From Actinoplanes ianthinogenes (lineage in GTDB: Bacteria; Actinomycetota; Actinomycetes; Mycobacteriales; Micromonosporaceae), in assembly GCF_018324205.1 (NCBI RefSeq), contig NZ_AP023356.1:5438001-5502000 (forward strand): a stretch of 64,000 nucleotides of DNA. The letters run 5' to 3'. The notes beneath the pieces were generated by a model. The model was not told where the DNA came from. It worked only from the letters and a program-made list of their open reading frames with translations, and did not search any database. Position numbers and translations under genes: made by a program. Positions 1 through 64,000 of this stretch are shown one piece after another (within the stretch, counting starts at the first letter, position 1; the number at the start of each line of letters is the position of its first letter).

Positions 1-1
1 C

Positions 2-7514
<7,513 letters not shown>

Positions 7515-7618
7515 GGCCAGACGTCTGACATTACGCTGTATGACGACTCCGTCAGAAACGTAAGTGCTCCGAGAGCTGGAGATTCCGAGAGATCAGGTCC
7601 CTCCGCTCGGGCAGATTA

Positions 7619-8041
7619 CTACGACACGGTGACCGCAAGCGCCGAAATGGCGGTCCAGGTCTTGCTCGAGCCCGCCGGGCAGTTCCAGACGCCGGCGCTC
7701 GTGTGAGTGCAGGTCACCGGGCTTCCGGCACCCGTCGGCGCGCTAGTTCCAGTGGTGCCGGTGACCTTCACCTTGACGGTGCCGGACGTGAGCGCGGCGG
7801 TGGTGTCGTCCTTGAGCGTCAGCTTGATGGCGGCGTACTCGGTCGGCGCAGAGACGTCATTGACGATCTGGATGTTCTCCAGCGATGCGCCGACGACGCT
7901 GATGCTGGCCGTCTCGCCGCCCGCGACGATCTGGGAAGGAAGGTTGGTGACGCTGATGCCGTTCGCGGTGAAGGCGGTGCTGCCGGCAGCAACGGCACCG
8001 GCAACGGCGACACCACCCATGAGCTGAAGCATTGCGCGCAT
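7619..8041 (-). CDS. Small SipW-dependent-type secreted protein (TasA/camelysin-like)
   Basis: A 140-residue exported protein. Residues 1-28 form a signal of the SipW-dependent style (MLQLMGGVAVAGAVAAGSTAF). The mature part is Thr/Ser/Val-rich and predicted all-beta, with two cysteines (C111, C121) that could form a disulfide. ATG 8041 is preceded by AGGGGA at 8051-8056; the upstream in-frame extension is riboswitch and leader RNA. The next gene downstream encodes a SipW-type signal peptidase, the classic pairing of matrix protein and dedicated peptidase (tasA-sipW in Bacillus). It may be a fibre or matrix subunit, a pilus-like protein, or an unrelated secreted protein. I do not recognise a precise family. 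Confidence 0.75.
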   Translation of the reverse strand: MRAMLQLMGGVAVAGAVAAGSTAFTANGISVTNLPSQIVAGGETASISVVGASLENIQIVNDVSAPTEYAAIKLTLKDDTTAALTSGTVKVKVTGTTGTSAPTGAGSPVTCTHTSAGVWNCPAGSSKTWTAISALAVTVS

Positions 8042-8059
8042 ATGAATCGTTCCCCTGTT

Positions 8060-8143
8060 CGTTCGGTGGTAGCCCAGCCGACCTCGTGGGTCCTGTGGCT
8101 TTGCGTCCCCGGCTCGCGCCGGGTTTGCCCTTCTCGCCGAGCG
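8060..8143 (-). promoter_or_regulatory. c-di-GMP-I (GEMM) riboswitch
   Basis: Read on the minus strand, the element shows the conserved GEMM blocks in order: GGGCAAACC, then a stem CCCGGC closed by the GNRA tetraloop GCGA and GCCGGG, then GACGCAAAGCC, a second hairpin (GGACC, loop CACGA, GGTC) and the tail GGGCTACC. The outer P1 helix can form from CGCTCGG (8137-8143) and CCGAACG (8060-8066) with one mismatch. The base aligned to Vc2 position 20 appears to be G, favouring c-di-GMP over cAMP-GMP; this alignment was made by eye. It ends about 4 bases before the ribosome site of the secreted-protein gene, so translational control is plausible. Bases 8144-8393 upstream presumably hold the promoter; I see no gene there. 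Confidence 0.9.
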
Positions 8144-8393
8144 GACTTCGTTATCCCCTGGCAGCAGGTTGATTCGGCTGCGGCGGGGAGCGGGTAAGCA
8201 TTGGCAGCGACTTCGGCCACTCAGACTTTTTGGAAACTTCTGCCTTAGCGGGCCTCGGGTGCTAACGGGTGCTCGGCGGTTGCCAATGGGGGCGGGAAAT
8301 GCGACACCGCCGCCGAAGCGGGTGGGAAAGCGGCGTGGCAGCCGTTCGGAGACGGCTGCCACGGGACGTGCTCAGGGCGTACGAAAAATGGGG

Positions 8394-8822
8394 TCAGAGT
8401 TTGTAGAAGGTCACGTAGTGATCCGGGGTGAAGTACGCGACCTTGGTGCTGCGATTGACCACGATGCGGTACGCGTCGCGCGAGGCGCCCTTCGCGCGGG
8501 AGTACACGTCGTATTCGTTGTAGGTGGCCGACGGCAGGTAGCCCTCGCGGTTCTGGAAGGTGCCACCGGTGTAGTTGTAGTTGCCGTACGGCCAGGAGTA
8601 CCAGCCGGAGCTGAGCGGCCAGCCGAGCGACTGCCAGCCGGTGTACGCCGTGCGGGCGGCCGAGCAGCGGCTGATCGTGCACGACGAGTAGACGGCGGCC
8701 TGCGCGGCCGCGGTGTGCGTCGGGGCGACCACGGCGGGGGCGACGAGCGCGGTGCCGGCCAGGCCGACGATGAGGGCCAGGCTGAGGAGCAGTTTGCGGA
8801 CGCGGGGCAGGGGACGGCTCAT
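8394..8822 (-). CDS. Secreted guanyl-specific ribonuclease (RNase Sa/T1 family)
   Basis: A 142-residue precursor with a signal peptide of about 41 residues (basic start, hydrophobic core, AAAQA cleavage region). The mature domain matches microbial RNases: FQNREGYLP, catalytic E103 in YNEYDV, basic residues R115 and R119, and H135 in PDHYVTFY at the C-terminus. C48 and C53 may pair. It would cleave RNA after G outside the cell. No barstar-like inhibitor is visible nearby, which fits a protein active only after export. It is transcribed toward the SipW-type genes, with its stop 352 bases before that ATG. Confidence 0.88.
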   Translation of the reverse strand: MSRPLPRVRKLLLSLALIVGLAGTALVAPAVVAPTHTAAAQAAVYSSCTISRCSAARTAYTGWQSLGWPLSSGWYSWPYGNYNYTGGTFQNREGYLPSATYNEYDVYSRAKGASRDAYRIVVNRSTKVAYFTPDHYVTFYKL

Positions 8823-8934
8823 GGTCGGACTCCGATGCGTCGGGGGATGGGGCTCGGATATCGGCCATCGTTACTGTCCGAGCCGCGCCGCGGTACCTCC
8901 CGACCGCATCATTTCATCGGAGTTTACGAATGTT

Positions 8935-10353
8935 TTACTGCCCGCCGAGCCCGCTTACCCAATCGACATAGTCCGTTTCCGATCCTGGTCGGCGGGCCGG
9001 TCCGCTGATCGACGTGGGCTCCACGAGCGGCCCGTGCGACGCGGTGACCGGCTGGCCCGCGGCGAACCCGTCGAACCGCTCCGCGGCCGGCGCCGGAGCC
9101 GGTGCGGGGGCGGACGAGCGCTGGGACCGCCAGCCGCTCCGTCCACCGGGGGCGGGCTTCGGCTGCTGGCCGGAGAAGCGCGGCGGGTTGCCGGGCGGCG
9201 GCGCCTGCGGCGCGGTCTGCGTCGGTGCGGGCGCCTGCGGGCGGGCCTGGGTCGGGATCGGCTCGGCCGGGAACGGCGCGCCGGACCGGAACGGGCTGCC
9301 GGTGCCGGCCGAGAACGGGTTGTTCGGCGTGCCGGGGACCGGGAGCACCCCGGTGTCGGACGGCCGCAACTGCTCCTCGGGGCGCTGCGCGGCGGCCGCC
9401 GCGGCCTGCGCGATCGCCGACGCCGCCGGGGCGTCCCGCTTCGGCAGCGGCGCCGGTGCCGGGTCGGCGGCGGTCTCGGCCGCGGTGTCGGTGCCCGGGG
9501 CGCTGCGGACGATCGCGGCCAGCACCGAGCCGAGCACGCCGGCGCCGCACGCGGTCATCGCGGCCCAGTACGGGTCCGACTGGAAGCCGGTGCCGCCGGT
9601 CTCCGGGCCGGAGATCAGGTACGCCATGGTCAGCAGCGCCGGGCCGGCCAGCCCGGACAGGCCGACGGCGAGGGTGGACAGCTTGCGCCCGCGGGCGACC
9701 CAGCCGACCACCAGGCCGGCGAGCAGCGCCAGCGTCGGCATGGTGAGGAACGCGGTGTGCCCGGCGACGGCGGGCGGGATCAGGCTGCCGTTGAGCACGC
9801 CCAGCCGGATCGCGATCGGGGTGCGGCCGGGCAGCAGCGACGGGCCGATCGAGATCAGCGCGACCAGCCAGATCAGCACGCTCAGCGTCGCCGCGCTCCA
9901 GCGGGCGACCGGCTTGGCGGCGGTGGCCCACGCGGCGAAGATGCCGGCCGCCGCGCCGAGCCCGACGGCGGCGCCGATCACGAAGACCGGCTGCACGCCG
10001 GCGACCTGCGCGGCCCGGGCCGGCTGCATGGTCAGGGGGAGGACGGCCAGCGCGCCGACGCCGGCCGCGATGCCCATCGCGAGGGCGCCGCCCGGGCCGA
10101 CCGGACGGGGCCGCCAGCGCGGGCGCATGCCGGTGGCGATCAGGGCGCCGAGCGCCGCGGCGGTCGTGGTGATCCAGGCGACCCAGGCGAGCTGCGCGGT
10201 CCAATTGTTACGCGCAGTGATGTCGAGCACCCGGTCCAGTCGCACGATGCCGAGTCCGTAGGCGATGCCGAGTTGGCCGGCTCCGATCACCGCTGCTGCC
10301 GTGGCGGTGGTGGCCAGCAACTTCACCCAGCTCCGAAATGCCATGCCGGGCAC
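8935..10353 (-). CDS. Multi-spanning membrane protein of unknown function
   Basis: A 472-residue protein with about eight hydrophobic segments in residues 10-300 (for example LGALIATGM, FVIGAAVGLGAAAGIF, VLIWLVALISIGPSLLPG and TLALLAGLVVGWVARG). A soluble Pro/Ala-rich tail of about 170 residues follows. GTG 10353 begins the frame; ATG 10344 is an alternative. There are no catalytic motifs that I recognise. It lies upstream of the RNase gene on the same strand with a 112-base gap, so the two are not clearly an operon. It may be a lineage-specific integral membrane protein. I do not assign a function. Confidence 0.75.
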   Translation of the reverse strand: MPGMAFRSWVKLLATTATAAAVIGAGQLGIAYGLGIVRLDRVLDITARNNWTAQLAWVAWITTTAAALGALIATGMRPRWRPRPVGPGGALAMGIAAGVGALAVLPLTMQPARAAQVAGVQPVFVIGAAVGLGAAAGIFAAWATAAKPVARWSAATLSVLIWLVALISIGPSLLPGRTPIAIRLGVLNGSLIPPAVAGHTAFLTMPTLALLAGLVVGWVARGRKLSTLAVGLSGLAGPALLTMAYLISGPETGGTGFQSDPYWAAMTACGAGVLGSVLAAIVRSAPGTDTAAETAADPAPAPLPKRDAPAASAIAQAAAAAAQRPEEQLRPSDTGVLPVPGTPNNPFSAGTGSPFRSGAPFPAEPIPTQARPQAPAPTQTAPQAPPPGNPPRFSGQQPKPAPGGRSGWRSQRSSAPAPAPAPAAERFDGFAAGQPVTASHGPLVEPTSISGPARRPGSETDYVDWVSGLGGQ

Positions 10354-10886
10354 GTTACGGAATGCGGTGGCCGATCCGCCAGTGGGGAGTCGGCTTCTTA
10401 AGACAGCCTAAAGTCTGAGAATTGCAGTCACTCTCCGTGTCGTCAGGGCGACGTAACGGCGAGTTGCCATTTCTATCCTCCAGAGTGGACACTGTCCGGC
10501 ACGGACAACGAGTCCGTCGCGTCGTGTCAATCCTTGCGAACGTGAGAGCCCTGCTCAGAAGCCATGATTCGGTCAGCGGGCGGGACGGGGCTCTCACATA
10601 GTGGTTGGAATCGTGATGGTGTTCGGTGGCCGTGACCGCGCGGGCTGCCGCCGATGAGACATTCGTGCACGTCAACGCATCGGCGATGCGCGGGACGCGC
10701 TCGCGAGTGCGGTTGTCACTCGGACAGGCGGTCGGTTTCCGGGAGGTTCCAGGCTTCCCAAACCGCCCGGGGTTCTGATGAAATCGCCGCCGTGCCGCAT
10801 TCGGCACGGACCTTGCTGCGGGCATCGGACGGGGCCGGACCGCACACCTCGAACGGCATCGCGCCGGCGTCCGCGAAGGAGATGTC
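10354..10886. other. Intergenic region upstream of the conservon, with two perfect hairpins
   Basis: No convincing gene is present in this 533-base gap. It holds a 10-bp perfect inverted repeat GTGAGAGCCC (10542-10551) with GGGCTCTCAC (10588-10597), and an 8-bp hairpin CCGTGCCG (10790-10797) with CGGCACGG (10802-10809), loop CATT. The second lies about 80 bases before cvnA and may be part of its leader. The gap must also hold the promoters of the divergent genes on either side. Confidence 0.6.
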
Positions 10887-13589
10887 GTGAGCACGGGATC
10901 CTCGGCCCTGGCTGTGCGACGTGGTCCTTTCGCCCGGCTCCGGGACGCGGGCATCCGCGCCAAGCTCGCCGGCCTGCTGATCATCCCGATCACCGCGGTG
11001 CTGGTCCTGGCCTCGGTACGCCTGACGGACGTCCGCGGCCGGGCCACCGACGCCGGCCGGGTCGCCGACCTCACCGTGCTCGGCAACGACGTCTCCGAAC
11101 TGGCCCGGCTCCTGCACCGGGAACGGATGGCGGCGGCCGCCTACCTGGCCGCGCCGAAGACGTCACCGGACGCGTACCGGCAGGTGTCGGCGGCGGTCGA
11201 CGCGCAGATCCAGACGTTCCGCGCGCACCGCGGCGCGGCCGACGAGGTGCCGGCCCGGGTCCGTGACCGGCTCCAGCTGATCCAGGACCGGCTCGCCGCG
11301 CTGCCCGACACCCGCGACGAGGTGTCCGCCCGGGAGAAGCTGACGATGGCCACCGCGGTCCAGCGGTACGGCGTGATCCTCGACGGCTTGTCCGATTATG
11401 ACGAGTCGCTGAGCCAGGTCGCCGAGCCCGGCATGGTCGCCGACGGGCTGCGCGCGCTCGCCGCGTACAGCCGGATCGAGGCGGCCGCCGCCGACCAGGA
11501 GGCGGCCGCGTACACGGTCAAGATGACCGGCCTGCTCAGCGGAACGTGGCAGCAGGAGCTGATCGGCGCGCAGGCGGCCCGGCAGGAGGCGCTCGACGAC
11601 TTCCGGCAGATCGCCACCGCCGACCAGACCAGCCGGATCGAGGCCACCCTCGCGGACGCCACGGTGGCCCAGGCGGACAGCCTGGTCACCCGGCTGACCG
11701 GGCCCGCGGCGGTGGAGGTCGCCGACCTGACCGAGACGTACGGAAAGGTCCTCGACCGGCTGCGGACCACCGGCCTCGGGCTGGAGGCGGACGTCGTGCG
11801 GGTCGCCAAGGACGACAGCGCCGGCACCGCCCGGCGCGCCACCGCCGAGTTCGTGGTGGTGCTGCTGGTCCTGCTCGCCGCCATCGCGCTCGGCGTCTAT
11901 CTGGCCCGCACCCTGCACCTGTCGGTCCGCCGGCTCCGGGAGGGCGCGCTCGCGGTGGCCAACCGGGACCTGCCCGACGCGGTGCACCGGTTGCAGGACG
12001 TGGACAGCCTCGGCGAGGGCGGCGTCGACCGGGTCATCGCGCAGACCCGGGACCCGATCCGGCTCGCCGAGCGGGACGAGTTCGGGCAGGTCGCCGAGGC
12101 GTTCAACATGGTGCACCGGGAGGCCATCCGGGTCGCCGCCGAGCAGGCCGCGCTGCGCACCAGCGTCTCCGCGATGTTCCTCAGCCTGGCCCGGCGCAGT
12201 CAGGCGCTGGTCGACCGGATGATCGGCGAACTGGACCACATCGAGCGCACCGAGGAGGACCCGAAGCGGCTGGCCAAGCTCTTCGACCTGGACCACCTCG
12301 CCACCCGGATGCGCCGCAACGACGAGAACCTGCTGGTGCTGGCCGGCGCCGACGTGGGCACCCCGCGCCGCGAGGACGCGCTGCTGATCGACGCGCTGCG
12401 GGCCGCACAGTCCGAAGTGGAGATGTATCACCGGATCGAGTTCGGCGCCATCGACACCGACGTCTCGGTGGCCGCGGCCGCGGTCAACGACGTGGTCCGG
12501 CTGGTCGCCGAGCTGCTCGACAACGCCACCCGGTTCTCCCCGCCGACCACCCTGGTGGTGGCGCACGGGCGGCGGTCCGGCGACCACGCGGTGCTCCAGA
12601 TCGAGGACCGCGGCCTGGGCATCACCCCGGAGCAGCTGGAACAGATCAACCGGCGGCTGACCGAGCCGGCCGAGGTCGACGCCAGCGCCTTCCGGCTGAT
12701 GGGGTTCGCGGTGATCGCCCGGCTCGCGGCCCGGCACGGCATCGGGGTGCGACTGCTGCCCAGCCGGGAGGGCGGGACGGTCGCCGAGGTGACCCTGCCG
12801 GCCGACATCGTGGTGCTGCCCGGGGCGCCGGCGGCTCCCGGGCGGGCGGCGAGCTGGACCCGGCCCGGTCCGGCGCCGCAGCCGGTCGCGGGTGGTGGGC
12901 GTACCCCGGAGATCCGGATGCCGGTGCGGTCCGCGCCGATGCCGGCGTCGGGTACGCCGCGCTGGGCGCCACCGGCCGCGGAGCAGCCCGCCGAGCTGGA
13001 CCTGAGGCCGACCCCGGACCGTCCGCCGCTGCCGACCCGGGTGCCCAAGCCCACTGTGGATCCGGTATCCGCCCCGCTGTTCCCGCCGGCTTCGGCGCGA
13101 CCGGTTCCGGCGCAGCCGGCCTCGATCCACATGGAGATGCAGCACACCTGGTTCGCCGCCGAGTCGGAACTGCCGGAGATGCAGGGCATGCCGACCGCCG
13201 GATACGCCCCGGCGCCGGTCTCGGCGATCCCCGCGAGCACCCCGCCGGCCCCGGCGCCCCCCGCGCCCCCGCCGGCGCCGCCGCACCAGGTCCCCCGACC
13301 CCGCCCCGCCCCCGACGACGACGATCGCTGGCGGACCGCCGCCGACGAGGGCTGGGAACGCGCGATGGCCGCCGCCGCCCCCAAGGACGCCGGCACCACC
13401 CGCTCCGGCCTGCCGAAAAGGATCCCGCAGGCGCAACTCGTCCCGGGCGGGGTGCTGGAGAAGCCCCGGGCACAGAATCGTCGCAGCCCCGACGACGTAC
13501 GCGGGCTTCTCTCCGCATACACCAGTGGGGTGCTGCGCGGGCGGACCGACGGTTCCGCCGACCAGGCTCCTAAGGAGAACGATCAGTGA
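10887..13589 (+). CDS. cvnA: Conservon sensor-kinase-like protein CvnA (NIT-type sensor, HATPase)
   Basis: A 900-residue membrane protein. It has membrane spans at about 28-45 and 322-343. The extracytoplasmic NIT-like helical domain includes LLHRERMAAAAYL. A HAMP-like segment follows, then the conservon helix region MFLSLARRSQALVDRM (near 430) and an HATPase domain (VRLVAELLDNATRFSPP, IEDRGLGI, FRLMGFAVIARLAARHG; about 535-635). Residues 640-870 are Pro/Ala-rich and probably disordered. GTG 10887 follows GAAGGAG. Conservon proteins form a membrane-linked signalling complex resembling eukaryotic G-protein systems in Streptomyces. No canonical phospho-acceptor histidine box is evident. The stop overlaps cvnB. 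Confidence 0.9.
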   Translation: MSTGSSALAVRRGPFARLRDAGIRAKLAGLLIIPITAVLVLASVRLTDVRGRATDAGRVADLTVLGNDVSELARLLHRERMAAAAYLAAPKTSPDAYRQVSAAVDAQIQTFRAHRGAADEVPARVRDRLQLIQDRLAALPDTRDEVSAREKLTMATAVQRYGVILDGLSDYDESLSQVAEPGMVADGLRALAAYSRIEAAAADQEAAAYTVKMTGLLSGTWQQELIGAQAARQEALDDFRQIATADQTSRIEATLADATVAQADSLVTRLTGPAAVEVADLTETYGKVLDRLRTTGLGLEADVVRVAKDDSAGTARRATAEFVVVLLVLLAAIALGVYLARTLHLSVRRLREGALAVANRDLPDAVHRLQDVDSLGEGGVDRVIAQTRDPIRLAERDEFGQVAEAFNMVHREAIRVAAEQAALRTSVSAMFLSLARRSQALVDRMIGELDHIERTEEDPKRLAKLFDLDHLATRMRRNDENLLVLAGADVGTPRREDALLIDALRAAQSEVEMYHRIEFGAIDTDVSVAAAAVNDVVRLVAELLDNATRFSPPTTLVVAHGRRSGDHAVLQIEDRGLGITPEQLEQINRRLTEPAEVDASAFRLMGFAVIARLAARHGIGVRLLPSREGGTVAEVTLPADIVVLPGAPAAPGRAASWTRPGPAPQPVAGGGRTPEIRMPVRSAPMPASGTPRWAPPAAEQPAELDLRPTPDRPPLPTRVPKPTVDPVSAPLFPPASARPVPAQPASIHMEMQHTWFAAESELPEMQGMPTAGYAPAPVSAIPASTPPAPAPPAPPPAPPHQVPRPRPAPDDDDRWRTAADEGWERAMAAAAPKDAGTTRSGLPKRIPQAQLVPGGVLEKPRAQNRRSPDDVRGLLSAYTSGVLRGRTDGSADQAPKENDQ

Positions 13590-13990
13590 TCAGGCCCACC
13601 ATGCAGGACATGGGCTGGCTGCTCAACAATTTCGCCGACAGCATCGCGGGCATCGCGCACGTGGTGGCGGTCTCCGCCGACGGGTTGTTGCTGGCATCCT
13701 CGCGGGATCTGCCAGCGGACCGGGCGGACCAGCTGGCCGCGATCACCTCCGGGGTGGTCAGCCTGACCGACGGCGCGTCCCGGATGTTCACCGCCGGGAA
13801 GGTGATGCAGACCATCATCGAAATGGACAGCGGCTATCTTTTCCTGATGTCCATCAGCGACGGTTCGTCGATGGCCGTGCTGGCGGCGCGCAGCTGCGAT
13901 GTCGGCCAGGTCGGCTACGAGATGGCTCTGCTGGTGGAGCGCGTCGGCGCCGCACTGTCGCCGGCGGCACGCGAGGCCGTCAGCCACTAG
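13586..13990 (+). CDS. cvnB: Conservon protein CvnB (Roadblock/LC7 domain)
   Basis: A 134-residue single Roadblock/LC7-domain protein (MLNNF-type start DMGWLLNNFADSIAGIAHVVAVSADGLLLASS). In conservons this component associates with the kinase-like CvnA and the GTPase CvnD, and the fold is that of small-GTPase regulators such as MglB. GTG 13586 overlaps the cvnA stop and follows AAGGAG at 13572-13577. The length is typical. The gene is followed 45 bases later by cvnC. Confidence 0.93.
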   Translation: MIRPTMQDMGWLLNNFADSIAGIAHVVAVSADGLLLASSRDLPADRADQLAAITSGVVSLTDGASRMFTAGKVMQTIIEMDSGYLFLMSISDGSSMAVLAARSCDVGQVGYEMALLVERVGAALSPAAREAVSH

Positions 13991-14034
13991 GCGCCGGGGT
14001 TGCCGTACCCCGGCGGAGATGAGGTGACCGCGAC

Positions 14035-14397
14035 ATGACAGAGCCGCACGATCCCCGGGGCAACCTGGTGCGGCCGTACGCGGTGACCCGCGGCCGGACC
14101 GAGCCGATCCGGGACATCCCGATCGAAGCGGTCCTGGTCGCCAGCCCGGCGGCCGTTCAGGAATCGCGTTTCGCCGGACATGACAAGTACCGCATCGCCG
14201 TGCTGTGTGAGCCGAAGGCTCTGTCGCTGGCCGAGCTGGCGGCGCTCACCCGGTTGCCCCTCGGGGTGGCCCGGGTGCTCGTCGCCGACATGGTCGCCGA
14301 CGGACTGCTCGCGTTGCACAGCGCCGCTCCCAAGAAGGGTTTCACGGAGCGGATGGACCTGCTGGGAAGGGTTTTGAGTGGACTTCGCAAGCTCTGA
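14035..14397 (+). CDS. cvnC: Conservon protein CvnC (DUF742)
   Basis: A 120-residue DUF742 protein, the third conservon member. It starts with the family's NLVRPYAVTRGRT, and the second half (ALSLAELAALTRLPLGVARVLVADMVADGLL) looks like a winged-helix segment. The ribosome site is GGAGATGAGGTG upstream. The coding end overlaps cvnD by 20 bases. The biochemical role is unknown; membership of the signalling complex is known from Streptomyces conservons. Confidence 0.92.
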   Translation: MTEPHDPRGNLVRPYAVTRGRTEPIRDIPIEAVLVASPAAVQESRFAGHDKYRIAVLCEPKALSLAELAALTRLPLGVARVLVADMVADGLLALHSAAPKKGFTERMDLLGRVLSGLRKL

Positions 14398-14992
14398 GCG
14401 GGCGGGGGCGCCTTCATCGGAGATCGTTTCGGCGAAGATCGTCGTCGCCGGTGGTTTCGGCGTCGGCAAGACGACGCTGGTCGGCGCGGTCTCCGAGATC
14501 GAGCCGCTGACGACCGAGGCCGTGATGACCGCGGCCGGCGCCGGGATCGACGACGCGTCCAAGGTGCCGGAGAAGGGCACCACCACGGTGGCGATGGACT
14601 TCGGCCGGATCACCATGGCCGAGGACCTGATCCTCTACCTGTTCGGCACGCCCGGTCAGACCCGCTTCTGGTTCATGTGGGACGAGCTGATCCGGGGCGC
14701 GGTCGGCGCCGCCGTGATGGTCGACACCCGCCGGCTGACCGACGCGTTCGCGCCGCTCGACTACTTCGAGAACCGGCACCTGCCCTACCTGGTGGCGGTG
14801 AACTGCTTCGACGGCGCGCCCCGCTACGAGCCGGCCGAGGTGCGCGAGGCCCTCGCCATCCCGGAACGCGTCCCGCTGATCATGTGTGACGCCCGGCACC
14901 GCGAGTCGGTCAAGTCGGTCCTGATCGGCGTCGTCGAACACGCCATGACCACCTTGGTCGCCGAGCACGAACGTGGCGTGGTCGTCGGCTGA
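14378..14992 (+). CDS. cvnD: Conservon small GTPase-like protein CvnD
   Basis: A 204-residue ATP/GTP-binding protein of the conservon family. The P-loop is GGFGVGKTTL, switch I holds GTTTVAMDFGRI, and G3 is LFGTPGQTRFWFMWDEL. The base-specificity motif is degenerate (NCFDGAP in place of NKxD), as is usual in CvnD. It is expected to cycle between nucleotide states under control of CvnB and relay signals from CvnA. GTG 14378 lies within cvnC. It is the last gene of the operon; an inverted repeat follows at 15065-15112. Confidence 0.93.
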   Translation: MDFASSERAGAPSSEIVSAKIVVAGGFGVGKTTLVGAVSEIEPLTTEAVMTAAGAGIDDASKVPEKGTTTVAMDFGRITMAEDLILYLFGTPGQTRFWFMWDELIRGAVGAAVMVDTRRLTDAFAPLDYFENRHLPYLVAVNCFDGAPRYEPAEVREALAIPERVPLIMCDARHRESVKSVLIGVVEHAMTTLVAEHERGVVVG

Positions 14993-15064
14993 TCCACGAT
15001 CAACTTCAAGATCTTCATATACGCGGGTCCGCCGGGGTGCGGACCGCATGCTCCCGCGCGGGCC

Positions 15065-15112
15065 GGAGGTGGCGATCTGGCCGCTGGCGCGTCCAAACCA
15101 ATCGCCACCTCC
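15065..15112 (+). terminator. Inverted repeat after the conservon operon
   Basis: Perfect 12-bp arms GGAGGTGGCGAT (15065-15076) and ATCGCCACCTCC (15101-15112) are separated by 24 bases, 72 bases after the cvnD stop. There is no T-run, so this is a candidate factor-assisted or structure-based terminator. Confidence 0.5.
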
Positions 15113-15147
15113 TTCACTGTCCGCCGCTGCTCCCGGAGATCACCCCC

Positions 15148-15659
15148 CAGCGCCCTATCCCATCCCCAGATAGGGCCACCAGCACCAGCCCGACACCCCT
15201 CGGCTGGTCCTCAGCGCCCTGTCTCGTGCCTGGATAGGGCCGTCAGGGCCAGCTCGACACTCGCCGGCTGGTCCTCAGCGCCCTTTCCCGTGCCCGGGTA
15301 GAGCCGTCAGGGCCAGCTCGACACTCGCCGGCTGGTCCTCAGCGCCCTTTCCCGTGCCCGGGTAGAGCCGTCAGGGCCAGCTCGACACTCTCCGGCTGGT
15401 CCTCAGCGCCCTATCCCATGCCCGGAAAGGGCCACCAGGGCCAGCTCGACACTCGCCGGCTGGTCCTCAGCGCCCTGTCTCGTGCCTGGATAGGGCCATC
15501 AGGGCCAGCTCGACACTCTCCGGCTGGTCCTCAGCGCCCTTTCCCGTGCTCGGTTAGGGCCATCGGGGCCAGCTCGACACTCTCCGGCTGGTCCTCAGCG
15601 CCCTTTCCCGTGCCCGGTTAGGGCCGTCAGGGCCAGCCCGACACTCTCCGGCTGGCCCT
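15148..15659. repeat. Eight exact-length 64-bp tandem repeats
   Basis: Eight units of exactly 64 bases each begin with CAGCGCCCT, at 15148, 15212, 15276, 15340, 15404, 15468, 15532 and 15596. The units are similar but not identical. Each holds two potential hairpins: GCCCTATCC or a variant pairing with GGATAGGGC, and GGCCAGC pairing with GCTGGTC. Since 64 is not a multiple of three, the array cannot keep one reading frame and is non-coding. A partial ninth copy begins at 15660. The region 14993-15903 contains no gene that I can support. Confidence 0.95.
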
Positions 15660-15782
15660 CAGCGCCCTGGGCGGACGCGGGATCGGGTCAAGCCGCTTGA
15701 CACCACTGGCGCAGGGGATGTCTTCGCTGTCCGCGGTGCTCACCGAACCCCGGAACGTGCTCAGGCCCCCTAGGTTTCTCAC

Positions 15783-15899
15783 GAAACGCCGCCGGTGAGA
15801 TGGGCTCGGCTTTTCCGACGCCGCGGGGTTTGCGGCGGCGGAAAAGACGCGCCCATCTCACCGGTTACAAGGCGTTTTGTGCGCGGAGCGAAGCGAAGC
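15783..15899 (-). repeat. Long-hairpin element, copy A
   Basis: In minus orientation it follows the stop of the HemD-like gene by about 4 bases. A lead of GCTTCGCTTCGCTCCGCG is followed by CAAAACGCC, then nested stems: CCGGTGAGATGGGC (plus-strand arms 15792-15805 and 15851-15864, 14 bp perfect), an inner 15-bp stem with one mismatch (15810-15824 and 15832-15846) and the loop AAACCCC (15825-15831), closing with GGCGTTT. The same architecture, lead and loop recur at 54404-54523 with different inner stem sequence. Confidence 0.9.
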
Positions 15900-15903
15900 A
15901 AAG

Positions 15904-17034
15904 CTAGACGGGAATGCGGTAGCCGCGTTTGACGACGGTCTGGATGACGCCGGGGAGGGCGAGGGCGGCACGGAGGCGCGCGACGGCCATCTCGACGGCG
16001 TGTTCGTCGGCGTGGCGGGGGAGGGCCTGCAGGAGCGCCGCGCGGGAGAGGACGCGGCCCGGCGAGTTGGCCAGGGCGCGCAGGACTGCCATCGGGCCGG
16101 GGGCGAGCTGGCGGAGTTCGCCGTCGACGACCGCGGCGTGTCCGCGCAGGGTGATCGCGTGGCCGTTGACCTCGATCGTCACGGCGCGTTGGGGGAGCTC
16201 CTCGACCAGGGTGCGGACCAGGGCGCTGAGCCGGGCCCGGTTCGGCGTGGAGACCGGGACGTCGTGGCGGCGCAGCGGAGCGGCGGTGACCGGGCCCACA
16301 CAGGCGGCCAGCACGTCGGTGCGGAGCGCGTCGAGCAGCGGATCGGTGGCCGGACCGGCGGCGCGCAGCAGGGCGTGCACCGCGGCCGCCGAGGTGAACG
16401 TCACGGCATCGACGAGCTTGCCGGTGATGAGATCCACCAGGCGGTGCAGCGGGGCCGGGTCGGTGGGTGGCGCCCAGCGATAGACCGGCACCTCGATCAC
16501 CCGGGCGCCGGCCGCTTCGAGAGCCTCGGTGTACTCCGGCTGGCTCTCGCCGTGCAGTTGCAGCGCGACGGTGAGCCCGGCCACGCCCCGGCTGGTCAGG
16601 TGCTCGACGACCTCGGCCGAGCCCTCGCCGTCCGGAGTCCACTGTTCTTGCAGGCCGGCGGTGCGCACCGCGGCGCGTGCCTTGGGGCCGCGGGCGACCA
16701 GGTAGGCGTCGCTCAGCACGGCGCGCAGCGGCTCGGCCAGGCCCCAGCCCTCCGCGGCCTCCAGCCAGCCGCGCATGCCGATCCCGGTGTTGACCAGCAC
16801 GATGTCCGGGGGATCGTCGAGGCAGGCGCGGGTCGCGGCGCGCAGCTCGGCGTCGTCGGCGATCGGGACGATGCGCAGCGCGGGGGCCAGCACGACGCGG
16901 GCGCCGCGGCTCTCCAGCAGGCCGGCCAGCTCGTCGCGGCGGCGGTCGGCCGTCACGCCGATCGTGTAACCGGCGAGAGTCGCGGCGGGCTCGGCCAGGG
17001 CGGGCCGCCGGGCACCCGGGATCCGGCCGGTCAT
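15904..17034 (-). CDS. Uroporphyrinogen-III synthase-like domain fused to winged-helix DNA-binding domain
   Basis: The N-terminal 260 residues resemble the bilobal HemD fold (TIGVTADRRRDELAGLLESRGA, VNTGIGMRGW, VTFTSAAAVHALL, ACVGPVTAAPLR). The last 100 residues form an OmpR-type winged helix (APGPMAVLRALANSPGRVLSRAALL, HAVEMAVARLRAAL, VVKRGYRIPV). This architecture is known in actinobacteria (Rv0260c type) and is usually treated as a regulator linked to nitrite or tetrapyrrole metabolism rather than a haem enzyme. No other haem gene is nearby. I chose ATG 17034 because residues from the frame's first start at 17115 are Arg/Pro-rich and unlike the family. The ribosome site is weak. The long-hairpin element follows its stop. 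Confidence 0.8.
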   Translation of the reverse strand: MTGRIPGARRPALAEPAATLAGYTIGVTADRRRDELAGLLESRGARVVLAPALRIVPIADDAELRAATRACLDDPPDIVLVNTGIGMRGWLEAAEGWGLAEPLRAVLSDAYLVARGPKARAAVRTAGLQEQWTPDGEGSAEVVEHLTSRGVAGLTVALQLHGESQPEYTEALEAAGARVIEVPVYRWAPPTDPAPLHRLVDLITGKLVDAVTFTSAAAVHALLRAAGPATDPLLDALRTDVLAACVGPVTAAPLRRHDVPVSTPNRARLSALVRTLVEELPQRAVTIEVNGHAITLRGHAAVVDGELRQLAPGPMAVLRALANSPGRVLSRAALLQALPRHADEHAVEMAVARLRAALALPGVIQTVVKRGYRIPV

Positions 17035-17671
17035 CCGGCGGCGATCCCGCCGCCGGGGACGGCTGGGACGAGGTCGAGAAGTCGCGGCGTGGCCGGGCGG
17101 TCCACCGAAGGGCACGCTCGAGAACCGTCGTCCTCAGCGTCGACCCGCTCCCATGTCACGCTTACGGTCCTCGCCATGCCTCCGTCCGGGGCACGCCGCG
17201 ACTTCTCCTCACCACGCCGGCGAACCGGTGTGGTGAACACCGTCAGGTCCGTCCTCAACCCTGACGGTGGTCTCTCCATGGTGCGCCCCGACACGCCGGG
17301 TCGGCCAATGCCGAGCCGCGTCGTCCGGGGGTCCGCACCGTTGGGCATGTCTGGAAGCGTGCCGGTGAGGAATTTCGGCCGGGCGTCCCTTTTGTTTCGA
17401 GCCTGCTAAGAGCCGCCCGGCTCCAGTTACGGAACCCGCGGCTGGGCGCGTCCAGAGACCGAGTATGCTGGATACCGTTTGAGGTCCCGCCTCGGGCCAT
17501 TCACCCAGGGGCAGCCTGTTTTGACCACGCGCCGCGCGGCCGGGTATTGTTGCCTGCTGTTGTGCGATAGCTGCGAGCGCTCCCCCTGGGGTGTGCTTGA
17601 AGTTCGTGTCGACTCCCTGTTCGACATGATCAGCGCGCGCCCCCAGACCGACGACGAGACAAGGTAATTCT
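17035..17671. other. Intergenic region and rplM leader
   Basis: This 637-base gap contains no convincing gene. It holds a 9-bp inverted repeat ACCGTCAGG (17239-17247) with CCTGACGGT (17260-17268). From about 17410 it is the promoter and leader region for rplM-rpsI. Confidence 0.6.
17521..17550 (+). promoter_or_regulatory. Candidate promoter of rplM-rpsI
   Basis: TTGACC (17521-17526) and TATTGT (17545-17550) are separated by 18 bases, a good housekeeping-sigma match in this GC-rich DNA. They would give a leader of about 115 bases before rplM. Confidence 0.5.
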
Positions 17672-18115
17672 GTGCGTACGTACAGCCCGAAGCCGGGTGA
17701 GATCGAGCGTCAGTGGCACATTATCGACGCTTCTGACGTCGTTCTGGGCCGCCTGGCTACCCACACCGCGACCCTCCTGCGCGGCAAGCACAAGCCGACG
17801 TTCGCCCCGCACGTCGACACCGGCGACTTCGTGGTGATCATCAACGCCGGCAAGGTCGCCCTGACCGGCAACAAGCGGCAGACCAAGGTGGCTTACCGCC
17901 ACTCCGGCTACCCGGGTGGTCTGAAGCAGGTCGGTTACGAGGAGCTGCTGACCAAGCGCCCCGAGAAGGCGATCGAGCTGGCCGTCAAGGGCATGCTGCC
18001 GCACAACAAGCTCGCGCGTCAGATCATCAAGAAGCTGAAGGTCTACCCCGGCGCTGAGCACCCGCACGCCGCGCAGCAGCCGCAGCCGTTCGAAATCAAG
18101 CAGATCGCGCAGTGA
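17672..18115 (+). CDS. rplM: 50S ribosomal protein L13
   Basis: A 147-residue L13 with the normal start [20 protein letters not shown] and conserved [32 protein letters not shown] and GMLPHNKL. It is an early-assembling 23S rRNA-binding protein of the large subunit. GTG 17672 follows AAGG. Its TGA overlaps a GTG and is followed closely by rpsI, the universal rplM-rpsI pair. Confidence 0.99.
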
Positions 18116-18135
18116 GCGCGGGAGAAGGCAGCAGC

Positions 18136-18651
18136 ATGACCGACATCATCGAGCCCGAGGCCGTCGAGACCGAGGCTGTCGTCGAGACCGTCGAGGAGCC
18201 CGCTGAGACGGTTGTGGTCGTCGAGACCCCCGCTCCGGCCCCGGTCCGCGCGCCGCGGCCCGGCGACCGCCCGGTGCAGACCGTCGGCCGCCGCAAGGAG
18301 GCCATCGTCCGGGTGCGTCTCGTCCCCGGCACCGGCAAGATCACCTGCAACGGCCGTGACCTCGAGGAGTACTTCCCGAGCAAGGTCCACCAGCAGCTGA
18401 TCCGCGAGCCGCTGGGCACCGTCGAGCGCGCCGAGCAGTTCGACGTCTTCGCGAACCTGCGTGGCGGCGGCATCACCGGCCAGGCCGGTGCGCTGCGTCT
18501 GGCCATCGCCCGGGCGCTGATCTCCAGCGAGCCCGACGACCGCCCGGCCCTGAAGAAGGCCGGCTTCCTGACCCGTGACGCCCGGGTCAAGGAGAGCAAG
18601 AAGTACGGTCTCAAGAAGGCCCGTAAGGCGCCGCAGTACTCGAAGCGCTGA
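18136..18651 (+). CDS. rpsI: 30S ribosomal protein S9
   Basis: A 171-residue S9. After an acidic, Glu/Val-rich N-terminal extension of about 45 residues (common in actinobacteria), it has the core [19 protein letters not shown], the [20 protein letters not shown] motif and the [12 protein letters not shown] tail that reaches the P-site tRNA. ATG 18136 is chosen because GGAGAAGG precedes it. The GTG at 18112 overlapping the rplM stop is possible but has no better ribosome site. A strong terminator follows. Confidence 0.98.
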
Positions 18652-18660
18652 TTTTTCACC

Positions 18661-18714
18661 GACGGCCGAGTGCGCTCCCGGTTTTCCGGGTGCGTGCTCG
18701 GCCGTCGTGGTTTT
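18661..18714 (+). terminator. Rho-independent-like terminator after rpsI
   Basis: A perfect 10-bp stem GACGGCCGAG (18661-18670) with CTCGGCCGTC (18697-18706) encloses an inner CCCGG/CCGGG stem and is followed by GTGGTTTT. Confidence 0.8.
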
Positions 18715-18834
18715 CCCGGCACCATGATCTCCCGGCATCATCCCCTCCCCCCAACTAGCCGTTTCGGTACTCCTGCCCTGGCTGTCTGCTGTTGCACGCT
18801 TGAGGGCACGTGTCACCGGCGAAAGGAAGCCGCC

Positions 18835-20187
18835 ATGGGGCGTCTCTTCGGCACCGACGGCGTTCGCGGTCTCGCGAACGGCGATCTGCTCACCCCGGAA
18901 CTGGCCCTCTCGGTCGCCGTCGCGGCTGCCCGGGTCCTGGTCGAGACCGACAGCAGCCACCAGCCGCTCGCGATCGTGGGCCGCGACCCGCGGGCCAGCG
19001 GCGAGATGCTGGAGGCGGCGGTCGTCGCCGGTCTGACCAGCGCGGGGGCCAACGTGGTCCGGGTCGGCGTGCTGCCGACGCCCGCGGTCGCGTACCTGGT
19101 GGGGCAGACCGGCGCCGACCTGGGTGTGATGCTCTCCGCGTCGCACAACCCCATGCCGGACAACGGCATCAAGCTCTTCGCCGCCGGCGGCACGAAGCTG
19201 CCCGACGAGCTCGAGGCGCGCATCGAGAAGGCGATCGAGGACGGGCACGGGCTGATCGGCCGGCCCACCGGCGCCGCGATCGGGCGGGTGCACGACCTGC
19301 TGGACGGCGCCGAGCACTACATCAAGCACCTGGTCGAGTCGATCCCGCACCGGCTCGAGGGCATCAAGGTCGTGGTGGACTGCGCGAACGGGGCGGCCAG
19401 TGAGGTCGGGCCGGTGGCGTACCGGGAGGCCGGCGCCGAGGTGATCGCGATCCACGCCGAGCCGGACGGGCTGAACATCAACGAGGAGTGCGGCTCCACG
19501 CACCTCGACAAGGTCCGCGAGGCGGTGCTGGAGCACGGCGCGGACCTGGGCCTGGCGCACGACGGCGACGCCGACCGCTGCCTGGCCGTGACCGCCTCCG
19601 GCGAGGAGGTGGACGGCGACCAGATCATGGCGATCCTGGCGCTGGCCATGCGCGACGCCGGCACGCTGACCGACGACACCCTGGTCGCGACCGTGATGAG
19701 CAACCTGGGTCTGCGGATCGCGATGAAGCAGTCCGGGATCAAGCTGGTCGAGACCAAGGTCGGTGACCGCTACGTGCTGGAGCACCTGCAGAGCAACGGG
19801 CTGGCCCTGGGCGGCGAGCAGAGCGGGCACATCGTGATGCCGGCCTTCGCCACCACCGGCGACGGCGTGCTGACCGGCCTGCACCTGATGGCGCAGCTCG
19901 CGTCCAGCGGCAAGTCGCTCGCCGACCTGGCCGCCGTGGTGCACAAGCTGCCCCAGCAGCTGATCAACGTGAAGGTCGGCGACCGGGAGGCCGGGGCGGC
20001 CGCGCCGACCGTGCAGGCCGCGGTGGCGCTGGCCGAGGCGGAGCTGGGCGAGACCGGCCGGGTGCTGCTGCGCCCGTCCGGGACCGAGCCGCTGGTCCGG
20101 GTGATGGTCGAGGCCGCGACCGAGGAGCAGGCGCTCGCCGTCGCCACCCGGATCGCGGACGAGGTGCGGGCCGCGAGCCCCGCCTAG
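18835..20187 (+). CDS. glmM: Phosphoglucosamine mutase
   Basis: A 450-residue alpha-D-phosphohexomutase that converts glucosamine 6-phosphate to glucosamine 1-phosphate for UDP-GlcNAc and peptidoglycan synthesis. Visible are the start [15 protein letters not shown], the phosphoserine site S101 in [19 protein letters not shown], the metal loop HDGDADRC and the C-terminal phosphate site [17 protein letters not shown] 18835 follows GAAAGGAAG. Together with glmS 2 kb downstream it supplies amino-sugar precursors; the rplM-rpsI-glmM order is conserved in actinobacteria. Confidence 0.98.
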
Positions 20188-20192
20188 ACCCG

Positions 20193-21359
20193 CTAGCCGA
20201 GTGCCTTGAGGTGGTCGACCGCTTCGTCGATCACCTCGGGGCGCTTGCAGAACGCGAACCGGATCAGGTGCCGGCCCTCGTCCCGGTGGTCGTAGAAGAC
20301 CTGGGTGGGTACCGCCACCACGCCGCTGCGCCCGGGCAGCTCGCGGCAGAACGCGACGCCGTCGGTCCCACCCAGCGGCCGGATGTCGGCGGTCACGAAA
20401 TATGTCCCCTCGGCGTGCAGCACGCCGAACCCGGCCGTGGTCAGGCCCGCCACCAGGCGATCCCGGTTGGCCTTGAGGCTCGCGGTGAAGCCTGTGAAAT
20501 AGGAGTCCGGCAGGCCCAGGGCGACGGCGACGGCCGGTTGCAGCGGCGCCGCGTTGACGAAGGTCAGGAACTGCTTGACCCGCAGCAGCGCGGAGACGAG
20601 CCGGGCCGGGCCGGTGGCCCAGCCCACCTTCCACCCGGTGCAGGAGAAGGTCTTGCCCGCCGACGAGACGCGCAGCGTGCGCTCGCGCATGCCGGGCAGG
20701 CCGGCCAGCGGGACGTGGACGCCCTCGAAGACCAGGTGCTCGTAGACCTCGTCGGTGACCGCGTAGGTGTCGTGCTCCTGGCACAGCTCGGCGATCAGGG
20801 CCAGCTCGGCCGGGGTGAACACCTTGCCGGTCGGGTTGTGCGGGGTGTTCAGCAGCACCAGCCGGGTACGCGGCCCGAACGCGGCGCGCAGCTCCGCCTC
20901 GTCGAACCCGTACCGCCCGTCCGGGCCGGGACGCAGCGTGACCGGCCGCCGGACCGCGCCCGCCAGGGTGATCGAGGCGGCGTACGAGTCGTAGTACGGC
21001 TCGAAGCAGACCACCTCGTCGTCCCGCTCGCAGAGCGCCAGGATGGCCGCCGCGATCGCCTCGGTGGCGCCGGCGGTGACCGCGACCTCGGTGTCCGGGT
21101 CCCGGGTCAGCCCCCAGAACCGTTGCTCGTGCGCGACGATCGCGTGCCGCAGCGCGGGTATGCCGGCCAGCGGCGGGTACTGATTGGCGCCACCGCGCAG
21201 CGCCTCGGCCGCGGCCGCGAGCATCTCGGCCGGGCCGTCGGTGTCCGGGAATCCCTGTCCGAGATTGACCGCGCCGGTGCGGAGCGCGAGCGCGGACATC
21301 TCGGTGAAGATCGTGGTCCCGAACGGGCGCATCCGTTCGACCAGCGGGTCCGTGCTCAC
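20193..21359 (-). CDS. PLP-dependent class I/II aminotransferase (DapC/kynurenine aminotransferase-like)
   Basis: A 388-residue fold-type I aminotransferase. It shows VNLGQGFPDTDGP, the NTPHNPTGKVFTP motif, the cofactor aspartate in AVTDEVYEHLVF, the PLP lysine in SSAGKTFSCTGWKVGW and the C-terminal arginine in LIRFAFCKR. This subgroup includes actinobacterial N-succinyldiaminopimelate aminotransferases and methionine/kynurenine aminotransferases. Substrate cannot be settled from sequence here. GTG 21359 has GAGGAG upstream. It is convergent with glmM, with only 5 bases between stops. Confidence 0.88.
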   Translation of the reverse strand: MSTDPLVERMRPFGTTIFTEMSALALRTGAVNLGQGFPDTDGPAEMLAAAAEALRGGANQYPPLAGIPALRHAIVAHEQRFWGLTRDPDTEVAVTAGATEAIAAAILALCERDDEVVCFEPYYDSYAASITLAGAVRRPVTLRPGPDGRYGFDEAELRAAFGPRTRLVLLNTPHNPTGKVFTPAELALIAELCQEHDTYAVTDEVYEHLVFEGVHVPLAGLPGMRERTLRVSSAGKTFSCTGWKVGWATGPARLVSALLRVKQFLTFVNAAPLQPAVAVALGLPDSYFTGFTASLKANRDRLVAGLTTAGFGVLHAEGTYFVTADIRPLGGTDGVAFCRELPGRSGVVAVPTQVFYDHRDEGRHLIRFAFCKRPEVIDEAVDHLKALG

Positions 21360-21391
21360 CAGGCTCCTCAGGGTCGCTCTCGGCGGGTCGG

Positions 21392-22093
21392 TCAGTTGAA
21401 GACCAGTTTGTTGCAGGTGGCGGTGGCGGCCGGCCCGGACGCGGTGTGCTCGGCGACCGATGCGCCGTCAATGATCACTTTGCAACCGATGCTGCCGTCC
21501 TCCAGGGACTCGCGGATCGCGGTCACCGAGGCGAACGACGCCCCCTCCATGGTCAGCGTCAGCTTCCACGGGAGTTTCGTCTTTTTGATCGTGATGGGCA
21601 GTTCGCCGAGCTTTTCGGTGTAGATGATCGTCGCCTTTCCGGTCCCGGTCACCTCGTACTTGACGGTGACCGGGTCGCCGTCGGTGAGGCCCGGCACATC
21701 CGGCAGGTCACTCGGCAGGGTGGTCGGCGCCGCCGTCGGGAGCGCGTCGGGCAGCTTCTCGGCGGCCTCTTTCGCCTTGTCGGCGGCGCGCTGGACGAGC
21801 AGCACGCTGGTGGTGACCACGCCGCCGCAGAGCAGAAGGGCGACGGCGAGCACGACGGCGATCAGCGGGACGTTGCTGCGGCGCGGCGGAGGTTGGTAAG
21901 GCGGGTATCCGGGTGGCGCCGGATAACCCGGCGGCGGATAGCCGGGCTGGGGCGGATAGCCGGGCTGGGGCGGGTAGCCGACCGGAGGGAACGCCGAAGT
22001 GGGCGGGTACTCCGAGGGCGGCTCGTAGGGCGGCAACGGGGCTTGGCCCGGAGTGAAATCCGGCGGCCGTGGTGGCTCGCGGTGATCGCTCAT
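21392..22093 (-). CDS. Pro-rich single-span membrane protein with MmpS-like extracytoplasmic domain
   Basis: A 233-residue protein. Residues 1-70 are Pro/Gly/Tyr-rich, with repeated YPPQPG units. A membrane span lies at about 75-97 (VPLIAVVLAVALLLCGGVV). The external domain (VKYEVTGTGKATIIYTEKLGELPITIKKTKLPW) resembles the MmpS/DUF4333-like beta domain of actinobacterial membrane proteins. ATG 22093 has an excellent GGAGGGAAAG site directly upstream. The cytoplasmic Pro-rich N-terminus may be an interaction surface. Substrate and partners are unknown; no MmpL-type transporter is nearby. Confidence 0.7.
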   Translation of the reverse strand: MSDHREPPRPPDFTPGQAPLPPYEPPSEYPPTSAFPPVGYPPQPGYPPQPGYPPPGYPAPPGYPPYQPPPRRSNVPLIAVVLAVALLLCGGVVTTSVLLVQRAADKAKEAAEKLPDALPTAAPTTLPSDLPDVPGLTDGDPVTVKYEVTGTGKATIIYTEKLGELPITIKKTKLPWKLTLTMEGASFASVTAIRESLEDGSIGCKVIIDGASVAEHTASGPAATATCNKLVFN

Positions 22094-22248
22094 CTTTCCC
22101 TCCAGGTAGCCGATTGCCGACGGTACGCCAAAGGCGCACCCCGGCGGCAGCGCCCCACCAGCAGGTCTATGTTTCCGATCACGTACCATGCTCGTAACGG
22201 TGCTTCTCGAGCATGACGTTTGAGCGAAAGTCGGCTACGCTGCCCGGC

Positions 22249-24132
22249 ATGTGTGGGATCGTGGGTTACGTAGGCAATCGTCCGGCCCTGAGCATCGTTC
22301 TCGATGGTCTTCGGCGGCTGGAGTACCGCGGATACGACTCCGCGGGCGTCGCCGTCATCGACAATGACGAGGTTCGCACCGAGAAGCGGGCCGGCAAGCT
22401 GGCCAACCTGGAGAAGGCGCTGGCCGAGCGTGCCGCCGACGGGATCGCCGCGGGCAGCACGGGCATCGGGCACACCCGGTGGGCCACACACGGCGGGCCG
22501 ACCGACCGTAACGCCCACCCGCACCTCTCCGCCGACGGCCGGGTCGCCGTCATCCACAACGGCATCATCGAGAACTTCGCCCGGCTGCGCGCCGAGCTGG
22601 AGGCCGACGGCGTCGAGTTCCGCAGCGACACCGACACCGAGTGCGCGGCGCACCTGCTCGCCGCCGAGGTGCGGGCGCTGCGCGAGTCCGGCGCGGTGAG
22701 CGGCCCGGCGCTGCTCGCCGAGGGCATGCGACGCGTGGTGCGCCGGCTGGAGGGTGCGTTCACGCTGCTCGCCGTCGACGTCGAGGTGCCCGGCGCGGTG
22801 GTCGCCGCGCGGCGCAACTCGCCCCTGGTGGTCGGTCGCGGCAACGGGGAGAACTTCCTCGCCAGCGACGTCTCGGCGTTCATCGAGCACACCCGGGAGG
22901 CGATCGAGCTCGGGCAGGACCAGGTCGTCCTGATCACCCCCGAGGGCATCGAGATCACCGACTTCGACGGCGCCCCGGCGACCGGGCAGGAGTTCCACGT
23001 CGACTGGGACCTGTCCGCCGCGGAGAAGGGCGGCTACGAGTACTTCATGCTCAAGGAGATCGCCGAGCAGCCGCAGGCCATCGCCGACACCCTGCTCGGC
23101 CGGCTGAGCGACCGTGGCGAGATCATCCTCGACGAGGTGCGGCTCACCGACCAGGACCTGCGGGACGTGGACAAGGTGTTCATCGTGGCGTGCGGCACGT
23201 CGTACCACGCCGGCATGGTCGCCAAGTACGCCATCGAGCACTGGGTGCGCATCCCCTGCGAGGTGGAGCTGGCCAGCGAGTTCCGCTACCGCGACCCGAT
23301 CCTGGACCGCTCCACGCTGGTGATCGTGATCAGCCAGTCCGGCGAGACCATGGACACCCTCATGGCGCTGCGGCACGCCAAGGAGCAGAAGGCCCGGGTG
23401 CTCGCGATCTGCAACACCAACGGCTCCACCATCCCGCGCGAGTCGGACGCGGTGCTTTACACCCACGGTGGCCCGGAGATCGCCGTCGCCTCCACCAAGG
23501 CGTTCCTCACCCAGCTGGTCGCCTGTTACCTGATCGGCCTGCACCTGGCCCAGATCCGCGGCGTGATGTACGCCGACGAGGTCGCCGCCGTGGTGGAGAA
23601 GCTCCAGAACACCCCGGACAGCCTGCGCACCCTGCTGGACGGGATGGAGGACGTCCGGGCCCTGGCCCGCGACCTGCGGACCGCGTCGACGATCCTGTTC
23701 ATCGGGCGGCACGTCGGCTTCCCGGTGGCGCTGGAGGGCGCGCTGAAGCTCAAGGAGCTCGCGTACATGCACGCCGAGGGCTTCGCGGCCGGCGAGCTCA
23801 AGCACGGCCCGATCTCGCTGATCGACGACGGCACCCCGGTGGTCTGCATCGTGCCGTCGCCGGCCGGCCGCGGCGTGATGCGCGACAAGGTGGTCTCCAA
23901 CATTCAGGAGGTCCGCGCCCGTGGCGCCCGGACCATCGTGATCGCCGAGGAGGGCGACGAGGGCGTCGCCGCCTTCGCCGACCACCTGATCACCGTGCCG
24001 CCGACCCCGACCCTGCTGGCCCCGCTGATGACCACGGTGCCGCTGCAGATCCTGGCCTGCGAGATCGCCGCCGCCCGCGGCAACGACGTGGACCAGCCGC
24101 GGAACCTGGCCAAGTCGGTCACCGTCGAGTAG
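22249..24132 (+). CDS. glmS: Glutamine-fructose-6-phosphate aminotransferase (isomerizing)
   Basis: A 627-residue enzyme that makes glucosamine 6-phosphate from fructose 6-phosphate and glutamine. The mature N-terminal nucleophile is Cys2 in MCGIVGYVG. The GATase domain spans about 1-225 (THTRW-type HTRWATHGGPTDRNAHPH). Two SIS domains follow (VACGTSYHAGMVAKY and LFIGRHVGFPVALEGALKLKE), and the end is QPRNLAKSVTVE. ATG 22249 is fixed by the need for Cys2; upstream in-frame starts would bury the nucleophile. The ribosome site is weak. Confidence 0.98.
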   Translation: MCGIVGYVGNRPALSIVLDGLRRLEYRGYDSAGVAVIDNDEVRTEKRAGKLANLEKALAERAADGIAAGSTGIGHTRWATHGGPTDRNAHPHLSADGRVAVIHNGIIENFARLRAELEADGVEFRSDTDTECAAHLLAAEVRALRESGAVSGPALLAEGMRRVVRRLEGAFTLLAVDVEVPGAVVAARRNSPLVVGRGNGENFLASDVSAFIEHTREAIELGQDQVVLITPEGIEITDFDGAPATGQEFHVDWDLSAAEKGGYEYFMLKEIAEQPQAIADTLLGRLSDRGEIILDEVRLTDQDLRDVDKVFIVACGTSYHAGMVAKYAIEHWVRIPCEVELASEFRYRDPILDRSTLVIVISQSGETMDTLMALRHAKEQKARVLAICNTNGSTIPRESDAVLYTHGGPEIAVASTKAFLTQLVACYLIGLHLAQIRGVMYADEVAAVVEKLQNTPDSLRTLLDGMEDVRALARDLRTASTILFIGRHVGFPVALEGALKLKELAYMHAEGFAAGELKHGPISLIDDGTPVVCIVPSPAGRGVMRDKVVSNIQEVRARGARTIVIAEEGDEGVAAFADHLITVPPTPTLLAPLMTTVPLQILACEIAAARGNDVDQPRNLAKSVTVE

Positions 24133-24146
24133 TCCGCCGCCGGCCC

Positions 24147-25643
24147 TCATGGCGCCCCGCCCAGCGTGATCCGGGCGAGGGCGTCGAGGGCCGGCTTGCC
24201 CTGGTCCCAGTAACCGACGTGGCCGCCGTTCCACTGGGTGCCGAAGACCCGCGCGCCGAACCGCGGATCGCTCGGGTCGTGGCCGAACCACAGATGCTCG
24301 GTCGGTGTCAGCGGTGGCCCGAGCCCCGGCCGGCCCGGCGCGACCGCGAGGTACTGGATCGGGTCGCTGATCGAGGTCGAGGCGAAGACCCGGTCGGCCG
24401 GGATCCCGAGCTGCCGCACCGAGTCGACGCCGACGCCCGGTGAGCCGACGAACACCACCCGGTCCGCGTCCAGCCCGCCGGTCGCGGCCTTGCCGACCAC
24501 CAGTGACCCGTAGCTGTGCCCGAGCACGGTCTGCCGCGCCGCCGGGCCGTCGTGGGTGGCCCGCAGGCCGTCCTGGAAGCGCCGCAGCCCGTCCGACCCG
24601 GCCTCGGCCTGTTTCGCCGACCAGGCCTCGTGCAGGAAGTCCGGCGCGTCGTAGTCCAGCCACAGCACCGAGCTGGTCGCCGCCTCCGGCCCGAGCTCGC
24701 CGGCCCGGGCCGCGACCCGCTCGGCCCGGGTCAGCTCGCCGCCGAGCGAGGCCAGGTCGGAGGTCATCCCCGGCACGTGGGTCAGCACGTTCGCCGCGTG
24801 GTCCGGGTCGCCGAGGGCCACCACGGCCCGGCCGTCGCCGGAGACGTCCAGCCCGAGCAGGTACGCCCGGGGGCCGCGATCGTCGGCCAGCCGGTCGCTG
24901 AGCCGGTCCAGCCCGCGCAGCTTGCCCGCGTCCGGGGTGCCACCGGAGTGCAGCAGACGGTCGCGGCGGTCGGCGAGCAGCAGCCGGTTGGCCAGGTCTC
25001 GGTCGGCCACCGGCACACCGTCCAGCCCGGCGACCGCGCCCGGCTCGGTGGCCAGCAGGGACATCCGCTCGGCCGGGGACAGGCCGGCCCACCATCGATG
25101 GACCTGGGCCGGGGTCGCCGTGCAGTCCGGCCGGTCCGGGCCGGGCGGCGGGATCGGGGTGACGGCCAGCTCGGCCAGCCGGGCGGTGGCGCTCCGGTCG
25201 GCCGACCCGGCCACCCGCAGCGCCGTGGCCAGCTCAGCCGTGGCCTGCTCAGCTGCCGGTAGCTGTGGTGCCCGGCCGGGTGTGACCCGGCCGGTGTCGT
25301 CGATGGTCAGGCCACCGGCCCGCGCCGTGGCCCGCGCCCGGTCGAGCAGCGCCCGGGCCCGGGCCAGCGCCGCGGCGAACTCGCTGAGGATCTGGTCGGC
25401 CCGCCAGCACAGCAGCCGGACCAGCACGAGCCGGTGGCGGAGCCGTCCGAGCCGGGTGGCCGCGGCCTCGGCGGCGGTGCCGGACCAGGCCGCGCGCACC
25501 TTGGCGGCCAGCGGGCCGAACTCGCCGCAGAGCACGCCGAGCAGCGCGGCCCAGCGCCGCCAGGCGAGCGCCGTGGCGGACCAGCGGGCCGGGTCGGTGG
25601 CCCGGAGCCGGGTGTAGGTCACCCGGGCGGCGACGTCGGTCAT
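24147..25643 (-). CDS. Alpha/beta hydrolase with DUF1023 domain
   Basis: A 498-residue protein. The N-terminal half (about 1-200) is helical and WXG-like in style (LGVLCGEFGPLAAKVRAAWSGTAAEAAATRL). The C-terminal half is a DUF1023-type alpha/beta hydrolase with nucleophile motif GHSYGSLVVGKAA and VVFVGSPGVGVDS. ATG 25643 overlaps the stop of the preceding small gene by ATGA. The pairing of a small ESX-type protein with such a hydrolase is recurrent in actinobacteria and suggests export or action at the envelope. Substrate is unknown. Confidence 0.82.
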   Translation of the reverse strand: MTDVAARVTYTRLRATDPARWSATALAWRRWAALLGVLCGEFGPLAAKVRAAWSGTAAEAAATRLGRLRHRLVLVRLLCWRADQILSEFAAALARARALLDRARATARAGGLTIDDTGRVTPGRAPQLPAAEQATAELATALRVAGSADRSATARLAELAVTPIPPPGPDRPDCTATPAQVHRWWAGLSPAERMSLLATEPGAVAGLDGVPVADRDLANRLLLADRRDRLLHSGGTPDAGKLRGLDRLSDRLADDRGPRAYLLGLDVSGDGRAVVALGDPDHAANVLTHVPGMTSDLASLGGELTRAERVAARAGELGPEAATSSVLWLDYDAPDFLHEAWSAKQAEAGSDGLRRFQDGLRATHDGPAARQTVLGHSYGSLVVGKAATGGLDADRVVFVGSPGVGVDSVRQLGIPADRVFASTSISDPIQYLAVAPGRPGLGPPLTPTEHLWFGHDPSDPRFGARVFGTQWNGGHVGYWDQGKPALDALARITLGGAP

Positions 25644-25924
25644 CGCACGGCCCGCAGGCGGGTGGCGGCACGGTGGTCGGCGTCGCCGTACGCCGCAAGG
25701 GTCGTCTCGATCTGATCCGCCGCGGTCGTGAGATCCGCGCCGACCGTGAGCAAGCCCTGCTCGGCCGCGTCCGCGGCGGTGGACGTGGCGCCGGACGACG
25801 CCCAGCGTGGGCCGGGCACGGGCGGTGGCGCCGAGGCGGCGGCCCGCACCCGGGACGCCGTCGCGAGGATCGCGGAGGCGGCCCGGCGCAGCTCCGTGGC
25901 GTCGACGTCGAGATCGGGATTCAT
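25640..25924 (-). CDS. Small WXG100/EspC-like type VII secretion target-type protein
   Basis: A 94-residue, mostly helical protein (MNPDLDVDATELRRAASAIL, then WASSGATSTAADAAEQG and TAADQIETTLAAYGDAD) with two helical arms around a W-x-S-type turn, as in ESX substrates. ATG 25924 follows GGAGGCTGCC. It is translationally coupled to the DUF1023 hydrolase. No ESX secretion ATPase is present in the window, so secretion is inferred. Confidence 0.65.
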   Translation of the reverse strand: MNPDLDVDATELRRAASAILATASRVRAAASAPPPVPGPRWASSGATSTAADAAEQGLLTVGADLTTAADQIETTLAAYGDADHRAATRLRAVR

Positions 25925-25991
25925 GGCGGCAGCCTCCTGCGCTCCGGGGGACGGATGCGCCACGGTAGGCCGATTCCGGGAGGCCCGTGAC

Positions 25992-26029
25992 CGCCCTGTG
26001 GACAACGCTCGCGGCTCGTCCACAGGGCG
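25992..26029. repeat. 12-bp inverted repeat containing a DnaA-box-like 9-mer
   Basis: CGCCCTGTGGAC (25992-26003) pairs perfectly with GTCCACAGGGCG (26018-26029), loop 14 bases. TGTGGACAA at 25997-26005 is a perfect TTGTCCACA box in reverse. It lies between divergent genes just upstream of acpS. Confidence 0.7.
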
Positions 26030-26055
26030 TTCGGCGAGGACTAGGGTTGTCCGTT

Positions 26056-26424
26056 GTGATCGTGTCTGTCGGCATCGACGTCGTCCTGGTGGACCGCTTC
26101 GCCCGTGCGCTGGACCGGACCCCGCTGCTCGGGGACCGGCTGTTCACCGAGGCGGAGCGCCTGACCGGGTCGGGCAACCCGCGGTCGCCCGAGTCGCTGG
26201 CCGCCCGGTTCGCCGCGAAGGAGGCGGTGGCCAAGGCGCTCGGCGCACCGGCCGGGCTGCGCTGGCACGACTGCGAGATCGTCACCGATCCGGACGGACG
26301 GCCGTGGTTGACCGTTTCCGGTACGGTCGCCGCCGCCGCGTCCGAGCGCGGGATCAACCGGTGGCACCTGTCGCTGTCGCACGACGGCGGGATCGCGTCC
26401 GCGATGGTGGTGGCCGAGGCCTAG
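26056..26424 (+). CDS. acpS: Holo-[acyl-carrier-protein] synthase
   Basis: A 122-residue AcpS-type phosphopantetheinyl transferase, which activates the acyl carrier protein of fatty acid synthesis. Motifs are [16 protein letters not shown] (magnesium aspartate) and [17 protein letters not shown], with [10 protein letters not shown] later. I chose GTG 26056, which gives the family's normal start MIVSVGID. Upstream in-frame starts run into the inverted repeat. The gene is followed 16 bases later by nnr. Confidence 0.94.
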
Positions 26425-26440
26425 GACTGGGGGAGGACGG

Positions 26441-27892
26441 ATGCGGCAGGCATGGCGGGTGGCCGACGTGCGCGCGGCGGAGAAGGCGCTGATGGCGACG
26501 CTGCCGGAGGGCACGCTGATGCAGCGGGCCGCGGCCGGCCTGGCCCGGCGATGCGCGCTGCTGCTCGGCGACACCGGCGGGGTCTACGGCGCCCGGGTGC
26601 TGCTGCTGGTCGGCAGCGGTGACAACGGCGGGGACACGCTCTATGCCGGCGCCGCGCTGGCCGCACGCGGCGCGCAGGTGCGGGCGCTGCTGCTCACCCC
26701 GGAACGGGTGCATCTGGCCGGGCTCGCCGCGCTGCGCCGGGCCGGTGGGTTCACCACCACCGACCTGCCGCCCCGGGCGGACCTGGTGCTGGACGGGATC
26801 GTCGGGATCGGCGCCACCGGCGGGCTGCGCCCGGACGCGGCCGCGATCGTGCGCCGCCTCGGTGACCTGCGCGGGCGGACCGGCGAGCGGGCCGTCGTGG
26901 TGGCCGTCGACGTGCCCAGCGGGGTGCGTGTGGACACCGGCGACGTGCCCGGCGAGGCGGTCACCGCGGACGTCACGGTGACTTTCGGCTGCCTGAAACC
27001 GGCGCACGTGGCCGGTCCCGCCGCGCCCCGCTGCGGGCAGATCGAGCTGGTCGACATCGGACTCGGCCCGGCGCTGGTCGCCGACCCGGCGGTGCGGGTG
27101 GCCGAGGCCGCCGACATCGCGGCCTGGTGGCCGACGCCCGGAGCGACCTCGGACAAGTACACCCGTGGCGTGGTCGGCCTGGCCACCGGCTCGGCGGCGT
27201 ACCCGGGCGCGGCCCTGCTCTCCACCTCCGGCGCGCTGGCCGGCCCGACCGGGATGGTCCGGTACGCCGGCAGCGCCCACCGCGAGGTGGTCCGCGCCCA
27301 CCCGTCGGTGGTGGCCGCTCCCCGGGTGGCCGACGCGGGCCGCGTGCAGGCCTGGGTCTGCGGCTCCGGGCTGGGCACCGGTGACCAGGCCCGCACCGAG
27401 CTGCGCAGCGTGCTGGCCACCCCGCTGCCGGTGGTGCTGGACGCCGACGCGATCACCATGCTGGTCGGCGGCGAGCACGCCGAGGACCTGCGCCGGGACG
27501 CGCCGCTGGTGCTGACCCCGCACGACGGCGAGTTCAAGCGGCTGGCCGGGGAGGCGCCGGGCAGCGACCGGATGGCCGCCGCGGCCAAACTGGCCGCCTG
27601 GACCAACGCGGTGGTGCTGCTCAAGGGCGACCGGACGATCGTGGCGACACCCGGCGGCGAGATCTGGGCCAATCCCACCGGCACCGCGGCGCTGGCCACC
27701 GCGGGCAGCGGCGACGTGCTGGCCGGGCTGCTCGGGTCGCTGCTCGCGGCCGGGCTGCCGGCGGTCCGGGCCGCGGTGGCGGCGGCGTACGTGCACGGCC
27801 TCGCCGGGCGCCGGGCGGCGCTGGACGGGCCGGTGACGGCGCCGGACGTGGCCGCCGCGGTGCGCCCGGTGGTCGCCGATCTGCTGGGCTGA
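26441..27892 (+). CDS. nnr: Bifunctional NAD(P)H-hydrate epimerase / ADP-dependent NAD(P)H-hydrate dehydratase
   Basis: A 483-residue repair enzyme for hydrated NADH and NADPH. The N-terminal YjeF_N epimerase domain (about 1-215) has LLVGSGDNGGDTLYAGAALA and VAVDVPSGVRVDTG. The C-terminal ribokinase-like dehydratase (about 225-483) has LTPHDGEFKRLAG, VLLKGDRTIVATPGG and TAGSGDVLAGLLGSLLAAG. The fused arrangement and the place between acpS and alr are standard for actinobacteria. ATG 26441 follows GGGGGAGGA. Confidence 0.96.
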   Translation: MRQAWRVADVRAAEKALMATLPEGTLMQRAAAGLARRCALLLGDTGGVYGARVLLLVGSGDNGGDTLYAGAALAARGAQVRALLLTPERVHLAGLAALRRAGGFTTTDLPPRADLVLDGIVGIGATGGLRPDAAAIVRRLGDLRGRTGERAVVVAVDVPSGVRVDTGDVPGEAVTADVTVTFGCLKPAHVAGPAAPRCGQIELVDIGLGPALVADPAVRVAEAADIAAWWPTPGATSDKYTRGVVGLATGSAAYPGAALLSTSGALAGPTGMVRYAGSAHREVVRAHPSVVAAPRVADAGRVQAWVCGSGLGTGDQARTELRSVLATPLPVVLDADAITMLVGGEHAEDLRRDAPLVLTPHDGEFKRLAGEAPGSDRMAAAAKLAAWTNAVVLLKGDRTIVATPGGEIWANPTGTAALATAGSGDVLAGLLGSLLAAGLPAVRAAVAAAYVHGLAGRRAALDGPVTAPDVAAAVRPVVADLLG

Positions 27893-27930
27893 ACCGGGGA
27901 ATTGTCATACCCCTCAGTAGGGTGGATGAC

Positions 27931-29049
27931 ATGTGGCAGGCCGAAGTCCGCGTCGATCTGGACGCCATCCGGGACAACGTCGCGACCCTGCGCGCCGGCA
28001 CCTCCGCCGAGGTGCTGGTCGCGGTCAAGGCGGACGGTTATGGGCACGGCATGGTCCCGTCCGCCCGCGCGGCGGTGGCCGGCGGCGCGACCTGGCTCGG
28101 CGTGGCCACCCTCGACGAGGCGCTGGAGCTGCGCCGGGCCGGGATCGAGGCGCGGGTGCTGGCCTGGCTGATCGCTCCCGGTCTCCCGCTGCACGAGGGG
28201 ATCGCGGCGGGCATCGACCTCAGCGCCGCCACCCCGGCCCTGCTCGACGAGCTGGTCACCGCCGCGCGGCGGGCCGGGCAGCCGGCCCGGGTGCACCTCA
28301 AGCTGGACACCGGGCTGTCCCGGGGCGGCGCCGTGCCGGACGAGTGGCCCGCGCTGTTCGAGGCGGCGGCCAAGGCGCAGGCCGGCGGGGACGTCGAGAT
28401 CGTCGGGGTGTGGAGCCACTTCGCCTGCGCCGACGAGCCGGGTCACGAGTCGGTCGACCGGCAGCTCGCGGTCTTCGCCGACGGGCTCGCCCTGGCCGGG
28501 CAGTTCGGCCTGGCCCCGCGATATCGGCACATCGCCAACTCGGCGGCCACCCTGACCCGGCCGGACGCGCACTTCGACCTGGTCCGGGTCGGCATCGCGG
28601 CCTACGGGCTGTCCCCGATCGCCGGCGAGACCTTCGGCCTGCGGCCGGCGATGACCGCCCGGGCCCGGGTCACCCTGACCAAGCGGGTGCCCGCGGGGCA
28701 GGGCGTTTCGTACGGGTTGACCTATCACACCGCCGCCGAGACCACCCTGGCCGTGGTCCCGCTGGGTTACGGCGACGGGGTGCCGCGGCACGCGTCCAGC
28801 GCCGGTCCGGTGCGGATCGGTGACGTGACCGCGCGGATCGCCGGGCGGGTCTGCATGGACCAGGTGGTCGTCGACGTCGGGGATGCGCCGGTGACGGCCG
28901 GGGATGTGGCGACGCTCTTCGGGCCGGGGGACGACGGCGGGCCGACGGCCGACGATTGGGCGGCGGCCACCGGGACCATCAACTACGAGATCGTCACGCG
29001 GTTCGGGAGCAGCCGGGTGCCCCGGGTCTACACCGGGGAGCTCGCATGA
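27931..29049 (+). CDS. alr: Alanine racemase
   Basis: A 372-residue PLP enzyme that makes D-alanine for peptidoglycan. The PLP lysine is K33 in VAVKADGYGHG, the catalytic tyrosine region is GVSYGLTYHT, and VCMDQVVVDVGD lies near the C-terminus. ATG 27931 has AGGGTGG upstream; the GTG at 27922 would add three residues. A short perfect palindrome, GAGCTCGC (29038-29045) with GCGAGCTC (29050-29057), spans the stop codon. Confidence 0.97.
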   Translation: MWQAEVRVDLDAIRDNVATLRAGTSAEVLVAVKADGYGHGMVPSARAAVAGGATWLGVATLDEALELRRAGIEARVLAWLIAPGLPLHEGIAAGIDLSAATPALLDELVTAARRAGQPARVHLKLDTGLSRGGAVPDEWPALFEAAAKAQAGGDVEIVGVWSHFACADEPGHESVDRQLAVFADGLALAGQFGLAPRYRHIANSAATLTRPDAHFDLVRVGIAAYGLSPIAGETFGLRPAMTARARVTLTKRVPAGQGVSYGLTYHTAAETTLAVVPLGYGDGVPRHASSAGPVRIGDVTARIAGRVCMDQVVVDVGDAPVTAGDVATLFGPGDDGGPTADDWAAATGTINYEIVTRFGSSRVPRVYTGELA

Positions 29050-29122
29050 GCGAGCTCGCGCGTGAATCGGTCGGCTCAGCCTTCGACTCATGGCGGCGCC
29101 GGAGCGCAGCGGAGGTGACGGC

Positions 29123-30277
29123 ATGAGCCCGTCGCGGGCGGCCAAGCGGGCCGGGATCGCCGGGGCTGTCGTCGGTGTCGCGGCGGCCGGGCTGGCGACC
29201 GCGTTCGCCGTGGAGCGGGCGCTGGTGCGGCGTTCGGTCAACAAGCCCGGTGATCCCTATGTGGACGAGCCGTTCGGGGATCAGCCGTTCGACGAGTCGC
29301 TGACGGTCACCGCGGCGGACGGGACCGACCTGCATGTCGAGATCGTGAATCCGCGGGTGCGGCCGGAGCCGGAGGCGCCCGCCGCGCCGCCGGCGCCACG
29401 GCGCTGGCTGGGCCGCAGAAAACCCGGGAAGTCGGACGGCGTGGTCACGGGCGGCAAGCCGACGATCGTCTTCGTGCACGGGTTCGCCCTGGACATGGGG
29501 ACCTTCTACTTCCAGCGCAAGGCGCTCGCCGAGCTGGGGGAGTATCGGCTGGTCTTCTACGACCAGCCCGGTCACGGCCGCTCCTCGAAACTGCAGTCCG
29601 GGACGTATGACATCGCCGCGCTCGGCAGGTCGCTGGCGGCGGTGCTCGACGCGACCGTGCCGGACGGGCACATCATCCTGGTCGGCCACTCGATGGGCGG
29701 CATGACGATCATGGCGTTCGCGGAGCAGTTCCCGGAGTGGTTCGGCAACCGGGTCACCGGCGTGGTGCTGATGTCCACTTCGGCCGGTCTGTTCGACAAG
29801 GCCACTCTCGGGGTGACCAATGTGGTGGCCCGGGTCAGCGCGCCGTTCTTCCCGCTCTGGGACAAGGCGGCCAAGCTGGGCGGCGGCACCATCGACCGGG
29901 CCCGGGTGGCCTCCTCCGACCTGGCCTGGCTGCTCACCCGGCGTTACGGGTTCGGCGAGGCGAAACCCAGCCCGTCGCTGGTCACCTTCGTGGAGAGCAT
30001 GAACTCCAAGACCTCGGTGGAGACGCTCACCAAGTACCTCAACACGCTCTACCGGCACAGCCGCCTGCCGGCGCTCTCCGCGCTGCGCGGGGTGCCGGTG
30101 CTGGTGATCGTGGGAGACCGGGACTACCTGACGCCGGTGACCCACTCCGAGGAGATCATCCAGCAGCTGCCCGAGGCCGAGCTGCTCAAGGTGGAGAACA
30201 GCGGACACGTGGTGATGCTGGAGAAAGCCGACGAGGTCAACGCCGCCCTGATCCCCTTCCTGGAGAAGATCTCGTGA
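29123..30277 (+). CDS. Membrane-anchored alpha/beta hydrolase
   Basis: A 384-residue protein with an N-terminal hydrophobic anchor (about 12-32: AGIAGAVVGVAAAGLATAF). The alpha/beta-hydrolase domain has the oxyanion segment FVHGFALDMG, nucleophile motif GHSMGGMTIM, an aspartate in GDRDYLTP and a histidine in NSGHVVMLE. ATG 29123 follows GGAGGTGACGG. Its stop overlaps the tsaE start, so it belongs to the t6A gene run by transcription, though not obviously by function. Such hydrolases between alr and tsaE are common in actinobacteria. Substrate is unknown. Confidence 0.85.
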   Translation: MSPSRAAKRAGIAGAVVGVAAAGLATAFAVERALVRRSVNKPGDPYVDEPFGDQPFDESLTVTAADGTDLHVEIVNPRVRPEPEAPAAPPAPRRWLGRRKPGKSDGVVTGGKPTIVFVHGFALDMGTFYFQRKALAELGEYRLVFYDQPGHGRSSKLQSGTYDIAALGRSLAAVLDATVPDGHIILVGHSMGGMTIMAFAEQFPEWFGNRVTGVVLMSTSAGLFDKATLGVTNVVARVSAPFFPLWDKAAKLGGGTIDRARVASSDLAWLLTRRYGFGEAKPSPSLVTFVESMNSKTSVETLTKYLNTLYRHSRLPALSALRGVPVLVIVGDRDYLTPVTHSEEIIQQLPEAELLKVENSGHVVMLEKADEVNAALIPFLEKIS

Positions 30278-30723
30278 AGCTGACCACCGTCGAGCAGACC
30301 CAGGCCTTCGGCCGCCGGCTCGCCGCCGTGCTGCGCCCGGGCGACCTGGTGCTGCTCGCCGGCCCGCTGGGGGCCGGCAAGACCGCGCTGGTGCAGGGCA
30401 TCGGCGCGGGGCTGGGCGTGCAGGGGCCGATCACCTCGCCCACCTTCGTGATCGCCCGGGTGCATCGGGGGCCGGTGCCGCTGGTGCACGCGGACGCGTA
30501 CCGGCTGGGCGACCGGCCCGATCCGCGCGCCGAGATCGACGACCTGGACCTGGACGCCGCCGCCGAGGAGGCGGTCACCGTGGTGGAGTGGGGCGCCGGT
30601 CTGGTCGAGCAGCTGAACGACGAGTATCTGCTGGTCCGTATCGACCGGCTGGACGACGACACCCGAGTGATCGAACTGGTGCCGCACGGCGGCGACTGGG
30701 CCCGACGACTGGAGAGAATGTGA
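30274..30723 (+). CDS. tsaE: tRNA t6A37 biosynthesis ATPase TsaE
   Basis: A 149-residue P-loop protein that assists TsaB-TsaD in making N6-threonylcarbamoyladenosine at tRNA position 37. Walker A is GPLGAGKTALVQG, followed by the family's SPTFVIARVH, HADAYRL and VTVVEWG. GTG 30274 overlaps the upstream stop, and its own end overlaps ung by four bases. Confidence 0.96.
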   Translation: MKLTTVEQTQAFGRRLAAVLRPGDLVLLAGPLGAGKTALVQGIGAGLGVQGPITSPTFVIARVHRGPVPLVHADAYRLGDRPDPRAEIDDLDLDAAAEEAVTVVEWGAGLVEQLNDEYLLVRIDRLDDDTRVIELVPHGGDWARRLERM

Positions 30724-31403
30724 ACCTGACCGAGCTGCTTCCCGCCGAGTGGCGTGCCGAGCTCGCCCCGTTCCTGGACGAGAAGGCGACCGCCGCGCTG
30801 GGCGAGTTCGTCGCCGCGGAGTACGCCGAGCACACCGTGTACCCGCCGGTGGAGGACCTGTTCTCGGCGTACCGGCTGTGCCTGCCGGAGCAGACCCGGG
30901 TGCTGATCCTGGGGCAGGACCCCTACCACGGCGCGGGGCAGGCGCACGGCCTGAGCTTCAGCGTGCGCGACGGCGTCCGGGTGCCCCCCTCGCTGCGCAA
31001 CGTCTTCAAGGAGCTGGCCGAGGACGTCAACATCGCCCCGCCGAAAAGCGGGAACCTCACCGGGTGGGCGGAGCAGGGGGTGCTGCTGCTCAACGCGGTG
31101 CTCACCGTCCGGGCCGGCAAGGCCGCCTCGCACGCGAACAAGGGCTGGGAGACGTTCACCGACGCCACCATCCGCGCGCTCAACGAGCGGAACGAGCGGA
31201 TCGTCTTCCTGCTCTGGGGCAACTACGCGAAAAAGAAGGCCGGGCTGATCACCAACCCGGTGCACGCGGTGCTGGAGGCCGGGCACCCGAGCCCGATGAA
31301 CCCGGCCGGGTTCCTCGGCTCGCGGCCGTTCAGCGCGGCGAACAAGGCGCTCGCCGACGGCGGCCGGCCGGTCATCAACTGGGACCCGCGCCCGGCGGCG
31401 TAA
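30720..31403 (+). CDS. ung: Uracil-DNA glycosylase (family 1)
   Basis: A 227-residue enzyme that removes uracil from DNA. The catalytic aspartate is D67 in LILGQDPYHGAGQAHGLSFSV. The DNA-intercalation loop is HPSPMNPAGF, and FLLWGNYAKKK is conserved. GTG 30720 overlaps the tsaE stop. It is inserted in the middle of the t6A genes (tsaE-ung-tsaB-rimI-tsaD). Confidence 0.97.
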   Translation: MNLTELLPAEWRAELAPFLDEKATAALGEFVAAEYAEHTVYPPVEDLFSAYRLCLPEQTRVLILGQDPYHGAGQAHGLSFSVRDGVRVPPSLRNVFKELAEDVNIAPPKSGNLTGWAEQGVLLLNAVLTVRAGKAASHANKGWETFTDATIRALNERNERIVFLLWGNYAKKKAGLITNPVHAVLEAGHPSPMNPAGFLGSRPFSAANKALADGGRPVINWDPRPAA

Positions 31404-31481
31404 CGGTCGCCGGCGCGAGGCGGGTCGCGGGAGCGGGCGAGCTTCGGGTGGGCGTCCGGGGCCGGGGGATAAGGTTCAGGC

Positions 31482-32138
31482 GTGCTCGTTCTTGCTCTGG
31501 ACACCGCGACGCCGGCTTCGACGGCCGCGCTCGTGGAGGTCACCGCGGACGGTTTGTTCGGGGTGGCGGAAAGCCGGACCGTCGACCCCCGCGCGCACGG
31601 GGAGAAGCTGGCGCCGGAGATCGCGGCGGTGCTCGCCGAGGCCGGGCTGCGCCCCCGTGACCTGGGCGCCATCGTGGCCGGCCTGGGCCCGGGACCGTTC
31701 ACCGGTCTGCGGGTGGGGCTGGCCACGGCGGCGAGCATGGGTCAGGCGCTCGGGATCCCGGCCTACGGGGTGTGTTCGCTGGACGCGCTGGGCCGGGCGG
31801 CCGGGCCGGGGCGGGTGCTGATCGCCACGGACGCGCGGCGGCGTGAGGTGTATTACGGGACGTATGCTGATGGCGTACGGGAAACCGGTCCTGATGTTGC
31901 GAAGCCCGCGGATGTCACGATAAATGCGGACAGGGCGGCGGGTGAGGGCGCGCTGAAATACGGTGACGTCTTCGGGCTGCCGGTGGAGGAGCACCTGCTC
32001 TATCCGCCGGGTGCGGCCCTGGTGGCGATCGCGGCCGACCGGATCCGGGCCGGGGCGCCCGGCGAGATCCTCACCCCGCTCTATCTGCGCCGGCCGGACG
32101 CCGTCGAACCGGCCGGGCGCAAGCCGGTGCTGACCTGA
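31482..32138 (+). CDS. tsaB: tRNA t6A37 biosynthesis protein TsaB
   Basis: A 218-residue ASKHA-fold partner of TsaD. Typical segments are VLALDTATPASTAALVE, the signature AIVAGLGPGPFTGLRVGLATAASM and GVCSLDALG. It lacks the metal-binding histidines of TsaD, as expected for TsaB. GTG 31482 is the start. Its TGA shares one base with the ATG of rimI. Confidence 0.95.
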   Translation: MLVLALDTATPASTAALVEVTADGLFGVAESRTVDPRAHGEKLAPEIAAVLAEAGLRPRDLGAIVAGLGPGPFTGLRVGLATAASMGQALGIPAYGVCSLDALGRAAGPGRVLIATDARRREVYYGTYADGVRETGPDVAKPADVTINADRAAGEGALKYGDVFGLPVEEHLLYPPGAALVAIAADRIRAGAPGEILTPLYLRRPDAVEPAGRKPVLT

Positions 32139-32575
32139 TGCGGATCGAGCGGCTCCGCTGGTGGCACATCGAGGAGATCCTCCCGCTCGAGGAGGACCTC
32201 TTCGGCGCGGAGAAGTGGTCGGCCGCGATGTTCTGGAACGAGCTGGCCCAGCGCAACTACTACGTCGTCGCCCTGGACGGCGACGCCGTCGCGGGCTACG
32301 CCGGCCTGTCCATCGTGGACAAGGAAGAGTCCTGGGTGCAGAACATCGCGGTCCGGCGCGACGCCCAGCGCCTCGGGATCGGCCGCGCCCTGCTGGAGGA
32401 CCTGCTCGCCGAGGTCGCGCGGCAGGACGTGCAGCGGACCCTGCTCGAGGTGGCCGTCGACAACCACCCGGCTCAAAAGCTTTACGCCACCTACGATTTC
32501 GAGCCGGTCGGCATCCGGCGCGGCTACTACCAACCCAGCAACACGGACGCCCTGGTGATGATGCGAGATGCGTGA
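32138..32575 (+). CDS. rimI: Ribosomal protein S18-alanine N-acetyltransferase RimI-like
   Basis: A 145-residue GNAT acetyltransferase. It has [19 protein letters not shown] at the start, acetyl-CoA loop [18 protein letters not shown], and [28 protein letters not shown], the RimI signature. It sits between tsaB and tsaD with overlaps on both sides, as in many bacteria. Target protein is inferred from family. Confidence 0.93.
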
Positions 32576-33620
32576 CGAGCCCCTGGTCCTCGGGATCGAG
32601 ACCTCCTGCGACGAGACCGGTGTCGGCATCGTGCGCGGGCACACCCTGCTCGCCGACGCGCTGGCGTCCAGTGTGGAGCAGCACGCCCGGTTCGGCGGCG
32701 TGGTGCCCGAGGTGGCCAGCCGCGCGCACCTGGAGGCGCTGGTCCCGACCATGCAGCGGGCGCTCGACGACGCCGGCGTCACGCTGGCCGACATCGACGC
32801 GATCGCGGTGACCAGCGGTCCCGGCCTGGCCGGTGCGCTGCTGGTCGGGGTGGCCGCGGCCAAGGGCTACGCGCTGGCCGCCGAGAAGCCGATCTACGGG
32901 GTGAACCACCTGGCCGCACACGTCGCGGTGGACACCCTGGAGCACGGTCCGCTGCCCGAGCCGGCGGTGGCCATGCTGGTCTCCGGCGGGCACTCGTCGC
33001 TGCTGCTGGTCGACGACCTGACCGCGGGCGTCACTCCGCTCGGCGCGACCATCGACGACGCGGCCGGCGAGGCCTTCGACAAGGTGGCCCGGCTGCTCGG
33101 GCTGGGCTTCCCGGGCGGCCCGATCATCGACCGCTCGGCGCGCGACGGCGACCCCGGGTCGATCGTGTTCCCGCGCGGCCTGACCGCGCCGAAAGACCAG
33201 GCCGCGCACCGGTTCGACTTCTCCTTCTCCGGCCTGAAGACGGCGGTGGCCCGCTGGGTGGAGGCGCGCGAGCGGGCCGGCGAGCCGGTGCCGGTCGCCG
33301 ACGTCTCGGCCAGCTTCCAGGAGGCGGTCTGCGACGTGCTCACCGCCAAGGCGATCGACGCCTGCCGGACCAGCGGCGTGCGCACGCTGGTGATCGGCGG
33401 CGGGGTGGCGGCGAACTCGCGGCTGCGGGTGCTCGCCGAGCAGCGCGCGGCCCAGCACGGCATCACGGTGCGGGTGCCGCGGCCGCAGCTGTGCACCGAC
33501 AACGGGGCGATGGTGGCGGCGCTCGGCTCGCACCTGGTCGCCGCCGGCGTCGCGCCGAGCCGGCTCGATCTGCCGGCGGATTCCTCGATGAGTTTGACCA
33601 CGGTCAGCGTGCCGGGGTAG
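32568..33620 (+). CDS. tsaD: tRNA N6-adenosine threonylcarbamoyltransferase TsaD
   Basis: A 350-residue ASKHA enzyme that transfers the threonylcarbamoyl group to A37 of tRNAs. It shows [15 protein letters not shown], the metal-binding HLAAH in [20 protein letters not shown] and the C-terminal [13 protein letters not shown]. The ATG overlaps rimI by eight bases. Confidence 0.97.
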
Positions 33621-33629
33621 GAAGCCTTC

Positions 33630-33884
33630 ATGATCGCGCGGATGTGGGAGGTGCGGGCCTCGCGCAGCGGCTTCGACGAGCTGCTGAGCTGGGTCTGCGA
33701 CACGGCGGTGCCCTCGCTGGAGGTGCTGCCACAACATGTGTCGAGTGACGTCTATTCGTCCACGGATCATCGCATCGTCGTCATCACCAAATGGCGAAAC
33801 ACCCCGGAGAGCCTGCCCGCGCCACCGGAGAAGCTGGTAGCACGCGCTCCACACGTCTGGGATTTCACTCCCGTCGATCGCTGA
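33630..33884 (+). CDS. Small antibiotic-biosynthesis-monooxygenase-like (ABM fold) protein
   Basis: An 84-residue protein (MIARMWEVRASRSGFDELLSW, then LEVLPQHVSSDVYSSTDHRIVVITKW and HVWDFTPVD) with the strand-helix pattern of dimeric alpha-beta-barrel proteins. It begins 10 bases after tsaD and is likely co-transcribed. No catalytic residues can be assigned. Small ABM-like genes next to tsaD are known in actinobacteria. It is supported by position and codon use rather than by a strong motif. Confidence 0.65.
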   Translation: MIARMWEVRASRSGFDELLSWVCDTAVPSLEVLPQHVSSDVYSSTDHRIVVITKWRNTPESLPAPPEKLVARAPHVWDFTPVDR

Positions 33885-33927
33885 GCGGTCGCAGCCCGGG
33901 CATTCCGGCCTTACCGTCGGGAGCCTG

Positions 33928-35613
33928 ATGCGCAGACTGCCCGTGGCCGATCCCGGCCTGCCCGACGCCCGGTCCGCCACCCGATACCTCAGCTGGCTGG
34001 TCCGGCGTTCCCGTATGACGATCATCACGGCGATCGCGCTCTCGGTGGCCTGGATGGGCTGTCAGTCGCTGGTTCCCGCGATGGTCGGCAAGGCCATCGA
34101 CGCCGCCGCGGACAAGAACGGGCAGGCGTTGCTCGCCTGGGGACTGGCACTGTTCGGCATCGGCGTCGTGCAGGCGCTGACGGGTATCACCCGGCACCGG
34201 TACTCGGTGGCGAACTGGCTCGGGGCCGGATTCCGTACCGTGCAGGTCACCGTGCGCCAGGCGAACCGGCTCGGCTCGGCGCTGCCCGGCCGGCTCAAGG
34301 CCGGCGAGGTGGTCGCGATCGGCACCTCGGACATCAACCACATCGGCGGCGCGGTCGACGTCGCCGCCCGCGGCACCGGCGCGCTGCTCGCGGTCACCAC
34401 GGTCACGGTGCTGCTGCTGCACACCTCGGTCCCGCTCGGGCTGGTGGTGCTGATCGGCGTGCCGGGGCTGATGGCCGTCGTGGGTGGACTGATCCAGCCG
34501 CTGCACCGGCGCCAGCAGGCGTACCGCGAGCAGCAGGGCCGGCTCACCGGGCGGGCCGCCGACCTGGTCACCGGGCTGCGCGTGCTGCGCGGCGTGGGCG
34601 GGGAGGGCGTCATGGTGGAGCGGTACCGCGACGAGTCGCAGGCGCTGCGCGCCGCCGGGGTACGCACCGCCGCCGTCGAGTCCCTGCTGGAGGCCGCCCA
34701 GGTCCTGCTCCCCGGCATCTTCCTGGTCCTGGTCACCTGGCTGGGCGCCCGGTTCGCCGCGGCCGACCTGATCACCATCGGCCAGCTGGTCTCGTTCTAC
34801 GCCTACGCCGCCTTCCTCGTCGCCCCGCTGCGGCAGCTCACCGACTCGCTGGACAAGCTGACCCGGGGGCACGTCTCGGCCCGCCGGGTGGTCGGCATGC
34901 TGCGGCTGCCGCGGACGCCGGTCGACCCGCCCGACCCGTTGCCGGCGCCGGACGGCGACCTGGCCGACCCGGAGTCCGGGGTCCGCGTCGCGACCGGCCG
35001 GCTGACCGCGATCGTGGCCGAGGACCCGGACGACGCCGCGCAGATCGCCGACCGGCTCGGGCGGTACGCCGACGGCGCCACCCTGGGCGGTGTGCCGCTC
35101 GCCGACCTGCCGCTGGCCGTGGTGCGCCGCCGGATCCTGGTGGCCGACAACGACGCCCGGCTCTTCTCCGGACGGCTGCGGTCCGATCTGGACCCGGGCG
35201 GCGGTGGCCGGCTCCCGGCCGCCCTGGAGGCCTCGGCGGCACAGGACATCGTGGACGGTCTGCCGCACGGCCTGGACAGTGTGGTCGCCGAGCGGGGCCG
35301 GTCGTTCTCCGGCGGCCAGCAGCAACGCCTGCGGCTGGCCCGGGCGCTGGTCGCCGACCCGGACATCCTGATCCTGGTCGAGCCGACCAACGCGGTCGAC
35401 GCGCACACCGAGGCCCGGATCGCCGAGCGGATCAGCGCGATCCGGGCCGGGCGCACCACCGTCGTCTGCACCTCCAGCCCGCTCGTGCTCGGCCACGCCG
35501 ACCGGGTGCTCTATCTGGAGCAGGGCCGGGTGGTCGCCGCCGGCACCCATCACGAGCTGCTGGAAGCCGAGCCGCGGTACGCCCGCGTGGTGCTCCGTGA
35601 GGAGCAGTCGTGA
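33928..35613 (+). CDS. ABC exporter half-transporter A, degenerate nucleotide-binding domain
   Basis: A 561-residue type IV ABC exporter subunit. Six membrane spans lie in about 1-300 (ITAIALSVAWMGCQSLV, LLAWGLALFGIGVVQAL, VLLPGIFLVLVTWLG). In the ATPase domain the Walker A loop is absent (AIVAEDPDDAAQIADRLG where GxxGxGKST belongs). Walker B is altered to ILILVEPTNAVD and the H-loop to VVCTSSP. The signature FSGGQQQRLRLARAL is intact. It therefore can lend its signature to the partner's ATP site but should not hydrolyse ATP at its own. The stop overlaps the partner gene. Substrate is unknown. Confidence 0.9.
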   Translation: MRRLPVADPGLPDARSATRYLSWLVRRSRMTIITAIALSVAWMGCQSLVPAMVGKAIDAAADKNGQALLAWGLALFGIGVVQALTGITRHRYSVANWLGAGFRTVQVTVRQANRLGSALPGRLKAGEVVAIGTSDINHIGGAVDVAARGTGALLAVTTVTVLLLHTSVPLGLVVLIGVPGLMAVVGGLIQPLHRRQQAYREQQGRLTGRAADLVTGLRVLRGVGGEGVMVERYRDESQALRAAGVRTAAVESLLEAAQVLLPGIFLVLVTWLGARFAAADLITIGQLVSFYAYAAFLVAPLRQLTDSLDKLTRGHVSARRVVGMLRLPRTPVDPPDPLPAPDGDLADPESGVRVATGRLTAIVAEDPDDAAQIADRLGRYADGATLGGVPLADLPLAVVRRRILVADNDARLFSGRLRSDLDPGGGGRLPAALEASAAQDIVDGLPHGLDSVVAERGRSFSGGQQQRLRLARALVADPDILILVEPTNAVDAHTEARIAERISAIRAGRTTVVCTSSPLVLGHADRVLYLEQGRVVAAGTHHELLEAEPRYARVVLREEQS

Positions 35614-37394
35614 CCCATGCGCTACCGGTCGCCAGCCGCTCCCAGGCCTGGCGCTACGCCCGATCGTTGTTCCGCGACCACCCCGGCATGTTCCGCACCA
35701 CCGTGGGACTGCACCTGCTCGCCGCGCTCGCCGGGCTGGCCGGTCCGCGGCTGCTCGGCGACCTGGTGCAGGCGGTGCAGGTCGGGACGGACTACACCCA
35801 GCTGGACCGGCTGGCTGCCGCGCTGGCCGGGTTCGTGCTGGTGCAGGCGGTGCTGATCCGGTACGCGTACCTGGCCTCGGCCCGGCTCGGCGAGCAGGTG
35901 CTGGCCCAGTTGCGGGAGGAGTTCATCGCCCGGGTGCTGACGCTGCCGCTGGGCACGGTGGAGTCGGCGGGGACCGGGGATCTGCTGACGCGTACCACCC
36001 GGGACGTGGACGCGCTCTCCAAATGCGTCCGGCTGGCCGTGCCGGAGACCACGATCGCGCTGCTCACCGGCGGGCTGGTGGTGGTCGCGCTGGTCGCCGT
36101 GGACCCGGTGCTGGCCGCCCCGCTGCTGGTCGGGGTGCCGATCACGGTGGCCGGCACCCGGTGGTACGTGCGCAAGGCCCCGTCCGGTTACCTGCGGCAG
36201 AACGCGGCCTACTCGGAGGTGACCGACGGGCTGACCGAGACGGTCGAGGGAGCCCGGACGGTGGAGGCGCTGGGGCGGCAGGAGCAGCGGGTGGCGCGTA
36301 CCGACCGGGACCTGTACCGCTCCTGGCGGGCCGAGCGGTACACGCTGTTCCTGCGGACCGTCTGGTGGCCGGTGATCGAGGTCAGCTACGTGATCCCGAT
36401 GGTGCTCACGCTGCTCACCGGCGGCTGGATGTACCTGCGCGGCACGGTCACCCTGGGCCAGCTGACCGCGGCCGTGGTCTACGTCCAGCAGCTGATCCAC
36501 CCGCTGGACCGGTTGCTCTCCTGGCTGGACGAGCTCCAGGTGGGCGCGGCGTCGCTGGCCCGGCTGCTCGGGGTGGCCGACGCGCCGCGACCGCCCCGGC
36601 GGGACGCGCCACCGCCGGACGGGACGTCACTCGAGGTACGCGGCGTGCGGTTCGGCTACGTCGAGGGCCGCGAGGTGCTGCACGGCGTCGACCTGACGCT
36701 GCGGCCGGGCGAGCGGCTCGCCGTGGTCGGCCCGTCCGGCGCCGGGAAGTCCACCCTGGGCCGCCTGCTGGCCGGCATCCACCAGCCCACCGAGGGCAGC
36801 GTGACGGTGGGCGGGGTGCCGCTCGGCGCGCTCCCCCCGGACCGGCTGCGGGCCGAGGTGGCGCTGGTCAGCCAGGAGCACCACGTCTTCGTCGGGACGC
36901 TGCGGGACAACGTGGCGATGGCCCGGCCGCGGGCGCCGGAGCCGGACGTCCGGACCGCGCTGGCCGCGGTGCACGCCCTGGAGTGGGCGGACGGGCTGCC
37001 GGACCGGCTGGACACGGTGATCGGCGACGGCGGGCTGCCGCTGACCGCCGCGCAGGCGCAGCAGGTGGCGCTGGCCCGGCTGATCCTGGCCGACCCGCAC
37101 ACGCTGGTGCTGGACGAGGCCACCGCGCTGCTGGACCCCCGGGCGGCGCGGGATCTGGAGCGGTCGCTGGCCGCCGTGGTGCACGGGCGGACGGTGGTGG
37201 CGATCGCGCACCGGCTGTTCTCGGCGCACGACGCGGACCGGGTCGCGGTGGTGGAGGACGGGCGGATCACCGAGCTGGGGTCGCACGACGAGCTGGTCGC
37301 GGCGAACGGGTCGTACGCGGCCCTGTGGCGGGAGTGGCAGGGCGAGGCCCCGGACGTCAAAAGGGCGCGTCCCCGCCAGGACGCGCCCTTCTAG
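35610..37394 (+). CDS. ABC exporter half-transporter B, catalytically competent Walker motifs
   Basis: A 594-residue exporter subunit with six spans in about 20-310. The ATPase domain has an intact Walker A (VVGPSGAGKSTLGRLL), Q-loop (ALVSQEHHVF), Walker B with catalytic glutamate (TLVLDEATALLD) and H-loop histidine (VVAIAHRL). Its signature is degenerate: LTAAQAQQVALARL in place of LSGGQ. The defects are complementary to those of subunit A. GTG 35610 overlaps the previous stop. Its last codons are overlapped by a terminator hairpin. Confidence 0.92.
   Translation: MTHALPVASRSQAWRYARSLFRDHPGMFRTTVGLHLLAALAGLAGPRLLGDLVQAVQVGTDYTQLDRLAAALAGFVLVQAVLIRYAYLASARLGEQVLAQLREEFIARVLTLPLGTVESAGTGDLLTRTTRDVDALSKCVRLAVPETTIALLTGGLVVVALVAVDPVLAAPLLVGVPITVAGTRWYVRKAPSGYLRQNAAYSEVTDGLTETVEGARTVEALGRQEQRVARTDRDLYRSWRAERYTLFLRTVWWPVIEVSYVIPMVLTLLTGGWMYLRGTVTLGQLTAAVVYVQQLIHPLDRLLSWLDELQVGAASLARLLGVADAPRPPRRDAPPPDGTSLEVRGVRFGYVEGREVLHGVDLTLRPGERLAVVGPSGAGKSTLGRLLAGIHQPTEGSVTVGGVPLGALPPDRLRAEVALVSQEHHVFVGTLRDNVAMARPRAPEPDVRTALAAVHALEWADGLPDRLDTVIGDGGLPLTAAQAQQVALARLILADPHTLVLDEATALLDPRAARDLERSLAAVVHGRTVVAIAHRLFSAHDADRVAVVEDGRITELGSHDELVAANGSYAALWREWQGEAPDVKRARPRQDAPF
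37361..37390. terminator. Bidirectional terminator hairpin overlapping the end of the exporter gene
   Basis: A perfect 12-bp stem AAGGGCGCGTCC (37361-37372) and GGACGCGCCCTT (37379-37390), loop CCGCCA. It ends just before the TAG (37392-37394) and separates the exporter from the convergent groL. Confidence 0.8.
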
Positions 37395-37405
37395 CCGGTG
37401 ACCGG

Positions 37406-39067
<1,662 letters not shown>

Positions 39068-39130
39068 TCACGCACCGACGCCCTGCCCCGAAGATCCGGA
39101 ACAGGGCGTCTGCACAGTCGGTTTAGGTCT

Positions 39131-39439
39131 TTACTTCTCGATGACCGCGAGGACGTCGCGGGCGGAGAGCACCAGGTACTCCTCACCGGCGTACTTGACC
39201 TCGGTGCCGCCGTACTTCGAGTAGAGGACCACGTCGCCGACCTTGACGTCGAGCGGAACGCGGTTGCCCTTGTCGTCGATCCGGCCGGGGCCGACGGCGA
39301 GGACGGTGCCCTCCTGCGGCTTCTCCTTCGCGGTGTCGGGGATCACGATGCCCGACGCCGTGGTGGTCTCGGCCTCGTTCGCCTGAACCACGATGCGGTC
39401 CTCGAGCGGCTTGATCGCAACCTTGGTCGCGGTAGTCAC
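39131..39439 (-). CDS. groS: Co-chaperonin GroES
   Basis: A 102-residue co-chaperonin: [19 protein letters not shown], mobile loop [35 protein letters not shown] and [13 protein letters not shown] chose GTG 39439 ([14 protein letters not shown]) because the AGGAGG site lies 8 bases upstream of it. The ATG at 39445 would sit only 2 bases from that site. The promoter with two CIRCE operators lies about 160 bases upstream. Confidence 0.97.
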
Positions 39440-39573
39440 GGGCATACCCTCCTGGGTACAGGTTTCGCCGGCCATGAAACAGGCCGGTCAGATGCCTCAT
39501 GCCACCGGGCGGGGCCGTCGTCGCGGGTGCCGGTCCGCCTGGTGCCTAACCGTCTCGGACGGGCCGGGACGGC

Positions 39574-39600
39574 TGGCACCCTCATCATGAGAGTGCTAAC
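39574..39600. promoter_or_regulatory. CIRCE operator 1 (imperfect left arm)
   Basis: CTGGCACCC (6 of 9 matches), a 9-base spacer and GAGTGCTAA (9 of 9) match the HrcA site TTAGCACTC-N9-GAGTGCTAA. It lies just downstream of the groES -10 box, over the likely transcription start. Confidence 0.8.
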
Positions 39601-39604
39601 CGGA

Positions 39605-39633
39605 GATTATGCCGGAACTAGCACTCCGTCAAC
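39605..39633 (-). promoter_or_regulatory. groES-groEL1 promoter
   Basis: On the minus strand TTGACG (39628-39633) and TAATCT (39605-39610) are separated by exactly 17 bases, a strong housekeeping-type promoter. CIRCE 2 covers the -35 region and CIRCE 1 the start region. Confidence 0.8.
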
Positions 39634-39645
39634 CAGAGTGCCAAC
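39619..39645. promoter_or_regulatory. CIRCE operator 2
   Basis: CTAGCACTC (8 of 9), a 9-base spacer and GAGTGCCAA (8 of 9) match the CIRCE consensus. It overlaps the -35 box, so HrcA binding would block polymerase. It also lies 27 bases before the divergent methyltransferase start and could affect that gene too. Confidence 0.9.
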
Positions 39646-39671
39646 CTGTCACGCCGGGGAGAATGCCTGGT

Positions 39672-40841
39672 GTGACCCCTGAACTTCTTGCTCTCCTGCG
39701 GACCCCGGAAGGGATCCGTGCCCTGGCCGTGGCGGCCGAGGTCGGTGACGGTGAGCCGCTCGCCGCGGCCTCGGCCATGCGGGCCCGGGGCTTCGGCGCG
39801 GAGCTGGCCGCCGCCGCACTCACCCAGGCTAGTTTGCGCCGCCGGGCGGCGATGAAGTTCGGGGCGGACGCCTCCGGAATGTTCTTCACCCGGCACGGTC
39901 TGGAGCAGGCGACCCGCGCGGTGGTCGCGGAGCGCCGGGCCGCCCGGCTCGCCGAGCGCGGCGTCGCGACCCTGGCCGATCTGGGCTGCGGGCTGGGGTC
40001 CGACGCGCTGGCCGCGGCCCGTCAGGGGATTTCGGTGTACGCCGTGGACGCCGACCCGGCGACCGCCGCGCTCGCCGCCGCGAACGCCGAAGCCGCCGGG
40101 CTCGCCGACCGGATCACGGTGACCTGTGCCGACGCCACCACCGTCGCGGTGGAGGGGTTCGACGCGGTCTTCGCCGACCCGGCCCGCCGGCAGACCGGGC
40201 GCGGGCGGGTGTTCGACCCGAAGGCGTACTCGCCGCCCTGGGACTTCGTCGCCGGGCTGGCCGAGCGGGTGCCGCGGACGGTGCTCAAGCTCGCCCCCGG
40301 CATCGACCACGGGCTGCTGCCGCCGGGCGCCGAGGGGGAGTGGGTCAGCGTCGACGGCGACCTGGTCGAGGCCGCCTTCTGGTGCGGGCCGCTGGCGTCG
40401 GCGCCGCGCCGGGCCTCCCTGGTCGGGCGCGGTGAGCTGACCGGCACCGGCGTGGAACGGGCTCCGGTCGGGCCGGTCGGCGCCTGGTTCTACGACCCGG
40501 ACCCGGCGGTGGTCCGGTCGCACCTGGTCGCCGAGTTCGCCGCGACGATCGGCGGGCGGCTGGCCGACCCGGAGATCGCGTACGTGTACACCGACGACCC
40601 GGTGGACACCCCGTTCGCGCGGCGGCTGGCGGTGACCGACGTGCTGCCGTTCTCGCTGAAGCGGCTGCGTGCCCTGCTGCGCGAGCGTGGCGTCGGCACG
40701 CTGGAGATCCGCAAGCGCGGCTCCGCCCTCGTCCCCGACCAGCTGCGCAAGGACCTCAAGCTGGCCGGGCCGCACGCGGCCGGGTTGGTGCTGACCCGGG
40801 TGGACGGCGCGCCCACCGCGCTGCTGACCGCGCACTCATAG
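39672..40841 (+). CDS. SAM-dependent methyltransferase with THUMP-like C-terminal domain
   Basis: A 389-residue class I methyltransferase. SAM motif I is LADLGCGLGSDALAAARQG, the acidic strand end is AVDADPATAALA, and the catalytic-type motif is VFADPARRQTGRGRVFDP. The C-terminal 90 residues (VLPFSLKRLRALLRERGVGTLEIRKRG-type segment) match the THUMP-like domain, which suggests an RNA substrate. GTG 39672 has GGGGAGA at a good distance; ATG 39663 lies too close to that site. It is divergent from groES across the CIRCE region. Confidence 0.85.
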   Translation: MTPELLALLRTPEGIRALAVAAEVGDGEPLAAASAMRARGFGAELAAAALTQASLRRRAAMKFGADASGMFFTRHGLEQATRAVVAERRAARLAERGVATLADLGCGLGSDALAAARQGISVYAVDADPATAALAAANAEAAGLADRITVTCADATTVAVEGFDAVFADPARRQTGRGRVFDPKAYSPPWDFVAGLAERVPRTVLKLAPGIDHGLLPPGAEGEWVSVDGDLVEAAFWCGPLASAPRRASLVGRGELTGTGVERAPVGPVGAWFYDPDPAVVRSHLVAEFAATIGGRLADPEIAYVYTDDPVDTPFARRLAVTDVLPFSLKRLRALLRERGVGTLEIRKRGSALVPDQLRKDLKLAGPHAAGLVLTRVDGAPTALLTAHS

Positions 40842-40915
40842 CGACGGAACGGAAGCGTCGTAACGGGTCCGAATCGGATGTTTGGGTCGATCACCCCCGG
40901 AGTAGCGTGCGGCGC

Positions 40916-41398
40916 ATGCCGAAGAAAGCGGCCGGCACCCCGGCCACCGCGCTGCTGGCCGCGGAGCGGGTGCCGCACACCCTGCACCCGTACGAGGTGT
41001 CCCCGGACGCCCCGAACTACGGCGCCCTGGTCGCGGCGGCCCTCGGGGTGGCGCCGGAGCGGATGTTCAAGACGCTGGTGGCCGAGGTGGACGGCCGGCT
41101 CGTGGTCGGCGTCGTGCCGGTCACCGGCGATCTGGACCTGAAAGCCCTCGCCCAGGCGGCCGGCGGCAAACGGGCGGCGCTGGCCGACCGGGCCGCCGCC
41201 GAGCGCAGCAGTGGGTACGTCCGCGGCGGGATCAGCCCGCTGGGTCAGCGCAAGCGACTGCCCACGGTGATCGACGAGTCGGCCGCAGGTCTCGATTCGA
41301 TGTATGTCTCGGCCGGCCGCCGCGGCCTTCAGGTCGCCCTGGCCCCGGCCGATCTGATCCGGCTGACCAGCGCAACCGTCGCGGTGATCCGCACGTGA
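40916..41398 (+). CDS. ybaK: Cys-tRNA(Pro) deacylase YbaK-type
   Basis: A 160-residue editing-domain protein that hydrolyses Cys-tRNA(Pro) and related mischarged tRNAs. It has TPATALLAAERVPHTLHPYEV, the catalytic lysine in MFKTLVAEVDGRLVVGVVP, and RKRLPTVIDESA. ATG 40916 was chosen; ATG 40907 would add three residues. The ribosome site is weak. Confidence 0.92.
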   Translation: MPKKAAGTPATALLAAERVPHTLHPYEVSPDAPNYGALVAAALGVAPERMFKTLVAEVDGRLVVGVVPVTGDLDLKALAQAAGGKRAALADRAAAERSSGYVRGGISPLGQRKRLPTVIDESAAGLDSMYVSAGRRGLQVALAPADLIRLTSATVAVIRT

Positions 41399-41720
41399 CG
41401 AAATTTTCCGGCAATCTTGCGGGTTTCCTCAACCTTCGGAGTTGATCTTACTTAGCGTTACCTTGTGCGGTGGGTTTCGCGACTTCCCAGGCGTCTCGTC
41501 CGGGTTGGATGGCAGCCGCGTTGCGGGATTGTTATCCCTCGTTACGAGATAGATCACCCCGGTGACTTGTGTTCCAGGCCACCGTCGGAATACGTTGCCG
41601 GGCACAACAAACCGGTTCCTGATCCATCGGCGCCCAGGGGAGCGACACTCCCAGGCACGCACCAACCCCTGAAAAATCCGAACGAAGGCTCCGGATTTAC
41701 CCCCCGAAAGGACATACGGA
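41399..41720 (+). promoter_or_regulatory. Upstream region of the xylose-type ABC operon with candidate operators
   Basis: No gene is seen in these 322 bases. A perfect 11-base palindrome CTCGTTACGAG lies at 41538-41548. An inverted repeat AAATCCG (41674-41680) with CGGATTT (41692-41698) lies directly upstream of the ribosome site GAAAGGA. Either could be the operator of the ROK regulator encoded at the operon's end. This is inference from symmetry and position only. Confidence 0.4.
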
Positions 41721-42827
41721 ATGCGTAAGGGACTGTTCGCCCTTGCCGCCGTCGGCCTCCTGGCCACCGGCAGCATGGCCGCCTGTGGCGACAAGAGCGA
41801 CGACAAGACCAGCACCGGCTCCGGCGAGACCGCGAAGGCCGGCAAGGTGGGCGTGATCCTGCCCGACACCAAGAGCTCGGCTCGCTGGGAGACGGCGGAC
41901 ACCAAGTACCTGACCGAGGCCTTCAAGGCCGCGGGCGTCGAGGCTGAGATCAAGAACGCTCAGGGCGACAAGAACTCGTTCCAGACCATCGCCGACGGCA
42001 TGATCCAGAGCGGCGTCAAGGTCCTGATGATCGTCAACCTGGACTCCGGAACCGGTAAGAACGTCCTGGAGAACGCCAAGAAGGCCGGCATCGCGACGAT
42101 CGACTACGACCGTCTCACCCTCGGCGGTGGCGCGAACTACTACGTCTCCTTCGACAACACCGAGGTCGGCAAGCTGCAGGGCCAGGGCCTGGTGGACTGC
42201 CTGACCGCGGCCAAGGCCGTCAAGCCGGTCGTGTCGCTGCTCAACGGCTCGCCGACCGACAACAACGCCACCCTGTTCAAGGAGGGCGCGGTCTCCGTCC
42301 TGCAGCCGAAGTTCGACTCGGGCGACTACACCAAGGGCCCGGACGACGCGGTTCCGGACTGGGACAACGCCAAGGCCGGCACCATATTCGAGCAGCAGCT
42401 CACCAAGAACCCGAAGATCGCCGGCGTGCTCGCCGCGAACGACGGTCTCGGTAACGCCGCGATCGAGGTGCTGAAGAAGAACAAGCTGAACGGCAAGGTC
42501 CCGGTGACCGGCCAGGACGCGACCGTCCAGGGTCTGCAGAACATCCTCGCGGGCGACCAGTGCATGACCGTCTACAAGGCGATCAAGAAGGAGGCCGACG
42601 CGGCCGCCGAGCTGGCTGTCGCGCTGGCCAAGGGTCAGACCCCGACCACGGCCACCGGCACGGTGACCGACACGGAGACGAAGCAGGAGGTCAAGTCCGT
42701 GCTGCTGAAGCCGGAGGCGATCACCAAGGAGAACGTCAAGACCGTTGTCGACGACGGCTTCGTGACCAAGGCCGAGCTCTGCACGGCCGCCTTCGCGGAC
42801 GCCTGCACCAAGGCGGGCATCAGCTGA
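41721..42827 (+). CDS. xylF: Xylose-type sugar ABC transporter substrate-binding lipoprotein
   Basis: A 368-residue periplasmic-binding-protein type I lipoprotein. The lipobox ends at C22 (ATGSMAAC). XylF-family segments include MIQSGVKVLMIVNLDSG, ATIDYDRLT, YYVSFDNTEVGKLQ, NGSPTDNNATLFK, VLAANDGLGNAAIEVL, PVTGQDATVQGLQNILAG and MTVYKAIKKEA. The family binds D-xylose or related sugars; the exact sugar is not decided here. It is the first gene of xylF-G-H-ROK. A strong hairpin after it probably keeps its mRNA more abundant than the rest. Confidence 0.9.
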   Translation: MRKGLFALAAVGLLATGSMAACGDKSDDKTSTGSGETAKAGKVGVILPDTKSSARWETADTKYLTEAFKAAGVEAEIKNAQGDKNSFQTIADGMIQSGVKVLMIVNLDSGTGKNVLENAKKAGIATIDYDRLTLGGGANYYVSFDNTEVGKLQGQGLVDCLTAAKAVKPVVSLLNGSPTDNNATLFKEGAVSVLQPKFDSGDYTKGPDDAVPDWDNAKAGTIFEQQLTKNPKIAGVLAANDGLGNAAIEVLKKNKLNGKVPVTGQDATVQGLQNILAGDQCMTVYKAIKKEADAAAELAVALAKGQTPTTATGTVTDTETKQEVKSVLLKPEAITKENVKTVVDDGFVTKAELCTAAFADACTKAGIS

Positions 42828-42857
42828 TTCGTCAGCACACCTGCTGAATCCGGCGAC

Positions 42858-42890
42858 GGCGCCGCCCACGGTTTTCGCGTGGGCGGCGCC
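42858..42890 (+). terminator. Intercistronic hairpin between xylF and xylG
   Basis: A perfect 13-bp stem GGCGCCGCCCACG (42858-42870) and CGTGGGCGGCGCC (42878-42890), loop GTTTTCG, no T-run. It is likely a partial terminator or mRNA-stabilising hairpin, as is common after binding-protein genes. Confidence 0.7.
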
Positions 42891-42947
42891 TGAGTCGGTT
42901 CGGCGGACCCCCCGAACGGCCGGTCACCGAACGAAGGAGAAACATCC

Positions 42948-43751
42948 GTGGCCGCGACACCCCTCTTGGAACTGCGCGGGATCGACAAGAGTTTCGGTCC
43001 TGTCCAGGTCCTCCACGATGTCGAGCTCAGCGTGTACCCCGGCGAGGTCACCGCCCTGGTGGGCGACAACGGCGCCGGTAAGTCGACGCTGGTCAAGTGC
43101 ATCAGTGGCATCTACCCGATCGACGCGGGCACGGTGACCTTCGACGGCAAGCAGGTCGCCATCCACAGCCCCCGGGACGCCTCGGAGCTGGGCATCGAGG
43201 TCGTCTACCAGGACCTCGCGCTCTGCGACAACCTGGACATCGTCCAGAACATGTTCCTCGGCCGGGAGAAGAAGCGCGGCATCGTGCTCGACGAGCCGAC
43301 CATGGAGCAGATGGCCGGGGAGACCCTGGCCAGCCTCTCGGTACGCACCGTCAAGTCGCTGCGCCAGCTCGTCGCCAGCCTCTCCGGCGGCCAGCGGCAG
43401 ACCGTGGCGATCGCCAAGGCGGTGCTCTGGAACAGCAAGGTCGTCATCCTGGACGAGCCGACCGCCGCCCTCGGTGTCGCGCAGACCGCCCAGGTCCTCG
43501 AGCTGGTCCGCCGGCTCGCCGACAACGGCCTCGGCGTGGTCCTCATCTCGCACAACATGAACGACGTCTTCGCGGTCTCGGACCGGATCGCCGCGCTCTA
43601 CCTCGGCCGGATGGCCGCCCAGGTCAAGGCGAGCGACGTCACCCACGCGCAGGTCGTCGAGCTGATCACCGGCGGGCGCAGTGGCAACCTGGGCCTCCCG
43701 CCGGAGAAGCCCACCGACTTCGTCGAGATCATGCCGGGAGCCGAGCAGTGA
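42948..43751 (+). CDS. xylG: Sugar ABC transporter ATP-binding protein (single-domain XylG type)
   Basis: A 267-residue single ATPase domain. Walker A is GDNGAGKSTLVK, the signature LSGGQRQTVAIAKA, Walker B VVILDEPTAALG and the H-loop VVLISHNMNDVF. E. coli XylG has two fused ATPase domains; here only one is present, so two copies must dimerise, as in many actinobacterial versions. GTG 42948 follows GAAGGAGAAA. The stop overlaps the permease start. Confidence 0.92.
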   Translation: MAATPLLELRGIDKSFGPVQVLHDVELSVYPGEVTALVGDNGAGKSTLVKCISGIYPIDAGTVTFDGKQVAIHSPRDASELGIEVVYQDLALCDNLDIVQNMFLGREKKRGIVLDEPTMEQMAGETLASLSVRTVKSLRQLVASLSGGQRQTVAIAKAVLWNSKVVILDEPTAALGVAQTAQVLELVRRLADNGLGVVLISHNMNDVFAVSDRIAALYLGRMAAQVKASDVTHAQVVELITGGRSGNLGLPPEKPTDFVEIMPGAEQ

Positions 43752-45007
43752 GCACCTCAACCCTCGAGACCGCCGGCGGCGTCAAGGTCGTCAAGCCGAC
43801 GGTGGCCAGTCACATCCGGGACTACTGGGGCCGGGTACGCGGCGGTGACCTCGGCGCGCTGCCCGCCGTACTGGGCCTGATCATCCTGGTCCTGATCTTC
43901 GGCACCGCGCGGACCGACACGTTCTTCAGCGCCGGCAACTTCGCGAACCTGTTCAACCAGGCGGCCGGCGTCATCCTGATCGCGATGGGCCTGATCTTCG
44001 TCCTGCTGCTCGGCGAGATCGACCTGTCCGCCGGTTTCGCCGCCGGCGTGTGCGGCGCCGTGATGGCGATCCTGCTGACCGAGCACGGCGTCTCCGAGCC
44101 GCTCGCGCTGCTCGCCGCGCTGGGCACCGGCGTGGTCATCGGCCTGCTCCTCGGCTACCTGGTCGCCAAGGTCGGCATCCCGTCCTTCGTCGTCACCCTG
44201 GCCGCCTTCCTGGCCTTCCAGGGCGTGCTGCTGAACCTGCTGGGCGAGGGCAAGAACATCTCGATCCCGGACGGCTTCATCAAGTCGCTGAACAAGGACA
44301 GCCTGCCGGTCGCCTGGAGCTGGATCCTGGCCATCGGTGCGGTGGCGGTCTTCGCCCTGGTGCAGTTCCTGCGGCACCGCGGCCGGGCCAAGCGGCAGCT
44401 GGTCACCGAGCCGATCGGCATCATGGCGCTGCGCATCGCCGGTCTGGCCGCGCTGCTGCTGATCAGCACCGCCATCCTGACCCAGGAGCGGGCGATCAAC
44501 CCGGCCATCGCCTCCCTCAAGGGCGTGCCGATCGCGGCGCCGGTGATCGGCGGCTTCCTGGTGCTCTGGACGTTCGTGCTGGGCCGCACCACCTACGGCC
44601 GGCACGTCTACGCCGTCGGTGGCAACGCCGAGGCCGCCCGCCGCGCGGGTATCCCGGTCGACCTGATCCGCATCTCGGTCTTCGTGATCGGCTCGTTCAT
44701 GGCCGCGGTCGGCGGCATCATGCTGGTCAGCCGGGCCGGCTCGGTCGACCCGAACACCGGCGGCAGCACCACGCTGCTCTACGCGGTCGGCGCGGCGGTG
44801 ATCGGTGGCACCAGCCTCTTCGGCGGCAAGGGCAAGGTCATCCACGCGGTGATCGGTGGCGCGGTGATCGCGGTCATCGACAACGGCATGTTCCTGATGG
44901 ACGTCTCGTCCGGCAGCCGGTACATGGCCACCGGTGTCATCCTGCTGATCGCGGCGGGCGTGGACGCGCTGGCCCGGCGCCGGGCCGCCGCCACGGGCAA
45001 CCGGTAA
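43748..45007 (+). CDS. xylH: Sugar ABC transporter permease (XylH type)
   Basis: A 419-residue permease of the ribose/xylose class with about ten membrane spans (VLGLIILVLIFG, GVILIAMGLIFVLLLGEIDLSAG, VIGLLLGYLVAKVGIPSFVVTL, IRISVFVIGSFMAAVGGIML). The EIDLSAG segment and YAVGGNAEAARRAGI are family signatures. GTG 43748 overlaps the xylG stop. Two bases separate its stop from the ROK regulator. Confidence 0.93.
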   Translation: MSTSTLETAGGVKVVKPTVASHIRDYWGRVRGGDLGALPAVLGLIILVLIFGTARTDTFFSAGNFANLFNQAAGVILIAMGLIFVLLLGEIDLSAGFAAGVCGAVMAILLTEHGVSEPLALLAALGTGVVIGLLLGYLVAKVGIPSFVVTLAAFLAFQGVLLNLLGEGKNISIPDGFIKSLNKDSLPVAWSWILAIGAVAVFALVQFLRHRGRAKRQLVTEPIGIMALRIAGLAALLLISTAILTQERAINPAIASLKGVPIAAPVIGGFLVLWTFVLGRTTYGRHVYAVGGNAEAARRAGIPVDLIRISVFVIGSFMAAVGGIMLVSRAGSVDPNTGGSTTLLYAVGAAVIGGTSLFGGKGKVIHAVIGGAVIAVIDNGMFLMDVSSGSRYMATGVILLIAAGVDALARRRAAATGNR

Positions 45008-45009
45008 CG

Positions 45010-46188
45010 ATGCGCGCGGGCCCGAGCCAGGAAGAGGTTCGCCGGCACAATCTCGGGACACTGCTCAGGTACGTCCACGTACACGGCGCCACGTCCCGGG
45101 CGGAACTCACCAGCCGGCTCGGCCTCAACCGCAGCACCATCGGGGCCCTCACCGCCGAGCTGATCAGCGCAGGGCTGGTCAGCGAGGCGGTACCCAAGGA
45201 GACCGGCCGGGCCGGACGACCGTCGCTGGTCGTCCGGCCCGAGTCGGACCGGGTCTTCGCCTACGCCCTGAGCATCGAGGTGGACCGGCTGCGGGCCGCC
45301 CGGGTCGGGCTCGGCGGGCAGATCCTGGAGCAGTACGAGACCGACCGCCCGCCCGGCATGAGCGCCGACGAGGCGGTCGAGCCGCTCGCCCGGTTCGTCC
45401 GGGCGATGCACGACCAACTACCGGACGATGCCCGCTGCGTCGGCAGCGGTCTCGCGGTGGCCGGCATGGTGCGCCGCGAGGACGGCATGGTCCGGCTCGC
45501 CCCGACGATCGGCTGGGTCGAGGAGCCGGTGGGCGCGGCCCTGCGCGCCGAGCTGGGCGACCCGGGCGCGCTGAGCATCGGCAACCACGCCGACGTCTGC
45601 GCGCTTGCCGAGCACGCCCGGGGCGCGGCGCTGGGCAGCGACAACGTCATCTACCTGTACGGCGACGTCGGGGTCGGCGCCGGGATCGTGGCCGGAGGAC
45701 GCCGGGTGACCGGGCACGGCGGGTACGGCGGCGAGGTCGGCCACATGGTGGTCAACCCGTACGGCCGGCCGTGCGACTGCGGCTCCCGTGGCTGCTGGGA
45801 GACCGAGATCGGCGAGCACGCGCTGCTCCGTCTCTCCGGCCGGGCCGACAAGACCGGGCGGGACGCGGTGCTCGAGGTGGTCGACGCCGCCGTCCGCGGG
45901 GACAGCCAGGCGCAGCACGCGCTGCGGCACGTCGGCGACTGGATCGGCTTCGGCGTCGGCAACCTGGTCAACATCTTCAACCCGGAAGTCGTCATCTTCG
46001 GCGGCACGCTGCGCGACGTCTACCTGGTCGCGGCCGCGCAGATCCGCAGCCGGCTCAACTCGGTCGGGCTGCCGGCCTGCCGCGAGCACGTCCGGCTGCG
46101 CACCCCGGAACTCGGCGCGGACGCCGCGCTGATCGGCGCCGCCGAGCTCGCCTTCGAGCATCTGCTGGACGACCCGCTCGTCTCCTGA
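45010..46188 (+). CDS. ROK-family transcriptional regulator (XylR-like)
   Basis: A 392-residue protein. The N-terminal winged helix (residues 8-65) contains NLGTLLRYVHVHGATSRAELTSRLGLNRSTIGALTAELI. The ROK domain has GDVGVGAGIVAGGRRVTGHGGYGGEVGHM and the zinc motif CDCGSRGCWE, then FGVGNLVNIFNPEVVIFGG. It probably represses the operon and is released by the transported sugar. ATG 45010 directly follows the permease stop. Confidence 0.9.
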   Translation: MRAGPSQEEVRRHNLGTLLRYVHVHGATSRAELTSRLGLNRSTIGALTAELISAGLVSEAVPKETGRAGRPSLVVRPESDRVFAYALSIEVDRLRAARVGLGGQILEQYETDRPPGMSADEAVEPLARFVRAMHDQLPDDARCVGSGLAVAGMVRREDGMVRLAPTIGWVEEPVGAALRAELGDPGALSIGNHADVCALAEHARGAALGSDNVIYLYGDVGVGAGIVAGGRRVTGHGGYGGEVGHMVVNPYGRPCDCGSRGCWETEIGEHALLRLSGRADKTGRDAVLEVVDAAVRGDSQAQHALRHVGDWIGFGVGNLVNIFNPEVVIFGGTLRDVYLVAAAQIRSRLNSVGLPACREHVRLRTPELGADAALIGAAELAFEHLLDDPLVS

Positions 46189-46220
46189 TCCCGGCAGGCG
46201 CAGATCACCACGGAAGATCT

Positions 46221-47717
46221 ATGCTGCCGCGCATGTCCCCCCGCGATCCTGACGCACCGCTCGAGGTGGACGGTGTCCCCGTGCTACTGGCGCCGGTCAC
46301 CGGGCCGGCCCACGCGGGCCTGGTCTTCCGGGTCGGTCTGGTGGACGAGCCGCTGGCCCGCCGCGGGATCACCCACCTGCTGGAACATCTCGTGGCGCCG
46401 GGGACGGCGCGATCCGGGACCCATCGCGACAGCCGGACCGAGACCGAGCACGTCTACTTCCACGCGCAGGGCACGGACGAGGAGATCGCCGCGTTCCTGA
46501 CCGGGGTCTGCGACCGGCTGCGGGACCTGCCGGTCGATCGGATCGCGCCGGAGCGGGACGCGCTGCGCGCCGAGGCGGCCGGCCGGCGGGCCGACTGGAT
46601 GCCGATGTGGCGGCACGGTGCCCGGGACTTCGGCATGCCGAGCTATCCCGAGCTCGGCCTCGACGCGCTCACCGCCGAGCACCTGGGAGACTGGGCGGCC
46701 CGCTGGTTCACCCGGGAGAACGCCGCGCTCTGGGTCGGCGGTGAGGCGATTCCGGCGGGGCTCAAGCTCGATCTGCCCAGCGGTGAGCGACGTCCGGCCC
46801 CGGCGCCGTCCTCGACGCTGCCGTCGACGCCGGCCTATTTCGTCGCCGGCGAGACGGACCTGGGCTGGGACACCGTGGTGCCCCGTGGCCCGCGCGCGGC
46901 GGTCTTCGCGAACCTGCTGGAACGCCGGATGATCCGGGAGCTGCCGGCCGGGCCGGGCGACGCCGAGCGGATCCGGACCCGGTACGAGCCGCGCGCCGAC
47001 GGGACGGCCCGGATCGTCGCCACCATCGAACTGCGGCCGGACGACGCGGAGGCGGCCCTCGGCGCCCTGGTGCGTCTGCTGGACGAGCTGGCCGGCGGCC
47101 AGATCGACGAGGCGGAGGTCGCCGCGGTGACCGAGCTGACCGCCGACGGACTCCGGACCGCCCGGCAGCGCGGCGCCCGCCTGCCCGGACAGGCCTTCAA
47201 CCTGCTCACCGGACACCCGCTGCAGAGCCTCGGCGAGGCGGTGGCCGCGGTGCGCGAGGTGACCCGGGACGACGTGGCCGAGGTGGCGGCGCGGGCGTAC
47301 CGGAGCGGGCTGCTGATGACGCCGGCCGGCACCCGGACCGAGCTGCCCGGATACACCGCGGCGCCGGCGGCCTCGGCCGAGACGGTGCCGGGCCGCGTGC
47401 ATCACGGCCGGGGCAACCGGGCGCTGCGGCTCGTCGCCGGGCCCGACGGGGTGAGCGTGGACGACGGCGAGTCGATCGCGTCGGTCCGGTACGACGCCTG
47501 TGCCGCGCTGCTCGCCTGGCCGGACGGTGGACGTCAGCTGATCGGCGAGGACGCCGTCGTGGTGCGCGCCGAACCGGCGCTGTACCGGCGGGCCGGCCGG
47601 GTGACCGCGGAGATCGACGCCCGGGTGCCGGCCGACCGGCGGATCGACCTCGCCGCGCGGGAGCCCGCCGCGATCCCCCGACCGCCGCGCACCCGCTGGT
47701 TCCGTTCCGGCGCCTGA
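46221..47717 (+). CDS. M16 (insulinase/pitrilysin)-like protein
   Basis: A 498-residue protein with the inverted zinc motif HLLEH (H52, E55, H56) in RRGITHLLEHLVAPGTARS and a later ERDALRAE segment (E111, E118) that may supply the third ligand. The usual NAxT/DxTxY stretch between them is shortened. A second, non-catalytic lobe spans about 190-390, including EVTRDDVAEVAARAYRS. Residues 400-498 do not resemble the family. ATG 46221 follows GGAAG; ATG 46233 is possible. It could be an active peptidase or an inactive relative. It is not obviously linked to the sugar operon before it. Confidence 0.75.
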   Translation: MLPRMSPRDPDAPLEVDGVPVLLAPVTGPAHAGLVFRVGLVDEPLARRGITHLLEHLVAPGTARSGTHRDSRTETEHVYFHAQGTDEEIAAFLTGVCDRLRDLPVDRIAPERDALRAEAAGRRADWMPMWRHGARDFGMPSYPELGLDALTAEHLGDWAARWFTRENAALWVGGEAIPAGLKLDLPSGERRPAPAPSSTLPSTPAYFVAGETDLGWDTVVPRGPRAAVFANLLERRMIRELPAGPGDAERIRTRYEPRADGTARIVATIELRPDDAEAALGALVRLLDELAGGQIDEAEVAAVTELTADGLRTARQRGARLPGQAFNLLTGHPLQSLGEAVAAVREVTRDDVAEVAARAYRSGLLMTPAGTRTELPGYTAAPAASAETVPGRVHHGRGNRALRLVAGPDGVSVDDGESIASVRYDACAALLAWPDGGRQLIGEDAVVVRAEPALYRRAGRVTAEIDARVPADRRIDLAAREPAAIPRPPRTRWFRSGA

Positions 47718-47795
47718 CCCGGCGGAACCTTACGAGGTGCGGAAGCCTGCCGGCCGAGGTCGCCGGTCGCGCGGTGCGCGGCGCAGGATGGCGGG

Positions 47796-49355
47796 GTGAG
47801 AATCTGGATCCGGGACGGGCTGGCCGGGGTGGCGGCGGCCGCGGCGGCGCTCGGCGTCGCCGAGTTGCTCGCCGTCTTCGGCGGGCCGCGCTCCGCGCCG
47901 CTGGTGGCGGTCGGCGGGGTGGTGGTCGATCACGTGCCGGCCGCGGTCAAGGACGCCGGGATCGCCGTCTTCGGGGTGCACGACAAGACCGCGCTGCTGA
48001 CCGGGACGGCGATCCTTCTCGGCCTCTACGCGTTCGGTGTCGGGGTGCTGGCCCGGCGACGGTGGCCGCCGGCGGTGGCCGGGATCGCGCTGTTCGGGCT
48101 GATCGGGGCGGCTGCCGCGCTGACCCGCCCGGGCGCGGGGGCCGGTGCCGCGATCCCGGCGCTGTTCGGGGCGGCGCTGGCCGTGCCGGTGCTGCGACAC
48201 CTGATCAGGCTGACACCGGACGACAAGCCGGAGGGGACGCTCGGCGAGAAGCCGGGCGGAACGGCGTACCGGGAAGCAGACGGACCTGGCGAAGCGGAGA
48301 GCCGGCGGCGATTCCTCAAACAGGTGGGGATCGTGGCGGCGGTCGCCGCCGGCGGCGGCGCCGCCGGACGCTGGCTGACCTCGCGCGGCGCGGTGACCGA
48401 GGCCCGCGACGCGGTCACCCTGCCGGCCCCGGTCGAGCCGGCCCCGGTGGTCCCGGCCGCGGCGCAGGTCGGCGGCGCGGTGCCCTACGTGACGCCGAAC
48501 AAGGACTTCTACCGGATCGACACCGCCCTGATCACCCCGCAGGTCGACCCGTCGAGCTGGACGCTGCGGATCCACGGGATGGTCCGTAACCCGATCACCG
48601 TCACCTGGGCCGAGCTGCTGCGACGGCCGATGGTCGAGCGCTACGTGACGCTCGCCTGCGTCTCCAACGAGGTGGGCGGCGACCTGATCGGCAACGCGCT
48701 CTGGCTGGGCACGCCGATCAAGGCGCTGCTCGACGAGGCCGATCCGCTGCCCGGGGCGGACCAGGCGGTGCAGCGGTCCCGCGACGGCTGGACCTGCGGC
48801 ACGCCGACCGCGGTGCTGCGGGACGGGCGGGACGCGCTGCTGGCGGTGGGGATGAACGGCGAGCCGCTCCCGGTCGACCACGGGTTCCCGGTCCGGATGG
48901 TCGTTCCCGGTCTCTACGGCTACGTCTCGGCCTGCAAGTGGATCACCGAGATCGAGCTGACCCGATTCGCCGACTTCGATGCCTACTGGGTGCCGCGCGG
49001 CTGGGCGGCGCAGGCCCCGATCAAGACCCAGTCGCGGATCGACACGCCCCGCGACGGCGCCGCCCGCCAGGCCGGGCCGGTCGTGGTGGCCGGTGTGGCC
49101 TGGGCGCAGCACCGCGGGATCGCCAAGGTCGAGGTGCAGGTCGACGACGGTCCGTGGGAGGTGGCCACGCTGGCTCCGGCGGTCTCCGACGACACCTGGC
49201 GGCAGTGGACGCACACCTGGCAGGCCGCGCCCGGCAAGCACGTGCTGCGGGTGCGCGCGACCGATCTCGACGGCTACACCCAGACCTCTGACCTGGCCGA
49301 TCCGGCCCCGGACGGGGCGACCGGATGGCATCAGGTGGCCGTCGCCGTCGGCTAG
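47796..49355 (+). CDS. Membrane-bound molybdopterin-dependent oxidoreductase (sulfite oxidase family)
   Basis: A 519-residue protein. Four membrane spans lie in residues 5-145. An internal twin-arginine-like stretch SRRRFLKQVGIVAAVAAGGG follows near 168. The molybdopterin domain has the molybdenum-ligand cysteine C288 in YVTLACVSNEVGG and HGFPVRMVVPGLYGYVSACKWI. The C-terminal domain is Mo-co dimerisation-like (VAGVAWAQHRGIAKVEVQVDDG). Electron partners and substrate are unknown. It may serve methionine-sulfoxide or sulfite chemistry at the membrane, which is inference. Confidence 0.9.
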   Translation: MRIWIRDGLAGVAAAAAALGVAELLAVFGGPRSAPLVAVGGVVVDHVPAAVKDAGIAVFGVHDKTALLTGTAILLGLYAFGVGVLARRRWPPAVAGIALFGLIGAAAALTRPGAGAGAAIPALFGAALAVPVLRHLIRLTPDDKPEGTLGEKPGGTAYREADGPGEAESRRRFLKQVGIVAAVAAGGGAAGRWLTSRGAVTEARDAVTLPAPVEPAPVVPAAAQVGGAVPYVTPNKDFYRIDTALITPQVDPSSWTLRIHGMVRNPITVTWAELLRRPMVERYVTLACVSNEVGGDLIGNALWLGTPIKALLDEADPLPGADQAVQRSRDGWTCGTPTAVLRDGRDALLAVGMNGEPLPVDHGFPVRMVVPGLYGYVSACKWITEIELTRFADFDAYWVPRGWAAQAPIKTQSRIDTPRDGAARQAGPVVVAGVAWAQHRGIAKVEVQVDDGPWEVATLAPAVSDDTWRQWTHTWQAAPGKHVLRVRATDLDGYTQTSDLADPAPDGATGWHQVAVAVG

Positions 49356-49450
49356 TCGAAAGCCGCACTTTCGGTCCGACTCGAAAACGCAAGTCGCTCA
49401 TACGGTGGGTTGCATGTCCACCGATGCGGTTGAAGAACCGTTGAACCACT

Positions 49451-49480
49451 CGACACGGCCCCCCGGGGAGGACCGTGTCG
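49451..49480. terminator. Hairpin between the oxidoreductase and whiB genes
   Basis: CGACACGG (49451-49458) pairs with CCGTGTCG (49473-49480), with further partial pairing inside. It lies between two convergent genes and can serve both. Confidence 0.55.
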
Positions 49481-49514
49481 CCAGTCGTGTGGTGATGCCG
49501 CGCGCCGGGCGCCC

Positions 49515-49901
49515 TCAGGCCGCCGGTGCCTGCCGCTGTGCGGGCACTGCCGATTTGTGGGGCCGGCCGAGGCGCGCCTCGAGCCGGACCAGGTCGACCC
49601 GTCCGTGACGATCGGCCAGATCCTCCCAGCCGACCGCGAGCAGCCGCAGCCGCTCCGATTCGCTGAACCCTCCCCACACCCCGTACGGCTCGCGCACCGC
49701 GAGGGCGTGGGCGGCGCACTCGGCCCGCACCGGGCACGCGCCGCACATGGTCTTGGCCTTGGCCTCGCGGCGATTGCGGGACGAACCGCGCTCGCCGTCC
49801 GGGTGGAAGAACTGCGCACTGTCCCGGCCCCGGCAGAGTCCGAGCCGCTGCCAGTCCCACAGGTCGGCAATGGGGCCGGGCAACCTGCGAACGTTCGACA
49901 T
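49515..49901 (-). CDS. whiD: WhiB-family iron-sulfur regulator (WhiB3/WhiD type)
   Basis: A 128-residue WhiB protein. Cluster cysteines are C23, C53, C56 and C62 (C-x29-C-x2-C-x5-C). The segments RLPGPIADLWDWQRLGLCRG, FFHPDGERG and EPYGVWGGFSESER match the WhiB3 (mycobacteria)/WhiD (Streptomyces) subgroup. ATG 49901 follows GAGGAGGGTG. These proteins bind sigma A region 4 and control development or redox responses. It is divergent from the bldM-like gene, as the pair is adjacent in Streptomyces. Confidence 0.93.
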   Translation of the reverse strand: MSNVRRLPGPIADLWDWQRLGLCRGRDSAQFFHPDGERGSSRNRREAKAKTMCGACPVRAECAAHALAVREPYGVWGGFSESERLRLLAVGWEDLADRHGRVDLVRLEARLGRPHKSAVPAQRQAPAA

Positions 49902-50133
49902 CAACACCCTCCTCACCGCGCGGCACCGCGGAGTGGTCGACATGGGGGCCTGGCGACAGGCCTCACGCGGGTGTACCCCGGCGACAGCCGGCTCACACGC
50001 ACCATGTCGATGTCTCTGCCGACGGTGTGGCAAAGAGGTGGCAAGTCATACCTTTCTTTCCCGTTTTTTCCATCTAAAGCGCGTAATGCTGCGGCCCTCG
50101 CGTGATCTCCTCTGAGAGAGAAGGAGGATCACT

Positions 50134-50979
50134 GTGCGTACCGTCCTCGTGTGCGTCCGAACCCCGCTGGCGGCCCAGACCGTCGCGTCCACCGCGGCCC
50201 GGCTCGGCATGACCGGCGTCGTCCGGACCGCGGTCAGCGAGACCGAGGCCATGATCCGACTGGCGGAACGGCCGGCCGAAGTGGTCCTTGCCGACACCGC
50301 CGTTACCCGACCCGACAGCGTCGGCTTCACCCGGCGCGTGCTCGCCCGTGCCCCCCAGGCGCAAGTGGTGCTCTTCGGGGCTGAAGATCCCCGGGTGGCG
50401 GCGGCGGCCGTCGCCGCCGGCGCCCGCGGCGTGATCCGGGGCGTCGAGCACGACCTGGTCAGCGTCGTCGCCAAGGCGCTGCTCCTGCTGCTGTTGCCGG
50501 TGCGCCCGCAGGGCATGCCGATCAACGGCAACGCGCAGCCGGCCGGGGTGGCCGGCGGCATGCGCAACAACAACTCGCCCGCCGCCCGCGGGCAGTACCG
50601 CGACGGGATGGGCATGGGCGCCCCGAACGCCGCGGCGGTGCCGGCCATGCTGCCGAACTCGCCGATGGTGCCGGCGCAGCGCGGCGACGCACCGATCGAC
50701 CCGGCCACCGGGCGGCCGATGGTGGCCTGGCCGGGCAACGAGGCCGGGGTCGGGATGACCGACGCGCAGCCCGCCGGCCGGCGGCTCACGCTCACCGAGC
50801 GCGAGTTGCAGGTGCTCCGCGGCATGGCGGACGGCAAGAGCAACGCCGAGATCGGGCGTGAATTGTTCGTCTCCGAGGACACCGTCAAAACACACGCCCG
50901 CCGCTTGTTCCGCAAATTGGGCGCCCGGGACCGCGCCCACGCGGTCGCCGCGGGTTTCCGTGCCGGATTGGTCGCTTAA
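50134..50979 (+). CDS. bldM: BldM-like orphan response regulator with degenerate receiver
   Basis: A 281-residue protein. The C-terminal LuxR-type helix-turn-helix (about 216-275: LTERELQVLRGMADGKSNAEIG, then LFVSEDTVKTHARRLFRKLG and DRAHAVAAGF) is close to BldM of Streptomyces. In the receiver-like domain D54 remains (VVLADTAV), but the acidic pair is replaced (LVCVRT where BldM has DD) and the usual lysine is missing (ARGVIRGVE). A linker of about 75 residues is rich in Gly, Pro, Asn and Met. It probably works without phosphorylation, with WhiI/BldM-type dimerisation. GTG 50134 follows GAAGGAGG. Confidence 0.85.
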   Translation: MRTVLVCVRTPLAAQTVASTAARLGMTGVVRTAVSETEAMIRLAERPAEVVLADTAVTRPDSVGFTRRVLARAPQAQVVLFGAEDPRVAAAAVAAGARGVIRGVEHDLVSVVAKALLLLLLPVRPQGMPINGNAQPAGVAGGMRNNNSPAARGQYRDGMGMGAPNAAAVPAMLPNSPMVPAQRGDAPIDPATGRPMVAWPGNEAGVGMTDAQPAGRRLTLTERELQVLRGMADGKSNAEIGRELFVSEDTVKTHARRLFRKLGARDRAHAVAAGFRAGLVA

Positions 50980-51137
50980 GCCGGAAATGCGGGGGCAGCC
51001 TTCTGCCCCCGCATCCATCCGACGACAGGCACATTCAGATTCAAGACCGGTTTTCGGTACGGCCTGAGCACGCTGCCCTCCGAGCGCGTCGGGGGTTGAT
51101 CTGACACGTCGCAACCACCCGCGGACGTCGCCCTTGC

Positions 51138-51177
51138 GGGCTTCGCGTTCTGGGCGCGCCAGCGCCCTGCGAAGCCC
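51138..51177. terminator. Compound hairpin downstream of bldM
   Basis: GGGCTTCGC (51138-51146) pairs with GCGAAGCCC (51169-51177) around an inner GGGCGC/GCGCCC stem (51152-51157, 51162-51167). The gap 50980-51258 otherwise holds no gene. Confidence 0.6.
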
Positions 51178-51224
51178 GGAAGGGTCCCCGCGGGAGCGGC
51201 GATCAGTTATCAGCGCGGACCGTG

Positions 51225-51250
51225 GCAATGAAGAACTTGATCTTCATTGC
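51225..51250. terminator. AT-rich perfect hairpin before the DUF5319 gene end
   Basis: GCAATGAAGA (51225-51234) pairs perfectly with TCTTCATTGC (51241-51250), loop ACTTGA. It is notably AT-rich for this genome and lies 8 bases from the minus-strand stop. Confidence 0.7.
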
Positions 51251-51258
51251 TGTTGCGA

Positions 51259-51663
51259 TCAATCCGAATCGTCGCTGCCCTCGGTCAGGGTGTCGTGGAC
51301 GCCGTCGGCGTAGCCGCGGGCATATTCCCAGGTGACGTAGTGATCCGGGTCCGGGTCGTAGGCCGGCTCGTGGACGCGGGGGCGACCGCTGCTCAACAGG
51401 TGGCGCAGGTTGCCCCGGAGCAGGTCCCAGTCGAAGTAGTGCGGCTCGTGGCAGTCCTCACACTCGATGACCAGCCCACGGATGCCGGTCGGGCTCAGCA
51501 GGGCCTGATAGATCTCCAGGTCGGAGAGATCCTCCAGGACGTCCTGCCGCTCGTCCTCGGACAGCGGTTCGGTCTCGGCGTCCTCGTTGAGGTCGTCGAG
51601 TTCCGCGGCCGGGTCGGCGGGGTCGCCGTTGAACGGGTCGATCGGCTCTTCTTGCACCCCCAT
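51259..51663 (-). CDS. DUF5319 protein
   Basis: A 134-residue acidic protein of the conserved actinobacterial family next to guaB (Rv3412-type position). The N-terminal half is Asp/Glu-rich. The core is QALLSPTGIRGLVIECEDCHEPHYFDWDLLRGNL, with a CxxC pair that could bind metal, and HYVTWEYARGYADG follows. ATG 51663 follows AGAGGTGAG. It is divergent from guaB. Function is unknown. Confidence 0.85.
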   Translation of the reverse strand: MGVQEEPIDPFNGDPADPAAELDDLNEDAETEPLSEDERQDVLEDLSDLEIYQALLSPTGIRGLVIECEDCHEPHYFDWDLLRGNLRHLLSSGRPRVHEPAYDPDPDHYVTWEYARGYADGVHDTLTEGSDDSD

Positions 51664-51773
51664 ACCGTACTCACCTCTTCCGTGTGTGTGCTGGCCCGCA
51701 CGTTCTGTCCGCCGCCCGGGTGCCCCGTCCGGGATGGGTAGGATGATGAACTCCGCCTCTTCTCTAGGGATGA

Positions 51774-53264
<1,491 letters not shown>

Positions 53265-53280
53265 AGAGCCTGGAAACCCG

Positions 53281-54402
53281 ATGCGTGACGTAGTGGAGAT
53301 CGGCCTCGGTAAGACCGCCCAGCGCGGTTACCACCTGGATGACATCGCGATCGTGCCGAGCCGCCGGACCCGGGACGTCGACGACGTCTCGACCGAGTGG
53401 AAGCTCGACGCGTACCCGTTCAAGATCCCCTGCGTCGCGCATCCCTCGGATGCCACCCAGAGCCCGGACTCGGTCATCGCCCTGGGCCGCCTCGGCGGCC
53501 TGGGGGTGCTCAACGCCGAGGGCCTGTGGACGCGCTACGAGGACCCGACCAAGATCCTCGAGGAGCTCGCCTCGCTGGACGAGGAGGCGGACGCCACCAA
53601 GCGGCTCCAGGAGGTCTACTCCGAGCCGATCAAGCCGGAGCTGATCGGCGAGCGGGTCCGCCAGATCCGCGAGGGTGGTGTCACCGTGGCGGTCCGGGTG
53701 TCCCCGCAGCACACCCTGGCGCTCGCCCCGGTGATCCTGGACGCCGGGGTGGACCTGCTGGTCATCCAGGGCACCCTGGTCTCGGCCGAGCACGTCTCCA
53801 CCACCGACGAGCCGCTGAACCTCAAGGAGTTCATCGCCGACCTCGACCTGCCGGTCATCGTCGGCGGCTGCACCGACTACAAGACCGCCCTGCACCTGAT
53901 GCGCACCGGCGCGGCCGGCGTGATCGTCGGCGTCGGCGCGGACGAGTGGTCGACCACCGACACGGTGCTCGGCATCCGGGTGCCGATGGCCACCGCGATC
54001 GCCGACGCGGCCGCGGCCCGCCGGGACTACCTGGACGAGACCGGTGGGCGTTACGTGCACCTGATCGCCGACGGCGGCATCGCCACCTCCGGCGACATCG
54101 CCAAGGCGATCGGCTGCGGCGCCGACGCGGTGATGCTGGGCGAGCCGCTGTCGCTGGCCGAGGGCGCGCCGGCCGGTGGCGCCTGGTGGCACTCGGCGGC
54201 CAGCCACCCGGCCCTGCCGCGCGGTGGTTTCTGCATCGCCGGTGAGCCGGACGGGTCGCTGGAGCAGTTGCTCTACGGCCCGGCGGACCGGCCGGACGGG
54301 CAGCTGAACCTGTTCGGTGGCCTGCGCCGGGCGATGGCCAAGTGCGGTTACCGCGACGTCAAGGAGTTCCAGAAGGTCGCTCTGGTCCTCGACCGAGCTT
54401 AA
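53281..54402 (+). CDS. guaB3: GuaB3-family IMP dehydrogenase-related protein
   Basis: A 373-residue TIM-barrel protein of the GuaB3 type (MRDVVEIGLGKTAQRGYHLDDIAIVPSRRTRD-like start). CBS domains are absent. The loop that carries the catalytic cysteine in GuaB reads GVGADEWSTTDTVLG here, without cysteine. The cofactor-side motif [27 protein letters not shown] is intact. It follows guaB in one operon, as in mycobacteria. Ligand binding or a regulatory role is possible; activity is not assigned. The long-hairpin element B follows its TAA. Confidence 0.9.
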   Translation: MRDVVEIGLGKTAQRGYHLDDIAIVPSRRTRDVDDVSTEWKLDAYPFKIPCVAHPSDATQSPDSVIALGRLGGLGVLNAEGLWTRYEDPTKILEELASLDEEADATKRLQEVYSEPIKPELIGERVRQIREGGVTVAVRVSPQHTLALAPVILDAGVDLLVIQGTLVSAEHVSTTDEPLNLKEFIADLDLPVIVGGCTDYKTALHLMRTGAAGVIVGVGADEWSTTDTVLGIRVPMATAIADAAAARRDYLDETGGRYVHLIADGGIATSGDIAKAIGCGADAVMLGEPLSLAEGAPAGGAWWHSAASHPALPRGGFCIAGEPDGSLEQLLYGPADRPDGQLNLFGGLRRAMAKCGYRDVKEFQKVALVLDRA

Positions 54403-54403
54403 T

Positions 54404-54523
54404 TGCTCCGCTTCGCTCCGCGGCAAAACGCCTGATAACCGGTGACGAGGCAGGCGAGTTTCCGCCACCCGCAAACCCCGCGGGCGTCGGAAACTCGCTT
54501 GCCTCGTCACCGGCGGCGTTTTG
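54404..54523 (+). repeat. Long-hairpin element, copy B
   Basis: It starts directly after the guaB3 stop with GCTCCGCTTCGCTCCGCGG, then CAAAACGCC (54424-54432) pairing with GGCGTTTTG (54515-54523). Nested stems are CCGGTGACGAGGCA (54439-54452) with the arm at 54500-54513, and GCGAGTTTCCG (54454-54464) with CGGAAACTCGC (54488-54498). The innermost stem is CCCGC (54468-54472) with GCGGG (54480-54484), loop AAACCCC. Lead, outer arms, first stem half and loop match copy A. Confidence 0.92.
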
Positions 54524-54559
54524 CGGGCTACGGGGTGAGGCGTGGTGGCCGGGCGACGG

Positions 54560-55948
54560 TCAGGGGGTCGGCGGCCTGGTGGTGCCGTAGAGCCAGGACT
54601 GGAAGAAGTCGTTGAGGTCCTTTCCGGACAGTTGTTCAGCGGTGGTGATCATGGCGGCGGTGTCGGCGTTGCCGTCTCGGTGTTCGGTGGTCCAGGTCTT
54701 GAGCAGCGTGAAGAAGGCGTCGTCGCCGATGGTTTTGCGGAGCGCGTGCACGGTCAGTGCCCCGCGCTCGTAGACGGCCGCGCCGAAAAGGCGTTCCGGC
54801 CCGGGGTCGCCGGCCGGCTGCCGCCAGTCGGTCGAGGCGTACGACTGCTCGAACCGCCGCTGCACACTCTCCCCGCCCGAGTGCTCGGTCCAGAGCCACT
54901 CGGCGTACGTCGCGAACCCCTCGTTGAGCCAGATGTCCTCCCACCGGTGCAGCGCCACGCTGTCGCCGAACCACTGGTGGGCCAGCTCGTGCGCGACCAC
55001 CCCGGGGTTGGTCTCGTCGCCGTTGAAGAACGTGGGGCCGTACACCGGGCGGGACTGGGTCTCCAGGGCGTACCCGATCCGGTTGTCGGTGACCACCACC
55101 CCGCCGTTCGCGTCGAACGGGTAGGGCCCGAAGACGCTCGCCAGGTAGTCGGTGATCTGCCCGGTCATCGCCAGCGACCGGGCCGCCGGGCCGGTGGCCG
55201 GCATCGACTCGGGCACCGCGATGATCATCGGCTTGCCGTTGTGGGTGCTGGTGCTGATCCGGTACTGGCCGATCACCACGGTGGACAGATAGCTGGCCAT
55301 CGGCGAGCGCTCGGCCCACCGCCAGGTCGTCCAGCCGTCCCTGGTGTCGCGCTTGCCGGGGACCCCGTTGCTGAGCACCTCGAGTCCGTCCGGGACGGTC
55401 ATCGCCAGGCTCAGGGTGGCCTTGTCGGACGGGTGGTCGTTGACCGGGTACCAGGTGCTGGCCGACTCGGGCTGGCCGAGCGCGATCCCGCCGTCGGTGG
55501 TCTTGATCCAGCCCCCGTTGCCGAGCGCCTTGTTCTCCAGCTGGCCCGGCACGCCGGCGTAGTCCACCACGACGGTGAAGCGCCGCCCGTCCGGGATGCC
55601 GGTGGCCGGGGTGACGACCAGCTCGTCGCCGTCGGCGCTGCCGCTCGCCGCCGCACCGTCCACAGTGATCCGCGACGCGGTCAGGTGGGCCAGGTCGAAA
55701 TTCAGCCGGGAGAGGTTCTGGGTGGCCGTCGCGGTGATCGTGGCGCGGCCGCCGAGCTGCCCGGTCGCCGGGTCGTAACGCAGGTCGAGGTCGTAGCCGG
55801 CGACGTCGTACCCGCCGTTGCCGTACCTGGGGAAATACGGGTCGCCGGCCCCATCCGCGCCGGGCTTGAAGCCCGGCGCGGAGTCCGCTGTGCAGGCCCC
55901 GGTGACCAGCAGCAGGGCGAGCGCCGGCAGTAAACCCCGTCGTGTCAT
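54560..55948 (-). CDS. M1-family zinc metallopeptidase lipoprotein
   Basis: A 462-residue lipoprotein precursor with lipobox cysteine C19 (LLVTGAC). It has an M1 N-terminal beta domain (GYDLDLRYDPATGQLGG) and the catalytic motif VVAHELAHQWFGD followed by WLNEGFATYAEWLW. The usual aminopeptidase GxMEN motif is not obvious; the matching region reads GGVVVTDNRIGYALE. At this length it has only the N-terminal and catalytic domains. It lies 27 bases after the LCP gene on the same strand. Confidence 0.92.
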   Translation of the reverse strand: MTRRGLLPALALLLVTGACTADSAPGFKPGADGAGDPYFPRYGNGGYDVAGYDLDLRYDPATGQLGGRATITATATQNLSRLNFDLAHLTASRITVDGAAASGSADGDELVVTPATGIPDGRRFTVVVDYAGVPGQLENKALGNGGWIKTTDGGIALGQPESASTWYPVNDHPSDKATLSLAMTVPDGLEVLSNGVPGKRDTRDGWTTWRWAERSPMASYLSTVVIGQYRISTSTHNGKPMIIAVPESMPATGPAARSLAMTGQITDYLASVFGPYPFDANGGVVVTDNRIGYALETQSRPVYGPTFFNGDETNPGVVAHELAHQWFGDSVALHRWEDIWLNEGFATYAEWLWTEHSGGESVQRRFEQSYASTDWRQPAGDPGPERLFGAAVYERGALTVHALRKTIGDDAFFTLLKTWTTEHRDGNADTAAMITTAEQLSGKDLNDFFQSWLYGTTRPPTP

Positions 55949-55975
55949 ACGCCGAGGTTATGACGGCCGCGCCGG

Positions 55976-57088
55976 TCAGCCTTTGTTGACCATTTTCGGG
56001 TGTGCCTTCAGGTACGCGGCGGCCTTGCCCTTGGCGATCGCGCTGAGGAAGCCGCGAGCCTCCGCGTCGAGCTGCTCACCGAGGTAGCCGCTGCCGCTGC
56101 CGACCCCGCTGCCGTTCAGCTGCACCATGGTGAGGCCGGCCGGTTGCAGGTCACGCAGGGCGTACGCGTACTCCACCGGCCGCCGCCCGCCCACCGTGAC
56201 CAGCATCTTGCCGAGCGCGGTGATCACCGACTCCAGCTTGGCCGCGTCGCTGAGGTTCCCGCTGAGCGCCTTGGCGAGGATCGCCTTGACCATCTGCCGC
56301 TGGTGCCTCTGCCGGTCGTAGTCCCCGTTCGGCAGGCCGTAGCGCTGCCGGGCGTAGTCGATCGCCTGCCAGCCGGTCAGGTGCCGCTTGCCCGGCAGGT
56401 ACACCGCTTGCGGGCCGACGTAGTCGCTGCCGACCAGCTTGCGCGCCGTGCCGTCCGGCCGGCGGTGCTTCGACTTCACCTTCTGGTCGATGGTGAGGTC
56501 GATCCCGCCGAGCTTGTCGACCAGCTTGTCCAGGCCACCGAAGTTGAGGATGGCGCCGGCCTGGATCGTCTTGATCCCGGTGTAGTTGCTGATCGTCTTG
56601 GCCAGCAGCTCGTACCCGTTCGGGATGTTCTTGGTCTTCTTGCCCGGCACCCGGGAGCCGTACGCCATCGCCTCGGTGATCTTGTACTTGCCGCCGCGGA
56701 AGCCGGACTTCTTGAAGGCCGGGATCTGCACCCGCAGGTCGCGGGGGAGCGAGTAGAGGTAACCGGACTTCAGGCCCGGTTCCACGTGCAACAGCATGAT
56801 CGCGTCGGAGTGCGTCTGCCAGTCCGGGATGCTGACCCGGGTGTCCACCCCGACCAGCAGCAGGTCCAGCGGGCCGTCGATGTCCGCCCCGGGTGACGGC
56901 GCCGGGGGCGTCGACGGGCTGGGCGTGGTCTCCAGCACCGGCGCCGAACCGGACGGCGTGGCCGCGCCGGTCGGGGCCGACTCCGGGCTGGTGGAGCCGC
57001 GATTGACCGCGATGGCCACGCCGACGCCGGCGAGCACGGCGAGCACCACCCCGGCGATCACCGCCCATGTGATCTTGCTGTTCCGCAT
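55976..57088 (-). CDS. LytR-CpsA-Psr (LCP) family glycopolymer ligase
   Basis: A 370-residue protein with an N-terminal span (about 9-27), a Pro/Ser/Thr-rich linker (28-70) and an LCP domain: LLLVGVDTR, HSDAIMLLHVEP, YSLPRDLRVQIP, GGIDLTIDQKV and AIDYARQRYGLPNGDYDRQRHQR. LCP enzymes attach wall polymers from lipid carriers to peptidoglycan. It is first in the pair with the M1 peptidase and is divergent from the subtilase. Confidence 0.93.
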   Translation of the reverse strand: MRNSKITWAVIAGVVLAVLAGVGVAIAVNRGSTSPESAPTGAATPSGSAPVLETTPSPSTPPAPSPGADIDGPLDLLLVGVDTRVSIPDWQTHSDAIMLLHVEPGLKSGYLYSLPRDLRVQIPAFKKSGFRGGKYKITEAMAYGSRVPGKKTKNIPNGYELLAKTISNYTGIKTIQAGAILNFGGLDKLVDKLGGIDLTIDQKVKSKHRRPDGTARKLVGSDYVGPQAVYLPGKRHLTGWQAIDYARQRYGLPNGDYDRQRHQRQMVKAILAKALSGNLSDAAKLESVITALGKMLVTVGGRRPVEYAYALRDLQPAGLTMVQLNGSGVGSGSGYLGEQLDAEARGFLSAIAKGKAAAYLKAHPKMVNKG

Positions 57089-57232
57089 AGCGGAACCCTA
57101 GAGGACGGCTGTGGCGTGCTCAATGCCCCGAGATCTCGCCCACTGGAAGTGGTCTTGCGAAATCAAAGATCACCAGTACGCTGGCCGGGCGATTCGCCGG
57201 TTCGCGGCATCGCCCACGGGGAGGCACTGCTC

Positions 57233-59065
57233 ATGAACCGTACAGCCCGGCGGTGGACCGTCGGACTTCTCTCCGCTGCTCTGATCACGGTCGCCGGTGG
57301 TGTCGCCGGCACGGCCGAGGCTGCGGCGGATTCCCTTCCGGTACGCCTTCTGGTCGGGCTCAAGCCCGGCTATGACGCCACCGCCCGGATGTCCACGCTC
57401 GCCAAGCTCGGACTGCAGGGCGCCGAGGCGAAGGGGCACGCGCGCAACTCGCTGCTGGCCGAACTGGGGGCCAAGTCCCTCAGCGTGCCGAGCGCGCAGG
57501 TGCAGCTGACCCTCGCGGCGCTGCGGCGGGACCCGGCGGTGGCGTACGCGCAGGTCGACATCCAGCGGCACCTCACCGAGGTCGCCGCCCCCAACGACAC
57601 CCTGTACGCCGACGGGCACCAGCCCGAGCTCGCCCAGATCAGGGTGCCGGACGCCTGGCAGGCCACCACCGGCTCGGACGCGGTCACCATCGCGGTGGTG
57701 GACAGCGGGGTGAACCCGGTCGGCGACCTGGCCGACAAGGTGCTCCCCGGCTTCGACTTCTTCAACTACGACAACGACCCGGCCGACGACGGGAAGTTCC
57801 CGCACGGCACCGTGGTCTCCTCGCTGATCGCGGGTAGCGCCGACAACGGCACCGGCCTGGCCGGCGTCTGCTGGAAGTGCCGGATCCTGCCGGTCAAGGT
57901 GATGGGCGCGGACGGCTCGGGCTACGACTCGGACATCGCCCAGGGCATCCTGTACGCGGTCAACCACGGCGCGCAGATCATCAACATGTCGCTCGGCGGT
58001 TACCAGTACGACCAGGTGCTCGCCTCCGCGGTCGCCTACGCCAACGCCCGCGGGGTGCTGGTGGTGGCCTCGGCCGGCAACGAGAACACCGCGCGCAAGT
58101 CGTACCCGGCGGCGCTCCCGGACGTGCTCTCGGTCGGCGGCACCAACACCCGGGTCGGCGGCAACTCGAGGGTCTACTTCTCGAACTACTCGACCGACTG
58201 GGTGGACGTGGCGGCTCCGGCCATCACGGCCGGCATGTGGGGCGACGGCACCTACTGCTACGACACCACCGACACCGCCGGCCCGTGCCGGTTCATCGAC
58301 CGCAACGGCGTCAGCCAGTACATGGTGCAGGGCACCTCGTTCTCGTCGCCGCTGGTCGCCGGCGTGGCCGGGCTGATCAAGTCGGCGCACCCGGAGTACA
58401 CCGGCTGGGGCCTGCAGCGGGCGATCACCAGCTCGGCCGTCCAGTCCGGCACCAAGTGGACGAAGTACGGCCTGGTCGACGCGGCCGTCGCGCTGACCCG
58501 CGGCACCGACACCATCAAGCCGACCGTCACCGGGATCTCGCCGGGGCAGTGGGCCAAGGTGCACGGCACGGTCGCGATCACGCCGCTCGGCCTCAAGGAC
58601 GACTGGTCCGGCATCGGCGCGGTGCAGCTCTACGTCGGTGGCCAGTACCACAGCTGGTCGTACACCGGCCCGTCGTTCGCGCCGAAGCTGAACACCGCCG
58701 GCAAGAACGGTCCGATCACCGTCCAGCTGCGGGTCTGGGACAAGGGCGGCAACTTCGTCTGGTCCGGCACCCGCACGCTGATGGCCGACAACATCAAGCC
58801 GAAGGTCTCGGTCACCTCGTGGCCGAAGAACAAGGCGAAGGTGAAGGGCACCGTCACGGTCAAGGCCAAGGCCAGTGACGCCTCCGGGATCAGCAAGGTC
58901 CAGCTGCTGGTCAACGGCAAGGTGGTGGCGACCGACTACAAGGCCGGCTACAAGCTGACCTTCAAGGTCAGCAAGCAGAAGAAGACCATGAAGGTCAAGG
59001 TCCGCGTGTACGACAAGGCGGGCAACTACACGACGAGCTCCATCCGTACGTACACCCGCGCCTGA
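57233..59065 (+). CDS. Secreted subtilisin-like serine peptidase (S8) with Ig-like C-terminal domains
   Basis: A 610-residue precursor. A signal peptide (to about 30), an I9-like propeptide (RLLVGLKPGYDATARMSTLAKLG) and a catalytic domain are present: Asp in IAVVDSGVNPV, His in FPHGTVVSSLIAG and Ser in GTSFSSPLVAGVAGL. Two Ig-like domains follow (about 425-520 and 525-610), the last very Lys-rich (KNKAKVKGTVTVKAKASD). Cys pairs CWKC and CYD...CRF are likely disulfides. ATG 57233 has GGGGAGG upstream. The basic tail could hold the enzyme on the wall. A terminator follows. Confidence 0.94.
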   Translation: MNRTARRWTVGLLSAALITVAGGVAGTAEAAADSLPVRLLVGLKPGYDATARMSTLAKLGLQGAEAKGHARNSLLAELGAKSLSVPSAQVQLTLAALRRDPAVAYAQVDIQRHLTEVAAPNDTLYADGHQPELAQIRVPDAWQATTGSDAVTIAVVDSGVNPVGDLADKVLPGFDFFNYDNDPADDGKFPHGTVVSSLIAGSADNGTGLAGVCWKCRILPVKVMGADGSGYDSDIAQGILYAVNHGAQIINMSLGGYQYDQVLASAVAYANARGVLVVASAGNENTARKSYPAALPDVLSVGGTNTRVGGNSRVYFSNYSTDWVDVAAPAITAGMWGDGTYCYDTTDTAGPCRFIDRNGVSQYMVQGTSFSSPLVAGVAGLIKSAHPEYTGWGLQRAITSSAVQSGTKWTKYGLVDAAVALTRGTDTIKPTVTGISPGQWAKVHGTVAITPLGLKDDWSGIGAVQLYVGGQYHSWSYTGPSFAPKLNTAGKNGPITVQLRVWDKGGNFVWSGTRTLMADNIKPKVSVTSWPKNKAKVKGTVTVKAKASDASGISKVQLLVNGKVVATDYKAGYKLTFKVSKQKKTMKVKVRVYDKAGNYTTSSIRTYTRA

Positions 59066-59079
59066 CGCTGCGCGACATC

Positions 59080-59109
59080 GAGGGGCCGGTCGGTGACGAC
59101 CGGCCCCTC
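59080..59109 (+). terminator. Terminator after the subtilase gene
   Basis: A perfect 12-bp stem GAGGGGCCGGTC (59080-59091) and GACCGGCCCCTC (59098-59109), loop GGTGAC, 14 bases after the stop. Confidence 0.8.
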
Positions 59110-59148
59110 ATCGCATTCGGCCCCGGCGGCCGTCGGTAAACTCGCCGG

Positions 59149-60696
59149 GTGAGTACCCCGCGTCCCGTCCTCGTCGTCGACTTCGGCGCCCAGTACGCCC
59201 AGCTGATCGCCCGCCGGGTCCGTGAGGCCCGCGTCTACTCCGAGATCGTCCCGCACTCGATGCCGGTGGCCGAGATGCTGGCCAAGAACCCCGCCGCGAT
59301 CATCCTGTCCGGCGGCCCGTCCAGCGTCTACGAGCCGGGCGCGCCCACGCTCGAGGCCGGGCTTTTCGACAGCGACGTGCCGGTCTTCGGCATCTGCTAC
59401 GGCTTCCAGGCGATGGCCCAGGCGCTCGGCGGCACCGTCGCGCACACCGGCTCCCGGGAGTACGGGCGGACCCTGCTCGCCGCCCAGGGCGGCACCCTGC
59501 TCCGCGACCTCCCGGCCGACCTGCCGGTCTGGATGAGCCACGGCGACAGCGTCGCGGTGGCCCCGGCCGGCTTCGCGGTCACCGCGTCCACCCCGGGCGC
59601 CCCGGTCGCCGCCTTCGAGGACCTCACCGCCAAGCGGGCCGGCGTGCAGTTCCACCCCGAGGTGGCGCACACCGAGCAGGGCCAGGAGATGCTCAAGCGC
59701 TTTCTGTACGACATCGCCGGCATCGAGCCCACCTGGACGCCCGGCAACATCATCGAGGACCAGGTCGCCCTGATCCGCGAGCAGGTGGGGGACAAGCAGG
59801 TCATCTGCGGTCTCTCCGGCGGCGTCGACTCGGCGGTCGCCGCGGCCCTGGTGCACAAGGCGATCGGCGACCAGCTCACCTGCGTCTTCGTCGACCACGG
59901 CCTGCTGCGCGCGGGCGAGCGCGAGCAGGTGGAGAAGGACTACGTCGCCGCCACCGGCATCCGGCTCGTGGTCGTCGACGCGGAGGAGCAGTTCCTCGGG
60001 CACCTCAAGGACGTCACCGACCCGGAGCAGAAGCGGAAGATCATCGGCCGCGAGTTCATCCGGACGTTCGAGGCCGCGGCCCGTGACCTGGACGCCGAGC
60101 GGCACATCGAGTTCCTGGTGCAGGGCACCCTGTACCCGGACGTGGTGGAGTCCGGCGGCGGCACCGGCACGGCCAACATCAAGTCGCACCACAACGTCGG
60201 CGGTCTCCCCGACGACCTCCAGTTCGCGCTGATCGAGCCGCTGCGCACGCTGTTCAAGGACGAGGTGCGCGCGCTCGGCGCCGAGCTCGGCCTGCCCGAG
60301 GCGATGGTCCAGCGGCACCCGTTCCCGGGTCCCGGCCTGGCCATCCGGATCATCGGCGCGGTCGACCGGGATCGGCTGGACATCCTGCGCCAGGCCGACC
60401 TGATCGCCCGTGAGGAGCTGACCGCCGCCGGTCTCGACCGCGACGTCTGGCAGTTCCCGGTGGTCCTGCTGGCCGACGTGCGCAGCGTCGGCGTGCAGGG
60501 CGACGGCCGCACCTACGGCCACCCGGTGGTGCTGCGCCCGGTCTCCTCGGAGGACGCGATGACCGCCGACTGGTCCCGCTTGCCGTACGACGTGATTGCC
60601 ACGATCTCGAACCGGATCACCAACGAGGTCCGGGAGATTAACCGGGTGGTGCTGGACGTCACGAGCAAGCCGCCGGGCACCATCGAGTGGGAGTGA
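59149..60696 (+). CDS. guaA: GMP synthase (glutamine-hydrolysing)
   Basis: A 515-residue enzyme that aminates XMP to GMP. The GATase domain has catalytic C83 in [11 protein letters not shown] and [10 protein letters not shown]. The ATP-pyrophosphatase P-loop is [15 protein letters not shown], and the C-terminal dimerisation domain ends [12 protein letters not shown] 59149 begins [23 protein letters not shown], the correct family start. It completes the guanine branch with guaB upstream. Confidence 0.98.
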
Positions 60697-60719
60697 CGCC
60701 CAGTAGTGGATCAATCGCC

Positions 60720-60741
60720 CAGGGCGGCTAAATCTGCCCTG
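60720..60741 (+). terminator. Short hairpin after guaA
   Basis: CAGGGCGG (60720-60727) pairs with CTGCCCTG (60734-60741), loop CTAAAT, one G-T pair, 24 bases after the guaA stop. Confidence 0.45.
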
Positions 60742-60827
60742 AGCTGCGGTTACTTAGCGCGATTCAACTGTCAGGAACCCGACAGTCGGCCTGGATTAGT
60801 AACATAATCCGGGCAGAATGCCGCTTC

Positions 60828-61775
60828 GTGACCCCCGCACTGGAACCGCTCCGCAGGATCGCCGCCTACGCCGTCGCGACCGACGACGAGGGCCGCGTCC
60901 TCCTGGTCCGGGCATCGGCCAAATCCGGGACCCCCGGAGTCTGGTCGCTGCCCGGCGGCGCCGTCGACCACGGCGAAGATCCCAACCACACCGTCGTCCG
61001 CGAGACCGCGGCGGAGACCGGCCTCTCCGTCGCGGTCACCGGGCTGCGTGACGTCCTGGCCGACATGCGCTCGCTGCCGCACCGAGGCGTCACCATCCAC
61101 ACCGACCGGCTGATCTACTCCGTGTCGGTCCGCGGCGGCAACCTCATCGACCGGGTCGGCCACCCCACCGACCTGGCGCGCTGGCACACCCTGGACGAGG
61201 CCGAGCGGCTGAAACTGCGCCCGTTCGCCGCCGAGGCGCTCGGGCTCAGCGCCGCCTCCGCCGACCTGCGCCCCGACGTGCCGCCGACCTTCCCGTCCTT
61301 CTATGCCTACGAGGGGCCGGACGGGCTGCACCGGGCGCAGCGCTTCGCGGCGTACGCGATCGCCACCGACCCGCACGACAACCTGCTGCTCACCCGGATC
61401 GCCCCGGGTTACCCCGGCGGTGGCCGCTGGCACCTGCCCGGCGGCGGCACCGACTACGGCGAGCAGCCCGGCCCGGCGCTGATCCGCGAGCTGGTCGAGG
61501 AGACCGGGCAGCAGGGCCGGATCATCGAGCTGCTCGGCGTGGCCAGCCACCGCGACGCCGCCTCGCTGGGCCCGGAGGGCTACCCGATCGACTGGCACGG
61601 CGTCCGCGCGTTCTACCGGGTCGTGGTGGACCACCCCACCGAGGTGACCATCCACGACGTCGGCGGATCCACCGACGACGCCCGCTGGATGCCACTCAAG
61701 GACGTCGCCGCGCTCGCCCCCGACCAGCTCACCGAGGTGACAGCCGACGCGCTCCGGGCGGCCGGGCTAATCTAG
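60828..61775 (+). CDS. Tandem double-Nudix hydrolase 1
   Basis: A 315-residue protein made of two Nudix domains. In the first (about 8-150) the Nudix box reads GGAVDHGEDPNHTVVRETAAETGL, with Ala in place of the first Glu of the EE pair. In the second (about 172-310) it reads GGGTDYGEQPGPALIRELVEETGQ, with the metal-binding REx2EE intact. The second domain is therefore the likelier active one. GTG 60828 begins the protein. The neighbouring gene has the same two-domain layout, so the pair arose by duplication. Substrate is unknown. Confidence 0.88.
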   Translation: MTPALEPLRRIAAYAVATDDEGRVLLVRASAKSGTPGVWSLPGGAVDHGEDPNHTVVRETAAETGLSVAVTGLRDVLADMRSLPHRGVTIHTDRLIYSVSVRGGNLIDRVGHPTDLARWHTLDEAERLKLRPFAAEALGLSAASADLRPDVPPTFPSFYAYEGPDGLHRAQRFAAYAIATDPHDNLLLTRIAPGYPGGGRWHLPGGGTDYGEQPGPALIRELVEETGQQGRIIELLGVASHRDAASLGPEGYPIDWHGVRAFYRVVVDHPTEVTIHDVGGSTDDARWMPLKDVAALAPDQLTEVTADALRAAGLI

Positions 61776-61780
61776 GGCCC

Positions 61781-62671
61781 GTGAAGATCAGGAGGGTGGC
61801 GGCGTACGGCGTGTGCCGTGCCGCCGACGGCAGCGTCCTGCTCACCCGCGGATCGGACCTCAGCTCGTACCCGGGTGTCTGGTCGCTGCCCGGCGGTGGG
61901 GTGGAGCACGGCGAGCACCCGGCCGACGCGGTCGTCCGGGAGTTCGCCGAGGAGACCGGCCTGACCGTCGGCGTCACCGGTGTCCGGGGCGTGACCGCCG
62001 ACGTCGTCGCCCATCCGGACGGGCCGGCCGAGCACACCGACCGGATCTTCTACGACGTCACGATCACCGGCGGTGAGCTGCGCCCGGAGACGGACGGCAC
62101 CACCGACCTGGCCGAGTGGGTGCCGTCCGCCGCGGTGGCCGGCCTGCCGCTGCTGCCGTTCACCGCGCGGGCGCTGGGTGTCCCGTTCGCCGCGCCCGCC
62201 GAGGCGCCGGTCGACGACGAGCCGGTGCACCGGACCGGCCCGGTGCAGCGCTTCGGGGCGTACGGGCTGGTCACCGACCCGGACGGGCGGATCCTGCTGG
62301 CCCGGATCAGCGAGGGCTTCCCGGGTGGCGGCCGCTGGCACCTGCCCGGCGGGGGCACCGACTACGGCGAGACCCCGGAGCAGGCCCTGATCCGCGAGCT
62401 CTACGAGGAGACCTCGCAGATCGGCCGGCTGGACGGGCTGATCAGCGTCGGGCACCGCTACGACCCGGCCGCCCTCGGTCCCGAGGGGGTCCCGATGGAC
62501 TGGCACGTGATCCGGGTGGTGTACCGCGTACGCGTGGACGATCCGGTCCCCGCCACGGTCACCGAGGCGGCCGGCGGATCCACCGACCGGGCGTCCTGGT
62601 TCACCCCCGCTGAGGTCGCCGAACTGCCGCTGACCGAACTGGCCCAGGAGTCACTCGCGGACGCGGGCTAA
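61781..62671 (+). CDS. Tandem double-Nudix hydrolase 2
   Basis: A 296-residue paralogue of the previous gene, starting 5 bases after its stop. The first Nudix box, GGGVEHGEHPADAVVREFAEETGL, is complete. The second, GGGTDYGETPEQALIRELYEETSQ, keeps the metal residues but has Ser where the box usually has Gly. GTG 61781 is the start. The two genes are surely co-transcribed and could form heteromers. Confidence 0.88.
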   Translation: MKIRRVAAYGVCRAADGSVLLTRGSDLSSYPGVWSLPGGGVEHGEHPADAVVREFAEETGLTVGVTGVRGVTADVVAHPDGPAEHTDRIFYDVTITGGELRPETDGTTDLAEWVPSAAVAGLPLLPFTARALGVPFAAPAEAPVDDEPVHRTGPVQRFGAYGLVTDPDGRILLARISEGFPGGGRWHLPGGGTDYGETPEQALIRELYEETSQIGRLDGLISVGHRYDPAALGPEGVPMDWHVIRVVYRVRVDDPVPATVTEAAGGSTDRASWFTPAEVAELPLTELAQESLADAG

Positions 62672-62850
62672 AATCGTCCGGAGGAATAACGCGACGGCTA
62701 CGTCGTTACAGGTAAGACGCGAAGCGGCCCGTCACACAGCGCAACCAGATGAACTCTCGCCAAGGCCGCCGCGCTGTGCGATGGTGTAACCCGCAATTTC
62801 GCCGGGCTCAAGGAAGACGCCGGTGACCACGAACTCCATGGAGGAAGCAC

Positions 62851-63816
62851 GTGCCGAGTACCCCTTGGCGCCGGCGTCGGTCGACGGATAGTCCCCGTCC
62901 CGCCGGACGTCGTTGGGCTGGTCGCATACGCCGCGGCGGGTCCCTCGCCCGGCAGGCCTTGCTGGTTCGCGTGGGTCGCCGCTCAGCCGAGACGAGCCGG
63001 GCCGCCACCGCGACCCGAGCCGAGGTGCTTTACACCGGGCTGGAGCCGGGGCTGAGCCGCACGATTCCCGCCCCCGGAGTTCCGCTGGACACGTCTGCCA
63101 CCTTCGACGACCAGGCCGTGCCGGCCACCATCCCGCTGCTCCCCGGTGAGCAGACGATGGCACGCCGTGCCCGATTCGCCCTGGTCAACGCCTGCACCCT
63201 GAGCAGCCTCGGGCTCGGCCTGCTGGCCATCTTCCTGGCCATGGCCGGCCGGGTCGAGGTCGCGGCCGCGTGCCTGGTCGCCTGCGTGGTCTTCGACGGC
63301 CTCGACGGCGCGCTGGCCCGCAAGCTCGGGGTCGCCAGCCCGTTCGGCGCCCAGATGGACTCGCTCGTCGACATGTGCTCGTTCGGCCTGGCCGCGCCGG
63401 TCGTGGTCTACGCCTCGCTGGCCGACAAGGCGCCCCAGTCGGCCGCCGCGGTGGCCTGCGCCCTGGTGGCCGGTTGCGCCGCGATCCGGCTGGCCCGCTT
63501 CAACGTCTCGCCGAAAGACGGCCGGTTCTTCTGCGGCGTGCCCACCACGATGGTCGCCGCGGTCCTCGCCCTGGCCGTGCTGATCGGCCTGCCGCTCCCC
63601 GGCATGGCCGTCCTGGCCGGCGTCGCGTTGCTGGCCTTCGCGATGGTGTCCAGCTTCCCTTACGCGAAGCTGGCCCGCATCGTGAAGCTCCCGCCGTGGC
63701 TCTGGGTGCTCCCGATCGTCGGCGCCCTGGTCGATTCGAAGATGACGTTCGTCCTGGTCGTCGCGACATACCTGGTCAGCGGCCCGATCCTGTGGGTCCG
63801 CGCCAAGCGCGCCTGA
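62851..63816 (+). CDS. pssA: CDP-alcohol phosphatidyltransferase, probable phosphatidylserine synthase
   Basis: The catalytic motif is DGLDGALARKLGVASPFGAQ followed by MDSLVD, giving the D-x2-DG-x2-AR-x8-G-x3-D-x3-D signature. Six spans follow from FALVNACTLSSLGLGLLAIFLAMAG. The serine acceptor is inferred from similarity to actinobacterial PssA; no psd decarboxylase gene is in the window. GTG 62851 has a strong GGAGGAA site and gives 321 residues, with about 100 basic, low-complexity residues in front. ATG 63157 (MARRARFALVNA) would give a compact 219-residue enzyme. The true start is open. The gap 62672-62850 holds no gene. Confidence 0.85.
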   Translation: MPSTPWRRRRSTDSPRPAGRRWAGRIRRGGSLARQALLVRVGRRSAETSRAATATRAEVLYTGLEPGLSRTIPAPGVPLDTSATFDDQAVPATIPLLPGEQTMARRARFALVNACTLSSLGLGLLAIFLAMAGRVEVAAACLVACVVFDGLDGALARKLGVASPFGAQMDSLVDMCSFGLAAPVVVYASLADKAPQSAAAVACALVAGCAAIRLARFNVSPKDGRFFCGVPTTMVAAVLALAVLIGLPLPGMAVLAGVALLAFAMVSSFPYAKLARIVKLPPWLWVLPIVGALVDSKMTFVLVVATYLVSGPILWVRAKRA

Positions 63817-63833
63817 CGTCCGCTCCACCGCAG

Positions 63834-63857
63834 AGGCCGCCTCCTCGGAGGCGGCCT
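63834..63857 (+). terminator. Terminator after pssA
   Basis: AGGCCGCCTCC (63834-63844) pairs with GGAGGCGGCCT (63847-63857), 18 bases after the stop. The remaining bases to 64000 show no gene that I can support. Confidence 0.7.
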
Positions 63858-64000
63858 TCCGCATGTCCGGCCGCCTCCCGCTTGCGACCGCTCATGACTC
63901 TCGGCCGCCAGCCTTTCGGTACGACCAGCCGCTCGTGCCCACGACTCTCGTTACCTGTCCCGCCCGCCCGGAGCAGCGGTATTCGATGTCGGGATGAATG

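Follow-up and report, generated by a model that had tools for sequence, protein, structure and literature searches.

In Actinoplanes, a SipW-type secretion operon is likely to be controlled at the level of translation by a c-di-GMP-I riboswitch. Riboswitch and operon lie on the minus strand of a 64,000-nucleotide stretch of Actinoplanes ianthinogenes DNA, here called the window. From the promoter to the last gene, the following features were distinguished.

8173 to 8198, minus strand: match to a flagellar-sigma-type promoter, CTTA-N16-GCCGAA, found by pattern search
8136 to 8162, minus strand: candidate hairpin GCCAGGGGAU..GUCCGCUCGGC, which would compete with helix P1 of the aptamer
8065 to 8139, minus strand: c-di-GMP-I (GEMM-I) aptamer, based on the RF01051 match (8139-8065), pocket bases and covariation
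8051 to 8056, minus strand: Shine-Dalgarno sequence AGGGGA, read from the sequence, 8 nt past the aptamer match
7619 to 8041, minus strand: open reading frame of a small secreted protein, 140 aa, whose N-terminus, MRAMLQLMGGVAVAGAVAAGSTAFTA, is signal-like and whose mature part, with two cysteines, has diverged
4353 to 7514, minus strand: SipW/ER-type signal peptidase of 1053 aa, fused to DUF5305 and extended by a long Ala/Glu/Pro-rich tail, from profile matches

Identification of the aptamer

When the whole window was searched with cmscan, the c-di-GMP-I (GEMM-I) aptamer RF01051 was the sole Rfam match at gathering level. It extends over the full model (1-87) with a score of 56.8 bits (cut-off 35, E 1.9e-8). 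The original prediction had placed a c-di-GMP-I riboswitch at 8060-8143, a range that covers the match, and had named the RF01051 covariance model as a check; the match is clearly significant. The conserved GEMM-I blocks which had been described are also present, P2 being closed by a GNRA tetraloop (GCGA) and P3 being intact. The pocket, as read from the sequence, is formed by G20 (8129), A47 and C92 (8069), for which numbering and roles are taken by us from the Vc2 structure. Since all three bases are canonical, c-di-GMP is the expected ligand.

Base pairing was evaluated in 23 orthologous leaders by five measures and 500 shuffled controls. In P2 and P3, 99.3% of the cells are paired versus 96.2% after shuffling, five pairs are altered on both sides (equalled in five of 500 shuffles), and the covariation score of 0.180 versus 0.115 was reached in none of the 500. 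One of the five measures, the number of further pair types, showed no excess in these leaders (9 versus 9.6). A second model, RF03167 (c-di-GMP-I-GGC), scores the aptamer at 57.0 bits. Assignment to this family was rejected: the score is below the cut-off of 59, and the window carries A47 where the consensus, from which 'GGC' was taken to mean G47, has G. G47 does occur in one orthologous leader (L054) and in the second riboswitch of the window's genome. The window riboswitch is thus a canonical representative of c-di-GMP-I, a known class. It resembles Vc2 in its fold, in G20/A47/C92, and in its site before the Shine-Dalgarno sequence of a gene for an exported protein, but differs from Vc2 and RF01051 by C.A mismatches in P1 and by its target, a SipW-type operon.

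The operon behind the aptamer

As had been proposed, the aptamer ends just before the ribosome site of a gene for a small secreted protein, the Shine-Dalgarno sequence being located at 8056-8051 and the ATG at 8041-8039, 23 nt past the aptamer end. Orthologous leaders carry a purine-rich Shine-Dalgarno sequence at a similar place. Conservation of the 23 orthologous proteins is concentrated in the N-terminal part, with a mean pairwise identity of 0.77 for residues 1-28 and 0.27 for residues 29-140, and two cysteines are present in 22 of them. Scans of 28 small proteins against NCBIfam and Pfam (E 0.1), comprising that of the window and those of 27 out of 31 named loci (all except L139, L157, L159, and L162), yielded no TasA, SipW-cognate or other good family match.

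The second protein matches the signal peptidase profile TIGR02228 with 46.4 and 48.2 bits (E 3.7e-12 and 1e-12), which is under the curated cut-off of 51.85; all 23 orthologs match it at E 1e-3 or better. DUF5305 is likewise present in all 23, above cut-off in the window, and Ser35 (GISMNP) and His73 (LHRI) in the numbering of alignment A1 are invariant. Among solved chains, only SEC11A/C match the peptidase at E 1e-3. The C-terminal tail (4353-6040, minus strand) is long, rich in Ala, Glu, Pro, and Lys, and contains repeats; across the orthologs, the peptidase frames have lengths between about 547 and 1201 aa. Upstream of the leader, on the same strand, a small, probably secreted ribonuclease is encoded at 8394-8822 (PF00545, 42.6 bits).

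In the SipW-TasA operon of Bacillus, a SipW-type signal peptidase is encoded beside a small exported substrate. The operon of the window likewise pairs such a peptidase with a likely small exported substrate, but the substrate has no TasA or SipW-cognate match, the peptidase is fused to DUF5305, and the operon is headed by a riboswitch. Because the genes adjoin, the peptidase probably processes the small secreted protein, and it would do so by cleaving the atypical signal of the latter. The proposal of a SipW-dependent protein was therefore sound with respect to the SipW-type pairing, which is kept in 23 out of 23 cases, but the protein itself lacks a SipW-cognate family match and owes the label to its operon.

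Conservation of the link between aptamer and operon

The order aptamer, secreted protein of 130-150 aa, and SipW/ER-type peptidase with DUF5305 was detected behind all 23 leaders of the window's type, the window included, which represent 23 of the 67 Actinoplanes genomes. In these 67 genomes, at least one RF01051 match at E 1e-3 is present in 60, above cut-off in 59. The matches total 82: 23 before the small protein and the SipW-type peptidase and 59 others. From the latter, 43 were read (44 rows, one locus appearing twice); all are placed ahead of a protein with a common start, and the three tested contain Calx-beta domains. The window's genome (9.9 Mb) harbors two RF01051 matches. The second c-di-GMP-I riboswitch, at G000:C1:2958162-2958240 (L002, L072), has G47 and precedes a Calx-beta protein of 1124 aa.

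Across the family (354 genomes, 44 genera), no RF01051 match was obtained outside the genus with strict filters, which lose weak matches. Samples of the class and the phylum contained RF01051 in 43 of 394 and 155 of 396 genomes, respectively. Five peptidase matches of more than 200 bits were obtained in the class sample, and four of them (the window, G790, G804, and G766; not G795) are preceded on the same strand by RF01051 at a distance of 495-536 nt, each time before a similar small protein. At 37.7 bits, the aptamer of G790 scores weakly, and only part of its pocket could be read.

Of the 31 named loci, 15 carry a gathering-level aptamer just ahead of the substrate: 13 from Actinoplanes or Paractinoplanes, which overlap the 23 leaders, one from Nakamurella endophytica, and one from an Acidimicrobiales MAG; the named loci and the genome set may overlap in general. 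The operon's named relatives in Actinoplanes, including Paractinoplanes, agree with the filamentous actinomycete that had been envisaged as host. Nakamurella endophytica (L160) shows the same order of aptamer, substrate and peptidase, as does the Acidimicrobiales MAG (L161), with extra DNA ahead of the peptidase. By eye, small protein and peptidase of this MAG are separated by about 1.6 kb (1918-3500 of L161), in which one reading frame resembles a transposase. In Arthrobacter mobilis, an aptamer is present but placed elsewhere. As the same order is found in distant actinobacteria, the link between riboswitch and SipW operon is evolutionarily conserved.

The switch can also be lost, as indicated by 11 of the 31 named loci, peptidase operons of Actinoplanes or Paractinoplanes without a gathering-level aptamer; four other named loci also lack one. 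In A. lutulentus (L136), leader hairpin and Shine-Dalgarno sequence (before position 3007) have no aptamer between them, as if it had been cleanly lost, and in five SipW operons of Paractinoplanes or Actinoplanes (L142, L143, L145, L146, and L158) the leader, inspected by eye and in single folds, looks like a decayed or remodelled aptamer. These related operons could suggest that the aptamer of the window is a relic as well, no longer regulating in this lineage, but a full-length match 22 bits over the cut-off, an intact pocket and compensatory pair changes make this highly improbable.

Promoter motif

FliA of A. missouriensis is associated with a CTCA-type -35 element. The pattern CTYA-N16-RCCGAA has one exact match in the window (8198-8173), 0.18 being expected by chance. 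With the wider pattern C[TC][CT]A-N15..18-[GA][CT]CGA[AT], matches were detected upstream of the aptamer in 17 of the 23 loci (shuffle mean 0.31, maximum 2); the remaining six orthologous leaders do not contain it. A similar pattern was seen in one of 44 rows of Calx-beta leaders. At seven flagellin-family loci, a set without shuffle control, CTCA-N17-GCCGA is present at three (L193-L195) and the strict form is missing at four, L197 having a looser match and L196, L198, and L199 none. In many orthologs, the promoter match is preceded by a second conserved block, TAGCACC.., located in the window at about 8241-8268 (minus strand).

According to excerpts of PMC8325347, the flagellar consensus is TAAA/GCCGATAA, and flagellar and pilus genes of Actinoplanes are driven by WhiG-like sigma factors. 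The original prediction had spoken of a matrix-like protein and of c-di-GMP as a common regulator of biofilm matrix and adhesion. A matrix role gains no support here: the small protein belongs to no recognised family, and the promoter motif points rather to a flagellar or zoospore programme.

Mode and direction of control

No terminator-like site was found in the leader of the window, and the Shine-Dalgarno sequence nearly touches the aptamer; control at the level of translation is the simplest reading of this arrangement and the most likely one. Judging from the promoter match, a flagellar-type sigma factor would initiate the transcript about 27 nt upstream of the aptamer. The G20/A47/C92 pocket would bind c-di-GMP supplied by some of the numerous GGDEF proteins, and P1 would thereby be stabilised, as in other members of the class. 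With the Shine-Dalgarno sequence following directly after P1, binding would alter how readily ribosomes reach the gene for the small secreted protein and probably also the peptidase-DUF5305 gene behind it.

A closing P1 helix had been predicted as well. In the window it is not clean: nine standard pairs and three C.A mismatches occupy a register of 12 positions, and the duplex energy is like that of shuffled DNA, none of the 23 leaders going beyond shuffles at the 5% level. The competing hairpin, GCCAGGGGAU..GUCCGCUCGGC, is near-invariant in all nine leaders of the window's subclade; it is more stable than shuffles in one of 23 leaders at 5%. The stabilities of P1 and its rival are ordinary for such GC-rich DNA.

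Access to the Shine-Dalgarno sequence was calculated from 27 nt ahead of the aptamer at three lengths, with aptamer and P1 enforced. In the window, it changed from 0.17 to 0.58, from 0.57 to 0.68, and from 0.35 to 0.26, respectively. Excerpts of PMC9262584 describe Vc2 as a translational OFF switch, and by analogy the P1 stabilised by c-di-GMP could hide the Shine-Dalgarno sequence here, too. Most of the 14 leaders that do not belong to the window's subclade behave in this way: access went down in 10, 9, and 8 of them and up in 3, 2, and 1 at the three lengths, and in 11 of the 14 the Shine-Dalgarno sequence is located within positions 1 to 12 of the P1 register. The nine leaders of the window's subclade, however, have about 6-7 nt extra ahead of the Shine-Dalgarno sequence, and access went up in 7, 5, and 5 and down in 1, 0, and 3. 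An OFF switch in the window therefore falls somewhat short of an even chance. As the shifts are opposite, polarity may differ between the subclades. These folding energies are weak evidence, and we lean only slightly towards an ON switch for the window.

Variation of the selectivity base

Position 20 of the pocket is variable in the leaders of the SipW operon, with 12 G, 6 A, and 5 C among 23. It is G in all 43 Calx-beta leaders (Fisher p 1.3e-6 versus the SipW leaders), and in 115 other actinobacterial aptamers 111 G, 4 A, and no C were counted. These 115 comprise 55 aptamers (59 loci less two unread and two SipW loci) and 60 for which only the first reading frame served to assess the context. 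C20 is also present in the Acidimicrobiales MAG, whose aptamer is placed before a SipW substrate. In total, C20 occurs in 6 of 28 aptamers in SipW context and in none of 158 elsewhere (p 7e-6, kinship ignored). The five Actinoplanes rows with C20 probably have one origin (86/76 support), and together with the MAG two independent origins would be seen.

A20 is the base of cGAMP-type (GEMM-Ib) riboswitches. Six of the 23 orthologs have it, and in the peptidase tree the G20 clade of the window is nested among A20 rows (bootstrap 80-85 at key forks), with four changes at position 20 versus a shuffled mean of 9.8. From this distribution it could be argued that the leader of the window senses 3',3'-cGAMP instead of c-di-GMP. 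Its own base is G20, however, and signs of a cGAMP source are few in the genomes examined. In G034, a genome with A20, Asp occupies the Hypr position in 53 of 55 GGDEF loci (56 rows) and Ser in none; the other two are unaligned at the diagnostic column, L207 having Asp otherwise and L224 being degenerate. Hypr-type GGDEF proteins as a cGAMP source for the A20 relatives were thus not found in the A20 genome examined. Among sampled GGDEF loci, Asp is present in 11 of 11 from the window's genome (G000, 92 matches) and in four of four from G047 (118 matches). SMODS synthases were detected in one of 12 genomes searched, which is an A20 genome. Sensing of cGAMP by the window leader is therefore very unlikely.

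Riboswitches for cAMP-GMP (GEMM-Ib) are known from Geobacter, as stated in excerpts of PMC8835794 and PMC6456294. They share the fold with the window aptamer and A20 with six orthologs of its leader, but the window has G20 and the A20 genome examined has no Hypr GGDEF. With G instead of A at position 20, the window aptamer was not assigned to this group.

The equivalent of G20 is presented in excerpts of PMC9262584 as a selectivity factor and not as a hard filter, so c-di-GMP may still be a ligand of the forms with A20 or C20. A more far-reaching reading, which we regard as rather doubtful, is that the riboswitches of the SipW operon are changing their ligand choice, base 20 going from G to A to C and back to G. 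C20 would then define a c-di-GMP-I variant not yet described, whose preference for cyclic dinucleotides is different or altered. It would have arisen at least twice (in Actinoplanes and in the Acidimicrobiales MAG), and C20 was seen exclusively ahead of SipW substrates.

Significance for Actinoplanes

In the open-licence literature, as far as covered by a limited search and in part by excerpts, no earlier account of the operon, its flagellar-type promoter motif or its drifting selectivity base was found. In the Actinoplanes papers checked in this limited search, the term 'riboswitch' is absent from the main text or confined to the reference list; PMC7395162, too, names riboswitches in its references alone. 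Excerpts indicate that no other members of the phylum have as many GGDEF proteins as Actinoplanes species (PMC10746217), and that the latter are without the c-di-GMP effector RsiG (PMC8325347). The riboswitches described here are concrete RNA effector candidates for c-di-GMP, and some genomes have two, one at the secretion operon and one at a Calx-beta protein. The switch of the secretion operon couples a flagellar-type promoter motif with c-di-GMP sensing. For its drifting selectivity base, the cell itself contains a natural control in the sister riboswitch.
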